From an uncultured Pelagibacteraceae bacterium (GTDB taxonomy: Bacteria; Pseudomonadota; Alphaproteobacteria; Pelagibacterales; Pelagibacteraceae): DNA of 64,000 bases. The stretch covers positions 56,748 through 120,747 of the forward strand of contig CABZDW010000002.1 of assembly GCA_902524545.1 (NCBI GenBank), in the 5' to 3' direction. Below are positions 1 to 64,000 of the stretch, one piece after another (the stretch's first letter is position 1; each line of letters begins with the position of its first letter). The notes beneath the pieces were generated by a model. The model made no database searches. It was not told the origin of the DNA and saw only the letters and a list, made by a program, of their open reading frames with translations. The translations under genes and the position numbers were made by a program.

Positions 1-1
1 T

Positions 2-616
2 ATTTTAGATAATATTAATTTTGAAATTAAAAAGGGTTCTTGCATAGGCATTATTGGTGAGTCAGGTGAGGGTAAAAGCACTTTGGTTAATCTAATTATG
101 GGTCTTTTAAAAACAGAGAAAAATCAGGTGTATATAGACGGCATTCCTTTAAAAAAAAATATTCATCTTTGGCAACAAAATATTGGCTATATTCCACAAG
201 ACGTTTATCTCATGGATGCAAGTATTAGGGATAACATAGCTTTTGGAATAGAGGAAAAATTAATTGATGAAAAAAAGATAGAAGCGTTAATTGATCAGTT
301 AAATTTAAGAAAATTTGTTGATAGTTTTCCTAAAAAATTAAGCGAAAACGTTGGCGATATGGCCGTTAAGATATCTGGGGGGCAAAAACAAAGAATAGGT
401 ATTGCTAGAGCATTGTACATAGACCCCAAAGTATTAATTTTTGATGAAGCAACAAGTTCTCTTGATATAGAGAATGAAAATAAAATAATTGAAATAATAA
501 AAAAATATAAAAAAAATAAGACTATAATATTAGTCTCTCACAGATCTAATACTTTAAAGTATTGTGATAAGATATATGAAATTAAAAAAGGCGTAATTTC
601 TGAAAAAAAAAATTAG
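2..616 (+). CDS. ABC transporter ATP-binding domain (5' truncated by window edge)
   Basis: The listed ORF starts at 83, but the frame is open from base 2 and includes Walker A GESGEGKST; signature KISGGQKQRIGIARAL; Walker B VLIFDEATSSLD. Confidence 0.93.
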   Translation: MLDNINFEIKKGSCIGIIGESGEGKSTLVNLIMGLLKTEKNQVYIDGIPLKKNIHLWQQNIGYIPQDVYLMDASIRDNIAFGIEEKLIDEKKIEALIDQLNLRKFVDSFPKKLSENVGDMAVKISGGQKQRIGIARALYIDPKVLIFDEATSSLDIENENKIIEIIKKYKKNKTIILVSHRSNTLKYCDKIYEIKKGVISEKKN

Positions 617-1631
617 AATTGTTACCTTCTATTTCTCAAATAACATTGGAGCATTATTGCAAGCAAAATCTTTGAGGCAAGTTATTGAGAAAAACATAAA
701 TAATCATAATATAAATTTTTATGATTACATGCCCGAAAAATTAGTTTTTCATGAGATTTATAAACCACTAAAGACATTAAATATAAGTAAACTATGTAAA
801 AATTTATATAAAAATCTTAAAATAAAAAAATGGAGAGATAAAAACTTTTTTCCAAAGCCAAATTCAAAGTTGTTAGAGTCAGATCTTTATATTTTTGGAA
901 GTGATGAAATATGGAATTTTAACAATAAATATTTTGGATATGATCCAGTTTATTTTGGTAATATAAATAACACAAAACCTAAGATTTCATATGCAGCCAG
1001 TATAGGAAATGCGGAATTTTCTGCACTGCCAGCAGACATTTTTCTAAATATTAAGGAAAGTCTCAAAAAATTTTCTAACATAAGTGTTAGAGATAAAGGT
1101 ACCTATGATTTTGTTAGACAAATAAATAACTCTAATCCTCAGATTGTTTTAGATCCCACACTAATTATTGACAAAGAGGATTCACAGATAATCAATAAAA
1201 ATATAATTCTAGTCTATGGATTTAACTTTTCAAATGAGGAGATTAGAGGCATTAAATCCTTTTCCAAAAAAAATAATTTGAAAATCGTTTCAATAGGATT
1301 TTACAATAAATGGTGTGATTTCAGTAAAATTGTAATTGATTCTGATGAATTTATTAATTACTTCAGGGAGTCAAAATTTATATTTACATCCATGTTTCAC
1401 GGAGTAATGATTTCTTATAAGTATAATAAAAACTTTTGGTATACCTTTAGTAAAACAAGACAAAATAAGATTGAATATTTTGTCGAATATTTAAAGTTAA
1501 AAAATAGAAAAATTACTGAAGAGAATTTAAAAAATTTTAATGTCGGTTATAAAACTAATTTAAATAAATTTTTAGATTGGAAGAGTTTGTCTAAAGAATA
1601 TTTATTAAGTAATATAAAACAAAATATCTAA
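600..1631 (+). CDS. Polysaccharide pyruvyl transferase family protein (start codon uncertain)
   Basis: FGSDEIWNF, SYAASIGN, ISVRDKGTYDFV, VLDPTLI and FTSMFHGV motifs. The frame is open upstream of the listed TTG at 657, encoding a family-like N-terminus KKKIRIVTFYFSNNIGALLQA. Confidence 0.8.
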   Translation: MKKKIRIVTFYFSNNIGALLQAKSLRQVIEKNINNHNINFYDYMPEKLVFHEIYKPLKTLNISKLCKNLYKNLKIKKWRDKNFFPKPNSKLLESDLYIFGSDEIWNFNNKYFGYDPVYFGNINNTKPKISYAASIGNAEFSALPADIFLNIKESLKKFSNISVRDKGTYDFVRQINNSNPQIVLDPTLIIDKEDSQIINKNIILVYGFNFSNEEIRGIKSFSKKNNLKIVSIGFYNKWCDFSKIVIDSDEFINYFRESKFIFTSMFHGVMISYKYNKNFWYTFSKTRQNKIEYFVEYLKLKNRKITEENLKNFNVGYKTNLNKFLDWKSLSKEYLLSNIKQNI

Positions 1632-1633
1632 AT

Positions 1634-2653
1634 TTATTTAATCTTATCTAAAATAACAATTTCTCGCTTGATAGAGTAACTTATGTTTTCTTGAAAGCTA
1701 CTAATAAGTTCAATTGCTTTGTTTGCGTCTTTTGAACCTAAATTTATAATACAATTCAAAGTTTTTTCTGAAAATCCAAAACCTTGAATATTTTTTATTT
1801 TTAATATTTTTAAATAAAATAATCTAGAAAATTTCCTATAAACAACCAAACTTGTTTTGGAATACCTTTTAAAAAGTATCGTTAGAAAATTATGTATTAA
1901 ATACATAGAATATAAAATAATAGAATTTTTTGATAAATCTTTATAAATATTTCTTGTAGCGAATAAACTTCCAAGGTTTGGAAAAGTATTTTCTTGATAA
2001 AAACCTCTGTGAGCTTTTACCTCTTTGATATAGCTATCTAATTTCAATTGGTTTTCTTTTTTTGTAAATTTAAATTCTATCTTTAAAATGATCAAATTTT
2101 TTTTGTGAAAATAACTACTTCTCCAATTAAAAAATAATTCATCTTTTCTTCTTTTATATATACTTCCATATTCATCCATAAAAGTTACTGAAGTTAAAAA
2201 GTCTGAGATACAAGAGCCATAAGATGATGCATTCATAAAAACTCCACCTCCAACAGTTCCCGGAATTCCTACCAATCCCTGAACTCCTGAAAAACCTCTT
2301 TTAGTAAAAAAATTAGCAAATCTACTGATTGAGGTCCCAGCACCAACAGAATAAACATTTGAAGAAATTTGATCAATATTTTGAATTTTTTGTAAATTTA
2401 TTATCGGCGTATAAATATCCCCGTCTCTAATTAATGTGTTAGATATATTTCCTAAAATATAATAAATAATTTTTTCTGATTTTAGAAAAAAGACTATATC
2501 TTTTACTTCTTCAGTATTAGACGGGTTTATGTATAATTTAATTTTTCCACCAGCTTTAATCCAAGATTTAAAACTTAGGTCAAAATTTTCTTTGAAAGAA
2601 ATATTATTTTTTACTAACCATTCTCTACACTTATTTATTAAATTTTGATTCAT
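1634..2653 (-). CDS. MurB-like FAD-binding protein (UDP-N-acetylenolpyruvoylglucosamine reductase family)
   Basis: GAGTSISRFANFFTKRGFSGVQGLVGIPGTVGGGVFMNASSYG and NLGSLFATRN motifs. Confidence 0.8.
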   Translation of the reverse strand: MNQNLINKCREWLVKNNISFKENFDLSFKSWIKAGGKIKLYINPSNTEEVKDIVFFLKSEKIIYYILGNISNTLIRDGDIYTPIINLQKIQNIDQISSNVYSVGAGTSISRFANFFTKRGFSGVQGLVGIPGTVGGGVFMNASSYGSCISDFLTSVTFMDEYGSIYKRRKDELFFNWRSSYFHKKNLIILKIEFKFTKKENQLKLDSYIKEVKAHRGFYQENTFPNLGSLFATRNIYKDLSKNSIILYSMYLIHNFLTILFKRYSKTSLVVYRKFSRLFYLKILKIKNIQGFGFSEKTLNCIINLGSKDANKAIELISSFQENISYSIKREIVILDKIK

Positions 2654-2666
2654 TTAAATAATTTTT

Positions 2667-3506
2667 TTATTCGAATCTTCCAATTTTGACATTATTTTCG
2701 TTTTCAAATGCTTTTAATAAGAATTCTTTTTTATTTTGATAATGATATTCACTTGAATAATTTTTAATAAATTTTTCGTTAATTAGATCACTTCTCACAA
2801 AAAAGGCATTAACACCAATTACATTACAACCTACTAGTAAATAATTTTTTTCTTTTAACATTCTCTCAAAACTTTTTAACGATGCACCAAAGTAATTACT
2901 TTTATCCCAATCTGCTTTTTTGTCATACTCGATAATCCATTCTGCAGATGGCCCAAACTTTGCATTATATTCAACAATAATCACTCTTGGATTTATAGAG
3001 CTAATTTTCTTTAAAACATGATATGTATTTAATCCAATATCAATACTTAATAGATCAATATCATTTTGATTATTTATTTTATTTTTTAATAAATCATTAA
3101 TATTCTCCATATTTGCCTCATCATTTATCACCTCAAGATATTTATTAATTAAAAAATCAAAATTTTTATATATTTTTTCACAATACTTTTTTTCTTTTTC
3201 TATCCACATACCATTCCATTTTTGATTGATTAAATGAAGAGTATTGCATTCAAAGCCGTCCTGAACGCCAATTTCTATGAATGTTTTATTCGATATACCT
3301 ATCCTTTTAAAAATTTCCTCTAAGATTCCATCTTCATCAGCTTGTGAGAAATTTTTATAACCATAATTTAATAAAATTTTTTCATTCTTTTTTTTATTTT
3401 CAGAAAGAATGTAAAGATAATTTTGAAATGCTAAATTTCTATTTATTGCATGAATTCTCAAATATCTTGCAATATGCCATAATATTTTTAAAATAATCCT
3501 TTTCAT
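2667..3506 (-). CDS. FkbM-like/SAM-dependent methyltransferase-like protein of surface polysaccharide clusters
   Basis: FIEIGVQDGFECNTLHLI, DLLSIDIG and VIIVEYNA pattern. Confidence 0.6.
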   Translation of the reverse strand: MKRIILKILWHIARYLRIHAINRNLAFQNYLYILSENKKKNEKILLNYGYKNFSQADEDGILEEIFKRIGISNKTFIEIGVQDGFECNTLHLINQKWNGMWIEKEKKYCEKIYKNFDFLINKYLEVINDEANMENINDLLKNKINNQNDIDLLSIDIGLNTYHVLKKISSINPRVIIVEYNAKFGPSAEWIIEYDKKADWDKSNYFGASLKSFERMLKEKNYLLVGCNVIGVNAFFVRSDLINEKFIKNYSSEYHYQNKKEFLLKAFENENNVKIGRFE

Positions 3507-5242
3507 AATGAATCTAATTTTTTTTCGTATTGCAAATTAATAGTATGTCTTAAATTATTTTTCACTTGATATTTAAAGCACTTATTAAAAAAATCATTTT
3601 CATACTTATAATTTTTGATTGATTTTATATTTTTTAGCCAAAATACGTCTCTATTGCTATATCTACTAACAGGAAATTCTACTACTAGAGGATGTTTTAA
3701 TGTCATTAAACTTTGTTGAATAAAGAAATAAATATACATTTTATTGCGTATTAATTTACTTGGTTTTTCTATTTTATCTGCATTTTTTAATTTTTTAAAA
3801 TATTCATTTTTATTGATTGGCTTTAAATTTTGAACAATTTCGCCCCACGATGTCCTTCCAGCACTAATACAAGGTTTACCTAGTGCATTTAATTCCAAAG
3901 ATACTGTCCCATGCGAAGTAACACCTACATCAGTCAACTCAAAACAGGATTTTGGTGAAATTTTTTCTGGACAAAGTTTAATATGATTAAATTTTTTGCA
4001 ATATTCCTCTACAAAATCTTTTGTATTAACTTTTACTTTTTTGTAGAAAGAATCCATTGGATGAGTTTTAATCAAATAATTATACTGCGGATTTTTTGAT
4101 GCAAAATCAAGAGTTTCTTTTAACCACTCAAAATTATCTTTAAATGCCCTCCAGCCTTGAACATAATTACCATCTAAAAATGTATGTGTAAAAATTACAA
4201 GAATTTTTTTTTTCTTATCCCAATTTAAAATTTTACAAATAGCTTTTTTATGAAGCTTATATTTTAAATTTTTATAAACAAATCTACTTTCTCTTTTCCA
4301 CACATTATCAATACCTTTATTAATTTTTTCATAAAAAATTTTCTTACCCTCCTTAACCGCATAATTAAAATCTTTTTTAACTATACTTTTGAATAATTTT
4401 TTTGAGATTTGCGCTCTTGCTGTATAAACTTCATTAAATTTTCTAAAATTAATAATAGATATTTTTGGATGCCCGTGTCTGGCATATACATTTAATTTTT
4501 TATTCAAACTCCTTTGGTAGATAATACCACATGGTAAAAATTGGTTTTCTGACATAATGATTCCATTATATTCATCTTTTTTGAGTATTGATGAAAACTG
4601 ATTATCGATATCCAGTGCTATAGAAAAATTATAAATTACTGAAAAATTAATATTATTAATTTGGGGATACCCAGTATGCCTAATTACATGTTCGGAGACA
4701 ATTTTTCCGTAAAAAATATTTCTAAATTTAAGTTTTAAAAAATCTTCAGGCGATTTATTATTGCTCAGTAAAAGATAGCTTTTAATAAAAATAATTAGAT
4801 GGTTGAATATGTTTGGCTCTTTAAGATATTTAAAAGATTTAAAACCATAACTTCTCATAATAATTTCTGACTGAATATCTTTTTTATTTATTAGGGGAAT
4901 TATCGATTTAGCTTTAAAAGTTCTCTCGATATATTTTGAGACTAACGAGTTACAAATTTGATCTTCTGGAATATGGACAAAACTAGTTAAAATATATTTT
5001 TTTTTACCTTGCTTTATTTTATTTTTTTTCCAAATAGCCTTATTTTTTCTTGTAAATTCTTGAAAAGGTTTACTTTTACTAGGATTAAAGTCTCTATCAA
5101 AATAAAACTTAATTAAACCAAAAACTCCGTATTTATTAATTGAGACTTTATGGTTATCTAAGTCAATAAAGAATTTCCTTGTTCTTGTTAATATAAATAA
5201 AAATAAATAATAAAAGAAAATTATTGATTTTCTCATAAACAT
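3503..5242 (-). CDS. Capsule/surface carbohydrate biosynthesis protein, glycosyltransferase-like
   Basis: C-terminal NYLIKTHPMDS...GVTSHGTVSLELNALGKPCISAG, typical of capsule-synthesis-like transferases. Confidence 0.6.
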   Translation of the reverse strand: MFMRKSIIFFYYLFLFILTRTRKFFIDLDNHKVSINKYGVFGLIKFYFDRDFNPSKSKPFQEFTRKNKAIWKKNKIKQGKKKYILTSFVHIPEDQICNSLVSKYIERTFKAKSIIPLINKKDIQSEIIMRSYGFKSFKYLKEPNIFNHLIIFIKSYLLLSNNKSPEDFLKLKFRNIFYGKIVSEHVIRHTGYPQINNINFSVIYNFSIALDIDNQFSSILKKDEYNGIIMSENQFLPCGIIYQRSLNKKLNVYARHGHPKISIINFRKFNEVYTARAQISKKLFKSIVKKDFNYAVKEGKKIFYEKINKGIDNVWKRESRFVYKNLKYKLHKKAICKILNWDKKKKILVIFTHTFLDGNYVQGWRAFKDNFEWLKETLDFASKNPQYNYLIKTHPMDSFYKKVKVNTKDFVEEYCKKFNHIKLCPEKISPKSCFELTDVGVTSHGTVSLELNALGKPCISAGRTSWGEIVQNLKPINKNEYFKKLKNADKIEKPSKLIRNKMYIYFFIQQSLMTLKHPLVVEFPVSRYSNRDVFWLKNIKSIKNYKYENDFFNKCFKYQVKNNLRHTINLQYEKKLDSL

Positions 5243-5411
5243 ACGGCTAATCTAGTGATAAAATTTGTTTTTAATTTGACGCAAACTTAAACAATTACCT
5301 CCAAAATTCAAGATCAAATGCATCTTAGTAATATTTAAGTTGTATTAAAAACGATATTTATCCAAGGACATATTTGATTGATATAAATTAGTTTAAGTAG
5401 ATAATATTTAA

Positions 5412-6050
5412 ATGAAAAAAATCATAATATTTTCAGCAGGATCCCTTTCTAGAGAGATTTTAGAACTAATAAATTTTATTAATCAGAGAAAAAAAATATA
5501 TGAAGTGGTAGGATTTGTTGATGATAAACTTTTTAAAACTAAATCTAAATTAGCTGGAATTAAAATTTATAACTCCAAGAAATTTCCAAATAAAAATATT
5601 TTTGGAATTTGTGGAATTATGAACCCCCTAATGAGATCTAAAGTGATAAAAAAAGAAGGTAAAAAAATTAAATTTGTAAATATTGTCCACCCAAACGTAT
5701 GTATTCCAAAAACTTTTAAAATGGGCAGAGGAAATGTTATATTTGGCAATGTACACATTAGTTTTGATGTTAAGATTTCAAATTTTACTATTATTAGCAA
5801 TTTTTGTGATTTGGGACATAATTTAATTTCTGGAGATTATCTAACATGTATGCCAGGAACAATAATAGGCGGGAATTGCACATTAGGAAAGAATGTTTTT
5901 TTTGGTAGTGGTTCAGTTGTTCACCAAAATGTTAATATTGGTGATAATACACATATTGGCTCAAGATCGTACTTAACATCTGATTTAAAGAAAAATTACG
6001 CAATAATAAATTATCCTAGGCAAATTATTAAAAATATTGATAAAAAATAA
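5412..6050 (+). CDS. neuD: NeuD/PglD-family sugar O-/N-acyltransferase
   Basis: N-terminal Rossmann-like segment with VVGFVDD, then left-handed beta-helix hexapeptides (GTIIGGNCTLGKNVFFGSGSVVHQNVNIGDNTHIGSRS). Confidence 0.8.
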   Translation: MKKIIIFSAGSLSREILELINFINQRKKIYEVVGFVDDKLFKTKSKLAGIKIYNSKKFPNKNIFGICGIMNPLMRSKVIKKEGKKIKFVNIVHPNVCIPKTFKMGRGNVIFGNVHISFDVKISNFTIISNFCDLGHNLISGDYLTCMPGTIIGGNCTLGKNVFFGSGSVVHQNVNIGDNTHIGSRSYLTSDLKKNYAIINYPRQIIKNIDKK

Positions 6051-7151
6051 CTATTTCAAAATTTTAATTATTTCTTTTTTTGTATTGAGTAATGCATTCT
6101 TTTTAAAATAAGGATTATTATTTTTTTTAATCATCTTTAAAAATTCTTTGGATCTAGTTTTTAATATAGCTTTTTTTATTTTTTTGATATCATATCCCAC
6201 ATCTATAACACTTCTTGATCTAGGTCTGCCTTTTTGTCTATCCCCAATGTTTATAGAAGGCTTATTTAAACCTGGAATTTCAGATATTCCACTGGATGAA
6301 TTTCCTATTACACCATTTGAAAGTTTTACAAGAGAAAAATAGTATTTTGTCCCATAATCCTTTATGAAAAATATGTTTTTCTTATTGTTCTTTGTTTTGT
6401 TTATTAATTTTAAAATTTCTTTACTTCCTGGATCATTATTAGGTCTACAGATAAATATTGATGTTTTATCAAGACCTTTGATGCTCTCAAATACTTTTTT
6501 ATAATCTTTAATATTATTTTCTTTGTCCGTATGAAATGTTAATACATAGTTATATTTGCTTAGCTTTACGTTATACTTTTTTTCAACTTTTTGTTTATTA
6601 TAAAAATTTTTTTTGGAAAAGACATCATTCAATAAACTTCCATAAGAAAACACATTTTCTCTTCTAAAGCCAAGATTAATTACATTTTTTTTATGGTTAA
6701 TGTTGCTCGTAAAATGATAATTTGAAAATATAGAAATTCCGTCTCTATATTTGTTATCAAGCGAGCCTTTTGTTACTTCACCTCCATAGAAGTGTGCTAT
6801 GTTAATCTTTTTAGAATAGGCAACAAAAGAGCAAATTAGTATTTCAGATCTGTCACCAAAAAGTATTAACAAGTCAGGTTTTATTTTATTAATTATCTTG
6901 TTAAATTTATCTAAATAAATTGAATTTAATTTAAAAAAGTCAATATTATTGACATTTTTGATCTTAGAGAAAATTAAATTTTTAATTTTGGAATTTTTAA
7001 TATTATTAATTGTTAAACCAAATTTTTTGTCAAAATGTGTACCAGTACAAAAAAGATAACAATTATAAATATTTTGTAATTTTATAATCAAATCTTTTTG
7101 CAAATTAAAATCTGATCTATCTGAAGTTATGAAAAGTATTTTTTTTTTCAC
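6051..7151 (-). CDS. neuC: UDP-N-acetylglucosamine 2-epimerase (hydrolysing), NeuC family
   Basis: LLILFGDRSEIL, IAHFYGGEVTKGS, GVIGNSSSGISEIPGLNKPSINIGDRQKGRPR. Confidence 0.88.
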   Translation of the reverse strand: MKKKILFITSDRSDFNLQKDLIIKLQNIYNCYLFCTGTHFDKKFGLTINNIKNSKIKNLIFSKIKNVNNIDFFKLNSIYLDKFNKIINKIKPDLLILFGDRSEILICSFVAYSKKINIAHFYGGEVTKGSLDNKYRDGISIFSNYHFTSNINHKKNVINLGFRRENVFSYGSLLNDVFSKKNFYNKQKVEKKYNVKLSKYNYVLTFHTDKENNIKDYKKVFESIKGLDKTSIFICRPNNDPGSKEILKLINKTKNNKKNIFFIKDYGTKYYFSLVKLSNGVIGNSSSGISEIPGLNKPSINIGDRQKGRPRSRSVIDVGYDIKKIKKAILKTRSKEFLKMIKKNNNPYFKKNALLNTKKEIIKILK

Positions 7152-8167
7152 TGTTTGATAAGCTCATCCTTATTGTAATTTTTTTTTGATTTTTTCCCAA
7201 TTATCACGGGATATAACATAGGAGATAAACCTGAACCTGGTCTTTTTGAGGTAATATTTTTATGAGTAAACTTTTCACCTTTCATGATTTTTTTGGCAGC
7301 GACTAAAGATTTTCTAGCAGCTATAATATTTTTCTTTTCACTATTTGTTACGTTTTTATCTTTAGTTCCTAAAGCTATTTGTAGATCTCTAATATTTTTT
7401 ACTAATTTAATTAGTTCCCTTGGTTCTAAACTTGAACTGTGATCAGGACCCTTCATTTTTTTACTTATTGTTATGTGTCGTTCAATAATTTTAGCTCCCA
7501 AGCTTACAGCTGCTAGTGAAACAATATTTCCATCAGTATGATCCGAATACCCGACTTCACATTTGAACTTTTTTTTAAGACTTAACATGGCATTTAAATT
7601 TACATCCTTTAAGGGTGTTGGATAAGCTGTGTTACAATGTAGAAGTATAATATTGTTTTTTTTAGTACCATTTTTTTGCAAAACTTTAATCGCATCTTTA
7701 ATCATATTCAAATTTGACATTCCTGTTGATAAAATTATTTTTTTATTAAGTTTACCTAATTCCTTTAAATATGGATAATTAGTTATTTCACTTGATGGAA
7801 CTTTAAAATAGTCCTGTTTTAATTTATATAAAAATTTAATGGACTCTATATCAAATGCAGATGAAAGAAATTTTACATTTTTTTTTTTGCAAAATTTTTT
7901 TAAACTTGGAAAAATTTTGAAATCAAACGAGAGTTTTTTAGCCATAGCGAGTTGACTATTATTTTTTATGGGAAAATTATTTTTTTGGTATATTGCTTGT
8001 TTTGCATTCTCAGAGATATGTAAACTTGGTATAGAGGTTTGAAATTTAACATAATCTACTTTTGCTTTGGCAGCTATCTCAATAAGTTTTTTCGCTAGTT
8101 TTAATTTACCATTATGATTAACACCTATCTCAGCTATTATGATAGTCTTACTTTTTTTCATGGTCAT
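7148..8167 (-). CDS. neuB: N-acetylneuraminate (nonulosonate) synthase, NeuB family with C-terminal SAF-like domain
   Basis: IIAEIGVNHNGKLKLAKKLI, ILSTGMSNL, VGYSDHTDG, IIERHITISKKMKGPDHSSSLEP, KRPGSGLSP. Confidence 0.92.
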   Translation of the reverse strand: MTMKKSKTIIIAEIGVNHNGKLKLAKKLIEIAAKAKVDYVKFQTSIPSLHISENAKQAIYQKNNFPIKNNSQLAMAKKLSFDFKIFPSLKKFCKKKNVKFLSSAFDIESIKFLYKLKQDYFKVPSSEITNYPYLKELGKLNKKIILSTGMSNLNMIKDAIKVLQKNGTKKNNIILLHCNTAYPTPLKDVNLNAMLSLKKKFKCEVGYSDHTDGNIVSLAAVSLGAKIIERHITISKKMKGPDHSSSLEPRELIKLVKNIRDLQIALGTKDKNVTNSEKKNIIAARKSLVAAKKIMKGEKFTHKNITSKRPGSGLSPMLYPVIIGKKSKKNYNKDELIKQ

Positions 8168-8295
8168 ACCTAAAATTGATTATCATTATCACGTATTGCA
8201 ATTTTAATTATCACTAATTAGTAATTAAGAATAGATATTTTAATTATACATATTATCAATAGTATAATATAGAAAATATTTAATATTACCCAAAT

Positions 8296-9663
8296 ATGTC
8301 TTTTTTTTTTAATACTATTTCAAGTTCTAGAAATAAAAGTTTTATTACAGATGGTGAAATCTCGTATGATTATAAAGACATAAATAAAAAAATTAAAAAA
8401 TTAAAAAAAAATTACAAAATAGAAGGACTGATATTAAATATTACCAAAAACACAATTGATTTTTTAATTGGATATCTTTATTTTTTTGAAACTTCTAAAC
8501 CACAACTGTTAATAGATCAGCAAACAGGAGTTAAGAGTATATTGCAATTAATTAGAAGATTTAAGCCAAATTATTTGTTTGTACCCAATAATATAAAAAA
8601 TGAATTTAATTATAAAAAAATTTTCGAGTTTGGAAAATATGTCCTATTAAAAACAAACTTTGGTAAAATTAAAATAAATAAAAATATTGCATTTCTAATG
8701 CCAACATCTGGTAGTACAGGTGATCAAAAATTTGCGAAAATCTCTTTTGACAATATAAAGAGTAATACCAAAAATATAATTAAATATCTTAAGTTAAAAA
8801 ATAATGATTGCACGATAACCACACTTCAACCATCTTATTCTTATGGTATGTCGATATTGAACACTCACATACTCGCAAAATCTTCAATTATTCTCACTGA
8901 TAAAACATTAGTCCAAAAAGAGTTTTGGGAACTTTATAAAAAGTTTCCAGTTACTAACTTTAATGGTGTACCTATTTTGTACGAATTCATGATTAAATTC
9001 GGATTAAACAATTTTGATAAAGATAATCTTAAATTTCTTACATCTGCAGGAGGCGCTTTAGATCAAAAGACTTTAATAGAAATTATTAAATTTTGTGAAG
9101 AAAATAAAATAAAATATTATTCAATGTATGGTCAAACTGAAGCATCTCCAAGAATTTCATATTTGTTATATCCTAAATATAAAAACAAAATTGGAAGCAT
9201 TGGTAAGGTGATTCAAGGTGGGAGTTTATTAATTAAGAAAAATGAAATTATTTATAAAGGTAGCAATATATTTGGTGGCTATTCAAACGGACACAAAGAT
9301 TTAAAAAGATTTAAAAAAAATGGCATTCTTAAAACTGGTGACATTGGCTATCAAGACAATGATGGTTTTATTTTTATTACAGGAAGAAGTAAAAGAATCG
9401 CTAAACTTTTTGGAGTACGACTTAATCTAGATTTAATAGAAAATAATTTAAAAAATAAAAATATTAAATGTGCAATTATATCTATAAAAAGCAAGGTAAT
9501 AATATTTCATACTAACAAAACTAATAATAAAAAAATATTAAAATATTTGTTCGAAGAGTTTAAAATTATTAAAACAAATGTTGAATTTAAACACATTAAA
9601 CAAATTCCAAAAACAAAGAACAATAAAATAAATTACAATGAATTAGAGAAAAAATTAATATGA
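8296..9663 (+). CDS. AMP-dependent synthetase/ligase (ANL superfamily)
   Basis: TSGSTGDQKFAKIS, YSMYGQTEASPRISY, ILKTGDIGYQDNDGFIFITGRSKR motifs. Confidence 0.88.
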   Translation: MSFFFNTISSSRNKSFITDGEISYDYKDINKKIKKLKKNYKIEGLILNITKNTIDFLIGYLYFFETSKPQLLIDQQTGVKSILQLIRRFKPNYLFVPNNIKNEFNYKKIFEFGKYVLLKTNFGKIKINKNIAFLMPTSGSTGDQKFAKISFDNIKSNTKNIIKYLKLKNNDCTITTLQPSYSYGMSILNTHILAKSSIILTDKTLVQKEFWELYKKFPVTNFNGVPILYEFMIKFGLNNFDKDNLKFLTSAGGALDQKTLIEIIKFCEENKIKYYSMYGQTEASPRISYLLYPKYKNKIGSIGKVIQGGSLLIKKNEIIYKGSNIFGGYSNGHKDLKRFKKNGILKTGDIGYQDNDGFIFITGRSKRIAKLFGVRLNLDLIENNLKNKNIKCAIISIKSKVIIFHTNKTNNKKILKYLFEEFKIIKTNVEFKHIKQIPKTKNNKINYNELEKKLI

Positions 9664-10712
9664 TTAAAAATAATTTAAGTAATATTTATAATTCAACCAA
9701 AAATAAAAAATATAAAGCTTTATTGGATAAAGTAAAAATATTGAATAAACATCATTTTAATAAATCAGCAGAATATAATAAAATAGTTAAATCACTTTAT
9801 CCAAACTTTGAAAAAATAAAAAAATTAGAAAAACTCCCAATGTTACCAGTTAGATTGTTTAAAAGTTTAGAGCTTAAAAGTATTGAGAATAAAAACATTT
9901 ATAAAATAATGCATTCATCAGGAACATCTGGATCAGGTTTATCGAAAATATATTTAGATAAAGAGAATGCAAAAAAACAAATCGAGGTTCTAAATAAAAT
10001 TTTTTCATCCTCTATTACATCACAAAGACTACCAATGTTGGTAATTTCAAAGAAACCTGAGCATGATAAGGATGCTTTCAATGCTCAAACAGCTGCAATT
10101 TTAGGATTTTCATTATTCAGCAAAAAAAATTTTTATTTGCTAGATAAAAAAAATAATATTGACCTTAAGGAACTTAAAATTTTTAAAGAGTATGTAAAAA
10201 ATAAACCTTTTTTTATATTTGGCTTTACATCAAAAGTTTATGAAAACTTGATATTAAAATTTAATTTTCAAGATAAATTTTTTAAAGACTCTATATTAAT
10301 TCATGGAGGGGGTTGGAAAAAATTAGAAGATATTAAAATATCCAACAGAGAATTTAAAAAGATATTATATAAAAAATTAAAAATTAAAAATATTTATAAT
10401 TATTATGGTTTAATTGAACAGACTGGCTCAATATTTATCGAGTCTCCAATTTGTGGTTATTTTCATACAACGACATATTCTGATATCATTATAAGAGACG
10501 AAAATTTTAATGTCTTAAAAAAAAATCAAAAGGGGTTAATACAGTTAATATCCTCTATTCCAACAAGTTATCCAGGCCACAATATTTTAACTGAAGACTT
10601 AGGCGAAATTATAGGTGAAGATGATTGCAAATGTGGCTTAAAGGGAAAATATTTTAAAGTTTATGGCAGAATTGAAAAAGCAGAAATTAGAGGTTGTAGT
10701 AATTTTACATGA
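9660..10712 (+). CDS. LuxE-like acyl-protein synthetase
   Basis: LPMLPVRLFKSLEL, MHSSGTSGSGLSKIYLD, IYNYYGLIEQTGSIFIE, DLGEIIGEDDCKCGLKGKYFKVYGRIEKAEIRG; ATGA overlap with the upstream ligase. Confidence 0.82.
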   Translation: MIKNNLSNIYNSTKNKKYKALLDKVKILNKHHFNKSAEYNKIVKSLYPNFEKIKKLEKLPMLPVRLFKSLELKSIENKNIYKIMHSSGTSGSGLSKIYLDKENAKKQIEVLNKIFSSSITSQRLPMLVISKKPEHDKDAFNAQTAAILGFSLFSKKNFYLLDKKNNIDLKELKIFKEYVKNKPFFIFGFTSKVYENLILKFNFQDKFFKDSILIHGGGWKKLEDIKISNREFKKILYKKLKIKNIYNYYGLIEQTGSIFIESPICGYFHTTTYSDIIIRDENFNVLKKNQKGLIQLISSIPTSYPGHNILTEDLGEIIGEDDCKCGLKGKYFKVYGRIEKAEIRGCSNFT

Positions 10713-11881
10713 TAAAAATACACAATATAAACTCTATAATTTCAAACAAGATAAAACCTAAAAAACTAAAACCTTTTGATGACAAAATGATAAATTTTTT
10801 GTCAGAGTTGTCAACTCGTGTGACTAAATCAACCGAGGCAAAAAAAAATCCAGAAATTATGAGTTTTGCATTTTGGATTAGAAGAAACAATTTAATCAAA
10901 TTGAAAAAAAAATATGAAATAAAAAAATTAAACAAAAGAAAAGGAGTGGGATTGTTATTTCATATACCACCATCAAATATAGTATCGAATTTTGCTTACT
11001 CACTAATTTTTGGACTACTATCAGGAAACACTAATATAATTCGTTTACCAGAAAAGTCAGAGTTAATGGCTAAAGTATTAATCAAATCCATGAATAACAT
11101 AAAAAAAATAAGACTTGATATAAGCAAATATATTTATTTTATTAAAAATTATACAGATGATGATCGCTCTAATCGTTTGTCAAGTATTTCTGATGCAAGA
11201 TTAATTTGGGGTGGAGATAAAACAGTTAATTTATTTAAAAAATTTAAAACAAAAAAAGGTTGTAGAAATTTATATTTTACAGATAAATACTCTCTTTCAA
11301 TTTTTGATAGCAATAAGGTCACTGTTGCAAATAAAGTAGATTTAGAACATTTGATAAGGAATTTTTATAATGATACTTATCTAGTTGATCAAAATGCTTG
11401 CTCTTCTCCTAATTTAATAATTTGGACTGGAAGTGAAGTAGAAAAGGCAAAAAAAATTTTTTGGTCAAAATTACTTGAAGTAGTAAAAAAAAAATATAAG
11501 CTAAGTTTTTTTTCAGCAGTTGATAAATATACAAGCTCAGCTATATTTTCTGCAAAAAATAATTCCATATCAAATATAATAAATAACGAAAATTTATTAA
11601 TTAGAATTAAGTTAGATAAATTGAACTATAATTTAGAAAACTTTAGGGGAAAATGGGGACTGTTTTATGAATTTTCTAACAAGAATAAATTTAAGGTAAA
11701 TCTCCCTTTTTCAAAAAAGTATCAAACCATAACTTCTTATGGATACTCAAAAAAACAACTAGAAAAATTGAAAAAAAAATCGTACTTATCATCTGTAAAT
11801 AGAATTGTTCAAGTTGGTTTATCAATGGAAATAGATTTATTTTGGGATGGTTACAACATATTATATAAGCTGACAAAATAG
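10709..11881 (+). CDS. LuxC-like acyl-CoA/acyl reductase (aldehyde dehydrogenase-like)
   Basis: LLFHIPPSNIVSNFAYSLIFGLLSGNTNIIRLPEKS, ARLIWGGDKTVNLF, LVDQNACSSPNLI (putative catalytic Cys); ATGA overlap with LuxE-like gene. Confidence 0.85.
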   Translation: MIKIHNINSIISNKIKPKKLKPFDDKMINFLSELSTRVTKSTEAKKNPEIMSFAFWIRRNNLIKLKKKYEIKKLNKRKGVGLLFHIPPSNIVSNFAYSLIFGLLSGNTNIIRLPEKSELMAKVLIKSMNNIKKIRLDISKYIYFIKNYTDDDRSNRLSSISDARLIWGGDKTVNLFKKFKTKKGCRNLYFTDKYSLSIFDSNKVTVANKVDLEHLIRNFYNDTYLVDQNACSSPNLIIWTGSEVEKAKKIFWSKLLEVVKKKYKLSFFSAVDKYTSSAIFSAKNNSISNIINNENLLIRIKLDKLNYNLENFRGKWGLFYEFSNKNKFKVNLPFSKKYQTITSYGYSKKQLEKLKKKSYLSSVNRIVQVGLSMEIDLFWDGYNILYKLTK

Positions 11882-11888
11882 AATTTTT

Positions 11889-12347
11889 ATGGAACTAAAT
11901 ATTAATCAAATACTTGAATATCAAAAGAATAGACCTCCATATTTAATGATTGATCATGTAAACAAAGTAGTGCCAGGAAAAAGTGCTGAGGGTTATAAAA
12001 TTTTAAAAAATGATGAGTGGTTTTTTAAAGTTCATTGGGAAAATGATCCAAACATGCCTGGAATGCTCCAGGTAGAAGCTTTGGTTCAAATGTGTGCAAT
12101 GTCTATATTTACAATAGATGGAAATAAAGGAAAAACGGTTTTGTTAGCAAATGTAAATAATGTAAAATTTAAAAAAAAAATTTTACCTGGTGATAAATTA
12201 TTTTTAAAAACTGAAATCAAATTATTCAAAAGAGGAGTCGCAAATTGTTATGGAGAGGGATATGTAAATGACGACTTAGCTTTAAAAGCTGAGTTCACAG
12301 TCGTATTGACAGAAGAAACACAAAAATATATAAGTCAGGTTAAATAA
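11889..12347 (+). CDS. FabZ/FabA-like hot-dog dehydratase
   Basis: RPPYLMIDHV, HWENDPNMPGMLQVEALVQMCAM, NVKFKKKILPGDKL: FabZ-like pattern. Confidence 0.85.
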   Translation: MELNINQILEYQKNRPPYLMIDHVNKVVPGKSAEGYKILKNDEWFFKVHWENDPNMPGMLQVEALVQMCAMSIFTIDGNKGKTVLLANVNNVKFKKKILPGDKLFLKTEIKLFKRGVANCYGEGYVNDDLALKAEFTVVLTEETQKYISQVK

Positions 12348-12348
12348 A

Positions 12349-13407
12349 ATGCCAATTGCTTCTTCTTTATTAGACAAACCAAGATTAATGAAAAAGCTTA
12401 GAGATTTCTACGCTTACGTCCAAAAAAATGATGGAAAAGTTGGCCAAAAAACCAGAGGTATTGATTTAAATTTTAACAATGCTTGCAATCTGAGATGTAA
12501 ATACTGTTTCACAAATTCTCCAAAAGGAGATCATGTCAAAGAATATTTGGATATAAATGCGATAAGAAAATTAGCTGATGAGGCAGATGAGCTAGGATTT
12601 TTTGAGTTTGATTTACAGGGTGGGGAGTTATTATTACAACCAAAGAAATTATTTCAAGTTCTTGAAGCCATTAGACCTGAAAGATTTTATATGTACTTGA
12701 CAACAAATGGATTTTACTTAGATGAAAAAATGGCAAAAAAGCTTGCTGAGTACAAAGTAAGTAGAGTCTCGGTGAGCATAGATAGTATGGATGAAAAAGT
12801 GCATGACGAGATTAGAGGAAGAAAAGACTCATGGAGACGTGCTCTTGATGGATTAAAACATGTTAAGGATGCCGGGATGGATCCATACTTAAATGTTACA
12901 GTTGGACACTATAATGCAAATACAGATCACTTTAAACAACTTTTAGATTATTCAAGAGACCAGAAATACAAAACTTTGTTGAATGTGGCTGTTCCCTCTG
13001 GAATGTGGCAGAAGATGGACGAAATAATATGTGATGATAATGATAGAGTTTATTTGAGGAAAATAAGAAAAGAATATAAAAATTTAGTGAGAAATATTTG
13101 GAACCCATTTGACAAAAATAATGAAAAAATTTTAGGTTGTACAACAGTTAACAGAGTTTATGTAACTCCGATAGGTGATGTGCTTGTCTGTCCTTATGTT
13201 CACATAAAAATAGGAAATATATTTAAACAGCCTCTAAAAGATATAATTAAATATGGATTTAGTATTAAGTACTTTAACAATCATAGTGATTTATGTTTAG
13301 CAGGTGAAGACAAAGAATTCATAAATAAATTTATGACTTTTCCAGGCCAAACAATTTTTAATCCTGCAAAAGCAGAGGAAATATTTTCTAAAGAAGATTT
13401 TGTTTAA
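12349..13407 (+). CDS. Radical SAM protein with SPASM-like C-terminus
   Basis: CX3CX2C (NACNLRCKYCFTN), FDLQGGELLL, C-terminal GDVLVCPYVHIKIGNIF. Confidence 0.9.
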   Translation: MPIASSLLDKPRLMKKLRDFYAYVQKNDGKVGQKTRGIDLNFNNACNLRCKYCFTNSPKGDHVKEYLDINAIRKLADEADELGFFEFDLQGGELLLQPKKLFQVLEAIRPERFYMYLTTNGFYLDEKMAKKLAEYKVSRVSVSIDSMDEKVHDEIRGRKDSWRRALDGLKHVKDAGMDPYLNVTVGHYNANTDHFKQLLDYSRDQKYKTLLNVAVPSGMWQKMDEIICDDNDRVYLRKIRKEYKNLVRNIWNPFDKNNEKILGCTTVNRVYVTPIGDVLVCPYVHIKIGNIFKQPLKDIIKYGFSIKYFNNHSDLCLAGEDKEFINKFMTFPGQTIFNPAKAEEIFSKEDFV

Positions 13408-14154
13408 ATGCTTCTTAAAAATAAAGTGGCAGTTATTACCGGATCAAACCGTGGTATAGGTAAACAAACTTTAGAAATTTTTTCAAAAAATGGTGCAGAT
13501 GTTATTGCTTGTGTAAGAAAGTCGAGTCATGACTTTATAAAATATACAAAGGAACTCACAAAAGAGACAAAAAATTCAATCGATATAGTAAATTTAGATT
13601 TACAAAGTGAAAATAGTGTCAAAGATGCAATAAAAGAGATTGCATCTATGAACAAAAAAATTGATATTTTGATCAATAATGCAGGTTCTATATTCACTGG
13701 TATTTTTCAAATGACTCCTATTTCAAAACTTAAAGAGATCTTTGAAATAAATTTTTTTTCGCAAAGTATTTTCGTTCAAGGTCTTGTTAAGACTATGATT
13801 AAAAATAAAAGAGGTAGTATTATATACATATCTTCCTCATCAGCGATTGATGCAAATGAGGGGAGAAGCGCTTACTCAGCTTCAAAAGCTGCTATAATTG
13901 CACAAGCCAAAACATTATCAAAAGAACTTGGAGTATTTAATATCAGAGTAAACTGTATAGCCCCCGGGTTGACACAAACAGATATGATGGAAAATAACAC
14001 TCCAGATAATATTTTGGAGGAAGTGAAAAAGACTATACCTTTAAAAAGAGTAGGAGATCCAAGTGAGATTGCGAATGTGGTACTTTTCCTCGGGTCAGAT
14101 CTTTCGACTTATTTAAGTGGGCAAACAATCAGAGTTGATGGAGGGATGAATTAA
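13408..14154 (+). CDS. SDR-family oxidoreductase, FabG-like
   Basis: AVITGSNRGIGKQT, LINNAGS, YSASKAAI, GQTIRVDGGMN. Confidence 0.9.
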   Translation: MLLKNKVAVITGSNRGIGKQTLEIFSKNGADVIACVRKSSHDFIKYTKELTKETKNSIDIVNLDLQSENSVKDAIKEIASMNKKIDILINNAGSIFTGIFQMTPISKLKEIFEINFFSQSIFVQGLVKTMIKNKRGSIIYISSSSAIDANEGRSAYSASKAAIIAQAKTLSKELGVFNIRVNCIAPGLTQTDMMENNTPDNILEEVKKTIPLKRVGDPSEIANVVLFLGSDLSTYLSGQTIRVDGGMN

Positions 14155-14987
14155 TGGAAAAAAAAAATTTTAAGAATGAAATTACTAATTTTTCTAATGA
14201 TATGAGATCAAATATTTTAGAAATGTCGCTGTCAGCAGGTTCGAGTAGCTCACATTTTGGAGGAGCGTTATCTATAGTTGAAATTTTGTCGACATTATAT
14301 GTATCACAACTGAAATATGATCCTAAAAACCCATTATGGGAAGGCAGAGATAGATTTATTTTAAGTAAAGGTCATGCATGCTTAGCATATTATTCTGCTT
14401 TATGCCAAATAGGATATGTAAAATTTAATGATTTATTAACTTTTGAAAAAGATGACTCAGATTTTTTAGGTCATCCAGTTAAGAATGAAAAACTAGGCAT
14501 AGAATTTTCTAATGGATCTTTAGGAATGGGTTTATCGTTGGGTATTGGTGTTGCATATGCTCTAAAAAAAAAACAACTTGATAATTTTGTTTATGTATTA
14601 ATAGGTGATGGAGAATGTAATGAGGGGTCAGTTTGGGAGGCTGCAATGTCGGCACCTAATCTTAAATTAGATAATTTATATGCTATAATTGACAGAAATA
14701 ATTTTCAGCAGACTGGCTCAAATTCAGAAATTATGAATTTAGATGATTTAAAACTTAAGTGGTCTAGTTTTGGTTGGCATACGGATGAAATAGACGGTCA
14801 TGATATTGAGTCTCTTACAAATTATTTCGATAAATCAAGGAATATTAAAAAACCCAAAGCGTTAATAGCTAACACAATCAAAGGCAAGGGTTTTTCTTTT
14901 TCAGAAAACAATAATGATTGGCATCATAAAATTTTAACTAAATCCACATACGAGAATGCTTTAAAAGAGACAAAAAAAATTAAATAA
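14154..14987 (+). CDS. Transketolase, N-terminal (ThDP-binding) subunit
   Basis: DRFILSKGHACLAYY, IGDGECNEGSVWEAAMSAPNLKLDNLYAIIDRNNFQQTG (GDG...N ThDP motif). Confidence 0.93.
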   Translation: MEKKNFKNEITNFSNDMRSNILEMSLSAGSSSSHFGGALSIVEILSTLYVSQLKYDPKNPLWEGRDRFILSKGHACLAYYSALCQIGYVKFNDLLTFEKDDSDFLGHPVKNEKLGIEFSNGSLGMGLSLGIGVAYALKKKQLDNFVYVLIGDGECNEGSVWEAAMSAPNLKLDNLYAIIDRNNFQQTGSNSEIMNLDDLKLKWSSFGWHTDEIDGHDIESLTNYFDKSRNIKKPKALIANTIKGKGFSFSENNNDWHHKILTKSTYENALKETKKIK

Positions 14988-14988
14988 T

Positions 14989-15957
14989 ATGATAATCAAC
15001 GAAAGAACTATAAAGTCTTGGTCAATAATAGGACCTAGAGCAACTTTCGGTTTGGCAGCATTAGAATTGGTTAAAGAACACCAGAATATGATGATACTCA
15101 CATGTGATGTTTCTACTTCCGCAGGTCTAGATAGATTTAGAAAAACATATGCATCTAACTACTTGGATCTAGGTATAGCTGAACAGAACATGATCGGAGT
15201 AGCCGCTGGTTTGGCAAGCGAAAATTATAATGTCGTTACTACAACGTTCGCACCTTTTCAAACAATAAGATGTTGTGAACAAATAAAAGTTAATTTTGGT
15301 TATATGAAGAATAAAGTTTGTATGGTGGGTTTGGCAAGTGGCTTAATTTTAGGTAATTTAGGTTTTACCCATTGTTGTATTGAAGATGTTGGAATTTTAA
15401 GAACAATTCCAAATATCACAATTATATCTCCAGCAGACTCTTTAGAGACTGTTAAAGCTTTTCAAGCTGCTTTAAAATATGATAGTTCAGTCTATATAAG
15501 ATTAACAGGTGGATCAAATAATCCAATTGTGTATGATAAAGACTATAATTTTGAAATAGGTAAATCAAATATTTTAAAGAATGGATCAGATGTTGCAATA
15601 TTTTCCTCAGGCTCTGTAACATCAGAGTGTTTAAATGCTGCAAAAATTTTAGATGAAAGTAATATTAGTTGTGCAGTTATAAATATGCACACAATCAAAC
15701 CATTTGATAAAAAAACTTTAGAAAAATATCTTAATGTAAAGTTGATCGTAAGTGTTGAGGAACACAATGTAATAGGTGGTTTAGGGTCTGCAATATCAGA
15801 GAGCCTATCTACTTTTGAAAATTCTCCTAGACAAGTGTTTTTAGGTATAAACGACCAATATACAAAAGGCGGAAGTTATAATTTTTTGAAAAAAAAAAAT
15901 GGAATAGACGAAAATAATATTATATCAACCATTAAAAATAATTTTAATGAGCGCTAG
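14989..15957 (+). CDS. Transketolase, C-terminal subunit
   Basis: YLDLGIAEQNMIGVAAGLA, HCCIEDVGILRTIPNITIISPADSLET, VSVEEHNVIGGLGSA. Confidence 0.93.
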   Translation: MIINERTIKSWSIIGPRATFGLAALELVKEHQNMMILTCDVSTSAGLDRFRKTYASNYLDLGIAEQNMIGVAAGLASENYNVVTTTFAPFQTIRCCEQIKVNFGYMKNKVCMVGLASGLILGNLGFTHCCIEDVGILRTIPNITIISPADSLETVKAFQAALKYDSSVYIRLTGGSNNPIVYDKDYNFEIGKSNILKNGSDVAIFSSGSVTSECLNAAKILDESNISCAVINMHTIKPFDKKTLEKYLNVKLIVSVEEHNVIGGLGSAISESLSTFENSPRQVFLGINDQYTKGGSYNFLKKKNGIDENNIISTIKNNFNER

Positions 15958-16180
15958 TATATATAAAACAATTTTTGCGAAATCATTATCAATTTCAGAA
16001 AAGTTTGATGAGAATTTAAAGTATAATGAAATTCCTGAGTGGGACTCTATTGCCCACATGACACTTATAGCTGAGTTAGAAAATCAGTTCAATATTTCAC
16101 TAGAGACAGATGACATAATTGATTTCAGTTCTTATAAAAAGGGATTTGAAATTTTAAAGAAATATGATGTTAAAATCTAA
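15947..16180 (+). CDS. Acyl carrier protein (stand-alone)
   Basis: 77 aa, acidic, with phosphopantetheine-type motif EWDSIAHMTLIAELENQFNI; overlaps transketolase subunit by 11 nt. Confidence 0.85.
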   Translation: MSASIYKTIFAKSLSISEKFDENLKYNEIPEWDSIAHMTLIAELENQFNISLETDDIIDFSSYKKGFEILKKYDVKI

Positions 16181-16203
16181 GATTTCCAAGAATTTTTAGT
16201 TAA

Positions 16204-17088
16204 ATGAACAAGCAACAAAAACAAACCAAGCTCTTTTTTGAAAAAGACGCAATTAATTGGTCGAAAAAATCTTTTTTCCCCAAAAATAATAAACTATTAA
16301 ACACCATACACGAGAGAAATATATATGTAATCAATCTTATTAAAAAAAAGAAACTTTTATATCATTTAGATGTTGGATGTGGTGTGGGAGACTTGGTTTT
16401 TAATAGTTCAAAAATAACCAAAAAATCTGTTGGTATAGATTTTGCAAATGAGATGATTAAAATTGCTAACAAAAAATATAAAAAAAAGAATTTATTGTTA
16501 GAAACCAAATCTATATTTGATTATACTACAGAAATAAAATTTGATTGTATTTCGGCAAATGGATTTATTGAGTATTTATCTATAAACGAAATCTACAACT
16601 TTTTTAAAATTTCAAAAAAACTTCTTAAAATAGGTGGATTTTTGAGTATAAGTTCTAGAAATAGACTATTTAATTTATTCTCACTAAATGAATTTTCTAA
16701 AAAAGAAATTGAGGGAAGTAAATTTAAAATTTTATACAGAGAGGCACTAAATTGCAATAAATCAAAAAACTTAGATGAATTTAAAAAATTTAAGTCAGAT
16801 AAAATAAGTATTATTAACTTTAAACAACCAAATACAGGTATAAACGTTAATGTTAGACATCAATTTACACCATTACAACTTTATTTTACCCTTAAAAACT
16901 TGGGTTATATGATCACAGATATACATCCTATTAATTATCACCCCGTGGTTCCGTCTATTTATAATACTGAAAGAAATTATAAATTTTTTTCAAATAATAT
17001 TTTTAAAAAAAGTTTTAAAAAAAATTTTAATAAATTATCTAATTTGCCTTTTTCTTCGTCTTTTATGATTACAGCAAAAAAAAAATAG
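16204..17088 (+). CDS. Class I SAM-dependent methyltransferase
   Basis: LDVGCGVGDLVFNSSKITKKSVGIDFANEMIKIA. Confidence 0.85.
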   Translation: MNKQQKQTKLFFEKDAINWSKKSFFPKNNKLLNTIHERNIYVINLIKKKKLLYHLDVGCGVGDLVFNSSKITKKSVGIDFANEMIKIANKKYKKKNLLLETKSIFDYTTEIKFDCISANGFIEYLSINEIYNFFKISKKLLKIGGFLSISSRNRLFNLFSLNEFSKKEIEGSKFKILYREALNCNKSKNLDEFKKFKSDKISIINFKQPNTGINVNVRHQFTPLQLYFTLKNLGYMITDIHPINYHPVVPSIYNTERNYKFFSNNIFKKSFKKNFNKLSNLPFSSSFMITAKKK

Positions 17089-17096
17089 AGTATATT

Positions 17097-17927
17097 TTAT
17101 TTCGTTAATTTAGAATTTGAAGATTTTTCATTAAGTAATTTAAACTTCCAATTTTCACTATATAAATCATGATAAAAAGTTGCCCAAACATATCTAATTT
17201 TATTTTTTGTTTTATTGACTCCGCTTTTATGCAATAGACTATTATGAAATAAAATCACACTACCTAGCTCACACGTAATAATTTTTTCTTTTAAAGAGTG
17301 TTTAGATATTATTTTGGCATTTAGCAGTGGTCTTGATGGCATATTTAACTTCCTAACTAATTCCCTTTCTCTATCTGATCTATCTGTTTTAATATTTTTT
17401 CCATGACTTTTTGATAAGATTGTTAGCCCACCTAATTTTTTATTCACATTTGAAATAATTGGTGCCCATAACTGAATGAAATTCGAGTCTTGAATATTTG
17501 CGTTATTATCTCTATGCCATCCATAAACATATGGAGTTATTCCAGGCACATCCATTCTAATTGTTGTTGCATTGACATATAAATTAGAATTACTTTCCCT
17601 TTGCAACAATTGGTTTACAGCGTATTTTATATTTTTATCTGATAACAATTTATAAAAATCAACAGAGCTTGGAAGTTGATTGTAGATATTAACTAAATAT
17701 TGCCTATTTTTTTTTGTTAATTCAAACATTCCATTATGTACAAAATAATCATCTTTTTTATTATATCTAACTATTTTATTATAAAAATCAGGATAGTTTA
17801 TCTTAAGACTTACTTTAATTAATTTTGCAAGCTCATGTTTAAACTTGTTTAATTCCCTTTTTTTAAATATTTTTACTTTTACGTAGCCATTATTATTAAA
17901 AAAAGTTATTTGTTTTTTTGTAAGCAT
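17097..17927 (-). CDS. Phytanoyl-CoA dioxygenase (PhyH)-like Fe(II)/2OG oxygenase
   Basis: YGWHRDNNANIQDSNFIQLWAPI (HxD), GGLTILSKSHGK, VILFHNSLLHKSGVNKT (distal His). Confidence 0.82.
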   Translation of the reverse strand: MLTKKQITFFNNNGYVKVKIFKKRELNKFKHELAKLIKVSLKINYPDFYNKIVRYNKKDDYFVHNGMFELTKKNRQYLVNIYNQLPSSVDFYKLLSDKNIKYAVNQLLQRESNSNLYVNATTIRMDVPGITPYVYGWHRDNNANIQDSNFIQLWAPIISNVNKKLGGLTILSKSHGKNIKTDRSDRERELVRKLNMPSRPLLNAKIISKHSLKEKIITCELGSVILFHNSLLHKSGVNKTKNKIRYVWATFYHDLYSENWKFKLLNEKSSNSKLTK

Positions 17928-18005
17928 TTATAATAATATGTTGTTAATTTAAATCTTAAAACCTGTATCTTTTAGCTAAAAAAACTAAGAAATAAAACAT
18001 TTTTT

Positions 18006-18086
18006 TTATGTTCTAAAAATTTCGATAGCTGGTATTTGGAATATTCGTGATACCTTTTTTTGAAAGTGAGTAAGAATTTCATTTCC
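18006..18086 (-). pseudogene. Remnant resembling the C-terminus of the adjacent GT2 gene (18254-18964)
   Basis: Minus-strand reading GNEILTHFQKKVSRIFQIPAIEIFRT* aligns gap-free with INEIPIHFKNRKYGYSKIPSIEILRT; nucleotide similarity is also visible (aatttc-ata-ctggtattt ... gaatttcattt). Confidence 0.5.
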
Positions 18087-18253
18087 AGGGGCAAAATATC
18101 TGAATTCATTATCCTTAATAATCAAATGAGCTAATAGATCGTAATTACTTAAAATATTTCAGTCGAGGTTTTTTGTTATTAAAATTTGTATAAATTATAG
18201 ATGTTAAGAAAGAACAATAATTATTAAAAAAAAATTTATTATATCTTTAAGTT

Positions 18254-18964
18254 TCATTTTTTTCTTATATTTTCCATATATAAAAAAAATAAATTTTTAA
18301 GTGTCCTCAAAATTTCAATACTTGGTATTTTCGAATATCCATATTTTCTGTTTTTAAAATGAATAGGAATTTCATTTATATTAACCCCAACTTTATTTAG
18401 CCTATAAATTGTTTCCATAAAAAAACTGTATCCTTTAGAGTTTATCATATTTAAATTAAAACCTTTTAACTTTGAAAGATTAAATCCTCTGTAGGAAGTA
18501 GTAAATTCATTACAATCTATTTTAAGAACTTTTTTAATAAATTTATTTCCTACAATACTAAGAGCCAATCTATGTCCAGACATTTCACACTTACCACCTT
18601 TTATATACCTTGATCCAATTACAAATGACGATGTATTTAAAATATCTAGCATTTTGGGTATTTCATTTGGATTATGTGAAAGATCTGCATCCATTGAAAT
18701 AAATTTTTCATATTTATGTTTTATTGCATAATCAAATGCAAGCTTGTGAGCAGTATCCAACCCAGATTTATAATTTCTCACTATTACTTTTAAGTTTATA
18801 ATTTTTTTTTCCAATTCACGTAAAATTTCCCAAGTTTTATCTGGACTAAGATCGTCTATTACAAGGATATCTATATCAAGGTTTAGTTCATTTAAACTTT
18901 CTATTAAATATTTTATATTTTCTTTTTCATTGTAAGTAGCAGTAAATATTAATATTTTGTTCAT
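18254..18964 (-). CDS. Polyprenol-phosphate mannosyltransferase-like GT2
   Basis: IFTATYNEKENIKYLIESL, LVIDDLSPDKTWEIL, MDADLSHNPNEIPKML, GSRYIKGGK. Confidence 0.9.
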   Translation of the reverse strand: MNKILIFTATYNEKENIKYLIESLNELNLDIDILVIDDLSPDKTWEILRELEKKIINLKVIVRNYKSGLDTAHKLAFDYAIKHKYEKFISMDADLSHNPNEIPKMLDILNTSSFVIGSRYIKGGKCEMSGHRLALSIVGNKFIKKVLKIDCNEFTTSYRGFNLSKLKGFNLNMINSKGYSFFMETIYRLNKVGVNINEIPIHFKNRKYGYSKIPSIEILRTLKNLFFLYMENIRKK

Positions 18965-19020
18965 AAAAAATAGTTTAATTAATATACCAAAAGTATTAAA
19001 AATAAATTCAAATTTAGCTT

Positions 19021-19980
19021 ATGAAATTTAAAAAAACTGCAATTATCTTTGGGATTTCAGGACAAGATGGAGCTTATTTATCAAATTTTTTATTACAAAA
19101 GGGCTACAAAGTAATCGGAACAACAAGAGACAAATCAATTAAAAACTTGTATCGCTTAAAAAAATTAAACATTATTAAAAAAATTAATATTTTAAAGGGA
19201 GTAGCCACAAACTTAAAGTTTTGTGAAAAAATTTTAAGCAAAAATATTAATGAAATTTATTATTTATCTGGAGACTCTTCGGTAATAAATTCTTTTGAAA
19301 CACCTAATATTTCATTAAAAAGTAATACTGAGGGTATTCTAAATATCTTACAAATTTTAAAGCAAAAAAAATTTAGAACTAAATTATTCAATGCAGGTTC
19401 TGGACAATTTTATGGTGATAATGAAAAAAATTTTTATAATATTAATTCTAAAATAGAGCCTCAAAGCCCTTATGGTGTATCTAAAGCTGCAGCTTTTTGG
19501 CTTATAAAAATTTACAGACAGAAATACAATATTTTTTGTTGTACAGGAATTTTATTTAACCATGAGTCCCCTCTTAGATCAAAAGAATTTGTAACAAAAA
19601 AAATTGTTGATACAGCGCTTAAAATGAAAAAAAAAAAGAGTTTAAAGTTAGAATTAGGAAATGTTCATATATATAGAGATTGGGGATGGGCACCAGATTA
19701 CGTTAGAGCTATTTGGCTTATGATGCAGAGAAAAAAACCTAGAGATTTTATAATTGGATCTGGAAAAACTTATTCTTTAAAAGAATTTGTTAACGAAGTA
19801 TTTAGATATTTAAAAATAGATAAAAAAAATTTAAAGACCAATGTCTCAAAATATAAGAGAAAAATTGATTTGCGAGGTTATAAAGCTAATATCACAGATA
19901 CTCAAAAAATATTAAAATGGAAACCAACATTAAAATTTAAAACTATTATTCATAAGATGATAAACAATGAATTATTTTAA
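19021..19980 (+). CDS. GDP-mannose 4,6-dehydratase-like SDR (paralogue 1)
   Basis: [72 protein letters not shown]. Confidence 0.85.
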   Translation: MKFKKTAIIFGISGQDGAYLSNFLLQKGYKVIGTTRDKSIKNLYRLKKLNIIKKINILKGVATNLKFCEKILSKNINEIYYLSGDSSVINSFETPNISLKSNTEGILNILQILKQKKFRTKLFNAGSGQFYGDNEKNFYNINSKIEPQSPYGVSKAAAFWLIKIYRQKYNIFCCTGILFNHESPLRSKEFVTKKIVDTALKMKKKKSLKLELGNVHIYRDWGWAPDYVRAIWLMMQRKKPRDFIIGSGKTYSLKEFVNEVFRYLKIDKKNLKTNVSKYKRKIDLRGYKANITDTQKILKWKPTLKFKTIIHKMINNELF

Positions 19981-20614
19981 TCTAATATTTTCAAATAAGT
20001 CTATTTTAAGAATATTTCAAATAGAAATTTTTAAAAAATTTAAAATTGATGGAGATATTATAGAATTTGGAGCTTCTGAAAGAATTGATAAAAACTTCTG
20101 TAATACCAATTTACAAAATTGTAAAATTACCTACTCAAATATTAATTCCTCAAACAAAGAATTTTTGAATATTGATTTACAAGAGGAAATTTCCTTAAAT
20201 AATAAATATGATTACGTTGTAATATTTAATGTTTTAGAGCATCTTCTAGATCCAAATTTAGCTCTAAGAAATCTATCTACAATTTGTAAAAAAAATGGAA
20301 AAATTATTGGATCTACCCCATTTCTTTTTAGAATTCATGAAGCACCAAAAGATTACTCAAGATTTACAAAAGATCATCTAATAGAATTGTTACAATTAAA
20401 TAATTTTAAAAATATAGAAATTATTGAGTTGGGCACAGGCCCATTCTTGGCTTGTGTTTCGTTATTAAGGAGTTACTTAAAATTTTTGCCAATTTTCTAT
20501 CAATTATTTATTTTTTTATCTTTGGTTTTTGATAAATTAATAAAATTGTTTATTAGAACTGATCCTAAAAAAATTTATCCTGTAGGATATATTTTTTTTG
20601 CTACCAACAGTTAA
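19967..20614 (+). CDS. Class I SAM-dependent methyltransferase
   Basis: IEFGASERID, YDYVVIFNVLEHLLDPNLALRNLSTICKKNGKIIGSTPF. Confidence 0.78.
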   Translation: MNYFNLIFSNKSILRIFQIEIFKKFKIDGDIIEFGASERIDKNFCNTNLQNCKITYSNINSSNKEFLNIDLQEEISLNNKYDYVVIFNVLEHLLDPNLALRNLSTICKKNGKIIGSTPFLFRIHEAPKDYSRFTKDHLIELLQLNNFKNIEIIELGTGPFLACVSLLRSYLKFLPIFYQLFIFLSLVFDKLIKLFIRTDPKKIYPVGYIFFATNS

Positions 20615-20617
20615 AAT

Positions 20618-20680
20618 ATGAAAAATAAAATTCTTATAACTGGCGGAACTGGACTTGTAGGTAAATATTTACAAAAATAA
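20618..20680 (+). pseudogene. N-terminal remnant of an NAD(P)-dependent epimerase (GDP-fucose synthase-like)
   Basis: ATG...TAA encodes MKNKILITGGTGLVGKYLQK*, a Rossmann GGTGLVG start that ends after 20 codons. Confidence 0.65.
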
Positions 20681-20709
20681 ATGAAATCATATTACCCATA
20701 ATTAACTAA

Positions 20710-21852
20710 ATGAAATTATTTTATTGGTCACCTTTTCTATCAAATATAGCAACTATAACTGCAGTTATTAATTCAATAAATTCGTTAAAAAAGTATAGTA
20801 AAAACATTAAATATAAAACTTCCATAATTGATTCTTCAGGCGAATGGCAACAAAATTCAGATAGAATATCAGGTATAAATATCATTAAATTATATAGGAA
20901 AAATTATTACAATTTTTTGCCTAAAGGTAATTTTTTAAAAAGTCGATTATCGCAAATCATCATTTTTATTTTAAATTTTAATTTGTTAAGGAAATTGTTA
21001 ATTAAGGAAAAACCCAATTTTTTAATTGCACATTTAGTTATATCTTTGCCTTTAGTTTTATTTTTTTTTTTTAAATTTGAAACTAAATTAATTGTAAGAA
21101 TTTCAGGCACACCAAAACTTAATAAATTCAGGAGATTTTTTTGGACTTTATTTTCTAAAAATGTTCATATCGTAACTTGCCCAACTCAATCTACATTAAA
21201 TAAATTAATTAGTCTAAAAATTTTTCCAAAAGAAAAATTAAAACTTCTTTATGATCCAATTTTAAAAGTAAATTTTATAAATATTAAAAAAAGAGAAAAA
21301 ATAAAAGATAGATTTCTTAATACTGATTATATTCTTAGCATTGGTAGATTAACCAAACAAAAAAATTTTTTTTTATTAATCAATGCTTTTAAAGAAATTA
21401 AAAAAGAGTATCCAAACCTTAAGCTGATCATTCTAGGGGAAGGGGAGGAGAGAAAAAAACTTGAAAAGTTAATTGAAGATTTAAGTTTAAGTGGCTCTAT
21501 TTTCCTAGAGGGATATAAAACAAATATATTTAATTATTTACATCATTGCGAGTGCTATATTTCATCATCTTTATATGAGGATCCAGGTTTTAGTTTAATA
21601 GAGTCAGGATTTTTAAATAAATTTGTTATTGCTGCAGACTCCAATACCGGTCCATCTGAAATATTAAATGCCTCTAAAAATGGTTTATTATTTAGGAATA
21701 ATGACAAAATTTCTCTTGTCGATCAATATCTAAAATTCAAAAATTTAAGTTTTAAAGAATTGATGACTAAAAAAAAGAATCTTAAAAAATTTTCTAAAAA
21801 TTTTTCATTTTTTAAACACTATCAAAATTTAGAAAAAATCTTATCTAATTAG
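20710..21852 (+). CDS. Glycosyltransferase family 4
   Basis: SIGRLTKQKNFFLLINAFKEI, LIILGEGEERKKLEKLI, SSSLYEDPGFSLIESG. Confidence 0.88.
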   Translation: MKLFYWSPFLSNIATITAVINSINSLKKYSKNIKYKTSIIDSSGEWQQNSDRISGINIIKLYRKNYYNFLPKGNFLKSRLSQIIIFILNFNLLRKLLIKEKPNFLIAHLVISLPLVLFFFFKFETKLIVRISGTPKLNKFRRFFWTLFSKNVHIVTCPTQSTLNKLISLKIFPKEKLKLLYDPILKVNFINIKKREKIKDRFLNTDYILSIGRLTKQKNFFLLINAFKEIKKEYPNLKLIILGEGEERKKLEKLIEDLSLSGSIFLEGYKTNIFNYLHHCECYISSSLYEDPGFSLIESGFLNKFVIAADSNTGPSEILNASKNGLLFRNNDKISLVDQYLKFKNLSFKELMTKKKNLKKFSKNFSFFKHYQNLEKILSN

Positions 21853-23041
21853 AATAATAACAAAAAGGGTCAATTATTTTTTTATTATCTAATAAATTGG
21901 CAATATTTTTAAATTTCGGACCTTTTGTAAGAAATATAAAAAAATCATATTTTTTTAATTCATCATTATTTAATTTATCAGTTGTTTTAAAAAATGGATC
22001 AAAACCTTTTGTATGTTTAAATTTTTTCTTAAAATATTTTAAAATCTCAATTTTTTGAGAATTTCTTGTATCAGTTACTCCATATTTGTAAGTAAGCCCC
22101 ACTATACAAATTTTAATTTTATCTTTTTTGACTTTACTTATTTTAATAACTGAATTTGCAAAATTTATGACATATTCTTTCATATCATTATTTACATCTC
22201 TACCAGACAAAGTTACTTTTGATTTATACCCTCTTTTCTTTGCAATATAAGTTAAATAATACGGGTCTACTGGAAGACAATGACCCCCTACTAGGCCAGG
22301 GGAAAAATTCATAAAATTCCATTTAGTCGAAGCTAAACGAACTACCTCATTGAAGTTCAATTTTAACTTATTGCAAATAATTAATATCTCATTAAACAGG
22401 GCAATATTAAGATCTCTTTGAATATTTTCAATACCCTTTGCAGTTTCTGCTTCCTTAATATTTTTTGAAAAAATTAATTTTTTGGATAACTTTTTATATA
22501 CATTAAATATTAACTTTTTTACTTTCTCATCTTTACCTTCATAGGCAAGAATTTTATTAATGTTGTTTAAATTTCTATTTTTATCTCCCGGGTTTATTCT
22601 TTCAGGACTATAACATGTGCTAAAATCATAATTATTTATCAATTTTGTTTTTTTTTCTAATTTTTTTATGAATGCTTCTGTTACCCCTGGATAGACCGTA
22701 GACTCCAGAACAATTATGTCACCTTTTTTTAAAATTTTTGAAAGCAATTTAAAACTTTTTTCGATATATCTTAAATCTGGTTTTTTAGAGAATGTTATAG
22801 GTGTCGGAACGCAAACTATATAAAAATTACATTTGTGTAAATCCTCAATTTTTTTTGAAAATATTAAATTCTTTATCTTAATATCTTTTTTTTTGAATTC
22901 TTCATTGTGATCAATTCCTATTTTTAAAGAGTCAATTCTTTTAGAGTTAGTATCATATCCTATTGTTGAGAAATTTTTTGCTAATTTTAAACAAATGGGT
23001 AAACCTACATACCCAAGACCTATTACACATATTTTTAACAT
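21845..23041 (-). CDS. Nucleotide-sugar dehydrogenase (UDP-N-acetyl-hexosamine 6-dehydrogenase type)
   Basis: MLKICVIGLGYVGLPICLKLAK, CVPTPI, ESTVYPGVTE, GGHCLPVDPYYLTY. The start is set at the internal Met (23041), giving a canonical N-terminus and no overlap with the divergent gene. Confidence 0.9.
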   Translation of the reverse strand: MLKICVIGLGYVGLPICLKLAKNFSTIGYDTNSKRIDSLKIGIDHNEEFKKKDIKIKNLIFSKKIEDLHKCNFYIVCVPTPITFSKKPDLRYIEKSFKLLSKILKKGDIIVLESTVYPGVTEAFIKKLEKKTKLINNYDFSTCYSPERINPGDKNRNLNNINKILAYEGKDEKVKKLIFNVYKKLSKKLIFSKNIKEAETAKGIENIQRDLNIALFNEILIICNKLKLNFNEVVRLASTKWNFMNFSPGLVGGHCLPVDPYYLTYIAKKRGYKSKVTLSGRDVNNDMKEYVINFANSVIKISKVKKDKIKICIVGLTYKYGVTDTRNSQKIEILKYFKKKFKHTKGFDPFFKTTDKLNNDELKKYDFFIFLTKGPKFKNIANLLDNKKIIDPFCYYSN

Positions 23042-23092
23042 GAAATATTTATATCGTTTATGAATTAATATTGATATATCAATATTATTTTT

Positions 23093-24055
23093 ATGCAAAT
23101 ATTAATTACAGGCGCAGCTGGTTTTATAGGATTTAATCTTGCCAAATATTTACTACGAACATCTAACGCTAAAATAATTGGAATTGATAGTTTAAATAAT
23201 TATTATTCAAAAAAATTAAAAAAGGATCGTATTAAAGAATTATCTAAATTTAAAAAATTTTCCTTCTCTCAAACAAATATAATAAATAAAAGAAAACTTG
23301 AAAAGATCTTTAAAATTAAAAAGATAAATTTAATAATAAATTTAGCAGCACAAGCAGGTGTGCGTTACTCACTAGAAAAACCAAGTGAATTTGTTGATAA
23401 TAATATTCAGGGATTCTATAGTCTTATTGATATAGCAAACAAATATAATATTAAAAAAATTATATATGCTTCTTCTAGTTCAATTTATGGTGATTCGAAA
23501 AAATTTCCTTTAAAAGAAAATCAAAATGTTATACCAAAAAATATTTATTCTTTATCAAAAAAAATCAATGAAGAGATGGCAGAGGTATTTTCCAGACAAT
23601 ATGATATTTCTTTTGTCGGACTGAGATTTTTTACAGTTTATGGTGAGTGGGGAAGACCTGACATGTTTATGATGAAATATTTGGCTTCCAGTTACGATAA
23701 AAAGATCAATTTTTATTTAAACAATTATGGTAAACATACTCGAGACTTTACCTATATTTTAGATGCTTGTAAGATTATTTCTAAACTAGTTTTTACTAAA
23801 AAAAAAATAAATCATGAAATTTTCAATATATGCTCTAATAACCCCAAAAAATTAACTGATGTAATAAAAAAAATTAACTTTTTAACTCAGAAAAAACCAA
23901 AATTATTCAAAAGAAAATTACAACAAGCTGATGTTGTAAAAACACATGGAACTAATAAAAAAATCAAAAGTTTTATTGGAAATCAAAGTTTTACATCTTT
24001 AGATGATGGTTTAAAAATTACTGTTGAGTGGTTTAAGCATTATTATAAAATTTAA
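23093..24055 (+). CDS. NAD-dependent epimerase, UDP-glucuronate 4-epimerase-like
   Basis: ILITGAAGFIGFNLAKYLL, IDSLNNYYSKKLKKDRI, LAAQAGVRYSLEKP, FFTVYGEWGRPDM. Confidence 0.88.
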   Translation: MQILITGAAGFIGFNLAKYLLRTSNAKIIGIDSLNNYYSKKLKKDRIKELSKFKKFSFSQTNIINKRKLEKIFKIKKINLIINLAAQAGVRYSLEKPSEFVDNNIQGFYSLIDIANKYNIKKIIYASSSSIYGDSKKFPLKENQNVIPKNIYSLSKKINEEMAEVFSRQYDISFVGLRFFTVYGEWGRPDMFMMKYLASSYDKKINFYLNNYGKHTRDFTYILDACKIISKLVFTKKKINHEIFNICSNNPKKLTDVIKKINFLTQKKPKLFKRKLQQADVVKTHGTNKKIKSFIGNQSFTSLDDGLKITVEWFKHYYKI

Positions 24056-25154
24056 TCTGGTCAATAATTCTCTCAAATTTAGTTACATGATTTTTTATAT
24101 TAAATTCAAAAGATCTTTTTTGTGCAATTATAGATTTTTTAATAAAAGTTTTTTGATTATTTGCGAATTTTTCAATTAATTTTTTTAATTCTTGTGAATT
24201 TTTATAAATCGTTCCACCTTTTCCTTTAGATAAAATTTCGTTGATTCCACCATGACTTTGTGAGGCAATAATTGGTAAACCTACCTGCGCAGCCTCAACG
24301 ACTGAATTTGGAAAACCCTCAAAATATGATGAATTAATATAAAGGTCTGCTTTGCGCAAATAATTATAGGGATTTTTTTTAAATCCAATAAGTTTAATCT
24401 TTTTTTCTAAATTAAGAGATTGAATAAATTCAAATATATTATTCTTTTCAGGGCCAACACCGATTATATTTAAGCTTATTTTTTTTTTAATTTCACTGAT
24501 GGCTTGAATAATTTCATAAATATTCTTCTCTTTAGATAATCTACAAACAGTTATAATTTTTATATTTGATTTCTTAGAAATACTTTTTTTATTTTCTTTT
24601 TTGCCACTCATTTCAAGACCTGTTATTGAGGGTGGAAATAAAGTTTTTGAATAAAAACCGTATTTTTTTTTCAGATATTTTCCTAAATAACTAGAGTTAC
24701 AAATAACTAAATCAAATTTTTTATAAAAAATTGGTATCAGCGATCTCATTAATAGTTTTTTAATTCGATCAATCAAACTAAAATAAATTTCTAATTCTTT
24801 AAAAGGTGTTCTCTCAATAGCAACAAATTTTAAATTATTTTTTTTTTTTAAAAAAATTGAACAAAGTAAGTTTGTATAGTTAATATTAGATATAAGATAA
24901 TTATAATTACTATTTTTGACAATTTTTGAAATAATTTTATTAAGGTAAAAGACTGCAAAAAGAGCTCTCCTAGAATTTATAATTTTAACTTTTATACCTG
25001 CTTTTAAAAATTCTTTTTTGTAAGCACAATAATTCATACAAATTATAAAAATGTTATATTTTCTTTTATCTAAAGAACTGCAAAGTTTAAAGATAGAATT
25101 ACCTGCCCCTCCTTTTCCAAATCTTGCTAAAAAAAAAATAAGATTTTTTTTCAT
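24033..25154 (-). CDS. Glycosyltransferase family 4
   Basis: FGKGGAGNSIFKL, TVCRLSKEKNIYEIIQAI, SSYFEGFPNSVVEAAQVGLPIIAS. Confidence 0.88.
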   Translation of the reverse strand: MKKNLIFFLARFGKGGAGNSIFKLCSSLDKRKYNIFIICMNYCAYKKEFLKAGIKVKIINSRRALFAVFYLNKIISKIVKNSNYNYLISNINYTNLLCSIFLKKKNNLKFVAIERTPFKELEIYFSLIDRIKKLLMRSLIPIFYKKFDLVICNSSYLGKYLKKKYGFYSKTLFPPSITGLEMSGKKENKKSISKKSNIKIITVCRLSKEKNIYEIIQAISEIKKKISLNIIGVGPEKNNIFEFIQSLNLEKKIKLIGFKKNPYNYLRKADLYINSSYFEGFPNSVVEAAQVGLPIIASQSHGGINEILSKGKGGTIYKNSQELKKLIEKFANNQKTFIKKSIIAQKRSFEFNIKNHVTKFERIIDQIKFYNNA

Positions 25155-25158
25155 TTTT

Positions 25159-26073
25159 TTAATTACTTATTTTTTCAAAATAATAAATTTTTAAATCTTT
25201 TAAATCGACTTTCACATTAATATTTTTTAGTAATTCTATTTTAGATAAAAATTTAAATATGAATGAAAGTCTTGGAAAAATTAAAATTAATTTTTCCATT
25301 AGATATCCAAAACTTACGTATCTAGGATCATTTAAAATTTTTACTAGTTTAAGATTATTGTTTTTTCCAAATGTTTCTAAGGTTTTATTAGAAAAAAAAA
25401 CCATATGAAATGGTATCATCCAATGATAATTTCTTCCTGTAATTTTTGCATATAAAGAATCGATATTAAAAGTAGTTAAAATTAGCTTTCCATTTTGGTT
25501 TAACAATTTATTTATTTGAGACAAAACTTTGAAAGGATCACTAAAGTGCTCTATCACGTCTGCCATTATAATTAAATCATATTTAATATTTTTTTTTAAA
25601 TGATTTTCAATTGTTTCGTTATATATATTTAATTTAAAATTATTTTTTGCATAATTTGTACTATGTGTGGAAAGCTCCAAACCAGAATAATTTTTAACTT
25701 TATCTTTTAACACTGAACCTAAAACCCCGTAATAAGCACCAATTTCAAGTACATTCATATCTTTGCTAATAAATCTGCTTATTTTATTAAATAATTTCTC
25801 AAAATAATATTTTTTAAATTTAATCTGAGATATGTACTTATCATCTTCAATATCTTGATAAGTTTTTTCAATTTGATTTTTATCCATTTTGAAAATTAAC
25901 TCAGAGAAAATAATTTTACACTTAGTACATTCATAAACTGAAGGTTTTTTATATGTGTCTGTAGTACAATTAAAATTTATTTTTTTATAATCTAAGTCCC
26001 TAGAGAAATATTTAATTTTAATTTGACCATCACATACATGATTTGGACATTTATTATTTTCTATAGTTGTCAT
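25159..26073 (-). CDS. SAM-dependent methyltransferase with N-terminal Cys-rich segment
   Basis: CPNHVCDG...CTKC pairs; MNVLEIGAYYGVLGSVLK; YDLIIMADVIEHFSDPFKVLSQI. Confidence 0.8.
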   Translation of the reverse strand: MTTIENNKCPNHVCDGQIKIKYFSRDLDYKKINFNCTTDTYKKPSVYECTKCKIIFSELIFKMDKNQIEKTYQDIEDDKYISQIKFKKYYFEKLFNKISRFISKDMNVLEIGAYYGVLGSVLKDKVKNYSGLELSTHSTNYAKNNFKLNIYNETIENHLKKNIKYDLIIMADVIEHFSDPFKVLSQINKLLNQNGKLILTTFNIDSLYAKITGRNYHWMIPFHMVFFSNKTLETFGKNNNLKLVKILNDPRYVSFGYLMEKLILIFPRLSFIFKFLSKIELLKNINVKVDLKDLKIYYFEKISN

Positions 26074-26176
26074 AGCTAGATTAAGAAAAGTTAATTAAAT
26101 TTTTAATTTTATATTAAAAAAAAATATATTTTTTAAATTAAAAATATATAACATTTATAAAAAATTTTAAATAATA

Positions 26177-27148
26177 ATGAAAAATAAACTCTTAAAAAAT
26201 TTCAGCATATACGTAGCTGGTCATAACGGCATGGTTGGTAGAGCGGTAGTTAGGTACTTAAAAAAAGAAGGAGTTAGAAATATAATTTTTACAAATAGAA
26301 AAAGGCTGAATTTACTAAATACTAAGGACCTAGAAAAATTTATTAGGTCTAAAAAACCTGACATAGTTATTAATTGTGCTGGGCGAGTAGGAGGAATATT
26401 AGCAAACTCAAGTTATCCTGTTGAATTTATAAATGAGAATATTTTTATACAATTAAATTTAATTAATCTCTCATATAAATATAAGATAAAACATTTCGTT
26501 AATCTTGGAAGTTCTTGTATATATCCAAAAAATTCCAAACAGCCGATTAAAGAAAAATATCTTTTATCAAATGAGCTTGAAAAAACTAATGAAGCTTATG
26601 CACTTGCAAAAATTGTTGGATTAAAAGTATGTGAATTTTATAATCAACAATATAAAACAGATTTTTTTACCCTTATGCCATGTAATTTATATGGTCCATT
26701 TGACAATTTTCATCTAAAAAATAGTCATTTTATACCAGCTTTAATAAAAAAATTTATTGAGGCAAAAAGAAGAAAAAAAAAAGTGGTTGAAATTTGGGGA
26801 TCTGGACTGCCTCGAAGAGAAGTAATGCATGTAGATGACCTAGCAAATGCGATAGGACATATTTTAAAATTAAAGATAAATAATAGTAAAAAACTATCAA
26901 AAATTATAAAAATCAATTCACTTATAAATGTTGGATCTGGTCAAGAATTTCAAATAAAGAAGTTTGCAGAAATTATTAACAAATTGACTTTATCAAATAA
27001 AAAATTAAAATTTAACAAAAAATATCCTGACGGAACAAAAAGAAAAATTTTAGATATTTCAATTTTAAAAAAAATTGGATGGAAATCTAAAATAAATCTT
27101 TATGATGGTCTTAAAAATACAATTAGCTGGTATAAAACAAATTACTAG
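26177..27148 (+). CDS. fcl: GDP-L-fucose synthase
   Basis: IYVAGHNGMVGRAVVRYL, AGRVGGILANSSYPVEFI, LGSSCIYPKNSKQPIKE, MPCNLYGPFDNFH, WGSGLPRREVMHVDDLA. Confidence 0.93.
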   Translation: MKNKLLKNFSIYVAGHNGMVGRAVVRYLKKEGVRNIIFTNRKRLNLLNTKDLEKFIRSKKPDIVINCAGRVGGILANSSYPVEFINENIFIQLNLINLSYKYKIKHFVNLGSSCIYPKNSKQPIKEKYLLSNELEKTNEAYALAKIVGLKVCEFYNQQYKTDFFTLMPCNLYGPFDNFHLKNSHFIPALIKKFIEAKRRKKKVVEIWGSGLPRREVMHVDDLANAIGHILKLKINNSKKLSKIIKINSLINVGSGQEFQIKKFAEIINKLTLSNKKLKFNKKYPDGTKRKILDISILKKIGWKSKINLYDGLKNTISWYKTNY

Positions 27149-27184
27149 TGCATAAATTTAAATTTAAATATTGAGCTTGTTAAT

Positions 27185-28267
27185 TTGAAAAAAAAAATTA
27201 TTTTTTATATTCCTTCAATTGAAGGTGGTGGAGTAGAAAAAAATTTATATTTATTAATTAAATATTTACCTAAACAAATTGGCAAAATTCACATAATAAC
27301 GGCCAATAAGATAATCAATAATTCCAAAAATGTAAAATATATTTGTCCTAATTCAAACTATTGGTGTAAAAAAAATCGTATACTTAAAAATATAATTTGT
27401 ATTTATTTATTGATCAAGAATTTTTGGTCATCAAAAGTTGTGATTTTGTCTTTTCAATCAAATTTAACATCAATAATTATATCTAAGATTTTAAGATTTA
27501 GAGTTTTAATAAGACTTAATACAAGCCTAAAAAAATATTTAGATAATTTTTTTAAAAGAATTACTTTTAAATTTTTTTATTCTTTATCTGACATTATTAT
27601 TGTAAATTCTAAATTTTTTCAAAAGGAGTTATTGAGTCAGGTAAATTTAAAATCTCATTTAATTTACAACCTAAATGCTATTAAAAAAAAAAGAAAAAAA
27701 TTAGATTTTTTTAAAAAATTTAATGGATTAAAAATATTAAATATTGGAAGATTAACAGATCAAAAGGATCAATTAACACTCATAAAAGGTTTAGAAATTT
27801 TAAAAAAAAACAACAAAAAATTTAGATGTTGTATTATAGGAAGAGGTGCATTTAAAAATATACTAATAAGTGAAATTAAAAGATTAAATTTAGGGAAATA
27901 TATAAAATTAGTTGGTTTTAAAAATAATGCAGAACAATATATCTCGCAAAGTGATATTTTTGTTTTGTCCTCGAAGTTTGAGGGACTTCCAAATGTTTTA
28001 ATCGAGTCCCAAAGTTATGGTGTACCAATTATAGCAAGTAATTGTCCAACAGGACCTAATGAAATATTAATGGGTGGTAAGTTAGGAGAATTATTTCCAG
28101 TTGGTAATTATAGTATTTTAGCTAATAAATTATTAAATTTTTCTAAAAATAAAAAGGTTTTAAAATTAAAATCTTTTTATGCAAAAAAATATTTAAAAAG
28201 ATTTGATCCCATAATAAATTCACAAAAATATTCAAAATTGATCTTACAAGAGTATGAAAAAATATAA
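27185..28267 (+). CDS. Glycosyltransferase family 4
   Basis: NIGRLTDQKDQLTLIKGLEIL, SSKFEGLPNVLIESQSYGVPIIAS. TTG or alternate start. Confidence 0.88.
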   Translation: MKKKIIFYIPSIEGGGVEKNLYLLIKYLPKQIGKIHIITANKIINNSKNVKYICPNSNYWCKKNRILKNIICIYLLIKNFWSSKVVILSFQSNLTSIIISKILRFRVLIRLNTSLKKYLDNFFKRITFKFFYSLSDIIIVNSKFFQKELLSQVNLKSHLIYNLNAIKKKRKKLDFFKKFNGLKILNIGRLTDQKDQLTLIKGLEILKKNNKKFRCCIIGRGAFKNILISEIKRLNLGKYIKLVGFKNNAEQYISQSDIFVLSSKFEGLPNVLIESQSYGVPIIASNCPTGPNEILMGGKLGELFPVGNYSILANKLLNFSKNKKVLKLKSFYAKKYLKRFDPIINSQKYSKLILQEYEKI

Positions 28268-28991
28268 AATATCAATTATAACTGTAACTAAAAATTCTGA
28301 AAAATTTTTATCCGAAAATATTTTAAGCGTTAAATCTCAAAATTACAAAAATTTTGAGCATATAATTATTGATGGAAACTCAAAAGATAAGACAATTAAA
28401 ATTATAAGATCTTATAAAAAAAGTGTTAAATTTATTCAAAACAAAAATGATAAGGGCTTATATCATGCAATGAATGTAGGAATTAAAAAATCATCTGGAG
28501 ACATTATTGGAATATTAAATTCAGATGATGTTTATTTTAAAAATACATTAAAAATAGTAAATGAATATTTTAATAAAAATAAAGATTTAGATTTTTTATT
28601 TGGGAGTGTTTATAAGCATAAACTTTTATCTGGTTATAATCCAAGTATTATTAATTGGAGTTTTGGATTCTATACTACTCATTCCATAGGTTTTTTTATA
28701 AAAAAAAAATCTCAATTAAAAGTAGGACTCTATAATTTGAGATATAATTATTCTGCAGATTATGATTTATTTTTGAGAATGATTAAAAAATTTAAATTAA
28801 AGGGAGTTGCTACAAAAAAAAACGAGATTTTTGGAAGGTTTAGACCAGGCGGTCTTTCATCGAGAATAAATTTTTTAGATTATCTAGTGGAGTGCAACAA
28901 AATAAGACTTAATAATGGTCAAAATTTATTTCAAGTTTACTTGATTTTTATTTTAAGAATTTTTAAAAATTTTAAGAAAATTATAAAATGA
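28254..28991 (+). CDS. Glycosyltransferase family 2
   Basis: SIITVTKNSEKFL, HIIIDGNSKDKTI, GDIIGILNSDDVYF. Confidence 0.9.
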   Translation: MKKYKISIITVTKNSEKFLSENILSVKSQNYKNFEHIIIDGNSKDKTIKIIRSYKKSVKFIQNKNDKGLYHAMNVGIKKSSGDIIGILNSDDVYFKNTLKIVNEYFNKNKDLDFLFGSVYKHKLLSGYNPSIINWSFGFYTTHSIGFFIKKKSQLKVGLYNLRYNYSADYDLFLRMIKKFKLKGVATKKNEIFGRFRPGGLSSRINFLDYLVECNKIRLNNGQNLFQVYLIFILRIFKNFKKIIK

Positions 28992-29872
28992 ATATTTACA
29001 TTTGTTCTCTTTTGAGTAAAAAAAATTTTAAATTTTTAAATTCTCATTTAAAATCCCTTAGTAGATTAAAAATACCAGGTTATTGTAAACTAAAAATCAT
29101 ATTTGTTTTGAATCCAAAAATTCGTATTGCAAATAGTTTACTAAAAAACTTTTTGAATAAAATTAATTTTTCAATTATTGAGAGTTCTAAAGACAATATT
29201 CCAGACTCACGAAATATTTTTCTAAAATTTTTAAAAAATAAAAATGTTCAATATGCTGGATTTGTAGATGATGACTGCATAATAGATAAAAACTGGCTTT
29301 TAAATATGATTAAATTTATTGATCAAAATAATTGTGACATTGTTGGCGGCCCCCAATACCATGAAGTCAGAGATGATGTATTTCAAAATTATTACGATGT
29401 TTTAGAGCCTATTCGTCACCATGGTCAACTAGTAAAATGGGTAGCCACCAATAATTGTTTCTTTTCAAAAAAAGTTTTTAGTAAGTCAAAAATTTTTTTT
29501 GACTCTACATTTGCGTGCATTGGTGGGAGTGATCAACTATTTTTTAGCAAACTTAACAAAAAAAGATTTGTGATTAGGTGGAATAAAAAATCATTTATTA
29601 CCGAAAACTCTAATTATGAAAGAGAAAAAAGGTCATGGTTTCTTAAAAGAAATTTAAGATATGGATATTCAGGAAATTTAATTGATAAAAAAATTTATGG
29701 AAAAGTCAGTATGGTCATTATTTTTATAAAGTTGTTTTACTTGGTAAGTTTTGCATCATTTCTTGTACTGATTCCATCTCGTAAAAATTATATTAAAGTT
29801 TCCTTTTTACTTCTGAGAGCTGTAGGAAGATTAATTGGATTACTTAATTATAAGCCCAAAAAGTATATATAA
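28988..29872 (+). CDS. Glycosyltransferase family 2
   Basis: PDSRNIFLKFLKNKNVQYAGFVDDDCIIDKNWLL; ATGA coupling with the upstream gene. Confidence 0.75.
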   Translation: MNIYICSLLSKKNFKFLNSHLKSLSRLKIPGYCKLKIIFVLNPKIRIANSLLKNFLNKINFSIIESSKDNIPDSRNIFLKFLKNKNVQYAGFVDDDCIIDKNWLLNMIKFIDQNNCDIVGGPQYHEVRDDVFQNYYDVLEPIRHHGQLVKWVATNNCFFSKKVFSKSKIFFDSTFACIGGSDQLFFSKLNKKRFVIRWNKKSFITENSNYEREKRSWFLKRNLRYGYSGNLIDKKIYGKVSMVIIFIKLFYLVSFASFLVLIPSRKNYIKVSFLLLRAVGRLIGLLNYKPKKYI

Positions 29873-31188
29873 TTCGATACAATGTAATAGATTACAAAAT
29901 AAAATAAGACAACATAGTTGTTTTTTTCGATTGATTGTAAAATCTTATTTTTGTCAAAGTAATTTAAAAAAATGATGTAAAACATTGGTTCAAAGTATTT
30001 TTGAAAAATAAAATAGCCTGAACTAAATGTAATTAATAGTAGAAGGACAAGGACATAATTTGAAAAAGCATTTTGACTGAAATATAAAAGAAAGTAAATC
30101 CCAAAAAAAGAGACAGGAATAACTAAGTATGGATTATTTAGTAAAAAATATGAAAGTTTTAAAACAACACCACCTCCGACATTACCATTATAGATAAAAT
30201 TTAAACTACATAAGAAGGATATAATTATACTTATGATAAAAATTTTTTTATTAAAAAGATATAAGAAGTTAAATTTGTGATTTTTATAATTATTGATAAT
30301 TGTTTGAATAATAAATGGAACTAGATAAAATAAAATCATTGAAGCGCTAACTAAAACTGCAGAATTGAAGTTTGTTGTACTTTGTCTAAGACCAGTTAAT
30401 AAAAGAGGATTTAAAATTAAAAAGTATATACCTGGAATTGCGCACAAAATTATAAATAATAGAATAATAATAAATCTTTTTACACTTACTTTGTCCATCA
30501 AATAAACACATAGAAAAATAAAAAAGAAAATGAAAAATTGTTTTGTATAACACGCTAAAGTAAAAAATATAATTGAAAATATTAACTTTGTATTTTTTTT
30601 AAAATTAGTTTTTATAAATGAATTGAAAAAAAAAATTCCTAAAGAAAAAAAAATAAGTGCAGTATTATGATTATTACCCCAAATGGCAGAGTATTGAAAA
30701 ACTGGTAGAATAAAGATCAACGAAGATAATGTAATGATTGTTGATTTATTTAAATTTTTAAAACGATCTCTTAGCAAAACATATAAAATTAAAGGTAAAA
30801 AAAACGAAATTACCAGAACAGAAACTAGATAAGTGTTCAAGGAATTTATAAAATTTAATTGTGAAAATATTAAATGATGAAGAGGAAAATTAATTAAATT
30901 AACGTCTTCACCTAATGTCAAATTAAAAAGATTGTTAATATCTTTTTTTAACAAAATTATATATTTCCAATGCGTTATTAAATCATTTACAACACCCCCA
31001 GCCTTAGTTTGAATATTTTGGTCAAGTAAATATGGATTATAAGTAAATGTACTAAGAATATTTGATAAATTGATTTTTAATAAAAAACTTATTAATAATG
31101 TTGATATAAATAGAGTTGTAGAAATCCAAACAAAATATCTATTTATCATGAGCTTATCTAAAATGCTAAAAAAAAATTTCATATCCAT
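29848..31188 (-). CDS. Polytopic membrane protein, possible GT-C-like or polysaccharide-cluster protein
   Basis: 446 aa with many hydrophobic segments; no diagnostic motif recognised. Confidence 0.55.
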   Translation of the reverse strand: MDMKFFFSILDKLMINRYFVWISTTLFISTLLISFLLKINLSNILSTFTYNPYLLDQNIQTKAGGVVNDLITHWKYIILLKKDINNLFNLTLGEDVNLINFPLHHLIFSQLNFINSLNTYLVSVLVISFFLPLILYVLLRDRFKNLNKSTIITLSSLIFILPVFQYSAIWGNNHNTALIFFSLGIFFFNSFIKTNFKKNTKLIFSIIFFTLACYTKQFFIFFFIFLCVYLMDKVSVKRFIIILLFIILCAIPGIYFLILNPLLLTGLRQSTTNFNSAVLVSASMILFYLVPFIIQTIINNYKNHKFNFLYLFNKKIFIISIIISFLCSLNFIYNGNVGGGVVLKLSYFLLNNPYLVIPVSFFGIYFLLYFSQNAFSNYVLVLLLLITFSSGYFIFQKYFEPMFYIIFLNYFDKNKILQSIEKNNYVVLFYFVIYYIVSNYIYFLGL

Positions 31189-31936
31189 AATTATACCTTA
31201 TCACAAAAAAAAATTTTTTTTTAAAGAAACAATCCAATCTATTAATAATCAATCATATAAAAATTTTGAAGTAATAATAATTTATGATGACACTGATAAA
31301 TCAGAAATAAACTATGTAAAGAAAATTATAAATAATTATAAGTTTAAAAAAAAATTAATAGTAAATAACAAAACTATTGGTGCAGGATTATCTAGAAATA
31401 AAGGAATTAAAGTTTCAAATGGTGAATATATAGCTTTTTGTGATGCGGATGATTTATGGAACAAAGATAAACTCAAATTTCAACTGAAGTTTATGAAAGA
31501 GGAAAATATAATGTTTTCTCATACAAATTACTTTATAATAAACCATTATTCGAAAAAAATAGGTAGTTTAAAAGTTCCAAAAAGTATTTCATATAAACAA
31601 TTGATTAAGAGTTGTGATATTGGATTATCATCAGTCATGGTCTCAAAATTGCTAATAAAAAAAAAACCTTTTTCAAGTTTAAAAACTAAAGAGGATTATT
31701 TGTTGTGGATTAAATTAATTAGTCTTGTAAAAAATTTTAAAAGTATCAACAAGGATTTAGTTTATTGGAGATATTTGAAAAATTCCCTATCATCTTCTAC
31801 TGTTCAAAAAATAGGAGATGCATTCAGGTTATATAATAATCATTTAAATTTTAGTTTTTTGTTTTCAATTTTTTGTGTATTAAGGCTAAGTTTTTATGCT
31901 TTATTAAAAAAAATTATCATATATTTAAAAATTTAA
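31148..31936 (+). CDS. Glycosyltransferase family 2
   Basis: ISIIIPYHKKKFFFKETIQSINNQSYKNFEVIIIYDD, YIAFCDADDLW. Listed ORF starts at 31070; internal Met at 31148 is more plausible. Confidence 0.85.
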   Translation: MSLSKMLKKNFISIIIPYHKKKFFFKETIQSINNQSYKNFEVIIIYDDTDKSEINYVKKIINNYKFKKKLIVNNKTIGAGLSRNKGIKVSNGEYIAFCDADDLWNKDKLKFQLKFMKEENIMFSHTNYFIINHYSKKIGSLKVPKSISYKQLIKSCDIGLSSVMVSKLLIKKKPFSSLKTKEDYLLWIKLISLVKNFKSINKDLVYWRYLKNSLSSSTVQKIGDAFRLYNNHLNFSFLFSIFCVLRLSFYALLKKIIIYLKI

Positions 31937-32610
31937 TGGAAAATCTTACTTTAGTAATACCAGCAAAATTTGAGTCAACTACTTTACCAATTGTTTTAAA
32001 AGAAATAAAAGATCTTAATCTTAACTGTAAAAAAATTGTTGTTGTACCAAAATATGATTTTGATACGCAAAAAGTATTAGAGGGAACTGATTGTAAAGTT
32101 TTGATCCAAAAAGGAGAGGGTTTTGGAAATGCTCTTATCGAAGGTTTAAATTATTCCTCAACTGATTATTCCTGTATATTTAATGCTGATGGTTCATTTG
32201 ATCCAAAATATTTGGATGAAATGTTAAAGAAAAATAAAGATAATTATGAATTTATTTTTAGTACTAGATATAAAAAACCCGGTGGGAGTGATGATGATAC
32301 GATATTAACACTTTTTGGAAATTATTTTTTTACCTTGTTATGTAAAATTTTATTTAGATTAAATATTTCAGATGTTCTCTACACTTATGTTATGGGAAAA
32401 ACGAGTGCATTCAAAGATTTAGATTTAAGTTATAACGACTTTTCTTTTTGTGTTGAACTACCAGTAAAGGCAAAATTTAAATCTTTTAAAGTATTTGATT
32501 TTCCATCTTATGAAAGACCTAGAATTAGTGGAAAAAAGAAAGTAAATGAGTTAAAGGATGGCTTTCTAATCCTAATTTCTATATTAAAGTTATTTATATT
32601 TAAAAAATGA
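31936..32610 (+). CDS. Glycosyltransferase family 2 (polyprenyl-phosphate sugar synthase-like)
   Basis: [41 protein letters not shown]. Internal Met at 31936 forms TAATG with the previous stop. Confidence 0.8.
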
Positions 32611-33662
32611 AAAAAATAGCACTAATCACTGGAATTACAGGACAAGATGGTTCTTATTTGGCTGAGCTTTTACTAAATAAGAATTATATAGTTCATGGTT
32701 TAATTAGAAAATCATCAACATTCAATACAAAAAGAATAGATCATATTTATATAGACCGACATAATAAAACTAATTTTTTTTTACATTATGGTGACTTAAC
32801 GGACACTAATAGTATCTATAATATTATTCACAAAATTAGGCCAAATGAAATATATAATTTAGGAGCACAAAGTCACGTTGGCGTTTCATTTGAAAACCCA
32901 GAATATACATCAGAAGTTTCTGGAATTGGAACATTGAGGTTGTTAGAAGCAATAAGATTTTTGAAAATCAAGAACATAAAATTTTACCAAGCAAGTACTT
33001 CAGAACTTTTTGGCGAGACTTATGGAAAAAAAATTTTTAGTGAAAAGTCCAAATTTCACCCAAAGTCACCGTATGGAGTAGCCAAACTTTATTCGTATTG
33101 GATAACATCTGTTTATAGGGAATCGTATGGAATATTTGCCTGTAATGGAATTTTATTTAATCATGAAAGTCCTAGAAGAGGAGAAACATTTGTAACTAGA
33201 AAAATTACAAGGTTTTTAGCAAGAAAAAAATTGGGAGGTAAGGAAATATTGTACCTTGGTAATCTTAATGCAAAAAGAGACTGGGGGCATGCAAAAGATT
33301 ATACTGAAATGCAATGGAGAATTTTACAACAAAAGAAACCAGACGATTTTGTAGTTGCCACAGGACAAGCATTTTCGGTAAGGCAGTTTGTAGAAATTGC
33401 CTCAAAATATCTTAATTTAAAAATATATTGGCAAGGTAAAGGACTAAATGAAGTTGGGTATTTAAAAAAAGGATCAAAAAAAGAAATAATCATCAAGATA
33501 GACAAAAATTATTTTAGACCAAATGAAGTTCAATATTTAAGAGGTGACGCACGAAAAGCTTTTAGAGTTTTAAGATTTAAACCTAAGTACTCTTTCAAAA
33601 ATTTAGTAAAAGAAATGATAGAAAGTGACTTGATTGAGGCTAAAAAAAAATTTGAATATTAG
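32607..33662 (+). CDS. gmd: GDP-mannose 4,6-dehydratase
   Basis: [96 protein letters not shown]. Confidence 0.95.
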
Positions 33663-33665
33663 TAT

Positions 33666-34673
33666 ATGTCAGAGATTAGTGCAGTTTTAATCTCATCTTC
33701 GATATGTTTAATTATCAATTATATCTCAATAAAATACAATTATCTAATAGATGAAAAGTTTTTTCCCCATAAATTATTTGTAAGTAAAAATTCTGTACCC
33801 ATAACTGGTGGTTTAATATTTGTATTAAGCACACTTTTGTTGTTGAGATTTGAGAATAACTTTAATTACATAATATACTTAATTTTCTTTGTTGGAATTT
33901 TATCTGACCTAAATATCTTAAAATCGCCATACAAAAGATTTATTTTACAAATTACTATTATAATAGCTTTAGCTTTTTTAAGTAAAAATTTTATATTATC
34001 TATAAGAATTCCATTATTTGATCATTTACTGACATACACATTTTTTAAGTACTTTTTTGTTGTCTTCTGTTTGTTAATATTAATTAATGGATCAAATTTT
34101 ATAGATGGTGTTAACACATTATTAATTGGATATTTTATATCTTTAATTTTGATAGTAATTATTTTGATTAATCAAAACAGTTTTGACTTTGAAATTCAAA
34201 ATCTTAAGATAATTTTTACTGTTCTTCTAGTTTTATTTATTTTTAATCTTTTTGAAAAGTTTTTTTGTGGAGATAGTGGCTCCTATGTAATATCATTGAT
34301 TGTAGGATATTACTTAATAGAATTATCAAACTTAAGCCTGATTATTTCACCATATTTTATCGCTTGTTTATTATGGTACCCTGCTTACGAGTGTTTATTT
34401 TCAATGATAAGAAAAAAAATTAAAAAATCAAAAATGACTAGTCCAGATAACAATCACCTACATCAACTTTTATTCATTTTTTTTAAGAAAAAAATGAATT
34501 TTGAAAGGTGGATTATCAGTTCTTTAACAGGGGTATCAATTAATACTTACAATTTAATTATTTTTTTTATAGCTTTAAAAAATGTTTCTCAAACAAAGAC
34601 TTTAATATTCATCATAATACTAAATATTATTTTATATAATGTCATATATTTTTTTTTAAAAAGGGAAAATTAG
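33666..34673 (+). CDS. Polyprenyl-phosphate sugar-1-phosphate transferase (MraY/WecA family)
   Basis: Multi-span protein with GSNFIDGVNTL, FFCGDSGSYVISLIVGYY, SPDNNHLHQLLF. Confidence 0.85.
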   Translation: MSEISAVLISSSICLIINYISIKYNYLIDEKFFPHKLFVSKNSVPITGGLIFVLSTLLLLRFENNFNYIIYLIFFVGILSDLNILKSPYKRFILQITIIIALAFLSKNFILSIRIPLFDHLLTYTFFKYFFVVFCLLILINGSNFIDGVNTLLIGYFISLILIVIILINQNSFDFEIQNLKIIFTVLLVLFIFNLFEKFFCGDSGSYVISLIVGYYLIELSNLSLIISPYFIACLLWYPAYECLFSMIRKKIKKSKMTSPDNNHLHQLLFIFFKKKMNFERWIISSLTGVSINTYNLIIFFIALKNVSQTKTLIFIIILNIILYNVIYFFLKREN

Positions 34674-36018
34674 CATTTATATTTTTTAAATTGGCAAGTC
34701 CTAAAAAAAACCAAAATAAAAGGCCATTAAATGTCGATAGTAAACTTCCACTTGGTAAAACTGGAATTAAAAAGATGAGCAAATAAAAATTTAAAGTAAT
34801 TTTAAAAATATTTTTTTCTTTTAATTCATTAAAAAATTTTTCTTTAAAATAGAAAAATAAAAATAAAATAAAAATAACGTATCCAATGACACCTTGCTCT
34901 GACAATAATTCAAAATGTATTTGATGTGGATGTGTTGAGCATCTTTGATGTGTAAATTTAAGTTTTTCATTAAAATATCTCTTATCATGACACTCAAATC
35001 TAAAATTTTTATTTCCAATACCATTTACTTTATTATTTTTAAAAATTTCAATTGCAGTATCATAATGGGCAAAATACTTTATATTTTCAAATCGTTGAGA
35101 AAAAGTTTTGGGGTTTTCTACATTTAAAATTCTATAAAAAAACTCTGTTTGTTTTAAAAGAACAGTTGGAAAAATGAAAAATAAAGATATCGTAAAGAAG
35201 ATTGTAAATATTAGTAAATAAAGTTTTTTTATGAATAGTTTTCTTTCCTCTATAAAATAAATAATTAATAAAAAAAGTAAGGTTGATTTTATAAAAGCTG
35301 ATCTTTCTCCAGTTACAAGAATACTTAAGAAAATGAGTATTAATATTATATTAAGAGTTAAAATATATATTTTAGTATTTTTGATTTGTAAGAAAAAAAC
35401 CGTAGTTACAAATCCAAAACTAAAAAGAAAAGTTCCGACTACATTTTCATCGTAAAAAAAACTTGTTATTCTTGTTCCATCTAAACTTCTGAAGCCAAAT
35501 AAGTTTGTCCCACTATATTTTTCAAAAAAAATGTCTACTATAATTATGAGGATTATGAGTAACCAGAATTTGAAAATTTTTTCTAATATTTCTTTTTTAT
35601 CTATCAGCATAGGAATACCTATAAACAGCGTTAGAAATTTTAAAAAAAATAAAGATCGTATAACTCCATCGTAACCAAATGATGGATTTATCAAGTAATT
35701 AATTAATGAATTTATACAAATATATAGATAAAATAAAAAAAGTATTATGAAGTGTTTATTTTTTAGCCAAGTGAAATTTCTAGTTTCAAAGACTTTTAGG
35801 ATGAATAAAAAAAAAATACAAAGTAAATAAAAATTTGTAAAAAAGTTTCCAATAATTACTGCTACAGGAAGTGTAGCAAAAAGAATAATTGCAAAGTTAT
35901 CCTTTATATCTAATTTTTTTGATATCATTATAAGAAATTCTTGATTATTTTTATATTGATTTTTAATTTTTACAACAAAGTTTATTTGATGTAAAAGTTG
36001 TTGATAATTATTTGTCAA
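34642..36018 (-). CDS. O-antigen ligase (WaaL)-like membrane protein
   Basis: Polytopic; RITSFFYDENVVGTFL, TGERSAF, GIGNKNFRFEC...HPHQIHFELLSEQGVIG typical Wzy/WaaL periplasmic loop. Confidence 0.85.
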   Translation of the reverse strand: MTNNYQQLLHQINFVVKIKNQYKNNQEFLIMISKKLDIKDNFAIILFATLPVAVIIGNFFTNFYLLCIFFLFILKVFETRNFTWLKNKHFIILFLFYLYICINSLINYLINPSFGYDGVIRSLFFLKFLTLFIGIPMLIDKKEILEKIFKFWLLIILIIIVDIFFEKYSGTNLFGFRSLDGTRITSFFYDENVVGTFLFSFGFVTTVFFLQIKNTKIYILTLNIILILIFLSILVTGERSAFIKSTLLFLLIIYFIEERKLFIKKLYLLIFTIFFTISLFFIFPTVLLKQTEFFYRILNVENPKTFSQRFENIKYFAHYDTAIEIFKNNKVNGIGNKNFRFECHDKRYFNEKLKFTHQRCSTHPHQIHFELLSEQGVIGYVIFILFLFFYFKEKFFNELKEKNIFKITLNFYLLIFLIPVLPSGSLLSTFNGLLFWFFLGLANLKNINANFPFLKKNI

Positions 36019-36103
36019 TTATGAGACTTAAAAAAATAATATTAAGAAAATTTAAGTTAATCTAAGTTTTTTTTTAGATTGATACAATTTAGTTAAATTT
36101 TAA

Positions 36104-37759
36104 ATGATAAATTTACCGATACTCTTCTTTGGTTATTCAATTATTTTATTTTCAATTATTGGTTTTGGATATTTGTCCTCTAAACTTTTATCTAAAAGAT
36201 TATCTCTTGGAGAATTAGGTTTAAGTGGAATTTTATTCATGACAATTTTATCATATATAACCAATCTATTTGTCCCTCATGACTTTGTTCATAACTCTAT
36301 TTTTTTAATAATAGGCTTATTTGCCTTTTTTTTTATATCAAAAAAAAAATTATTTAAAAAAAAAATAAAACTAATTTTATTGGTTTCGTCAGTATTATTT
36401 ATCGGAATTATAATGTATAAGTCTCATGACGATTTTTTTTATTATCACCTTCCTTATACAATTTCTTTAATTGAATTTAAAAAAATATTTGGTTTAGGTA
36501 ATTTAGAACATGGATTTCGAACCCCATCTTCTATATTTTATTTTAATTCATTATTTTATCTCCCAATTTTGGAAAAATCATTGATAAATAGTGGTAGTAT
36601 ATTTTTTTTAATTTTTTCTAATATATTCTTTATTCAAAAAATATTTAATCAATTAAAAAATAAGAATTATAACTTTATATTAGTATTATCTCTATTTTCA
36701 TTGTTATTCATAAATACAATTTTTTATAGACTAGCTGAACACGGAACTGACAGATCAGCATTAATTCTTATTTTTATCTTAGCCATTTATTATCTCGAGG
36801 GCACAAATAGAAAATTAACCAAAACAAATTTTAAGTATTGTTATGAAAAAATGTTAATTATAATACTTCTTATAATTTCACTAAAAAGTTTTTATCTTAT
36901 TTATACAATCTTCGTATTCATTTTATTTTTTCAGTTTAGAAAAGTTTTTTTTAAAGAAAAATTTTATAAGAAAATTTTTTTTAATCTGACAAGTTACTAT
37001 TTTTTATTTGGAACTAGCATTTTTATATTTACAATTTTTTCAAATACTGGTTGTTTGATATATCCCGCTAGTTTTACTTGCATAGAGACATTTTCTTGGT
37101 CAATACCAAAAAAAGAGGTAATAGAGATGAAAACTTGGTATGAACTCTGGTCTAAAGCAGGAGCAAGTCCAACATATCGAGTAGATGAGGTTGAGATTTA
37201 TTTATCCAGTTTTAATTGGGTTCCTAACTGGATAGAAAACCATTTTTTCACCAAAATTTCGGATTTTATATTATCTTTACTTTTGATTATAATAATTTCT
37301 TCAATTTTTTTAGTTAAATTTAAAAAAGTAAGATTAAAAAAAAAGAGTTTCTATTTATTTTATTTTGCAGTTTTACTTTTACTTTTTGAGTGGTTTTTAA
37401 ATCATCCTGCTTTAAGATATGGTGGTTTTTCACTTATCGCATTATCTATTTTTGTACCTTTAAGTATATTTATTGAGAATAGGCTTAATTCAAACTTTAA
37501 ATTAAAAAAAAAGATAACTTTTTTAATATTTATATCTTTTATAATTTTCTCACTCAAAAACATTGATAGAATCTTTAAGGAGACTGATAAGTATAACTAC
37601 AATCCTCTCGTCAACGCACATTACTTTATAGATGACAATACTAACTATTTTTATGAATTAATATTAAAAGCAGAAAAAAAAAGAGATATAGATGGAAATA
37701 AATTCTATATTGTTTTAGATAAAAATTTAATTAAAAAGATCCAATTAATAAATGAATAA
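36104..37759 (+). CDS. Polytopic membrane protein of polysaccharide island
   Basis: 551 aa with repeated hydrophobic spans; large soluble loop; no confident family. Confidence 0.6.
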   Translation: MINLPILFFGYSIILFSIIGFGYLSSKLLSKRLSLGELGLSGILFMTILSYITNLFVPHDFVHNSIFLIIGLFAFFFISKKKLFKKKIKLILLVSSVLFIGIIMYKSHDDFFYYHLPYTISLIEFKKIFGLGNLEHGFRTPSSIFYFNSLFYLPILEKSLINSGSIFFLIFSNIFFIQKIFNQLKNKNYNFILVLSLFSLLFINTIFYRLAEHGTDRSALILIFILAIYYLEGTNRKLTKTNFKYCYEKMLIIILLIISLKSFYLIYTIFVFILFFQFRKVFFKEKFYKKIFFNLTSYYFLFGTSIFIFTIFSNTGCLIYPASFTCIETFSWSIPKKEVIEMKTWYELWSKAGASPTYRVDEVEIYLSSFNWVPNWIENHFFTKISDFILSLLLIIIISSIFLVKFKKVRLKKKSFYLFYFAVLLLLFEWFLNHPALRYGGFSLIALSIFVPLSIFIENRLNSNFKLKKKITFLIFISFIIFSLKNIDRIFKETDKYNYNPLVNAHYFIDDNTNYFYELILKAEKKRDIDGNKFYIVLDKNLIKKIQLINE

Positions 37760-38639
37760 TAAAATTATTGTAGTAACTGGTGGAGCGGGTTTTGTTGGTG
37801 GAAATTTAATAGAAAAACTTTTAAGGGATACAAAATATAAAATTATAAGTGTTGATAATTACAGCTCTGGTTCAATTAAAAATCATATTAAAGATAAAAG
37901 AGTAAGGTATATTAAAGATTCGACTTCAAAAATTTCAAAAACACTTAACAAATATAAATCTAAAATTCATTCAATTTTTCATTTTGGTGAATTCTCTAGA
38001 ATATATCAAAGTTTTTTAAAGATGGATGAATGTATTACTTCAAACTCAATAGGAACTCATGCTGTTTTTAATTTTTGTTTATCGAATAAAATCAAATTAG
38101 TTTATTCAGCTACTTCTGCCAGCATAGGAAATAAGGGACAAGATAAAAATTTATCACCATACGCTTTTACAAAAGCTAAAAATTTGGAAATGTTGGAAAA
38201 CTTGAAAAATTGGTTTAATTTTAAATATGAAATTTTGTATTTTTACAATGTGTATGGACCAAAACAAATATCTGATGGAAAAATGGCTACAGTAATTGGT
38301 ATTTTTGAAAATCAATTTAAAAATAATAGACCGTTAACAGTTGTAAAGCCTGGAAATCAATCTAGAAGATTCACTCACATTGATGATACAGTAGATGCTT
38401 GCTTTTATGCCTGGAAAAAAAATAAATGTAGGCACTACAGTATCTCAAATAAAAAAAGTTACACAATTTTACAAGTGGCTAAAATGTTTAATACAAAAAT
38501 TAAATTTTTACCTTCTAGAAAAGGTGAAAGATATGCATCTGCTTTAACAAATATGCATTTATCAAATAAAGTTTACAAGATATTTGGTAAAAGAAAGCTA
38601 AAAGATTACATCAAAATCATTATAAATAGTAAAAAATAA
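37752..38639 (+). CDS. NAD-dependent epimerase/dehydratase
   Basis: IIVVTGGAGFVGGNLIEKLL, ISVDNYSSGS, HFGEFSR, LYFYNVYGPKQ, SRRFTHIDDTVDAC. Confidence 0.87.
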   Translation: MNNKIIVVTGGAGFVGGNLIEKLLRDTKYKIISVDNYSSGSIKNHIKDKRVRYIKDSTSKISKTLNKYKSKIHSIFHFGEFSRIYQSFLKMDECITSNSIGTHAVFNFCLSNKIKLVYSATSASIGNKGQDKNLSPYAFTKAKNLEMLENLKNWFNFKYEILYFYNVYGPKQISDGKMATVIGIFENQFKNNRPLTVVKPGNQSRRFTHIDDTVDACFYAWKKNKCRHYSISNKKSYTILQVAKMFNTKIKFLPSRKGERYASALTNMHLSNKVYKIFGKRKLKDYIKIIINSKK

Positions 38640-38651
38640 AGACTTAAGTAG

Positions 38652-38679
38652 TTTACATTAAACAAATTTTATGTATAAA
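38652..38679 (+). promoter_or_regulatory. Putative sigma70-type promoter for the isolated 5S rRNA gene
   Basis: TTTACA - 16 nt - TATAAA immediately upstream of the 5S start (38684). The AT-rich context weakens specificity. Confidence 0.4.
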
Positions 38680-38683
38680 ACTC

Positions 38684-38801
38684 ATGCCGGTAATTATTGC
38701 GAAAGAGTTATACCCGATACCATTCCGAACTCGGAAGTCAAGCCTTTCTGCGCCGATGATACTTTGTCTTAAGACATGGGAGAGTAGGACGTTGCCGGCA
38801 T
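38684..38801 (+). rRNA. rrf: 5S ribosomal RNA
   Basis: 5'/3' complementary ends (atgccgg ... ccggcat) and conserved core tacccgataccattccgaactcggaagtcaagc...gggagagtaggacg. Confidence 0.93.
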
Positions 38802-38814
38802 TTAATATTATATT

Positions 38815-38940
38815 ATGAAAATTAAAAGTTCATTAAAGTCATTAAAAAAAAGAGATTTAAATTCTAAATTAGTTAGAAGAAGAGGAAGAATTTATATAAT
38901 TAACAAAACTAATCCAAAATTTAAAGCAAGACAGAAATAA
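38815..38940 (+). CDS. rpmJ: 50S ribosomal protein L36
   Basis: Small ORF absent from the track: [41 protein letters not shown]. Confidence 0.9.
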
Positions 38941-38945
38941 TTCAT

Positions 38946-39056
38946 ATGGATAACGAAAATCACAGAAATACTTGGAACAATTTTACCAAATTTGTTCTGT
39001 GGGGAACTGTCGCTGTCATACTTGTATTAGTATTAATGGCAATTTTCTTATTGTAA
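38946..39056 (+). CDS. Small single-span protein, aa3-type cytochrome oxidase subunit IV-like
   Basis: MDNENHRNTWNNFTKFVLWGTVAVILVLVLMAIFLL*; short polar N-terminus containing W..F and one TM helix. Confidence 0.6.
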   Translation: MDNENHRNTWNNFTKFVLWGTVAVILVLVLMAIFLL

Positions 39057-39065
39057 AGTTCTTCT

Positions 39066-40154
39066 ATGAGAATTGGATCTGTTTTAGAAAATCAAGACAT
39101 TGAAAAAAGAATATCTATAACTCCTGATGTAATAAAAAAATATACCTCGTTAGGATTTGAAATCTTTATAAGTGAAAATTATGGTAATCATATTGGAATT
39201 AGCGATAATGAATACTCAAAATTAGGTGTAAAAATTTCTAAAGATGAAAAAGAAATTATAAGTTCATCAGATATTGTCGTTCAGTTAGGAATGCTTCCAG
39301 AGGATAAAATCTCAATAATAAAAGAAAACCAAATATTGATTGGAGTTTTAAATCCATATGATAATAAAGATAAGTTAGAAAGCTTAGCCAAAAAGAAAAT
39401 TAATCTCTTCTCTTTGGAGTTACTCCCGAGAATTACAAGAGCTCAATCTATGGACATATTATCGTCTCAAGCAAATTTAGCTGGATATAAAGCTGTAATT
39501 GAGTCTTTTGCAAACTTTGAAAAAGCGATACCAATGATGATGACAGCAGCTGGCACAATTCCTGCTGCTAAAGTCTTAGTTGTAGGTGCGGGAGTTGCTG
39601 GACTTCAGGCTATTGCAACAGCCAAGAGAATGGGTGCAATAGTATTTGCTACTGATGTTAGGATGGCCTCGAAAGAACAAGTTGAAAGTTTAGGTGGTAA
39701 ATTCTTGACGGTTGAGGGATCCGAAAATCTTGAAACTGAAGGTGGCTATGCAAAAGAGGCTTCTGAGGATTTTAAACGTAAACAAGAAGAACTATTATCT
39801 GAAACCTTAAAAAAGATTGATATAGTAATTTGCACAGCTTTAATTCCAGGAAAAAAAGCTCCATTGATAATTAAAGATAATATGATTAATAATATGCAAT
39901 CTGGTTCAGTAATTTATGATTTAGCAGCAATTCAAGGTGGAAATAGTGCGTTTACAGAAGTGAACAAAACCATTGAAAAAAATGGTGTTAAAATAATGGG
40001 AGAAAGTAATATTCTTAACAAATTACCAATTTCGGCATCTAGTTTATATGCAAAAAATGTGTTTAATTTTGTAGATAATTTATTTGATAAAAAAAATAAA
40101 AAAATAAACATAAATTTAGAGGATGAAATAATAGAAAAAACATTAATTAAATAA
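39066..40154 (+). CDS. pntAA: NAD(P) transhydrogenase subunit alpha, part 1
   Basis: ENQDIEKRISITPDVIKKY, LPRITRAQSMDILSSQANLAGYKAVI, VLVVGAGVAGLQAIATAKRMGA. Confidence 0.95.
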   Translation: MRIGSVLENQDIEKRISITPDVIKKYTSLGFEIFISENYGNHIGISDNEYSKLGVKISKDEKEIISSSDIVVQLGMLPEDKISIIKENQILIGVLNPYDNKDKLESLAKKKINLFSLELLPRITRAQSMDILSSQANLAGYKAVIESFANFEKAIPMMMTAAGTIPAAKVLVVGAGVAGLQAIATAKRMGAIVFATDVRMASKEQVESLGGKFLTVEGSENLETEGGYAKEASEDFKRKQEELLSETLKKIDIVICTALIPGKKAPLIIKDNMINNMQSGSVIYDLAAIQGGNSAFTEVNKTIEKNGVKIMGESNILNKLPISASSLYAKNVFNFVDNLFDKKNKKININLEDEIIEKTLIK

Positions 40155-40155
40155 T

Positions 40156-40464
40156 ATGGAAATAGACCCTTTAATTTTTAGATTAAGCATATTTATTTTA
40201 TCTATATTTGTTGGATATTATGTTGTTTGGAGTGTGACACCGTCCTTGCATACACCTTTAATGTCAGTTACTAACGCTATTTCATCTGTAATTATTGTTG
40301 GAGCCATAATTGCAGGATTATCTGGAAATTCAGATAGTATATTTAATATTTCAAGTATTTTTGGGTTTTTAGCAATAGCTTTAGCTGCAATAAATATTTT
40401 CGGGGGATTTCTAGTAACTCAAAGGATGTTAGCAATGTATAAAAAAAAGAAAAAGGATAAATAA
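40156..40464 (+). CDS. pntAB: NAD(P) transhydrogenase subunit alpha, part 2
   Basis: VGYYVVWSVTPSLHTPLMSVTNAISSVIIVGAI; FGGFLVTQRMLAMYKKK. Confidence 0.95.
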   Translation: MEIDPLIFRLSIFILSIFVGYYVVWSVTPSLHTPLMSVTNAISSVIIVGAIIAGLSGNSDSIFNISSIFGFLAIALAAINIFGGFLVTQRMLAMYKKKKKDK

Positions 40465-40467
40465 ATA

Positions 40468-41865
40468 GTGATATCAGCAAATTTATCAGCAATTTTTTAT
40501 TTAATTTCGGGAGTCCTTTTTATTTTGGCATTAAGAGGATTGTCCTCACCAGAAACTTCAAGGCAGGGTAACTTATTTGGAATTTTAGGAATGATTATTG
40601 CAATTACAGTAACATTTTTATCAATAGGAAATTTTTCAACAGGTTTTATTTTTGTCTTAATATTTATTTTGTTAGGTGGTTCGATTGGAGCATTTATAGC
40701 CTACAGAATACCAATGACCGCAATGCCAGAACTTGTTGCTGGATTTCACAGTTTAGTAGGTTTGGCTGCAGTTTTTGTTGCAATTTCAGCTTTTTTAAAT
40801 CCCGAAGCATTTAATCTAGGAACAAAAGGAAATATTAAACTTGGTAGTTTAATTGAAATGTCAATTGGGGCAGCGGTTGGTGCAATAACTTTTTCTGGAT
40901 CAATAATTGCTTTTTTAAAACTTCAAGGAATTATGTCTGGCTCACCTATAGTATTTAAAGGTCAACATCCTTTAAATGCATTAATTCTTATTTCTATAAT
41001 TGTTTTAATTTATTTATTATGTAAATCACAAACATCTAATTTATTTTGGATATTATTAGCAGTTTCCTTTCTAATTGGATTTCTTTTAATTATTCCAATT
41101 GGTGGCGCAGATATGCCGGTTGTTATCTCAATGTTAAATTCGTATTCAGGATGGGCAGCAGCTGGAATTGGATTTACTCTTGAGAATACTGCATTAATAA
41201 TCACAGGAGCACTAGTAGGTTCATCTGGAGCGATATTGTCTTACATAATGTGTAAAGGTATGAATCGCTCATTTTTTAACGTTATTTTAGGAGGATTCGG
41301 AGCAACAGATAGTAATACCAATTCATCAAATAAAGAGCAAAAACCAGTGAAAAGTGGTAATGCTGATGACGCAGCATTTTTAATGAAAAATGCCTCATCT
41401 GTAATAATTGTTCCTGGGTATGGAATGGCAGTAGCCCAAGCTCAACATGCTTTAAGAGAAATGGTTGATACATTAAAAAAAAATGACATTAAAGTTTCAT
41501 ATGCGATTCATCCAGTTGCAGGTAGGATGCCTGGACATATGAATGTTTTATTGGCTGAAGCAAATGTTCCATATGATGAAGTTTTTGAATTAGAGGAAAT
41601 TAATAACGATTTTGCCAATGCAGATGTAGCCTTTGTAATTGGTGCTAATGACGTAACAAATCCAGTTGCTAAAACAGATCCTCAAAGTCCAATTTATGGA
41701 ATGCCTGTATTAGATGTAGAGAAATGTAAATCAGTTTTATTTGTAAAAAGAAGTCTCTCACCAGGGTACGCAGGAATTGATAATGATTTATTTTATAAAG
41801 AAAATACGCTTATGTTATTTGCTGATGCAAAAAAAATGACAGAGGATATTACTAAAAATTTATAA
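40468..41865 (+). CDS. pntB: NAD(P) transhydrogenase subunit beta (GTG start)
   Basis: GGADMPVVISMLNSYSGWAAAGIGF, VPGYGMAVAQAQHALREM, YAIHPVAGRMPGHMNVLLAEANVPYDEVFE. Confidence 0.96.
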   Translation: MISANLSAIFYLISGVLFILALRGLSSPETSRQGNLFGILGMIIAITVTFLSIGNFSTGFIFVLIFILLGGSIGAFIAYRIPMTAMPELVAGFHSLVGLAAVFVAISAFLNPEAFNLGTKGNIKLGSLIEMSIGAAVGAITFSGSIIAFLKLQGIMSGSPIVFKGQHPLNALILISIIVLIYLLCKSQTSNLFWILLAVSFLIGFLLIIPIGGADMPVVISMLNSYSGWAAAGIGFTLENTALIITGALVGSSGAILSYIMCKGMNRSFFNVILGGFGATDSNTNSSNKEQKPVKSGNADDAAFLMKNASSVIIVPGYGMAVAQAQHALREMVDTLKKNDIKVSYAIHPVAGRMPGHMNVLLAEANVPYDEVFELEEINNDFANADVAFVIGANDVTNPVAKTDPQSPIYGMPVLDVEKCKSVLFVKRSLSPGYAGIDNDLFYKENTLMLFADAKKMTEDITKNL

Positions 41866-41875
41866 TGAATTATTA

Positions 41876-42571
41876 ATGAACACAAAAATATTTTGTGATA
41901 TTGCAGATATAAATCAAATTAAGAGGTTTGAGAAAAAAAAAATTGTTAAAGGTTTCACAACCAACCCAAGTCTCATGAGACTAGCAGGTGCAAAAAATTA
42001 TCAAAACTATTCCAAAAAAATATTAAAAGTTTGCAATAAACCCATTTCATTTGAGGTTTTTGGTGATGATTATAATTCCATAAGAAAACAAGCACTAACA
42101 ATAAATTCTTGGGGAAATAATGTTTATGTTAAAATACCAGTTGTTAACTCCAAAGGTATTTTTATGGGAAAAATTATTAAGGAATTAAATCATAATAACA
42201 TTAAATTAAATATAACTGCTGTGTATAACGCTAATCAGACTAAAAAAATTATAAAATGTGTAAATAAAAAATCTAAAGTAATAATTTCAATTTTTGCAGG
42301 AAGAGCTGCTGACACAGGAAAAGATCCAATACCAGAATTTAAAAAAAGTATTTTAATGTCAAAAAGTTTTAAAAATATTGAAATTTTATGGGCTAGTGTG
42401 AGAGAGCCTTATAATTATTTACAAGCAAAACAATTAGGTTGTCATATAATTACCGTGCCTCCAAAAATAATTGAAAAGATTGAAAAATTTGGAAAATCTT
42501 ATGAAGCTTTGACAATTGATACCGTGAGAACTTTTTTAATTGATAGCAAAAAATCTAAATTTAAACTTTAG
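41876..42571 (+). CDS. Transaldolase / fructose-6-phosphate aldolase-like
   Basis: FCDIADINQIKRFEKKKIVKGFTTNPSLM, NVYVKIPVVNSKG, ISIFAGRAADTGKDP, ILWASVREPYNYLQA. Confidence 0.87.
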   Translation: MNTKIFCDIADINQIKRFEKKKIVKGFTTNPSLMRLAGAKNYQNYSKKILKVCNKPISFEVFGDDYNSIRKQALTINSWGNNVYVKIPVVNSKGIFMGKIIKELNHNNIKLNITAVYNANQTKKIIKCVNKKSKVIISIFAGRAADTGKDPIPEFKKSILMSKSFKNIEILWASVREPYNYLQAKQLGCHIITVPPKIIEKIEKFGKSYEALTIDTVRTFLIDSKKSKFKL

Positions 42572-43257
42572 ACTTTATAAATTTGAACATTATAGAATAG
42601 ATTCAAATCTGGCGATTTAATTTTAAGTGGAAGAAAATCTTCGTTAATTGAGTCTTTAAAATGAAATCGAATAATCGATCGTAAGTTGAAAACAGAATTT
42701 ATATGTTCTGTAGCATTTATATATTCATATTCTTCTCCTGAAATATTATATGTTTTTTTTATTGAAAATAATTTTATCATCAATCTTCCAAATCGCCATG
42801 CAAACCCAGGATCCGTTGGTAATGCTATTGACAAGACACCACCTTTTTTTAATTTACTCATCATCTCAAAAATAAAATCCTCAGGATTTAAAATATGTTC
42901 TAAGCAATGTGAAATTATTATCCTATCAAAACAATCATTATCATAGGGCAATTTACGTCCATCATATTTTTTAAATCTTATCTTTGAATTTTTTTCGCTT
43001 TTATAAATTTCGTCCGCATAATCAGATGTATCTACAATATGATATTCATTATAATCATGTGAAAGATATTTAATATGAGGTGCGCTGCCAGCTCCAATCT
43101 CTAAAATTTTGTCATACGTGTCTTTTTTCTGAAAATTTTCAAGTTTTTTATGACAGTAGTTCATTAAGATCCCTAAAAAACCTGTGTAGAGATGGGAATT
43201 ATATTTTTTATCTAGATCTCTAAATATTTCTTTTTTATACATATAATATAGTTGCAA
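42568..43257 (-). CDS. Class I SAM-dependent methyltransferase
   Basis: ILEIGAGSAPHIKYL; FDRIIISHCLEHILNPEDFIFEMMSKLKKGG. Confidence 0.82.
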   Translation of the reverse strand: MQLYYMYKKEIFRDLDKKYNSHLYTGFLGILMNYCHKKLENFQKKDTYDKILEIGAGSAPHIKYLSHDYNEYHIVDTSDYADEIYKSEKNSKIRFKKYDGRKLPYDNDCFDRIIISHCLEHILNPEDFIFEMMSKLKKGGVLSIALPTDPGFAWRFGRLMIKLFSIKKTYNISGEEYEYINATEHINSVFNLRSIIRFHFKDSINEDFLPLKIKSPDLNLFYNVQIYKV

Positions 43258-43288
43258 ATTAAGGGTATTTTAAAAATTATCAATAAGA

Positions 43289-45379
43289 ATGATAAATAAA
43301 TCTGAGGTACTAATTTTTTCTTTAAGTTTTTTAATTGGGATAATTTTTACTATATTATTTCTTGGATTATCTAACATTGGCCTTCAAAATACAGAATGGT
43401 TTACGTCATACGATTTGAAAAGCGATTTATTAGCTTTTAAATTTTTTGTAAATGACAATTGGAGATTCCCAATTGGCTCTAATCCAAATTATGGAGAAAT
43501 CTCGAATTCAATAGTTTTCTCTGGCGCAGTTCCAATTTTTTCTTTCATATCAAAGATTTTAAATCCAATATTACCAGATAATTTTCATTTTTTTTCTATC
43601 TGGATTATTCTTTGTTTTTCTCTTCAATTTTTGTTTAGTTATAAAATAATTTATTATTTAACAAAAAATAATATATATTCCCTTTTTGCTGGCGTTTTCT
43701 TTTTAATATCTCCAATTCTAATTTATAGGTTAAATTTTCATTTATCTTTAGGAGCCCATTGGCTAATACTTGCTGGGATTTTTTTAGATATAGATAAAAA
43801 TCAAAAAAATATATTATTTAAAAAAATATTTTTAATTTTATTTTCATCTCTAATTCATTTTTATTTTACGATAATATTAATATTTATGAATATTTTTTTT
43901 TCTTTTTTTAACTATAAACTAAAATTTACATATAATTTTTTCAAAGAAAACTTTCTAATATTGTTATTTTTAACTTTCACAATGTATTTTGTGGGATATT
44001 TTCATATTCCAGCAACAGATGCATTAGGTTTTGGTTACGGTTATTATAAAACTAATTTTTTAAGCTTTATTGATCCCATGCCCTCAGCAGACTCAAATGA
44101 TTGGTCGATAATTTTACCAGATATCTATAATTTTGGTGGTGAAAAAGAAGGATTTGCATACCTTGGTTTTGGAATTATAACTCTCATTTTTTACATAATA
44201 ATAAAAAACATTAAAAATTTAATAAATATTCAAGTAAATTATAAATATTTTACATTATGTTTATTCTTATTTTTATTAGCATTGAGTAATAATATTAGTT
44301 TTGGCTCTTTTAGTCTGGTGAGTATAGATTTGCCAAATGTCTTTTATGCACCTTTAAGTATTTTACGTGCTTCTGGGAGATTAATTTGGCCTGTTTATTA
44401 TATAATTTTAATTTTTGCTATATACAAACTCTATAAATTGGAGCAAAAAAATCGATATTTATTAATAATCATTTTTTTATTTATACAAGTTTTTGATTTT
44501 TCAAATTCATTGAATAAAAACTTTTTAAAAGAAAAAAAAGTAAGAGATATTAAATTGAATGATCCGATTTGGAAATTTGTATCAGAAAATTATATCAATG
44601 TTTCAACTACAAAAATTTCGAATAGAACACAATCATTTAAAGTTATATCAGATTTTTTGATAGATAATAATTTCAAAAGCACAAATTATTTTCGTTTAGG
44701 TAGATACAATAGAGAGTTTGCATCAGAATATAGATCAAAATTTATAGAGAAATTAATGCTAAAGAAAGTAGACTCAAACAAAGCTTTTATTATTGAAAAT
44801 AAAGATCATCTTAGACATATAAAATTTTTATTTAAAGATACTAATCATGGTTTTTTTAATAGAAATGGACTTTGGATTTTTTTACCAAAACAGAGAAAAT
44901 TGATGTCTGAATTTGATTTATCAAAATTCAACTCAATAAAACCCAGGCTTGTTAAAAATGAAAATATCCAAATTGGAGAAAATTCTAAAAACGGTATTTT
45001 AGGCCTTGGTTGGTCACACCCAAATTATGGAAGAAGTATTGGTAATAGTGGAGTTTGGTCTGAGGGGTATTTCTCAAGCTTAGTTTTTAGAACAAAAGAT
45101 ACAAAAATAAACTCTATTAATGTTTTTTTAAAACAAGTCTTTACACATAAAAAAGAAGATTTAAAAATAAAAATATTAATAAATAATAAAAATTATAAAG
45201 AGATTTCCTTAGATTCAAATAGTAAAAAAATTATCCTTAATGATATAAAAAATTATCTTATTAATGGTAATAATGTGATAACATTTAATATATTAAATCC
45301 ATCAACACCTCTTTCAAAACTTGTTAGCATAGATGGTAGGCTTTTAGGAATATTGGTGAGAGAAATTGTGTTTAATTAA
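43289..45379 (+). CDS. Large polytopic membrane protein, putative GT-C-type glycosyltransferase-like
   Basis: 696 aa; N-terminal ~12 hydrophobic spans and soluble C-terminal domain. Confidence 0.55.
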   Translation: MINKSEVLIFSLSFLIGIIFTILFLGLSNIGLQNTEWFTSYDLKSDLLAFKFFVNDNWRFPIGSNPNYGEISNSIVFSGAVPIFSFISKILNPILPDNFHFFSIWIILCFSLQFLFSYKIIYYLTKNNIYSLFAGVFFLISPILIYRLNFHLSLGAHWLILAGIFLDIDKNQKNILFKKIFLILFSSLIHFYFTIILIFMNIFFSFFNYKLKFTYNFFKENFLILLFLTFTMYFVGYFHIPATDALGFGYGYYKTNFLSFIDPMPSADSNDWSIILPDIYNFGGEKEGFAYLGFGIITLIFYIIIKNIKNLINIQVNYKYFTLCLFLFLLALSNNISFGSFSLVSIDLPNVFYAPLSILRASGRLIWPVYYIILIFAIYKLYKLEQKNRYLLIIIFLFIQVFDFSNSLNKNFLKEKKVRDIKLNDPIWKFVSENYINVSTTKISNRTQSFKVISDFLIDNNFKSTNYFRLGRYNREFASEYRSKFIEKLMLKKVDSNKAFIIENKDHLRHIKFLFKDTNHGFFNRNGLWIFLPKQRKLMSEFDLSKFNSIKPRLVKNENIQIGENSKNGILGLGWSHPNYGRSIGNSGVWSEGYFSSLVFRTKDTKINSINVFLKQVFTHKKEDLKIKILINNKNYKEISLDSNSKKIILNDIKNYLINGNNVITFNILNPSTPLSKLVSIDGRLLGILVREIVFN

Positions 45380-46010
45380 AATGTAAATTTTTCCAGTCTC
45401 TATATATTTTCACTAAATCTATATTTTTATAATGAAATATTAATTTAAAACTCATTACAAAAAAATCATCGGTTATTAAAGAATCAAACTTTTTCATTAA
45501 AATTTTATATTTACTAATATCACGAATGAAATCGCCTCTATCAAAATTAATCATGACTCTATTTAAGAATTCATTATTATCAATGATTGGATCTATCGTG
45601 AGGTATTTAGCTTTAGGGTATTTTTTATTTAAAAAATTTAATAAGTTTTCTACAATGTCGTCACTTAAGTGATGAATAGCTCCATTTAAAAAAATAAAAT
45701 CGATATTTTTTAAATCTATGTCTGTTATTTCATTTATATTTTCAATATTTGAATTTATAAATTTGAATTTAGGATACTTTAATTTAGAGTTCTTAAGATA
45801 GTTTTCATTGTTATCAATACCGGTATAATTTTCTACATTATTATTAATGTAATTTAATACATAACTATCTCCACAGCAAAGATCTAGTACATTCACTTTT
45901 CCAGTCTGGTTAAAAATATATTGAATGAAATTATAATCGCTTTTTTTCTTTCTAATTATTTTTTGATAAAGCCTGTAAAAAAATTTAAATTTTAATATTA
46001 GATTTTTCAT
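45372..46010 (-). CDS. Class I SAM-dependent methyltransferase
   Basis: VLDLCCGDSYVLNYINNNVENYTGIDNNENYL; FIFLNGAIHHLSDDIVENLL. Confidence 0.8.
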   Translation of the reverse strand: MKNLILKFKFFYRLYQKIIRKKKSDYNFIQYIFNQTGKVNVLDLCCGDSYVLNYINNNVENYTGIDNNENYLKNSKLKYPKFKFINSNIENINEITDIDLKNIDFIFLNGAIHHLSDDIVENLLNFLNKKYPKAKYLTIDPIIDNNEFLNRVMINFDRGDFIRDISKYKILMKKFDSLITDDFFVMSFKLIFHYKNIDLVKIYRDWKNLHFN

Positions 46011-46715
46011 TTAATTTTTAAATTTAATCTTTAATAGGTCATAAAACATTAATGGCATATCATAAAAAATATTTAGTTTACTCCCACTTTTATGCACCCA
46101 GTTTACTGGTAATTCTTTTATCTTAATTTTCTTTTTTTTAAGTAGCAAGACCAGCTCGACATCAAACGAAAATCTGTATGAACTAATCTTTCTAAAAACA
46201 GATTTTGCGTATTTTTTGTTAAAAAGCTTAAATCCACATTGAGTATCTTTTATATTAATATCAAAAAGAGAAAAAATTATTAAATTGAAAATTACACCTA
46301 GTGATTTTCTAATTAACGAAGTTTTAATTTTGGATAATGAGTGTTTTCTGGATGCAAAATAGGCCTCGTTTTTTTTTAAAATATATTTTTTCTTATACCA
46401 AATATCTATTTGATTAGGCTGAACTGACATATCTACATCGCAAATTAAAATCCATTTTCGTTTAGAACTTAAAACTCCTTTTTTGATAGCATAACCCTTA
46501 CCCACATTTTTTTTGTATGATATATATTTGATAAACTTTTTATTATTTTTAGATATAAATTTTTTGATTATTTTTTCTGAGTTGTCATTACTTCCATCAT
46601 TTACAAAAATTACTTCAATCTTTTTTTTTTTTAAAAAATTTTTAATAAAGCTAAGATTTTTTTTAATTCTATTTTCCTCGTTATAAAGAGGTATAATTAA
46701 AGATATATTGTCCAC
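46011..46715 (-). CDS. Dolichyl/polyprenyl-phosphate sugar GT2
   Basis: SLIIPLYNEENRIKKNLSFI, VIFVNDGSNDNSE, GKGYAIKKGVL, ILICDVDMSVQPNQI, KDTQCGFKLFNKKYA. Confidence 0.9.
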   Translation of the reverse strand: MDNISLIIPLYNEENRIKKNLSFIKNFLKKKKIEVIFVNDGSNDNSEKIIKKFISKNNKKFIKYISYKKNVGKGYAIKKGVLSSKRKWILICDVDMSVQPNQIDIWYKKKYILKKNEAYFASRKHSLSKIKTSLIRKSLGVIFNLIIFSLFDINIKDTQCGFKLFNKKYAKSVFRKISSYRFSFDVELVLLLKKKKIKIKELPVNWVHKSGSKLNIFYDMPLMFYDLLKIKFKN

Positions 46716-46759
46716 AATTAATAATAAAAGATTTAAAAAAAAAGTTAATTGAAATTTGT

Positions 46760-46836
<77 letters not shown>

Positions 46837-46842
46837 ATATAC

Positions 46843-47049
46843 TTAAATTCTATTTCTAAGTTTATTGAGTTTTTTTACTCTTTTAATGTTTTCTTGTAAA
46901 ATTCTCTTTTTTTTTTCAGAGGGCTTTTCGTAAGTGTTTTTTAGTTTGATTATCTTAAAGAAACCATCTCTTTGAAGTTTTCTTTTTAAAACTCTCAATG
47001 CTTGTTCTATATTATTATCTTTGACTTCTATTTTAATAACAACCTCCAA
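46843..47049 (-). CDS. rpsU: 30S ribosomal protein S21
   Basis: KDNNIEQALRVLKRKLQRDGFFKIIKLKNTYEKPSEKKKR. Confidence 0.92.
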   Translation of the reverse strand: MEVVIKIEVKDNNIEQALRVLKRKLQRDGFFKIIKLKNTYEKPSEKKKRILQENIKRVKKLNKLRNRI

Positions 47050-47106
47050 AAAAAATCGTAGTTAACATTTTTAAAATTTTATGTCTATAAGTTTTATTTG
47101 ATAAAC

Positions 47107-47676
47107 TCATTGGCTCTTCAATACCTTTTCTTTATCTTTTTTTTCTCTTTTTAATCGTCTTTGAGCTTTTTCATCCGCTTCAATTAGATCTTTTTGTGAG
47201 AAAAGTCCTAAAGCTACTGGATCCTTAGAACTCAAATTGTTGAAATTCCAATAACTTTTATTTCTTATAGATGTAACAGAATTTTTTGTCATTCCAATTA
47301 ATTTTGCAATCTGTGAGTCTTTTAGCTGAGAATAATGTTTAATTAACCATAATGCTGAGTCTGGCTTATCTTGTCTTTTCGATAATGGAATATATTTTTT
47401 ATTTTTTTTTTCAGTAAAAGATATTTCGACATCTGTATTTTGAATTTGCAAAGGTCTATTTTCATCTTTTGCTGATAAATTAATTTCATCTCTAGTAAGT
47501 TGACCAGCAATTATAGGATTATATCCTTTAATACCTTTAGCAACCTCTCCATCAGCTATTCCTTGTATTTCAACAACATGCATTTTACAAAACTCAGCGA
47601 TTTGTTTAAATGTTAAAGTGGTGTTTTCTACAAGCCAAACGGCTGTGGCCATTGGCATTAATGGAGCATTAGACAT
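47107..47676 (-). CDS. DUF1013-family cell-cycle transcriptional regulator TrcR-like
   Basis: APLMPMATAVWLVENTTLTFKQIAEFCKMHVVEIQGIADGEVAKGIKGYNPI. Confidence 0.85.
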   Translation of the reverse strand: MSNAPLMPMATAVWLVENTTLTFKQIAEFCKMHVVEIQGIADGEVAKGIKGYNPIIAGQLTRDEINLSAKDENRPLQIQNTDVEISFTEKKNKKYIPLSKRQDKPDSALWLIKHYSQLKDSQIAKLIGMTKNSVTSIRNKSYWNFNNLSSKDPVALGLFSQKDLIEADEKAQRRLKREKKDKEKVLKSQ

Positions 47677-47679
47677 TAA

Positions 47680-47904
47680 TTATTTTTCACTTTTAAAATT
47701 TTGAAATTTTTTATTAAATTTACTAATTCTTCCTTTATCCATTAATTTTTGTTTTCCACCGGTCCATGCTGAATGAGACCTCGGGTCAATTTCTAGCTTT
47801 AGTAAATCACCTTCTTCCCCCCAAGTTGATCTGGTTTCAAACTGTGTTCCATCAGTCATCTCAACTTTTATTGAGTGATAATTAGGATGAATTTTTTTTT
47901 TCAT
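47680..47904 (-). CDS. rpmE: 50S ribosomal protein L31
   Basis: [29 protein letters not shown]...[20 protein letters not shown]. Confidence 0.93.
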
Positions 47905-47939
47905 GTTGAGACTTATAACAAAAGTTTTTTTTAAAACAA

Positions 47940-48683
47940 TTAAAAGTTACTTATTTTTTTGATGAATTCGTTGTTAATATTAGGACTTGATGCAATCACA
48001 TTTAAATTTTTATGATTATTAAGGTCAATATCATTAGTTACGCCACCTGCCTCTTGAATAATAACTAATCCAGCAGCTATATCCCAAAGATTAAGATTAG
48101 ATTGGCAATATCCGTCATATCTACCTGAAGCTACATAAGCTAAATCTAAAGCTGCACAACCAGATTTTCTTGTGCAAATTTCATTTACAGAATCATATGT
48201 TTTTCCGCCTATTGCAAATAAACACTCTGACAACTCATTTTTTTTTGAAACTCGAATTCTTTCATTATTAAAAAAGGCACCATTATTTTTTTCCGCATAA
48301 AACATTTCGTTTTTTATAGGATCAAAAATTAAACCAGATTTAATTTCATTATTAGATAACAAGCCAATAGAAATAGCAAAATGAGGTATGCCATGTAAAA
48401 AATTAATAGTTCCATCTATTGGATCGATAATCCAAATATTTTTAGTATCTTTATTTTTTTCAAAACCGATTTCCTCACTTAAAATTGAAAAATTTGGTTT
48501 TCCTTTCTTTAACTCATCTATAATTATTTTTTCCGCTCTCAAATCTGAATTAGTGACAAAATCTAAAGGTCCCTTTTTCTTTACTTGCAGTTTTTCAATT
48601 TCACCAAAATCTCTAATTAATATCTTTGATGCTTTTTCACATGCTTTAATCATAATATTTAAATTAGGAGAAATTGAATTCAT
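47940..48683 (-). CDS. suhB: Inositol monophosphatase family protein
   Basis: [64 protein letters not shown]. Confidence 0.92.
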
Positions 48684-48685
48684 GA

Positions 48686-49246
48686 TTAATTTTTCTTTAT
48701 ATATTCAAGATTTCTTGTATCTATAATTACTTCATCTCCAGCTTCAATAAAAGGAGGTACCTGAATATTTAAACCATTATTTAGTGTGGCCGGTTTATAA
48801 GACGAGGATACAGTTTGACCTTTTAAAGCAGCATCAGTGATTTCTATTTTACAAACTACTTGATTTGGTAAATCTATTGAAATAGGTAAATCATTGTAAA
48901 AGCTTACAGAAACTTCAAGATTTTCAGTTAACAATTTTCCTTTCTCACCAATTAAACTTTTTTTAATTCCAATTTGTTCAAATGACTTTGGTTCCATAAA
49001 AAAATAGTTGCTTTCATCCTCATATAGATAATTGTAACTTATTTCATCTAATGATACTTTTTCAACAGTTTCACTTGATCTAAATCTTTCATTTAATTTT
49101 GTATTTTTATTCAAACTTTTCATTTCAACCTGTGCAAATGCACCACCTTTGCCAGGCTTGACATGTTGTGTTTTTAAAACTTGCCATAAATCATTCTTAT
49201 GCTCAAGCAACATGCCCACCCTGATTTCCCCAGCATTTATTTTCAT
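48686..49246 (-). CDS. efp: Elongation factor P
   Basis: HVKPGKGGAFAQVEMKSLNKNTKLNERFRSSETVEK; TLNNGLNIQVPPFIEAGDEVIIDTRNLEYI. Confidence 0.95.
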   Translation of the reverse strand: MKINAGEIRVGMLLEHKNDLWQVLKTQHVKPGKGGAFAQVEMKSLNKNTKLNERFRSSETVEKVSLDEISYNYLYEDESNYFFMEPKSFEQIGIKKSLIGEKGKLLTENLEVSVSFYNDLPISIDLPNQVVCKIEITDAALKGQTVSSSYKPATLNNGLNIQVPPFIEAGDEVIIDTRNLEYIKKN

Positions 49247-49857
49247 TTTAAAATCTTTATTGCTTCCTCTGGTTTTAATTTATCGTTATTCCAAATGTAG
49301 CCTGAAATAGCTAAAAAGTTTGCTTTATTCAATAAAAGATTTTTATAATTAGTAGAATTAATGCCACCAATAACTACTATAGGAGTTTTTGTGATTTTTT
49401 TAACTTTTCTAAGCATGCTAATAGAGGCTTTGTATTTTATTTTTTTAGTTTTTGAATTATTAAAAGCTCCTAAGGCTATGTAGTCAGCTTTATTTTTTAC
49501 AGCAATTTTTGTTAACTTCACAGAGTTATGACAGGTAACACCTATTATCTTATCGCCAATCAATTTCCTTGCTTTAATAATATTCATATCTTTTTGACCT
49601 AAATGACAACCATCTGCATTTAATCTTTTAGCAACCTGAACATTGTCGTTAACAAGAAATTTGACCTTAAATTTTTTGCAAATTTTTTTAATTTTTTCAC
49701 CAATGATGACTTTTTTTTTAAGGGTTTCTTTTTTAAGCCTTAATTGAAAAAAACTCACTTTTTTTTGTTGAAGAACCTTGGTTAAATCTTGATAGAAAGA
49801 CTTATTAATTTTGGCTGGTGAAATGAGATAGATAAATTTTTTTTTATTAATTCTCAA
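49243..49857 (-). CDS. thiE: Thiamine-phosphate synthase
   Basis: FFQLRLK, FLVNDNVQVAKRLNADGCHLGQKDMNI, IGVTCHNS, ADYIALGAFNNSKTK, PIVVIGGIN. Confidence 0.88.
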   Translation of the reverse strand: MRINKKKFIYLISPAKINKSFYQDLTKVLQQKKVSFFQLRLKKETLKKKVIIGEKIKKICKKFKVKFLVNDNVQVAKRLNADGCHLGQKDMNIIKARKLIGDKIIGVTCHNSVKLTKIAVKNKADYIALGAFNNSKTKKIKYKASISMLRKVKKITKTPIVVIGGINSTNYKNLLLNKANFLAISGYIWNNDKLKPEEAIKILK

Positions 49858-50854
49858 GTTCTTTAGACCATTTACCCTTAGCAGCTAATGTGTTCATTTT
49901 TGCTCTTTGGTTAAAAATTCTTTGAGTTCCTTCAATATTTAATTTGTCCTTGGACCAAAATCTTAATGCGCTTTGTTGAAGAGCTCGTCCATAAGAGTAA
50001 CTCATTATAAAGTTGGTATCGTTGTATTTATTAATTAAATCTAAATTTTCTGTTGCCTCTATTTCGGATTGACCACCCGATAAAAATGCTATCCCTGGTA
50101 CCTCCAATGGAACAGAGTTTTTTAAACATTTAAGAGTTAACTTTGCCACCTCATCGTTTGATATTTTGTTTTTACATTTATTACCAGCTAAAATCATATT
50201 TGGCTTTAATATAATTCCTCCCAAATCAACTTTATGTAAGATTAATTCTTCAAAACATTTTTTTATTACTTCAGAGGTCTTTTCATAACACTCATTTGCT
50301 GAATGCTCGCCATCCATTAAGACTTCAGGTTCAACAATTGGAACCATATTACATTCTTGTACTAATGCAGAATATCTAGCTAACGCATGTGCATTAGATT
50401 GAATTGAGAGTTTACTTGGATGTTCTTTTGATATGTTATAAACGCCTCTCCATTTTGTAAACTTGGCTCCTAATTTATAATATTCTTTTAATCTTTCTCT
50501 TAATCCGTCCAAACCCTCAGTAATCTTTTCATTTGGTGAACCAGCTAAAACTTTTGTTCCATTATCAACTTTAATACCTGGGGTACTACCCATAGCAGAA
50601 ATTAATTCTGGGATTTTATTTTTTTTTGATGTTATTTGTTTTATTGTTTCATCATATAAAATTACACCTCCGATATATTCAGTCATACCAGACGCACTAA
50701 ACAGTGTTTCTCTAAATAATAAACGGTTTTCAGCTGTAGACTGAACTTTAACCGACTCTAATCTTTTAGTCATAGTTGCAGTACTCTCGTCAGCTGCAAG
50801 AATACCTTTTCCATTATTAAGTATTTTTAGTGCGATGTTATTTAATTCAGACAT
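49847..50854 (-). CDS. Class I fructose-bisphosphate aldolase
   Basis: GKGILAADESTATMTKRL, IVEPEVLMDGEHS, GGIILKPNMILAG, IAFLSGGQSEIEATENL, SYGRALQQSAL. Confidence 0.95.
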   Translation of the reverse strand: MSELNNIALKILNNGKGILAADESTATMTKRLESVKVQSTAENRLLFRETLFSASGMTEYIGGVILYDETIKQITSKKNKIPELISAMGSTPGIKVDNGTKVLAGSPNEKITEGLDGLRERLKEYYKLGAKFTKWRGVYNISKEHPSKLSIQSNAHALARYSALVQECNMVPIVEPEVLMDGEHSANECYEKTSEVIKKCFEELILHKVDLGGIILKPNMILAGNKCKNKISNDEVAKLTLKCLKNSVPLEVPGIAFLSGGQSEIEATENLDLINKYNDTNFIMSYSYGRALQQSALRFWSKDKLNIEGTQRIFNQRAKMNTLAAKGKWSKELEN

Positions 50855-50855
50855 A

Positions 50856-52034
50856 TTAGTTTAAACCTTTTATACCAGGTAACTCTTTTCCTTCAAGATA
50901 TTCTAAAAATGCTCCACCGGCAGTTGAAACAAAATTAAAATTTTCTGTTAATTTAATTTTATTGATAAGAGCTACCGTATCTCCACCCCCTACAACTGAG
51001 TAAATTGAATTATTTTTATTTTTTTTTGTGATAGCTTTTGCAATATTGTAACTGCCATTAGCAAAATTTGGATTTTCAAAATAACCTGCTGGTCCATTCC
51101 AAAGAACTGTCTCACTATTTTCAATAATACTTTTTATCTTATCTAATGTCTTAGGACCAATGTCTAAAATTATATCATCATCTTTGATATTATTTAGTTC
51201 TTTTATTTGAGGTTCATCATCTAAATTTTTTCCAATCAAGACGTCCACTGGGTAGAAAATTTTACATGAATGACTTTTTAAAGTTTCAAATATCTCTTCG
51301 ATCAAAAGATCACAATTTTCTTCTTTAATTGATTTACCTATTTGGTTCCCTTTGTATTTAATTATGTTATTAGCCATTCCACCAACAATGATAATATTAT
51401 CAAATTTAGATATTAAATTTTTGATTATTCCAATTTTTGTTGAAATTTTTGATCCCCCAATAATACAAGTGATCGGTTTTTTGATTTCTGTTGTAACTTT
51501 TTTTAAAGCACTAATTTCTGTTTCCAACTGCAATCCAGCAAAAGAGGGAAGAAATTTGGTAATTTTACTTACAGAGGCATGTGCCCTATGGGAGCAAGAA
51601 AAAGCATCGTTTACATACAAATCAGCGAGTTTGGCTAAATGTTGCGCAAAATTAGTATCATTTTTTTCTTCCTCTTTATAAAATCTAATATTCTCTAAAA
51701 AAACTATTTGATTGTTTGGATTTTCAAATAAATCCTCTTTTTTTAATTTAAAAATATCTTCTTTTACTAATCTAATTTTTCTATTTATTTTCTTTTCAAT
51801 ATTTTCACAAATTGGTTTAAGTGAGAGATTTGCAATTACCTTACCTTTTGGCCGTCCTATGTGAGAAATTATTATGATCTTTGATTTTTCTTTTATTAAA
51901 AAATCTATGATTGGAATAATCTTATTTATTCTTGTTTCGTCGGCAACTGATCCATTTTTTAATGGGACATTTAAATCTAATCTTAACAAAACTTTTTTTT
52001 TATTAAGATTTTTCTGGTCTTTTATACTATTCAT
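50856..52034 (-). CDS. pgk: Phosphoglycerate kinase
   Basis: VLLRLDLNVPLKNG, IIISHIGRPKGK, FLENIRFYKEEE, NDAFSCSHRAHAS, VVGGGDTVALINK. Confidence 0.97.
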   Translation of the reverse strand: MNSIKDQKNLNKKKVLLRLDLNVPLKNGSVADETRINKIIPIIDFLIKEKSKIIIISHIGRPKGKVIANLSLKPICENIEKKINRKIRLVKEDIFKLKKEDLFENPNNQIVFLENIRFYKEEEKNDTNFAQHLAKLADLYVNDAFSCSHRAHASVSKITKFLPSFAGLQLETEISALKKVTTEIKKPITCIIGGSKISTKIGIIKNLISKFDNIIIVGGMANNIIKYKGNQIGKSIKEENCDLLIEEIFETLKSHSCKIFYPVDVLIGKNLDDEPQIKELNNIKDDDIILDIGPKTLDKIKSIIENSETVLWNGPAGYFENPNFANGSYNIAKAITKKNKNNSIYSVVGGGDTVALINKIKLTENFNFVSTAGGAFLEYLEGKELPGIKGLN

Positions 52035-53032
52035 TAAGAGGTCTTATGAAGGTATTCAGCTATATCACACATCCTATTTGAAAAACCCCATTCATTATCA
52101 TACCACGCTGAGATTTTACCCATATTTTTGCCAACCACATTTGTTAAGCTTGCATCAATAATTGATGAGGCAGGATTATGATTAAAATCAATCGAAACAA
52201 GTTTTTCTTTTGTGATTTCAACAACTTTATTTTTTTTACTAAAGTTCTCAAACGCGGAATTTATTTTTTCAATATTCAAATCTTTTTTTGTACAGAAGAC
52301 AAATTCAATTAATGAAACATTTGGGGTTGGTACTCTCATCGCTACACCCTCTAACTTTCCTTTAAGGGAAGGAATTATTTCACCTATAGCTTTTGACGCA
52401 CCAGTAGAAGTTGGTACGATTGATTGACCAGCAGATCTAGCTCTTCTAGGGTCTTTATGTGAATTATCTAAAATTCTTTGATCGCTAGTAAACGCATGTA
52501 TAGTTGTCATAAAACCTTTTTCTATTCCAAAATTTTCGTTTAAAATATGAGCAACTGGCGCAAGGCAATTTGTTGTGCAAGATGCAGCAGAAATAATTTT
52601 ATCCTCTTTTTTTAATTCAGATTCATTTACTCCAAAGACAATAGTTTTATCTGCATTTTTACATGGAGCTGAGACAATCACTTTTTTTGCTCCATTGCCA
52701 AGATGCGGTTGCAACTTATCTTTAGAATTAAATTTTCCAGTACACTCAAAGACGTAATCGACACCATATTTTTTCCAATTAATTTTATTTAAATCCGTCT
52801 CTTGACCAAAAGAAATTTTGTTTTTATTTACAATAAGATTATTTTCATCATAGCTTATATCTTCTTTAAATTTTCCATGGATTGAGTCATATTTTATAAG
52901 AGTTGAGCAAGTTTCAGAATTTGTTCTATTATTAATATGCATAATTTCTATTTTTTTATTTCCCTCATAAACAGAGCGAAGAATCATTCTTCCTATTCTA
53001 CCCATTCCATTGATACCAATTTTTATTTTCAT
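52034..53032 (-). CDS. gap: Glyceraldehyde-3-phosphate dehydrogenase
   Basis: [67 protein letters not shown]. Confidence 0.97.
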
Positions 53033-54960
53033 AATTTTTCTTTGATTTTCTTTACAATACTCTCAGAATTTAATTTAAAATGATCATAAATTTTTTTATA
53101 CGGTGCACTTTTTCCAAAGTCATTAATTCCAAAATTTAATCCATTTGTACCAGTATATTTTTTCCAATAATTCGTTTCAGAGGCTTCTATAGATACTACC
53201 AGATCGGTTTCACCTAATATTTTTTTTTTGTATTCTTCAGTTTGATGATCGAATATTTTTTGACAAGGCATTGATATGATTTTGGAATAAATACCATCTG
53301 TGGCTAATTTATGACCCACTTCATTTGCTAAACTTGTTTCAGACCCAGTTGCTAAAATTGTTACACTTATATTATCCCTGGTTCTTAAAACTTCATATGC
53401 ACCCAAAGACGATTTATTTTTGAGAGAATTTTCAAGTCTTATAGGATTGACACCTTGTCTGGTTAGTGAAATTACACTTGGAGTATTTTTACTTTCAAGA
53501 GCTAATTGCCAACACTCAAAAGTTTCAATGGTATCTGAAGGTCTAAAAACGTTTAAATTCGGAATAGATCTTAAACTTGTTAATTGTTCAATTGGCTGAT
53601 GAGTTGGGCCATCCTCACCTAAGCCAATAGAATCATGCGTAAATACATAAATGACTCTTTGCTTCATCATCGCAGCTAATCTGATAGATGGTTTACAATA
53701 GTCACTAAATATTAGAAAAGTTCCACCATAAGGAATTAGATTACTGTGTAAGGCTATTCCATTCATAATTCCACACATCGCGTGCTCTCTAACTCCATAA
53801 TGAATATAATTTCCAGAAAAGTTTCCTGGTTTAATTATTTCATGATCTTTAGTTTTAGTATTATTTGAACCAGCTAAATCAGCTGAGCCTCCGATTAAAT
53901 TAGGAAATTTTGCTATAATGTTTAAAAATATTTCAGATGATTTTCTGGTAGCAATCGGTTTTGCATTTTTAAAATATTCAATTTTTGCCTTCTCAATTAA
54001 TTTTTTATATGAACTATAATCTTTAAAATTTGAAAAGTTAACTTTATTTTTCTGAGCTTTTTGTGAAGCCATCTCACCTATCTTTCTCCACTCACTTAAT
54101 AATGTAGCTGGAATCTCAAAAGGCTCATATTTCCATTTAAGTTTTTTTCTTACAAGTTTTATTTCTTCATCACCTAATGGACTTCCATGTGATGATGCTT
54201 TACCCCCTTTGTTTGGAGATCCATAACCGATTGTGGTTTTACATGAAATTGCGATAGGTTTTTTTGATTTTTGTGCTTTTTTTAAAGCTTTGGATATTTC
54301 TTTAAAATTATGACCGTTAATTCTTAAGAAGTCCCATCCGTAGCTCTCAAATCTCTTTTCGTGATCATCTGAAACAGCTAAATTAGTGGGACCATCGATT
54401 GAGATAGAATTATTATCAAATAATAAAATAAGATTCTTTAATTTTAGATGTCCAGCTAAGCTCAACGCCTCGTGACTGACACCCTCCATTAAGCATCCGT
54501 CACCAGCGAGAACATAAGTTTTGTGATTGATCTTTTTTTTCCCTAATTGTTTTTTTAAAATCTCTTCTGATATTGCAAATCCAACTGCGTTTGAGACTCC
54601 TTGTCCCAATGGACCTGTAGTGGTCTCAATACCAGTATTTGGATGATATTCAGGATGTCCAGCACATATGGATTCCAATTGTCGAAAATTTTTAATATCT
54701 TTTAAAGAAACACTTTTGTAACCAGTTAAATAAAGAAGAGAGTAAAGCAACATTGATCCATGTCCAGCAGAAAGAACAAATCTATCTCTATTAATCCAGC
54801 TAGGATTTTTTGGATTAAATTTTAAAAAATCCTTAAAAAGTACTGTAGCAACATCTGCCATTCCCATCGGCATTCCTGGGTGACCTGAGTTCGCTTTTTG
54901 AACAGCATCAATTGAGAGAAATCTAATACAATTAGCTAATTCTTTATAAAATTTACTCAA
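53029..54960 (-). CDS. tkt: Full-length transketolase
   Basis: [87 protein letters not shown]. Confidence 0.97.
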
Positions 54961-55013
54961 ATTTATCCTGTCTAGACTTAGAAGATTCTATTTAATAATA
55001 TAAACATATATAT

Positions 55014-55337
55014 ATGAATTCTATTCTTGAAAAAGAAAAAAAGCTTAATATCGCATTGGCAAAACTAAAAAATTTAAACCTAGAGGATCCAGATATAAAA
55101 AAAAATATTGAAATTCTTGGAGAACAAAAAAATCAATTAGAAATTGAAAAATCTGAATTAGAGAAAAAATATAAAACTTTAGTGGATGAGCATGATAATT
55201 TATCAAAAAAATTAGAGGAATTACAAAATAGAGAAAAAATTGAAGAAAAAAAAAGATTAGAATTTTCGGAAAAAATAGATGAATTAAACCAGGAAACCAA
55301 TACTTTAATGGATGAAATCGATAAATGGCAAACGTAA
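55014..55337 (+). CDS. Small coiled-coil protein upstream of zapA
   Basis: 107 aa, heptad-rich E/K/L composition; 13-nt overlap with zapA. Confidence 0.65.
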   Translation: MNSILEKEKKLNIALAKLKNLNLEDPDIKKNIEILGEQKNQLEIEKSELEKKYKTLVDEHDNLSKKLEELQNREKIEEKKRLEFSEKIDELNQETNTLMDEIDKWQT

Positions 55338-55768
55338 CTATAAAATTCAATGGCAAAGAGTTCTTGTTGTCATGTGATGATGGACAAGAGGAACATCTTG
55401 AAGAATTATTAATACAAATTAATCAAAAGTTTAACGACTTAAAAAATGATTTAGGAAATATTGGTGAAAATAAACTTTTATTGATTACTGCAGTTAAAGT
55501 GATGGATGAATATCATGAAACTAAAAAAAAAGTTGAGCAGAAAAAAATAGACTTAAAAGAACTTTCAAATAAATTTAGAGAGTTAAAATCGTTAGTCTAT
55601 GAATATAGAGATAAAAAAGAGGAAGAAATAAAAAATTTGAGTAAAAATCACGATGAATTAAAAGATGAAATTGAGCTTAATCAAAAACATTATGAAAAGT
55701 TAATTGATGCTGCCGCAGATGAGATTTCAAATTTTGTAGAAAAAGCAAGTATAGATAAAATATCTTAA
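55325..55768 (+). CDS. zapA: Cell division protein ZapA
   Basis: VTIKFNGKEFLLSCDDGQEEHLEELLIQINQKFNDLK...LLLITAVKVMDEYHETKKK; followed by 5-formyl-THF cyclo-ligase. Confidence 0.85.
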   Translation: MANVTIKFNGKEFLLSCDDGQEEHLEELLIQINQKFNDLKNDLGNIGENKLLLITAVKVMDEYHETKKKVEQKKIDLKELSNKFRELKSLVYEYRDKKEEEIKNLSKNHDELKDEIELNQKHYEKLIDAAADEISNFVEKASIDKIS

Positions 55769-55777
55769 TAGAATTTT

Positions 55778-56311
55778 GTGAAAAAATCTCAAATTAGAAA
55801 AAAAATCTTAAAAATAAGAAAACAAAAAAAGATTAAAAAATTCACTTTCAATTTTGATTTAATTTTGAATATTTTAAAAAGAAAAAAGGTTCTAGGTAAA
55901 ATAATTGGTGGCTATTACCCGTATAATTATGAAATTGACATTTTACAAATTTTAGAAAAATTCGAGAAGAAAAAATTTATTATAACATTACCAAAAATAA
56001 AAAAAAATTCACAAATGAATTTCTTTCAATGGTCAACGAATGATCCTTTAGCTATAAATAAATTTGGAATACCGGAACCAATTTCAAAAATGATAAAATA
56101 TCCAGATGTTTTGTTAGTACCTCTTGTAGCGTTTGACAAAAATTTCAATAGGATTGGTTACGGTGGAGGATTTTATGATAGGTATATAAACAAAATTAGA
56201 AAACGAAAAAAAGTGTTAACAATTGGATTTGCTTACTCTTTTCAAAAGGTAAAAAAAATACCAACTAATAATTATGATATTGAGTTAGATTTTATTATAA
56301 CAAACAAATAA
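55778..56311 (+). CDS. 5-formyltetrahydrofolate cyclo-ligase (GTG start)
   Basis: IGGYYPYNYEIDILQIL, PDVLLVPLVAFDKNFNRIGYGGGFYDRYI. Confidence 0.92.
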   Translation: MKKSQIRKKILKIRKQKKIKKFTFNFDLILNILKRKKVLGKIIGGYYPYNYEIDILQILEKFEKKKFIITLPKIKKNSQMNFFQWSTNDPLAINKFGIPEPISKMIKYPDVLLVPLVAFDKNFNRIGYGGGFYDRYINKIRKRKKVLTIGFAYSFQKVKKIPTNNYDIELDFIITNK

Positions 56312-56318
56312 TTTTTTT

Positions 56319-57122
56319 ATGAAAATTTTATTTTTAGGTGATGTTGTTGGATTATCTGGGTGCAGAAAGATAACTAATGATTTATTAGATCAGATCAAAA
56401 AAAAGGATATCGATTTTGTAATTACAAATGGTGAAAATGCCGATGATACTGGTGTTGGTTTGACTGAAGAAATTTGTAAAAATTTTTTTGATAATGGAGT
56501 TGATGTTATTACAACTGGAAATCATGTTTGGGATCAAAAAGACATAATGAATTTTATTGACAAGGAAAATAGATTATTAAGACCAAAAAATTTATTTGAA
56601 CCTGCTCCTGGCAGGGGATTTGAGATTTATAAAACAAAAAAAAATTACAAAGTAGGAGTTTTAAATTTAATGGGAAATGTTTTTATGAAGAAGTGTGATG
56701 ATGTTTTTAAAATTTCAAAAGATTTCTTAGAAAAGTTTAACTTAAAAAAAGATTACGATTTTCTAATAGTTGATTTCCATGGAGAAATAACAAGTGAAAA
56801 AAATGCTATCGGTCATTATTTTGATGGAAAGGCGACGCTTGTTATTGGAACTCACACTCATATACCCACTAATGATGCAAGAGTTTTAAAAAATGGTACT
56901 GCTTACCAAACAGACGCAGGTATGTGTGGAGATTATGATTCAGTTATAGGTATGAATAAAGATAATTCTATTAATAGATTTATGAAAAAGGATTCAATTA
57001 AACATTTTCCAGCCATTGGTGAAGCTTCTTTAAGTGGGGTTATAGTAAATTGCAATTTAGAAACTGGCTTAGCAGATAGTATCGAAAGTTATATATTTGG
57101 AGGCCTTTTAAAAAATACTTAA
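56319..57122 (+). CDS. YmdB-family metallophosphoesterase
   Basis: ILFLGDVVGLSGCRKI, ITNGENADDTGVGLT, TTGNHVWDQKDI, VDFHGEITSEKNAIGHYFDGKATLVIGTHTHIPTND. Confidence 0.92.
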   Translation: MKILFLGDVVGLSGCRKITNDLLDQIKKKDIDFVITNGENADDTGVGLTEEICKNFFDNGVDVITTGNHVWDQKDIMNFIDKENRLLRPKNLFEPAPGRGFEIYKTKKNYKVGVLNLMGNVFMKKCDDVFKISKDFLEKFNLKKDYDFLIVDFHGEITSEKNAIGHYFDGKATLVIGTHTHIPTNDARVLKNGTAYQTDAGMCGDYDSVIGMNKDNSINRFMKKDSIKHFPAIGEASLSGVIVNCNLETGLADSIESYIFGGLLKNT

Positions 57123-57127
57123 TTTTT

Positions 57128-57850
57128 ATGGCAGGGCATTCTCATTGGGCAGGTATAAAACATAAAAAAGGTAAAGCTGATAAACAAAGATCAAAAATCT
57201 TTTCTAAGTTATCTAAAGAGATTACTGTAGCGGCTAAGCTAGGAGATAAAGATCCAGCTATGAATCCAAGATTGCGTTCTGCAGTGCAAGCTGCTAGGTC
57301 AGCAAATATGCCTAAAGATAATATAGCTAGAGCTATTGATAAGTCTTCAATGAGTAATCAGTTAAATTTTGAAAATTTGAGATATGAAGGTTTTGGGCCT
57401 GATAGAGTTGCTGTTATAGTCGAGACTTTGACTGATAATAAAAATAGAACTGCTTCAAATATTAGAACAATTTTTCAAAAATCAGGAGGAAGTTTAGGAA
57501 CTCAAGGTTCAGCATCACATAATTTTACACAATTAGGTGTAATTAAAATTGATAAAAAAGAGATTTCAGATGAGGATATTTTAGAACTTGCTATTGAGGC
57601 TGGTGCAAATGAGTGTAAATCAGATAATGAATTTCATGAGATACATTGTTCAATAAATGATATTTACAATGTTAAAAAAGAGTTGGAGAAAAAAATAATT
57701 AATTTTATTTCGACAGGTATAGAGTGGGTGCCTTTAAATGCTGTAGAAATTTCAGAAGAGAAAAAAAAGGAATTGATTAGTTTTTTTGAGACATTAGAAA
57801 ATGATGACGATGTACAAAATATTTATTCAAATGTTAAATTTTCAAACTAG
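57128..57850 (+). CDS. YebC/PmpR-family DNA-binding regulator
   Basis: MAGHSHWAGIKHKKGKADKQRSKIFSKLSKEITVAAK; NMPKDNIARAIDK; FGPDRVAVIVETLTDNKNRTA. Confidence 0.96.
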   Translation: MAGHSHWAGIKHKKGKADKQRSKIFSKLSKEITVAAKLGDKDPAMNPRLRSAVQAARSANMPKDNIARAIDKSSMSNQLNFENLRYEGFGPDRVAVIVETLTDNKNRTASNIRTIFQKSGGSLGTQGSASHNFTQLGVIKIDKKEISDEDILELAIEAGANECKSDNEFHEIHCSINDIYNVKKELEKKIINFISTGIEWVPLNAVEISEEKKKELISFFETLENDDDVQNIYSNVKFSN

Positions 57851-57859
57851 ATACAGGAT

Positions 57860-58351
57860 ATGCTTATAATTGGTATAGATCCAGGTATTTCGGGCTCTAT
57901 TTGTTTTTTTGAAGATGGAAAAATTATAGAAGTAATTGAAATGCCAGTAATGACAGAGGGTAAAAAAAATAAAAAACAAGTTAATGGTGCCCAAATTTAT
58001 AACGAATTTTTAAAAAGAATTAATAATAAAGATGATGATATTAGAGTTGTGATAGAACAAGTTTCTGCAATGCCAGGACAGGGTGTAACTAGTATGTTTA
58101 ATTTTGGTCAGTCTTATGGGACTTTAAAAGGAATATGTTCTGCAATGCAACTACCAATGTTTTTCGTAAGACCAGCTAAATGGAAAAAATATTTTAATTT
58201 AATTAATTCTCAAAAAGATGCTAGTAGAACAAGAGCAATTGAAATATTTCCTTATTTTTCAACACAACTTTCAAAAAAAAAAGACTCTAACAAAGCTGAT
58301 GCTATTCTGATTGCAAGCTTTTACTATGAAACTCACCAAAAAGAGGATTAA
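57860..58351 (+). CDS. RuvC-like Holliday junction resolvase-family protein
   Basis: MLIIGIDPGISGSICFF, VVIEQVSAMPGQGVTSMFNFGQSYGTLKGI, NKADAILIASFY; distal acidic residues consistent with an RNase H-like fold. Confidence 0.8.
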   Translation: MLIIGIDPGISGSICFFEDGKIIEVIEMPVMTEGKKNKKQVNGAQIYNEFLKRINNKDDDIRVVIEQVSAMPGQGVTSMFNFGQSYGTLKGICSAMQLPMFFVRPAKWKKYFNLINSQKDASRTRAIEIFPYFSTQLSKKKDSNKADAILIASFYYETHQKED

Positions 58352-58403
58352 TCGCAGATTTTTGAAGTCAAATTCATGACACATTTAAGTGTGAGAAGAC
58401 CCT

Positions 58404-59078
58404 ATGGAAGCTGATATTTCATCACAAGCAGTTGGACTTGCATCGAGCACTGACTTTTCACTTATGAACTTATTTATAAGAGCAGATATAATTGTAAAAT
58501 CAGTAATTATCATTCTTATTGCATGCTCAGTTTATTCATGGGCAGTTATCATTGAAAAATTTAAATTATTTAAAAAAATAAATCAAAGTTCAGAAGAATT
58601 TGAAACTAAGTTTTGGAATTCTAAATCTGCAGAGTCTTTTTACAATAATCTTCCAGGAAACATAAATGATCCAATGGCTCTCATTTTTAAAGATGCTATG
58701 CAAAATCTTCTTAAAAGAAGATCTAAAACAGACTTGAATGCTAGAATGACTTCAATGTTAGAAACTGGAATAGAAAAACAAATGTCTAAAATTACAAAGG
58801 GATTTACTTTTTTAGCAACTGTGGGATCAACTGCACCTTTTATAGGATTATTTGGGACCGTTTGGGGTATAATGAATTCTTTTCAATCTATTGCAATTTC
58901 AAGGAATACTAGTTTAGCAATTGTAGCACCTGGAATAGCAGAAGCTCTTTTTGCTACAGCATTAGGTTTATTGGCAGCTATTCCTGCGGTAATCGCATAC
59001 AACAAATTTAATAACGACTCCTTAAAATATTCGCAAAAATTAGAAAACTTTTCTAAAAGATTTTTAACAATTATCTAG
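58404..59078 (+). CDS. tolQ: TolQ
   Basis: GFTFLATVGSTAPFIGLFGTVWGIMNSFQSIAISRNTSLAIVAPGIAEALFATALGLLAAIPAVIAYN. Confidence 0.96.
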   Translation: MEADISSQAVGLASSTDFSLMNLFIRADIIVKSVIIILIACSVYSWAVIIEKFKLFKKINQSSEEFETKFWNSKSAESFYNNLPGNINDPMALIFKDAMQNLLKRRSKTDLNARMTSMLETGIEKQMSKITKGFTFLATVGSTAPFIGLFGTVWGIMNSFQSIAISRNTSLAIVAPGIAEALFATALGLLAAIPAVIAYNKFNNDSLKYSQKLENFSKRFLTII

Positions 59079-59079
59079 A

Positions 59080-59496
59080 ATGGCATTTAAGTTAAATCGT
59101 TCATCAAAAGAACCAATGAGTGAAATTAATGTAACACCATTCGTAGATGTGATGTTAGTGTTATTGATTATCTTTATGGTCACAGCACCTCTATTAACAG
59201 TAGGAGTTCAAGTTGATTTACCTGAAAGTTCAGCAGACTCCCTTCCTGAGGAACAAGAGCCTTTAACTTTAACAATTAATTCAAAAGGTGAAATTTTTAT
59301 ACAAGAGTCAAAAGTTGAATATGAAAAAATTATAGCAAAGGTGTTAGCAGTCTCAAAAAATCGGACTGACACAAGAATTTATGTAAGAGGGGATAAAACT
59401 ATTAATTACGGCAGAGTTCTTGAAATAATGGGGTTACTTTCAGGTTCAGGATTTACAAAAGTAGCTTTAATTTCAGAACCATATAAAGAAAGGTAA
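59080..59496 (+). CDS. tolR: TolR/ExbD
   Basis: MSEINVTPFVDVMLVLLIIFMVTAPLL; IYVRGDKTINYGRVLEIMGLL. Confidence 0.95.
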   Translation: MAFKLNRSSKEPMSEINVTPFVDVMLVLLIIFMVTAPLLTVGVQVDLPESSADSLPEEQEPLTLTINSKGEIFIQESKVEYEKIIAKVLAVSKNRTDTRIYVRGDKTINYGRVLEIMGLLSGSGFTKVALISEPYKER

Positions 59497-59503
59497 TTTT
59501 TTT

Positions 59504-60313
59504 GTGAATAGGAGTATTGTAATTTCCTCTGTTCTACACCTATTTATTATTTTTTTAACAGCAATGAGCCTTCCTTTTTTAGCGAAAAAACCAATTGATC
59601 TTCCTCCAATTGTTTCAGTAGAATTAATTCAAATAACTGAAAAAACAAATATTCCATTTGCACCGAAGGCAAAAAAAATAATTGAAAAAGTGAAAGAAAA
59701 AGAAAAAAAATTAGTATCGGAACAAGCTCCACCTAAAAAAGTTAAGAAAATCAAGCCCGATGCTGTTCCAATGCCAGATGATAAATTAAAGAAAGTTAAA
59801 AAAATAAAAGAGGATAAACAAAACCCTGAAAAAATTGACAATGAAGTAAAACAAGTTTCTGAATTTGAAAAAGAGGAATTATTTGATCCAAATAATATTG
59901 CAGCTCTGATTGATAAATCTAAAGAGAGCAAAGCAGAGACATTAAAGAAAAATCCAGATTTAAGCCAAGACCAAAATAAAAATTTTGATAATACAGGGTT
60001 GTCATTAAGTGAGGAAGATGCGTTAAAAGCACAAATTTTTGGATGTTGGAGTATTCCGCTCGGATTACCATATAATGAAAATTTACTTGTGAGAATAAAA
60101 CTTGAATTAAAACCAGATGGGTCAGTGATTAAGTCTGAAATTTTAGATCATGCTAGGATGAATAAACCAGGGCAGGGGTTTTATAAAGTATTAGCAGAAA
60201 GTGCTTTAAGAGCTATCAAATTGTGTCAGCCTTTAAGAGTTCCTAGCACTGGTTATGAAAGATGGAAGGAATTGCAATTAAATTTTGATGCAAGAGAAAT
60301 GTTAGAGGGTTAG
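59504..60313 (+). CDS. tolA: TolA-like protein
   Basis: Single N-terminal TM, Lys/Glu/Pro-rich middle, TonB-like C-terminus; position tolQ-R-A-B. Confidence 0.82.
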
Positions 60314-60329
60314 TATAGAAAATAAAAAA

Positions 60330-61670
60330 ATGAAAAAATTTTTAATTACTTTAATTATAATACTAATACCAGTTAAATCATTTGGTTTAATAGAGGTTGA
60401 TATAACTAGGGGTAATTTAAACCCATTGCCTATTGCAGTTTCTCCATTATCTATTGATGAGGAGTCTAGAAAAAATTTTGAGAGTATTCTTAAAAAGAAA
60501 AATATTGGTTCAGAAATATCTTCAATTGTAGAAAATAATTTAAAAGTTTCAGGTTTATTTAATCCATTAAATAAAGATGCGTTTTTACAAGAACCAGATA
60601 TTGCAAATTTAAAGCCTAGATTTGAAGATTGGAACCTAATTAAAGCTCAGGCTTTGATTACCGGAAAAGTTAGTTATGTGGAAGAAAAACTAAGAGTAGA
60701 ATTCAGATTGTGGGATGTACTTGCAGGTAAGGAAATGATGGCACTAGCATTCACAACTGTTCCAAATAATTGGAGACGTGTTGGTCATATAATTACAGAT
60801 AAAGTTTATGAGAGATTAACTGGTGAAATGGGTTATTTTGATACTAGAATAATATATGTTGCAGAAGAGGGACCTAAAACACAAAGAGTAAAAAAATTAG
60901 CTATCATGGATCAAGATGGTGCTAACAATAAATTTTTAACATTAGGAAATGAACTTGTTTTAACTCCAAGATTCAATCCAACTAGTCAAATGGTAACTTA
61001 TCTTTCATATTTTAGAAATTTACCAAGAGTTTATTTGCTAGACATTGAAACAGGAACTCAAGAAGTTGTAGGAGATTTTCCTGGTATGACTTTTGCACCA
61101 AGATTTTCTCCAGATGGAAAAAAAATAATTATGAGTTTTGCTAAAGACGGTAACTCTGAAATTTACACAATGGATCTAGAAAATAGAATAGTGGAAAAAA
61201 TTACAAATCATCCATCTATAGATACTTCACCTTCATATTCTCCAGATGGAAAATTTATTTCTTTCAATTCTGACAGAAGTGGTTATCAACAAATTTACGT
61301 GATGAAGAGTGATGGAAGTAATGTTAAAAGAATATCTTTCGGTAAAGGAATTTATGGTACTCCAGTTTGGTCTCCGAGAGGGGATTTAATCGCTTTTACT
61401 AAATTACATAAAGGAAAATTTTATATTGGTGTAATGAGAACTGATGGAAGTGGAGAAAGACTATTAACTGAAAATTTTTATCAAGAGGCTCCATCTTGGT
61501 CTCCTAACGGAAGAGTATTGATTTTTTATAGGGAGACAAAAACAGACTCTAAAGGAAAGGGTTTTTCTGCAAAATTATGGTCTATAGATTTAACAGGCTA
61601 TAATGAGAGACAGGTTACTACTCCAACTGATGGATCAGACCCATCATGGTCATCTTTATTAAGTAATTAA
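60330..61670 (+). CDS. tolB: TolB
   Basis: Signal peptide; repeated WD-type [10 protein letters not shown]...[22 protein letters not shown] blocks. Confidence 0.95.
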
Positions 61671-61755
61671 TAATTAATTCGCTTGATTTTTAGCCTTGAA
61701 AGATCTAATTAGTTGTGAAAAGGTAAGATAAAGTAATATTGATCAAGGAGTAATA

Positions 61756-62235
61756 ATGAAATTAAGCAAAATTCTAAAAAATGGATTTTTAATAGTATTT
61801 GCATGTTTGGCACTTTCTGCATGTGCTACATCTAAAAAATCTACAGGACAAATGCAAGGCGATGTTTATACTGGAACAGATACGGTTGAATATTTAGCGT
61901 CTGGCGTTCCTGATAGGGTATTTTTTGCAACAAACGAGTCAGTATTAACTACAGCATCTAGAGAAACTCTAAGAAAACAAGCTGCATGGTTAAGAAAAAA
62001 TTCTAAGATTACAATTGTATTAGAAGGACATGCTGACGAAAGAGGAACGAGAGAATATAACTTAGCATTAGGTGAAAGAAGAGCTAATGCAGCGAAAGAT
62101 TATTTAATGACTTACGGAATATCTTCTGACAGGATTTCAGTTTTAAGTTATGGTAAAGAAAGACCTGTAGACTCTGGGTCTAATCCATTAGCTTGGTCAA
62201 AAAATAGAAGATCTGTAACGGTTAAAGCAAATTAA
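61756..62235 (+). CDS. pal: Peptidoglycan-associated lipoprotein Pal
   Basis: Lipobox LSACA; OmpA-like VLEGHADERGTREYNLALGERRANAAKDYL. Confidence 0.96.
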   Translation: MKLSKILKNGFLIVFACLALSACATSKKSTGQMQGDVYTGTDTVEYLASGVPDRVFFATNESVLTTASRETLRKQAAWLRKNSKITIVLEGHADERGTREYNLALGERRANAAKDYLMTYGISSDRISVLSYGKERPVDSGSNPLAWSKNRRSVTVKAN

Positions 62236-62253
62236 ATACTCAATTAATATTTT

Positions 62254-62293
62254 AGACCTCTTAAATTATAATGATTTAAGAGGTCTTTATTTT
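62254..62293 (+). terminator. Intrinsic terminator after pal
   Basis: Perfect 13-bp stem AGACCTCTTAAAT / ATTTAAGAGGTCT, 7-nt loop, followed by T-rich tttatttt. Confidence 0.85.
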
Positions 62294-62321
62294 GCCATTA
62301 TTTTAGACATAACCTAATTAG

Positions 62322-63311
62322 ATGAAATACTTTAAAGTATTATTTAATTATAATTTTTTTTTGTTATTAAATTTTTTAGTTTGTTATCCGTCTTTCGCTG
62401 ACAATCATAATATTTACGATACACTTGAATTAATCCAAAAGGATTTAAAAACTCTAGAAAAAGCTGTTTACTCAAATTCTAGTGAATTCAATAATACCAA
62501 TTTAACTTCATCAAGTGTTGATAGTAATTCTGAGGACGTACTTACAAGACACTTGTTGAAATTATCTGAAATTGAAAATCAATTTCAGGAACTTACCAAT
62601 AAATTTGAGGAAATAAATTTTAAATTAGATAAGTTATCAAATAGACTTTCAAAAGTTCAATCAGATAATCAACTGAGATTTCAAGATTTAGAAACTGTTT
62701 TATTAAATGGTGAAACTATAAATTTGACCTCAAAAAAAAATTCAGATCAAAATACAGAAATTTTACCAGGGTCATCTCAACCACAAGACTTAGGGTCAAT
62801 CTCTTATAAAGATAGCTCTACAGGTAATACGACTCAAAAAATACAATCAGTTGAAACTACTGCCACAATTGTTACTGAAACATTTCAAGCAGAAGAAAAA
62901 ATTTTGCCAGATGGTTCTGCTTCAGAACAATATCAGTTTGCAACAAGCTTTTTAAAAGTTGGGGACTACCCTACTGCTGAGAGAGCATTTAGAGAATTTG
63001 TGATTTCAAATCCTGATCATAAATTAGCAGGTAACGCTCAATATTGGTATGCTGAAACATTTAGAATTAGACAATTATATACTGATGCTGCTTCAGCTTA
63101 CTTAGAGGGTTATCAAAAATATCCAAAAGGAGAAAAAGCTCCTATTAATTTGCTTAAGCTAGGTGTATCAATGATACAGATTGGAGAAAAAGATCAAGGC
63201 TGTAAAATGATAAGTGGTGTCGAAAAGCAATATCCAGATGCAAATCAGTCTGTTATTCAAAAAGCAAAGTATGAGTCTCAAAAATTTGAGTGTAAGAAAA
63301 AAAATTCCTAA
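62322..63311 (+). CDS. cpoB: CpoB/YbgF-like Tol-Pal-associated TPR protein
   Basis: Signal peptide, coiled-coil, then AERAFREFVISNPDHKLAGNAQYWYAETFRIRQLYTDAASAYLEGYQKYPKGEKAP. Confidence 0.9.
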   Translation: MKYFKVLFNYNFFLLLNFLVCYPSFADNHNIYDTLELIQKDLKTLEKAVYSNSSEFNNTNLTSSSVDSNSEDVLTRHLLKLSEIENQFQELTNKFEEINFKLDKLSNRLSKVQSDNQLRFQDLETVLLNGETINLTSKKNSDQNTEILPGSSQPQDLGSISYKDSSTGNTTQKIQSVETTATIVTETFQAEEKILPDGSASEQYQFATSFLKVGDYPTAERAFREFVISNPDHKLAGNAQYWYAETFRIRQLYTDAASAYLEGYQKYPKGEKAPINLLKLGVSMIQIGEKDQGCKMISGVEKQYPDANQSVIQKAKYESQKFECKKKNS

Positions 63312-64000
63312 AATCTATAAAGAAAAACTTTTAAATCAAAGGGTAAATCAAATTTTCAAGAAGTTTGAAAAATTATTTAAAGTAGATGACAATTTCATAG
63401 TTGCAGTATCTGGAGGAGCAGATAGCTTGGCTTTGGCTTTTTTAACAAAAGTATATGCTTTAAAAAAAAACTTAAATCCTAAATTTTTTATTGTAGATCA
63501 CAAGCTTAGAGAAGACTCTACCAGTGAGGCTAAAAAAGTTAAAAAGATTCTTAAGTCTTTAAAAATTGATTCTAATATTCTTAGTTGGAAGGGGAAAAAA
63601 CCTATAAATAATATTCAATCTGTAGCTAGAAATAAAAGATATGAGCTTTTATTTTCTAAATGTAAAAAACTTAAAATCAGCAACTTGGTTTTAGGTCATC
63701 ACATCGATGACTTAATTGAAAACTTTTTTCTTAGAATGGCTAGAGGAAGTGGTCTGAAGGGGCTGGTATCTCTTGGAGCAAATAAACAAATTAAAGATAT
63801 TAATTTGATCAGACCCTTGATAAAATTTAATAAAAAAGATTTGATATTTTTATCTAAAACTGCATTTAACTTTTATGTGAAAGATCCCTCTAATAACGAT
63901 GTTAAATTCAATAGAATCAAAGTAAGAAATTTAATAGGGAAATTTAATGACTTTGGTCTTGATAAGAAAAAAATTCAATTAACTATAGAAAACTTAAAAG
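63286..64000 (+). CDS. tilS: tRNA(Ile)-lysidine synthase, partial at window edge (putative TTG start)
   Basis: Open frame to window end with FIVAVSGGADSLALAFL (PP-loop) and LVLGHHIDDLIENFFLRMARGSGLKGL. Absent from ORF track because no stop lies inside the window. Confidence 0.88.
   Translation, partial: MSVRKKIPKIYKEKLLNQRVNQIFKKFEKLFKVDDNFIVAVSGGADSLALAFLTKVYALKKNLNPKFFIVDHKLREDSTSEAKKVKKILKSLKIDSNILSWKGKKPINNIQSVARNKRYELLFSKCKKLKISNLVLGHHIDDLIENFFLRMARGSGLKGLVSLGANKQIKDINLIRPLIKFNKKDLIFLSKTAFNFYVKDPSNNDVKFNRIKVRNLIGKFNDFGLDKKKIQLTIENLK

Follow-up and report, generated by a model that had tools for sequence, protein, structure and literature searches.

A split transketolase as a possible carbon-carbon bond former in a putative acyl-building gene cassette of a Pelagibacteraceae bacterium

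The operon and its surroundings

The window, by which we mean the whole stretch of 64,000 nucleotides analysed here, has a G+C content of 26% and comes from an assembly of an uncultured Pelagibacteraceae bacterium (1.06 Mb, 27 contigs, 89% complete). It contains an operon of nine genes on the plus strand (8296-16180), or of ten if a methyltransferase gene ending at 17088 is counted, in the order LIG, LuxE, LuxC, FabZ-like, radical SAM/SPASM, SDR, TktN, TktC, ACP and methyltransferase. Gaps between the nine genes range from -11 to +7 bp, the ACP gene overlapping tktC by 11 bp, and +23 bp lie before the methyltransferase gene. The features are as follows.

5412-6050, plus strand: NeuD/PglD-type hexapeptide sugar acyltransferase (TIGR03570, 125 bits, under the cut-off of 160.8)
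6051-7151, minus strand: NeuC, UDP-GlcNAc 2-epimerase (hydrolysing) (TIGR03568, over cut-off)
7148-8167, minus strand: NeuB, nonulosonic acid synthase (TIGR03569, over cut-off)
8296-9663, plus strand: LIG, AMP-binding acyl ligase, first gene of the operon (PF00501, E 3e-22)
9660-10712, plus strand: LuxE-type acyl-protein synthetase with C-terminal acceptor Cys346 (PF04443, E 3e-39)
10709-11881, plus strand: LuxC-type acyl reductase, predicted to make an aldehyde, catalytic residue Cys231 (PF05893, E 2e-22)
11889-12347, plus strand: FabZ-like hot-dog dehydratase, His49/Glu63 (PF07977, E 2e-22)
12349-13407, plus strand: radical SAM/SPASM enzyme, in a position that a GMC oxidoreductase gene occupies in other cassettes (PF04055, E 1e-30; PF13186, E 2e-5)
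13408-14154, plus strand: FabG-like SDR, predicted ketone reductase, directly 5' of TktN (PF13561, E 1e-54)
14154-14987, plus strand: TktN, ThDP-binding half of the split transketolase, 277 aa (Transketolase_N PF00456, E 4e-43)
14989-15957, plus strand: TktC, pyrimidine-binding and C-terminal half, 322 aa (Transket_pyr PF02779, 5e-27; Transketolase_C PF02780, 2e-22)
15947-16180, plus strand: acyl carrier protein, Ser34 in WDSIAHM, directly 3' of TktC (PF00550, E 3e-4)
16204-17088, plus strand: class I SAM methyltransferase, 23 bp 3' of the ACP gene (PF08242, E 2e-10)
53029-54960, minus strand: full-length housekeeping tkt, for comparison only, 643 aa (426 bits to PF00456)

A preliminary description made from the sequence alone had placed a split transketolase at exactly the coordinates given above, between a FabG-like SDR and an ACP, and an intact tkt at 53029-54960. 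All of this holds: Pfam domains confirm the two halves, the SDR and ACP genes directly adjoin them, and tkt is a 643-aa open reading frame on the minus strand. Its statement that the operon encodes no ketosynthase stands as well. As the operon starts inside the window, divergently from neuB (8167), no upstream part is missing, and no ketosynthase serving it was found. The whole assembly has one PF00109 ketoacyl-synthase, on a different contig, and no match to KASIII; with 89% completeness, this is no proof of absence elsewhere in the genome.

Neighbours of the cassette at 1-20 kb in the window are NeuB, NeuC, the NeuD-type gene, glycosyltransferases and nucleotide-sugar genes, and none of those adjoining it is a flagellin gene. 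Amid the surface-polysaccharide genes there is also a MurB-like FAD protein (1634-2653, minus strand) that scores under the cut-off of the murB model. Within the operon, G+C steps from 0.23-0.24 in LIG, LuxE and LuxC (8296-11881) to 0.28-0.32 from FabZ to ACP (11889-16180), for which a mosaic origin or stronger conservation is possible.

Are TktN and TktC really the halves of a transketolase? Of the solved structures, the nearest are 6yak/6yaj, the two chains (N and C) of a split transketolase from Carboxydothermus hydrogenoformans. That enzyme has the same two-chain architecture, and its C-chain is only about 33% identical. An AlphaFold model of TktC (pLDDT 94.8) also has 6yaj as its top fold match. 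Both halves miss the cut-off of the DXS model (62 and 156 bits against 466), and the transketolase model NF004559 outscores the DXS model. A residue check finds the ThDP-binding GDG...N motif, the donor histidines, and the catalytic Glu and His of a split transketolase. Relatives of TktN were also searched for in viral contigs, and none was found.

The cassette in other genomes

Genome contigs were scanned for similar loci with TktC of the window and that of a same-genus relative as queries, together with two short peptide patterns. The scan yielded at least 79 loci; they derive from the best 80 matches and are thus a sample of the closest relatives. The nearest homologs are found in Pelagibacteraceae single cells. 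When well-covered loci are defined as those flanked on either side by 6.5 kb or more, there are 54 of them among the matches listed, and in these TktN occurs in 54, LuxE in 52, LuxC in 51, LIG in 49, ACP in 52 and SDR in 52. On the other hand, LIG, LuxE, LuxC and ACP were found in none of nine control loci carrying other split transketolases of the same order, some of whose contigs are short. The cassette is present in at least eight phyla, and its hosts include Pelagibacterales, Elusimicrobia, Planctomycetes, Myxococcota, Burkholderia, Dickeya, Kosakonia, Lysinibacillus, Clostridia, Bacteroidota, Prochlorococcus, Spirochaetes and Rhizobium plasmids. Its spread is patchy: among 60 genomes of the same genus, one other (G023) has a close TktN/TktC relative with LuxE and LuxC. 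In a tree of 94 rows, a branch of support 100 sets 41 sampled cassette TktC sequences, together with those of loci L106 and L107, apart from other split transketolases and from tkt. TktC of the window belongs to a subclade of 13 rows formed by cassettes of SAR11, Planctomycetes and Myxococcota, whose loci carry FabZ and radical SAM genes wherever the contig is long enough.

The partner enzymes keep their catalytic residues. C346 of LuxE and C231 of LuxC are invariant in all aligned cassette sequences, S34 of ACP (n=54) and H49/E63 of FabZ (n=31) are conserved to 100%, and the radical SAM cysteines are invariant across cassettes. FabZ is present in 36 loci among the matches listed; a radical SAM gene accompanies it in 22 and a GMC oxidoreductase gene in 11, while no locus has the two together and three lack either. 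All radical SAM loci and all GMC loci in this sample hold FabZ. Such strict exclusion suggests that two unrelated enzymes do the same job in the FabZ subtype, probably alcohol oxidation. Foldseek matches of the radical SAM enzyme are SPASM maturases, viperin, MoaA and DesII, none of them pointing to a dehydrogenase. One SAR11 contig (L038) has two cassette-type radical SAM genes (1246-2304 and 9427-10173), 63% and 92% identical, respectively, to that of the window.

Other genes come and go. The methyltransferase is not conserved across cassettes, and its possible role is O-methylation. Acyltransferases of three unrelated kinds (NeuD/PglD hexapeptide, GNAT and AAC(3)-like) are common beside cassettes, as are DegT or NeuB genes; in L058, a Clostridium locus, there are flagellin-like genes downstream, which were named from their sequence rather than through family models. 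Loci L036 and L047 contain orthologs of the NeuD-NeuC-NeuB trio of the window within the cassette, the NeuD-type ortholog being 47-49% identical. In three distant cassettes, LuxC is followed by an LDH-type dehydrogenase with Arg in place of Gln at position 102, a substitution which favours malate; the window has no such malate-type dehydrogenase. KASIII-type condensing enzymes occur in six or seven cassettes (L062, L074, L075, L077, L088, L101 and L158), with a second ACP in at least some, and these cassettes may build chains by a mixture of the two routes. In L082, L084, L091, L094, L102 and L103 there is a further ThDP enzyme of about 600 aa, of the acetolactate-synthase/decarboxylase type, and Roseburia faecis (L066:594-7063) has a tandem of two distinct split transketolase pairs, only one of which is cassette-type.

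Split transketolases outside the cassette are also found in relatives in SAR11. In two same-genus genomes (G018, L021:9433-14092; G025, L020:332-4177), a different pair lies directly 3' of a CDP-glucose 4,6-dehydratase gene (over cut-off) and an RfbH-like gene (best model, under cut-off), with a cytidylyltransferase-like gene nearby in L021; this pair is a candidate for making a branched 3,6-dideoxy sugar with a C2 ketol. At four further loci (L017:7149-11121, L018:8431-11283, L019:9511-12361 and L024:7159-9877), the genes of same-order split transketolases are preceded by one or two genes for DegT-type aminotransferases; these loci lie in polysaccharide islands and have no LuxE/LuxC.

What distinguishes the cassette transketolase from its housekeeping counterpart is its active site. 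Residues are numbered here as in E. coli TktA, a reference sequence for which the length and 17 landmark positions were checked; tkt of the window agrees with it at these residues and has HDSIGLGED and SLTRQ. We take R358, S385, H461 and R520 to be the sugar-phosphate ligands and D469 to be the ligand of the acceptor C2 hydroxyl. Among 81 cassette TktC sequences, E411, F437 and H473 are retained in all, R358 in 69 and S385 in 48; H461, D469 and R520 are found in none, with mostly A/G/S, L/S/F and G, respectively, in their places, so that the pentose-phosphate ligand set is incomplete throughout. For comparison, about 28 of 51 other split TktC sequences have H461. On the TktN side, the ThDP and donor residues H26, H66, H261, D155 and N185 are retained in the window and nearly all cassettes, and H100 in 63 of 79. 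The preliminary description had argued for specialised chemistry rather than pentose-phosphate metabolism. That claim is well supported now, since H461, R520 and D469 are lost in every cassette sequence and TktC does not group with pentose-phosphate tkt. Because the catalytic residues are kept, the ThDP-ketol should still be formed, and judging from the residues the acceptor should carry neither a phosphate nor an alpha-hydroxyl; an aldehyde made by LuxC could be such an acceptor. The donor is possibly also non-phosphorylated, such as hydroxypyruvate.

A proposed chemistry and its alternatives

What, then, does the split transketolase do in this cassette? Our preferred reading, at a probability of roughly 0.45, is that it would form the carbon-carbon bond in a conserved cassette for building acyl groups, whose product would be put onto a surface amino sugar. 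The preliminary description had gone from the absence of a ketosynthase in the operon to the ThDP enzyme as a candidate bond former. The absence stands, and the step beyond it can only be inferred because six or seven homologous cassettes hold KASIII as well; the bond-forming role is nevertheless plausible.

The reactions, their order, the donor and the product are inferred as follows. LIG would probably turn an acid into an acyl-AMP and then pass it to ACP, so that the chain is kept as a thioester. LuxE and LuxC would activate a carboxylate and, via two acyl-cysteines, carry out its reduction to an aldehyde. TktN/TktC would transfer a C2 ketol from a ketose or hydroxypyruvate to this aldehyde, lengthening the chain by two carbons and leaving an alpha,alpha'-dihydroxyketone end, whose ketone the FabG-like SDR would reduce. 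Cassettes of the FabZ subtype may alter the oxidation pattern further by means of FabZ and the radical SAM enzyme (or GMC oxidoreductase). Finally, a NeuD/PglD- or GNAT-type acyltransferase would move the acyl group to the amino group of a surface sugar, in the window probably the nonulosonate made by NeuB and NeuC; the NeuD/PglD-type enzyme encoded there is a candidate for this step. The starter may be a C4 dicarboxylate such as malate, which fits, without proving, the presence of two acid-activating enzymes, one for the carboxylate that goes to LuxE/LuxC and the other for the one loaded on ACP. A more specific, ketosynthase-free route to a hydroxylated acyl-ACP, in which LuxE/LuxC would reduce the free end of an ACP-tethered dicarboxylate, the transketolase without its usual phosphate and C2-hydroxyl ligands would add a C2 ketol, and the chain would be reduced to a polyol and transferred to an amino sugar, is in our opinion a rather doubtful, though specific, version.

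The scheme is built on observed facts, namely gene content and its conservation, the single clade, the catalytic residues, and the lost sugar-phosphate and C2-hydroxyl ligands. Speaking for it are the tight operon, the conservation of LuxE, LuxC, ACP, SDR and LIG relative to the control loci, the malate-type LDH in three cassettes, and acyltransferases and NeuB, DegT or flagellin genes as neighbours. The LuxE/LuxC pair is the strongest clue to the acceptor. It is to be noted that two-subunit transketolases with non-sugar acceptors exist, as Rif15a/Rif15b of rifamycin biosynthesis, compared here by description only, is a split transketolase of specialised metabolism that gives a C2 ketol to a non-sugar acceptor (PMC6002545). 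In that case the acceptor is a quinone ketone, and no LuxE, LuxC or ACP partner is described (PMC6002545). Against the scheme, TktN/TktC could act on a nucleotide sugar instead of the LuxC product, KASIII offers an alternative condensing enzyme in some cassettes, the malate-type dehydrogenase is missing from the window, and the fold search gives no pointer to a dehydrogenase for the radical SAM enzyme. Aeromonas cassettes that lack the transketolase (PMC7874193) also count against it, as LuxE/LuxC function there without one.

Could the transketolase make a sugar rather than an acyl chain? It would then join a ketol to a nucleotide-linked sugar at its keto group to give a branched or higher-carbon sugar, and LuxE, LuxC and ACP would build a separate acyl group for the same sugar. 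The pairs directly after CDP-glucose 4,6-dehydratase and RfbH-like genes in SAR11 relatives favour this idea, as do the many cassettes adjoining DegT aminotransferases and dTDP-sugar genes. However, those sugar-linked pairs are outside the cassette clade and without LuxE/LuxC, and the cassette pair is tied to LuxE/LuxC/ACP and not to one sugar pathway, with NeuB in some loci and DegT in others; we regard it as unlikely. Much the same can be said of the idea that the aldehyde, ketol and SDR steps give a free polyol or hydroxyketone in place of an ACP-bound acyl group, so that LuxE/LuxC/transketolase and LIG/ACP are two branches meeting on one glycan. Several cassettes do have a thioesterase (type II or of metallo-beta-lactamase fold) next to LIG or in the interval from LIG to LuxE, and in lux operons the thioesterase LuxD occupies a comparable place. 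Yet the genes form a single tight operon, loci mostly have one ACP with N-acyltransferases near, and no enzyme attaching a free polyol was seen among them.

For NapB/NapD and QncN/QncL, it has reportedly been proposed that a ketose supplies ACP with a glycolyl (C2) starter or extender unit. The overlap of the tktC and ACP genes by 11 bp in the window and the occurrence of ACP at 52 of 54 loci among the matches listed would agree with the cassette transketolase loading ACP in this way. But a lipoyl or E2-like domain, which could oxidise the C2 unit, is not encoded in the operon, and in many cassettes the ACP gene adjoins LIG or SDR instead, which makes such loading quite improbable. As for a redundant pentose-phosphate transketolase caught in a variable region, the retained catalytic and ThDP residues are compatible with it, and the distinct clade, the lost phosphate ligands, a cassette conserved across phyla and the intact tkt in the same genome speak so strongly against it that it hardly deserves consideration.

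Known systems and the meaning of the cassette

Parts of the cassette have been met before in surface-sugar islands. In Dickeya zeae, a gene set between fliA and fliC has been termed sugar and fatty-acid genes for flagellin glycosylation, with no reaction proposed (PMC7575072). Like the window, it comprises LuxC, LuxE, a ligase, a two-part transketolase (tktA, tktB), an SDR (fabG), an ACP (acpP) and a hexapeptide acyltransferase, and homologs of every one of these genes are found in our Dickeya oryzae locus (L057); unlike the window, it is without FabZ or radical SAM and is linked to flagellin, not to NeuB/NeuC. The Aeromonas Group II polar flagellin glycosylation island resembles the cassette in having ACP, 3-oxoacyl-ACP reductase, AMP synthetase, LuxE and LuxC in a surface-sugar island, and differs from it in that no transketolase is described (PMC7874193). 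Such transketolase-free versions in Aeromonas and Enterobacteriaceae islands are known as 'liposugar' genes (PMC7874193, PMC4875605). With the fatty acid reductase of bioluminescence, the cassette shares the LuxC and LuxE families and both acyl-cysteines; unlike that system, the window is without a luciferase, its LuxE scores 56 against a cut-off of 550 for the NCBIfam LuxE model, and the aldehyde is predicted to feed the transketolase. A search of the open literature for a split transketolase together with LuxE or radical SAM gave no match. As far as the open literature shows, what is new here is the breadth of the cassette, its single clade, the consistent ligand loss, the exclusion of radical SAM and GMC, and the proposal that LuxE/LuxC feeds a transketolase.

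Two glycan masses were considered as leads. The Treponema denticola flagellin glycan is said (after Kurniyati, 2017) to consist of a pseudaminic-type sugar with a 2-methoxy-4,5,6-trihydroxyhexanoyl group. The mass calculated for this composition, 450.185, matches the 450.2 Da of the glycan (PMC9481697), and malate plus C2, followed by reduction and O-methylation, would give that acyl group. This is a lead only, and the link was set aside, as cassette-type TktC occurs in just two of 274 Treponemataceae genomes and reduction of 2-keto-3-deoxygluconate could yield the same group. In the flagellin glycan of A. piscicola AH-3, a moiety of 102 Da fits C4H6O3, dihydroxybutyryl, by nominal mass only; it might fit the product of a transketolase-free LuxE/LuxC cassette, and a nominal mass is no proof of it.

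The cassette is widespread in surface-glycan islands of SAR11, cyanobacteria, rhizobia, clostridia, spirochaetes and others, and descriptions of its chemistry have so far gone no further than fatty-acid or liposugar-like. Should the transketolase lengthen an aldehyde that is itself an enzyme product, this would be a distinct mode of acyl-chain building without a condensing enzyme of the fatty-acid type, and a glycan made with it should be heavier by 60.02 Da (C2H4O2) than that of a cassette without transketolase. The ketosynthase-free scheme, if true, would account for polyhydroxy-acyl groups, as a class, on the flagellins and surface glycans of many phyla.
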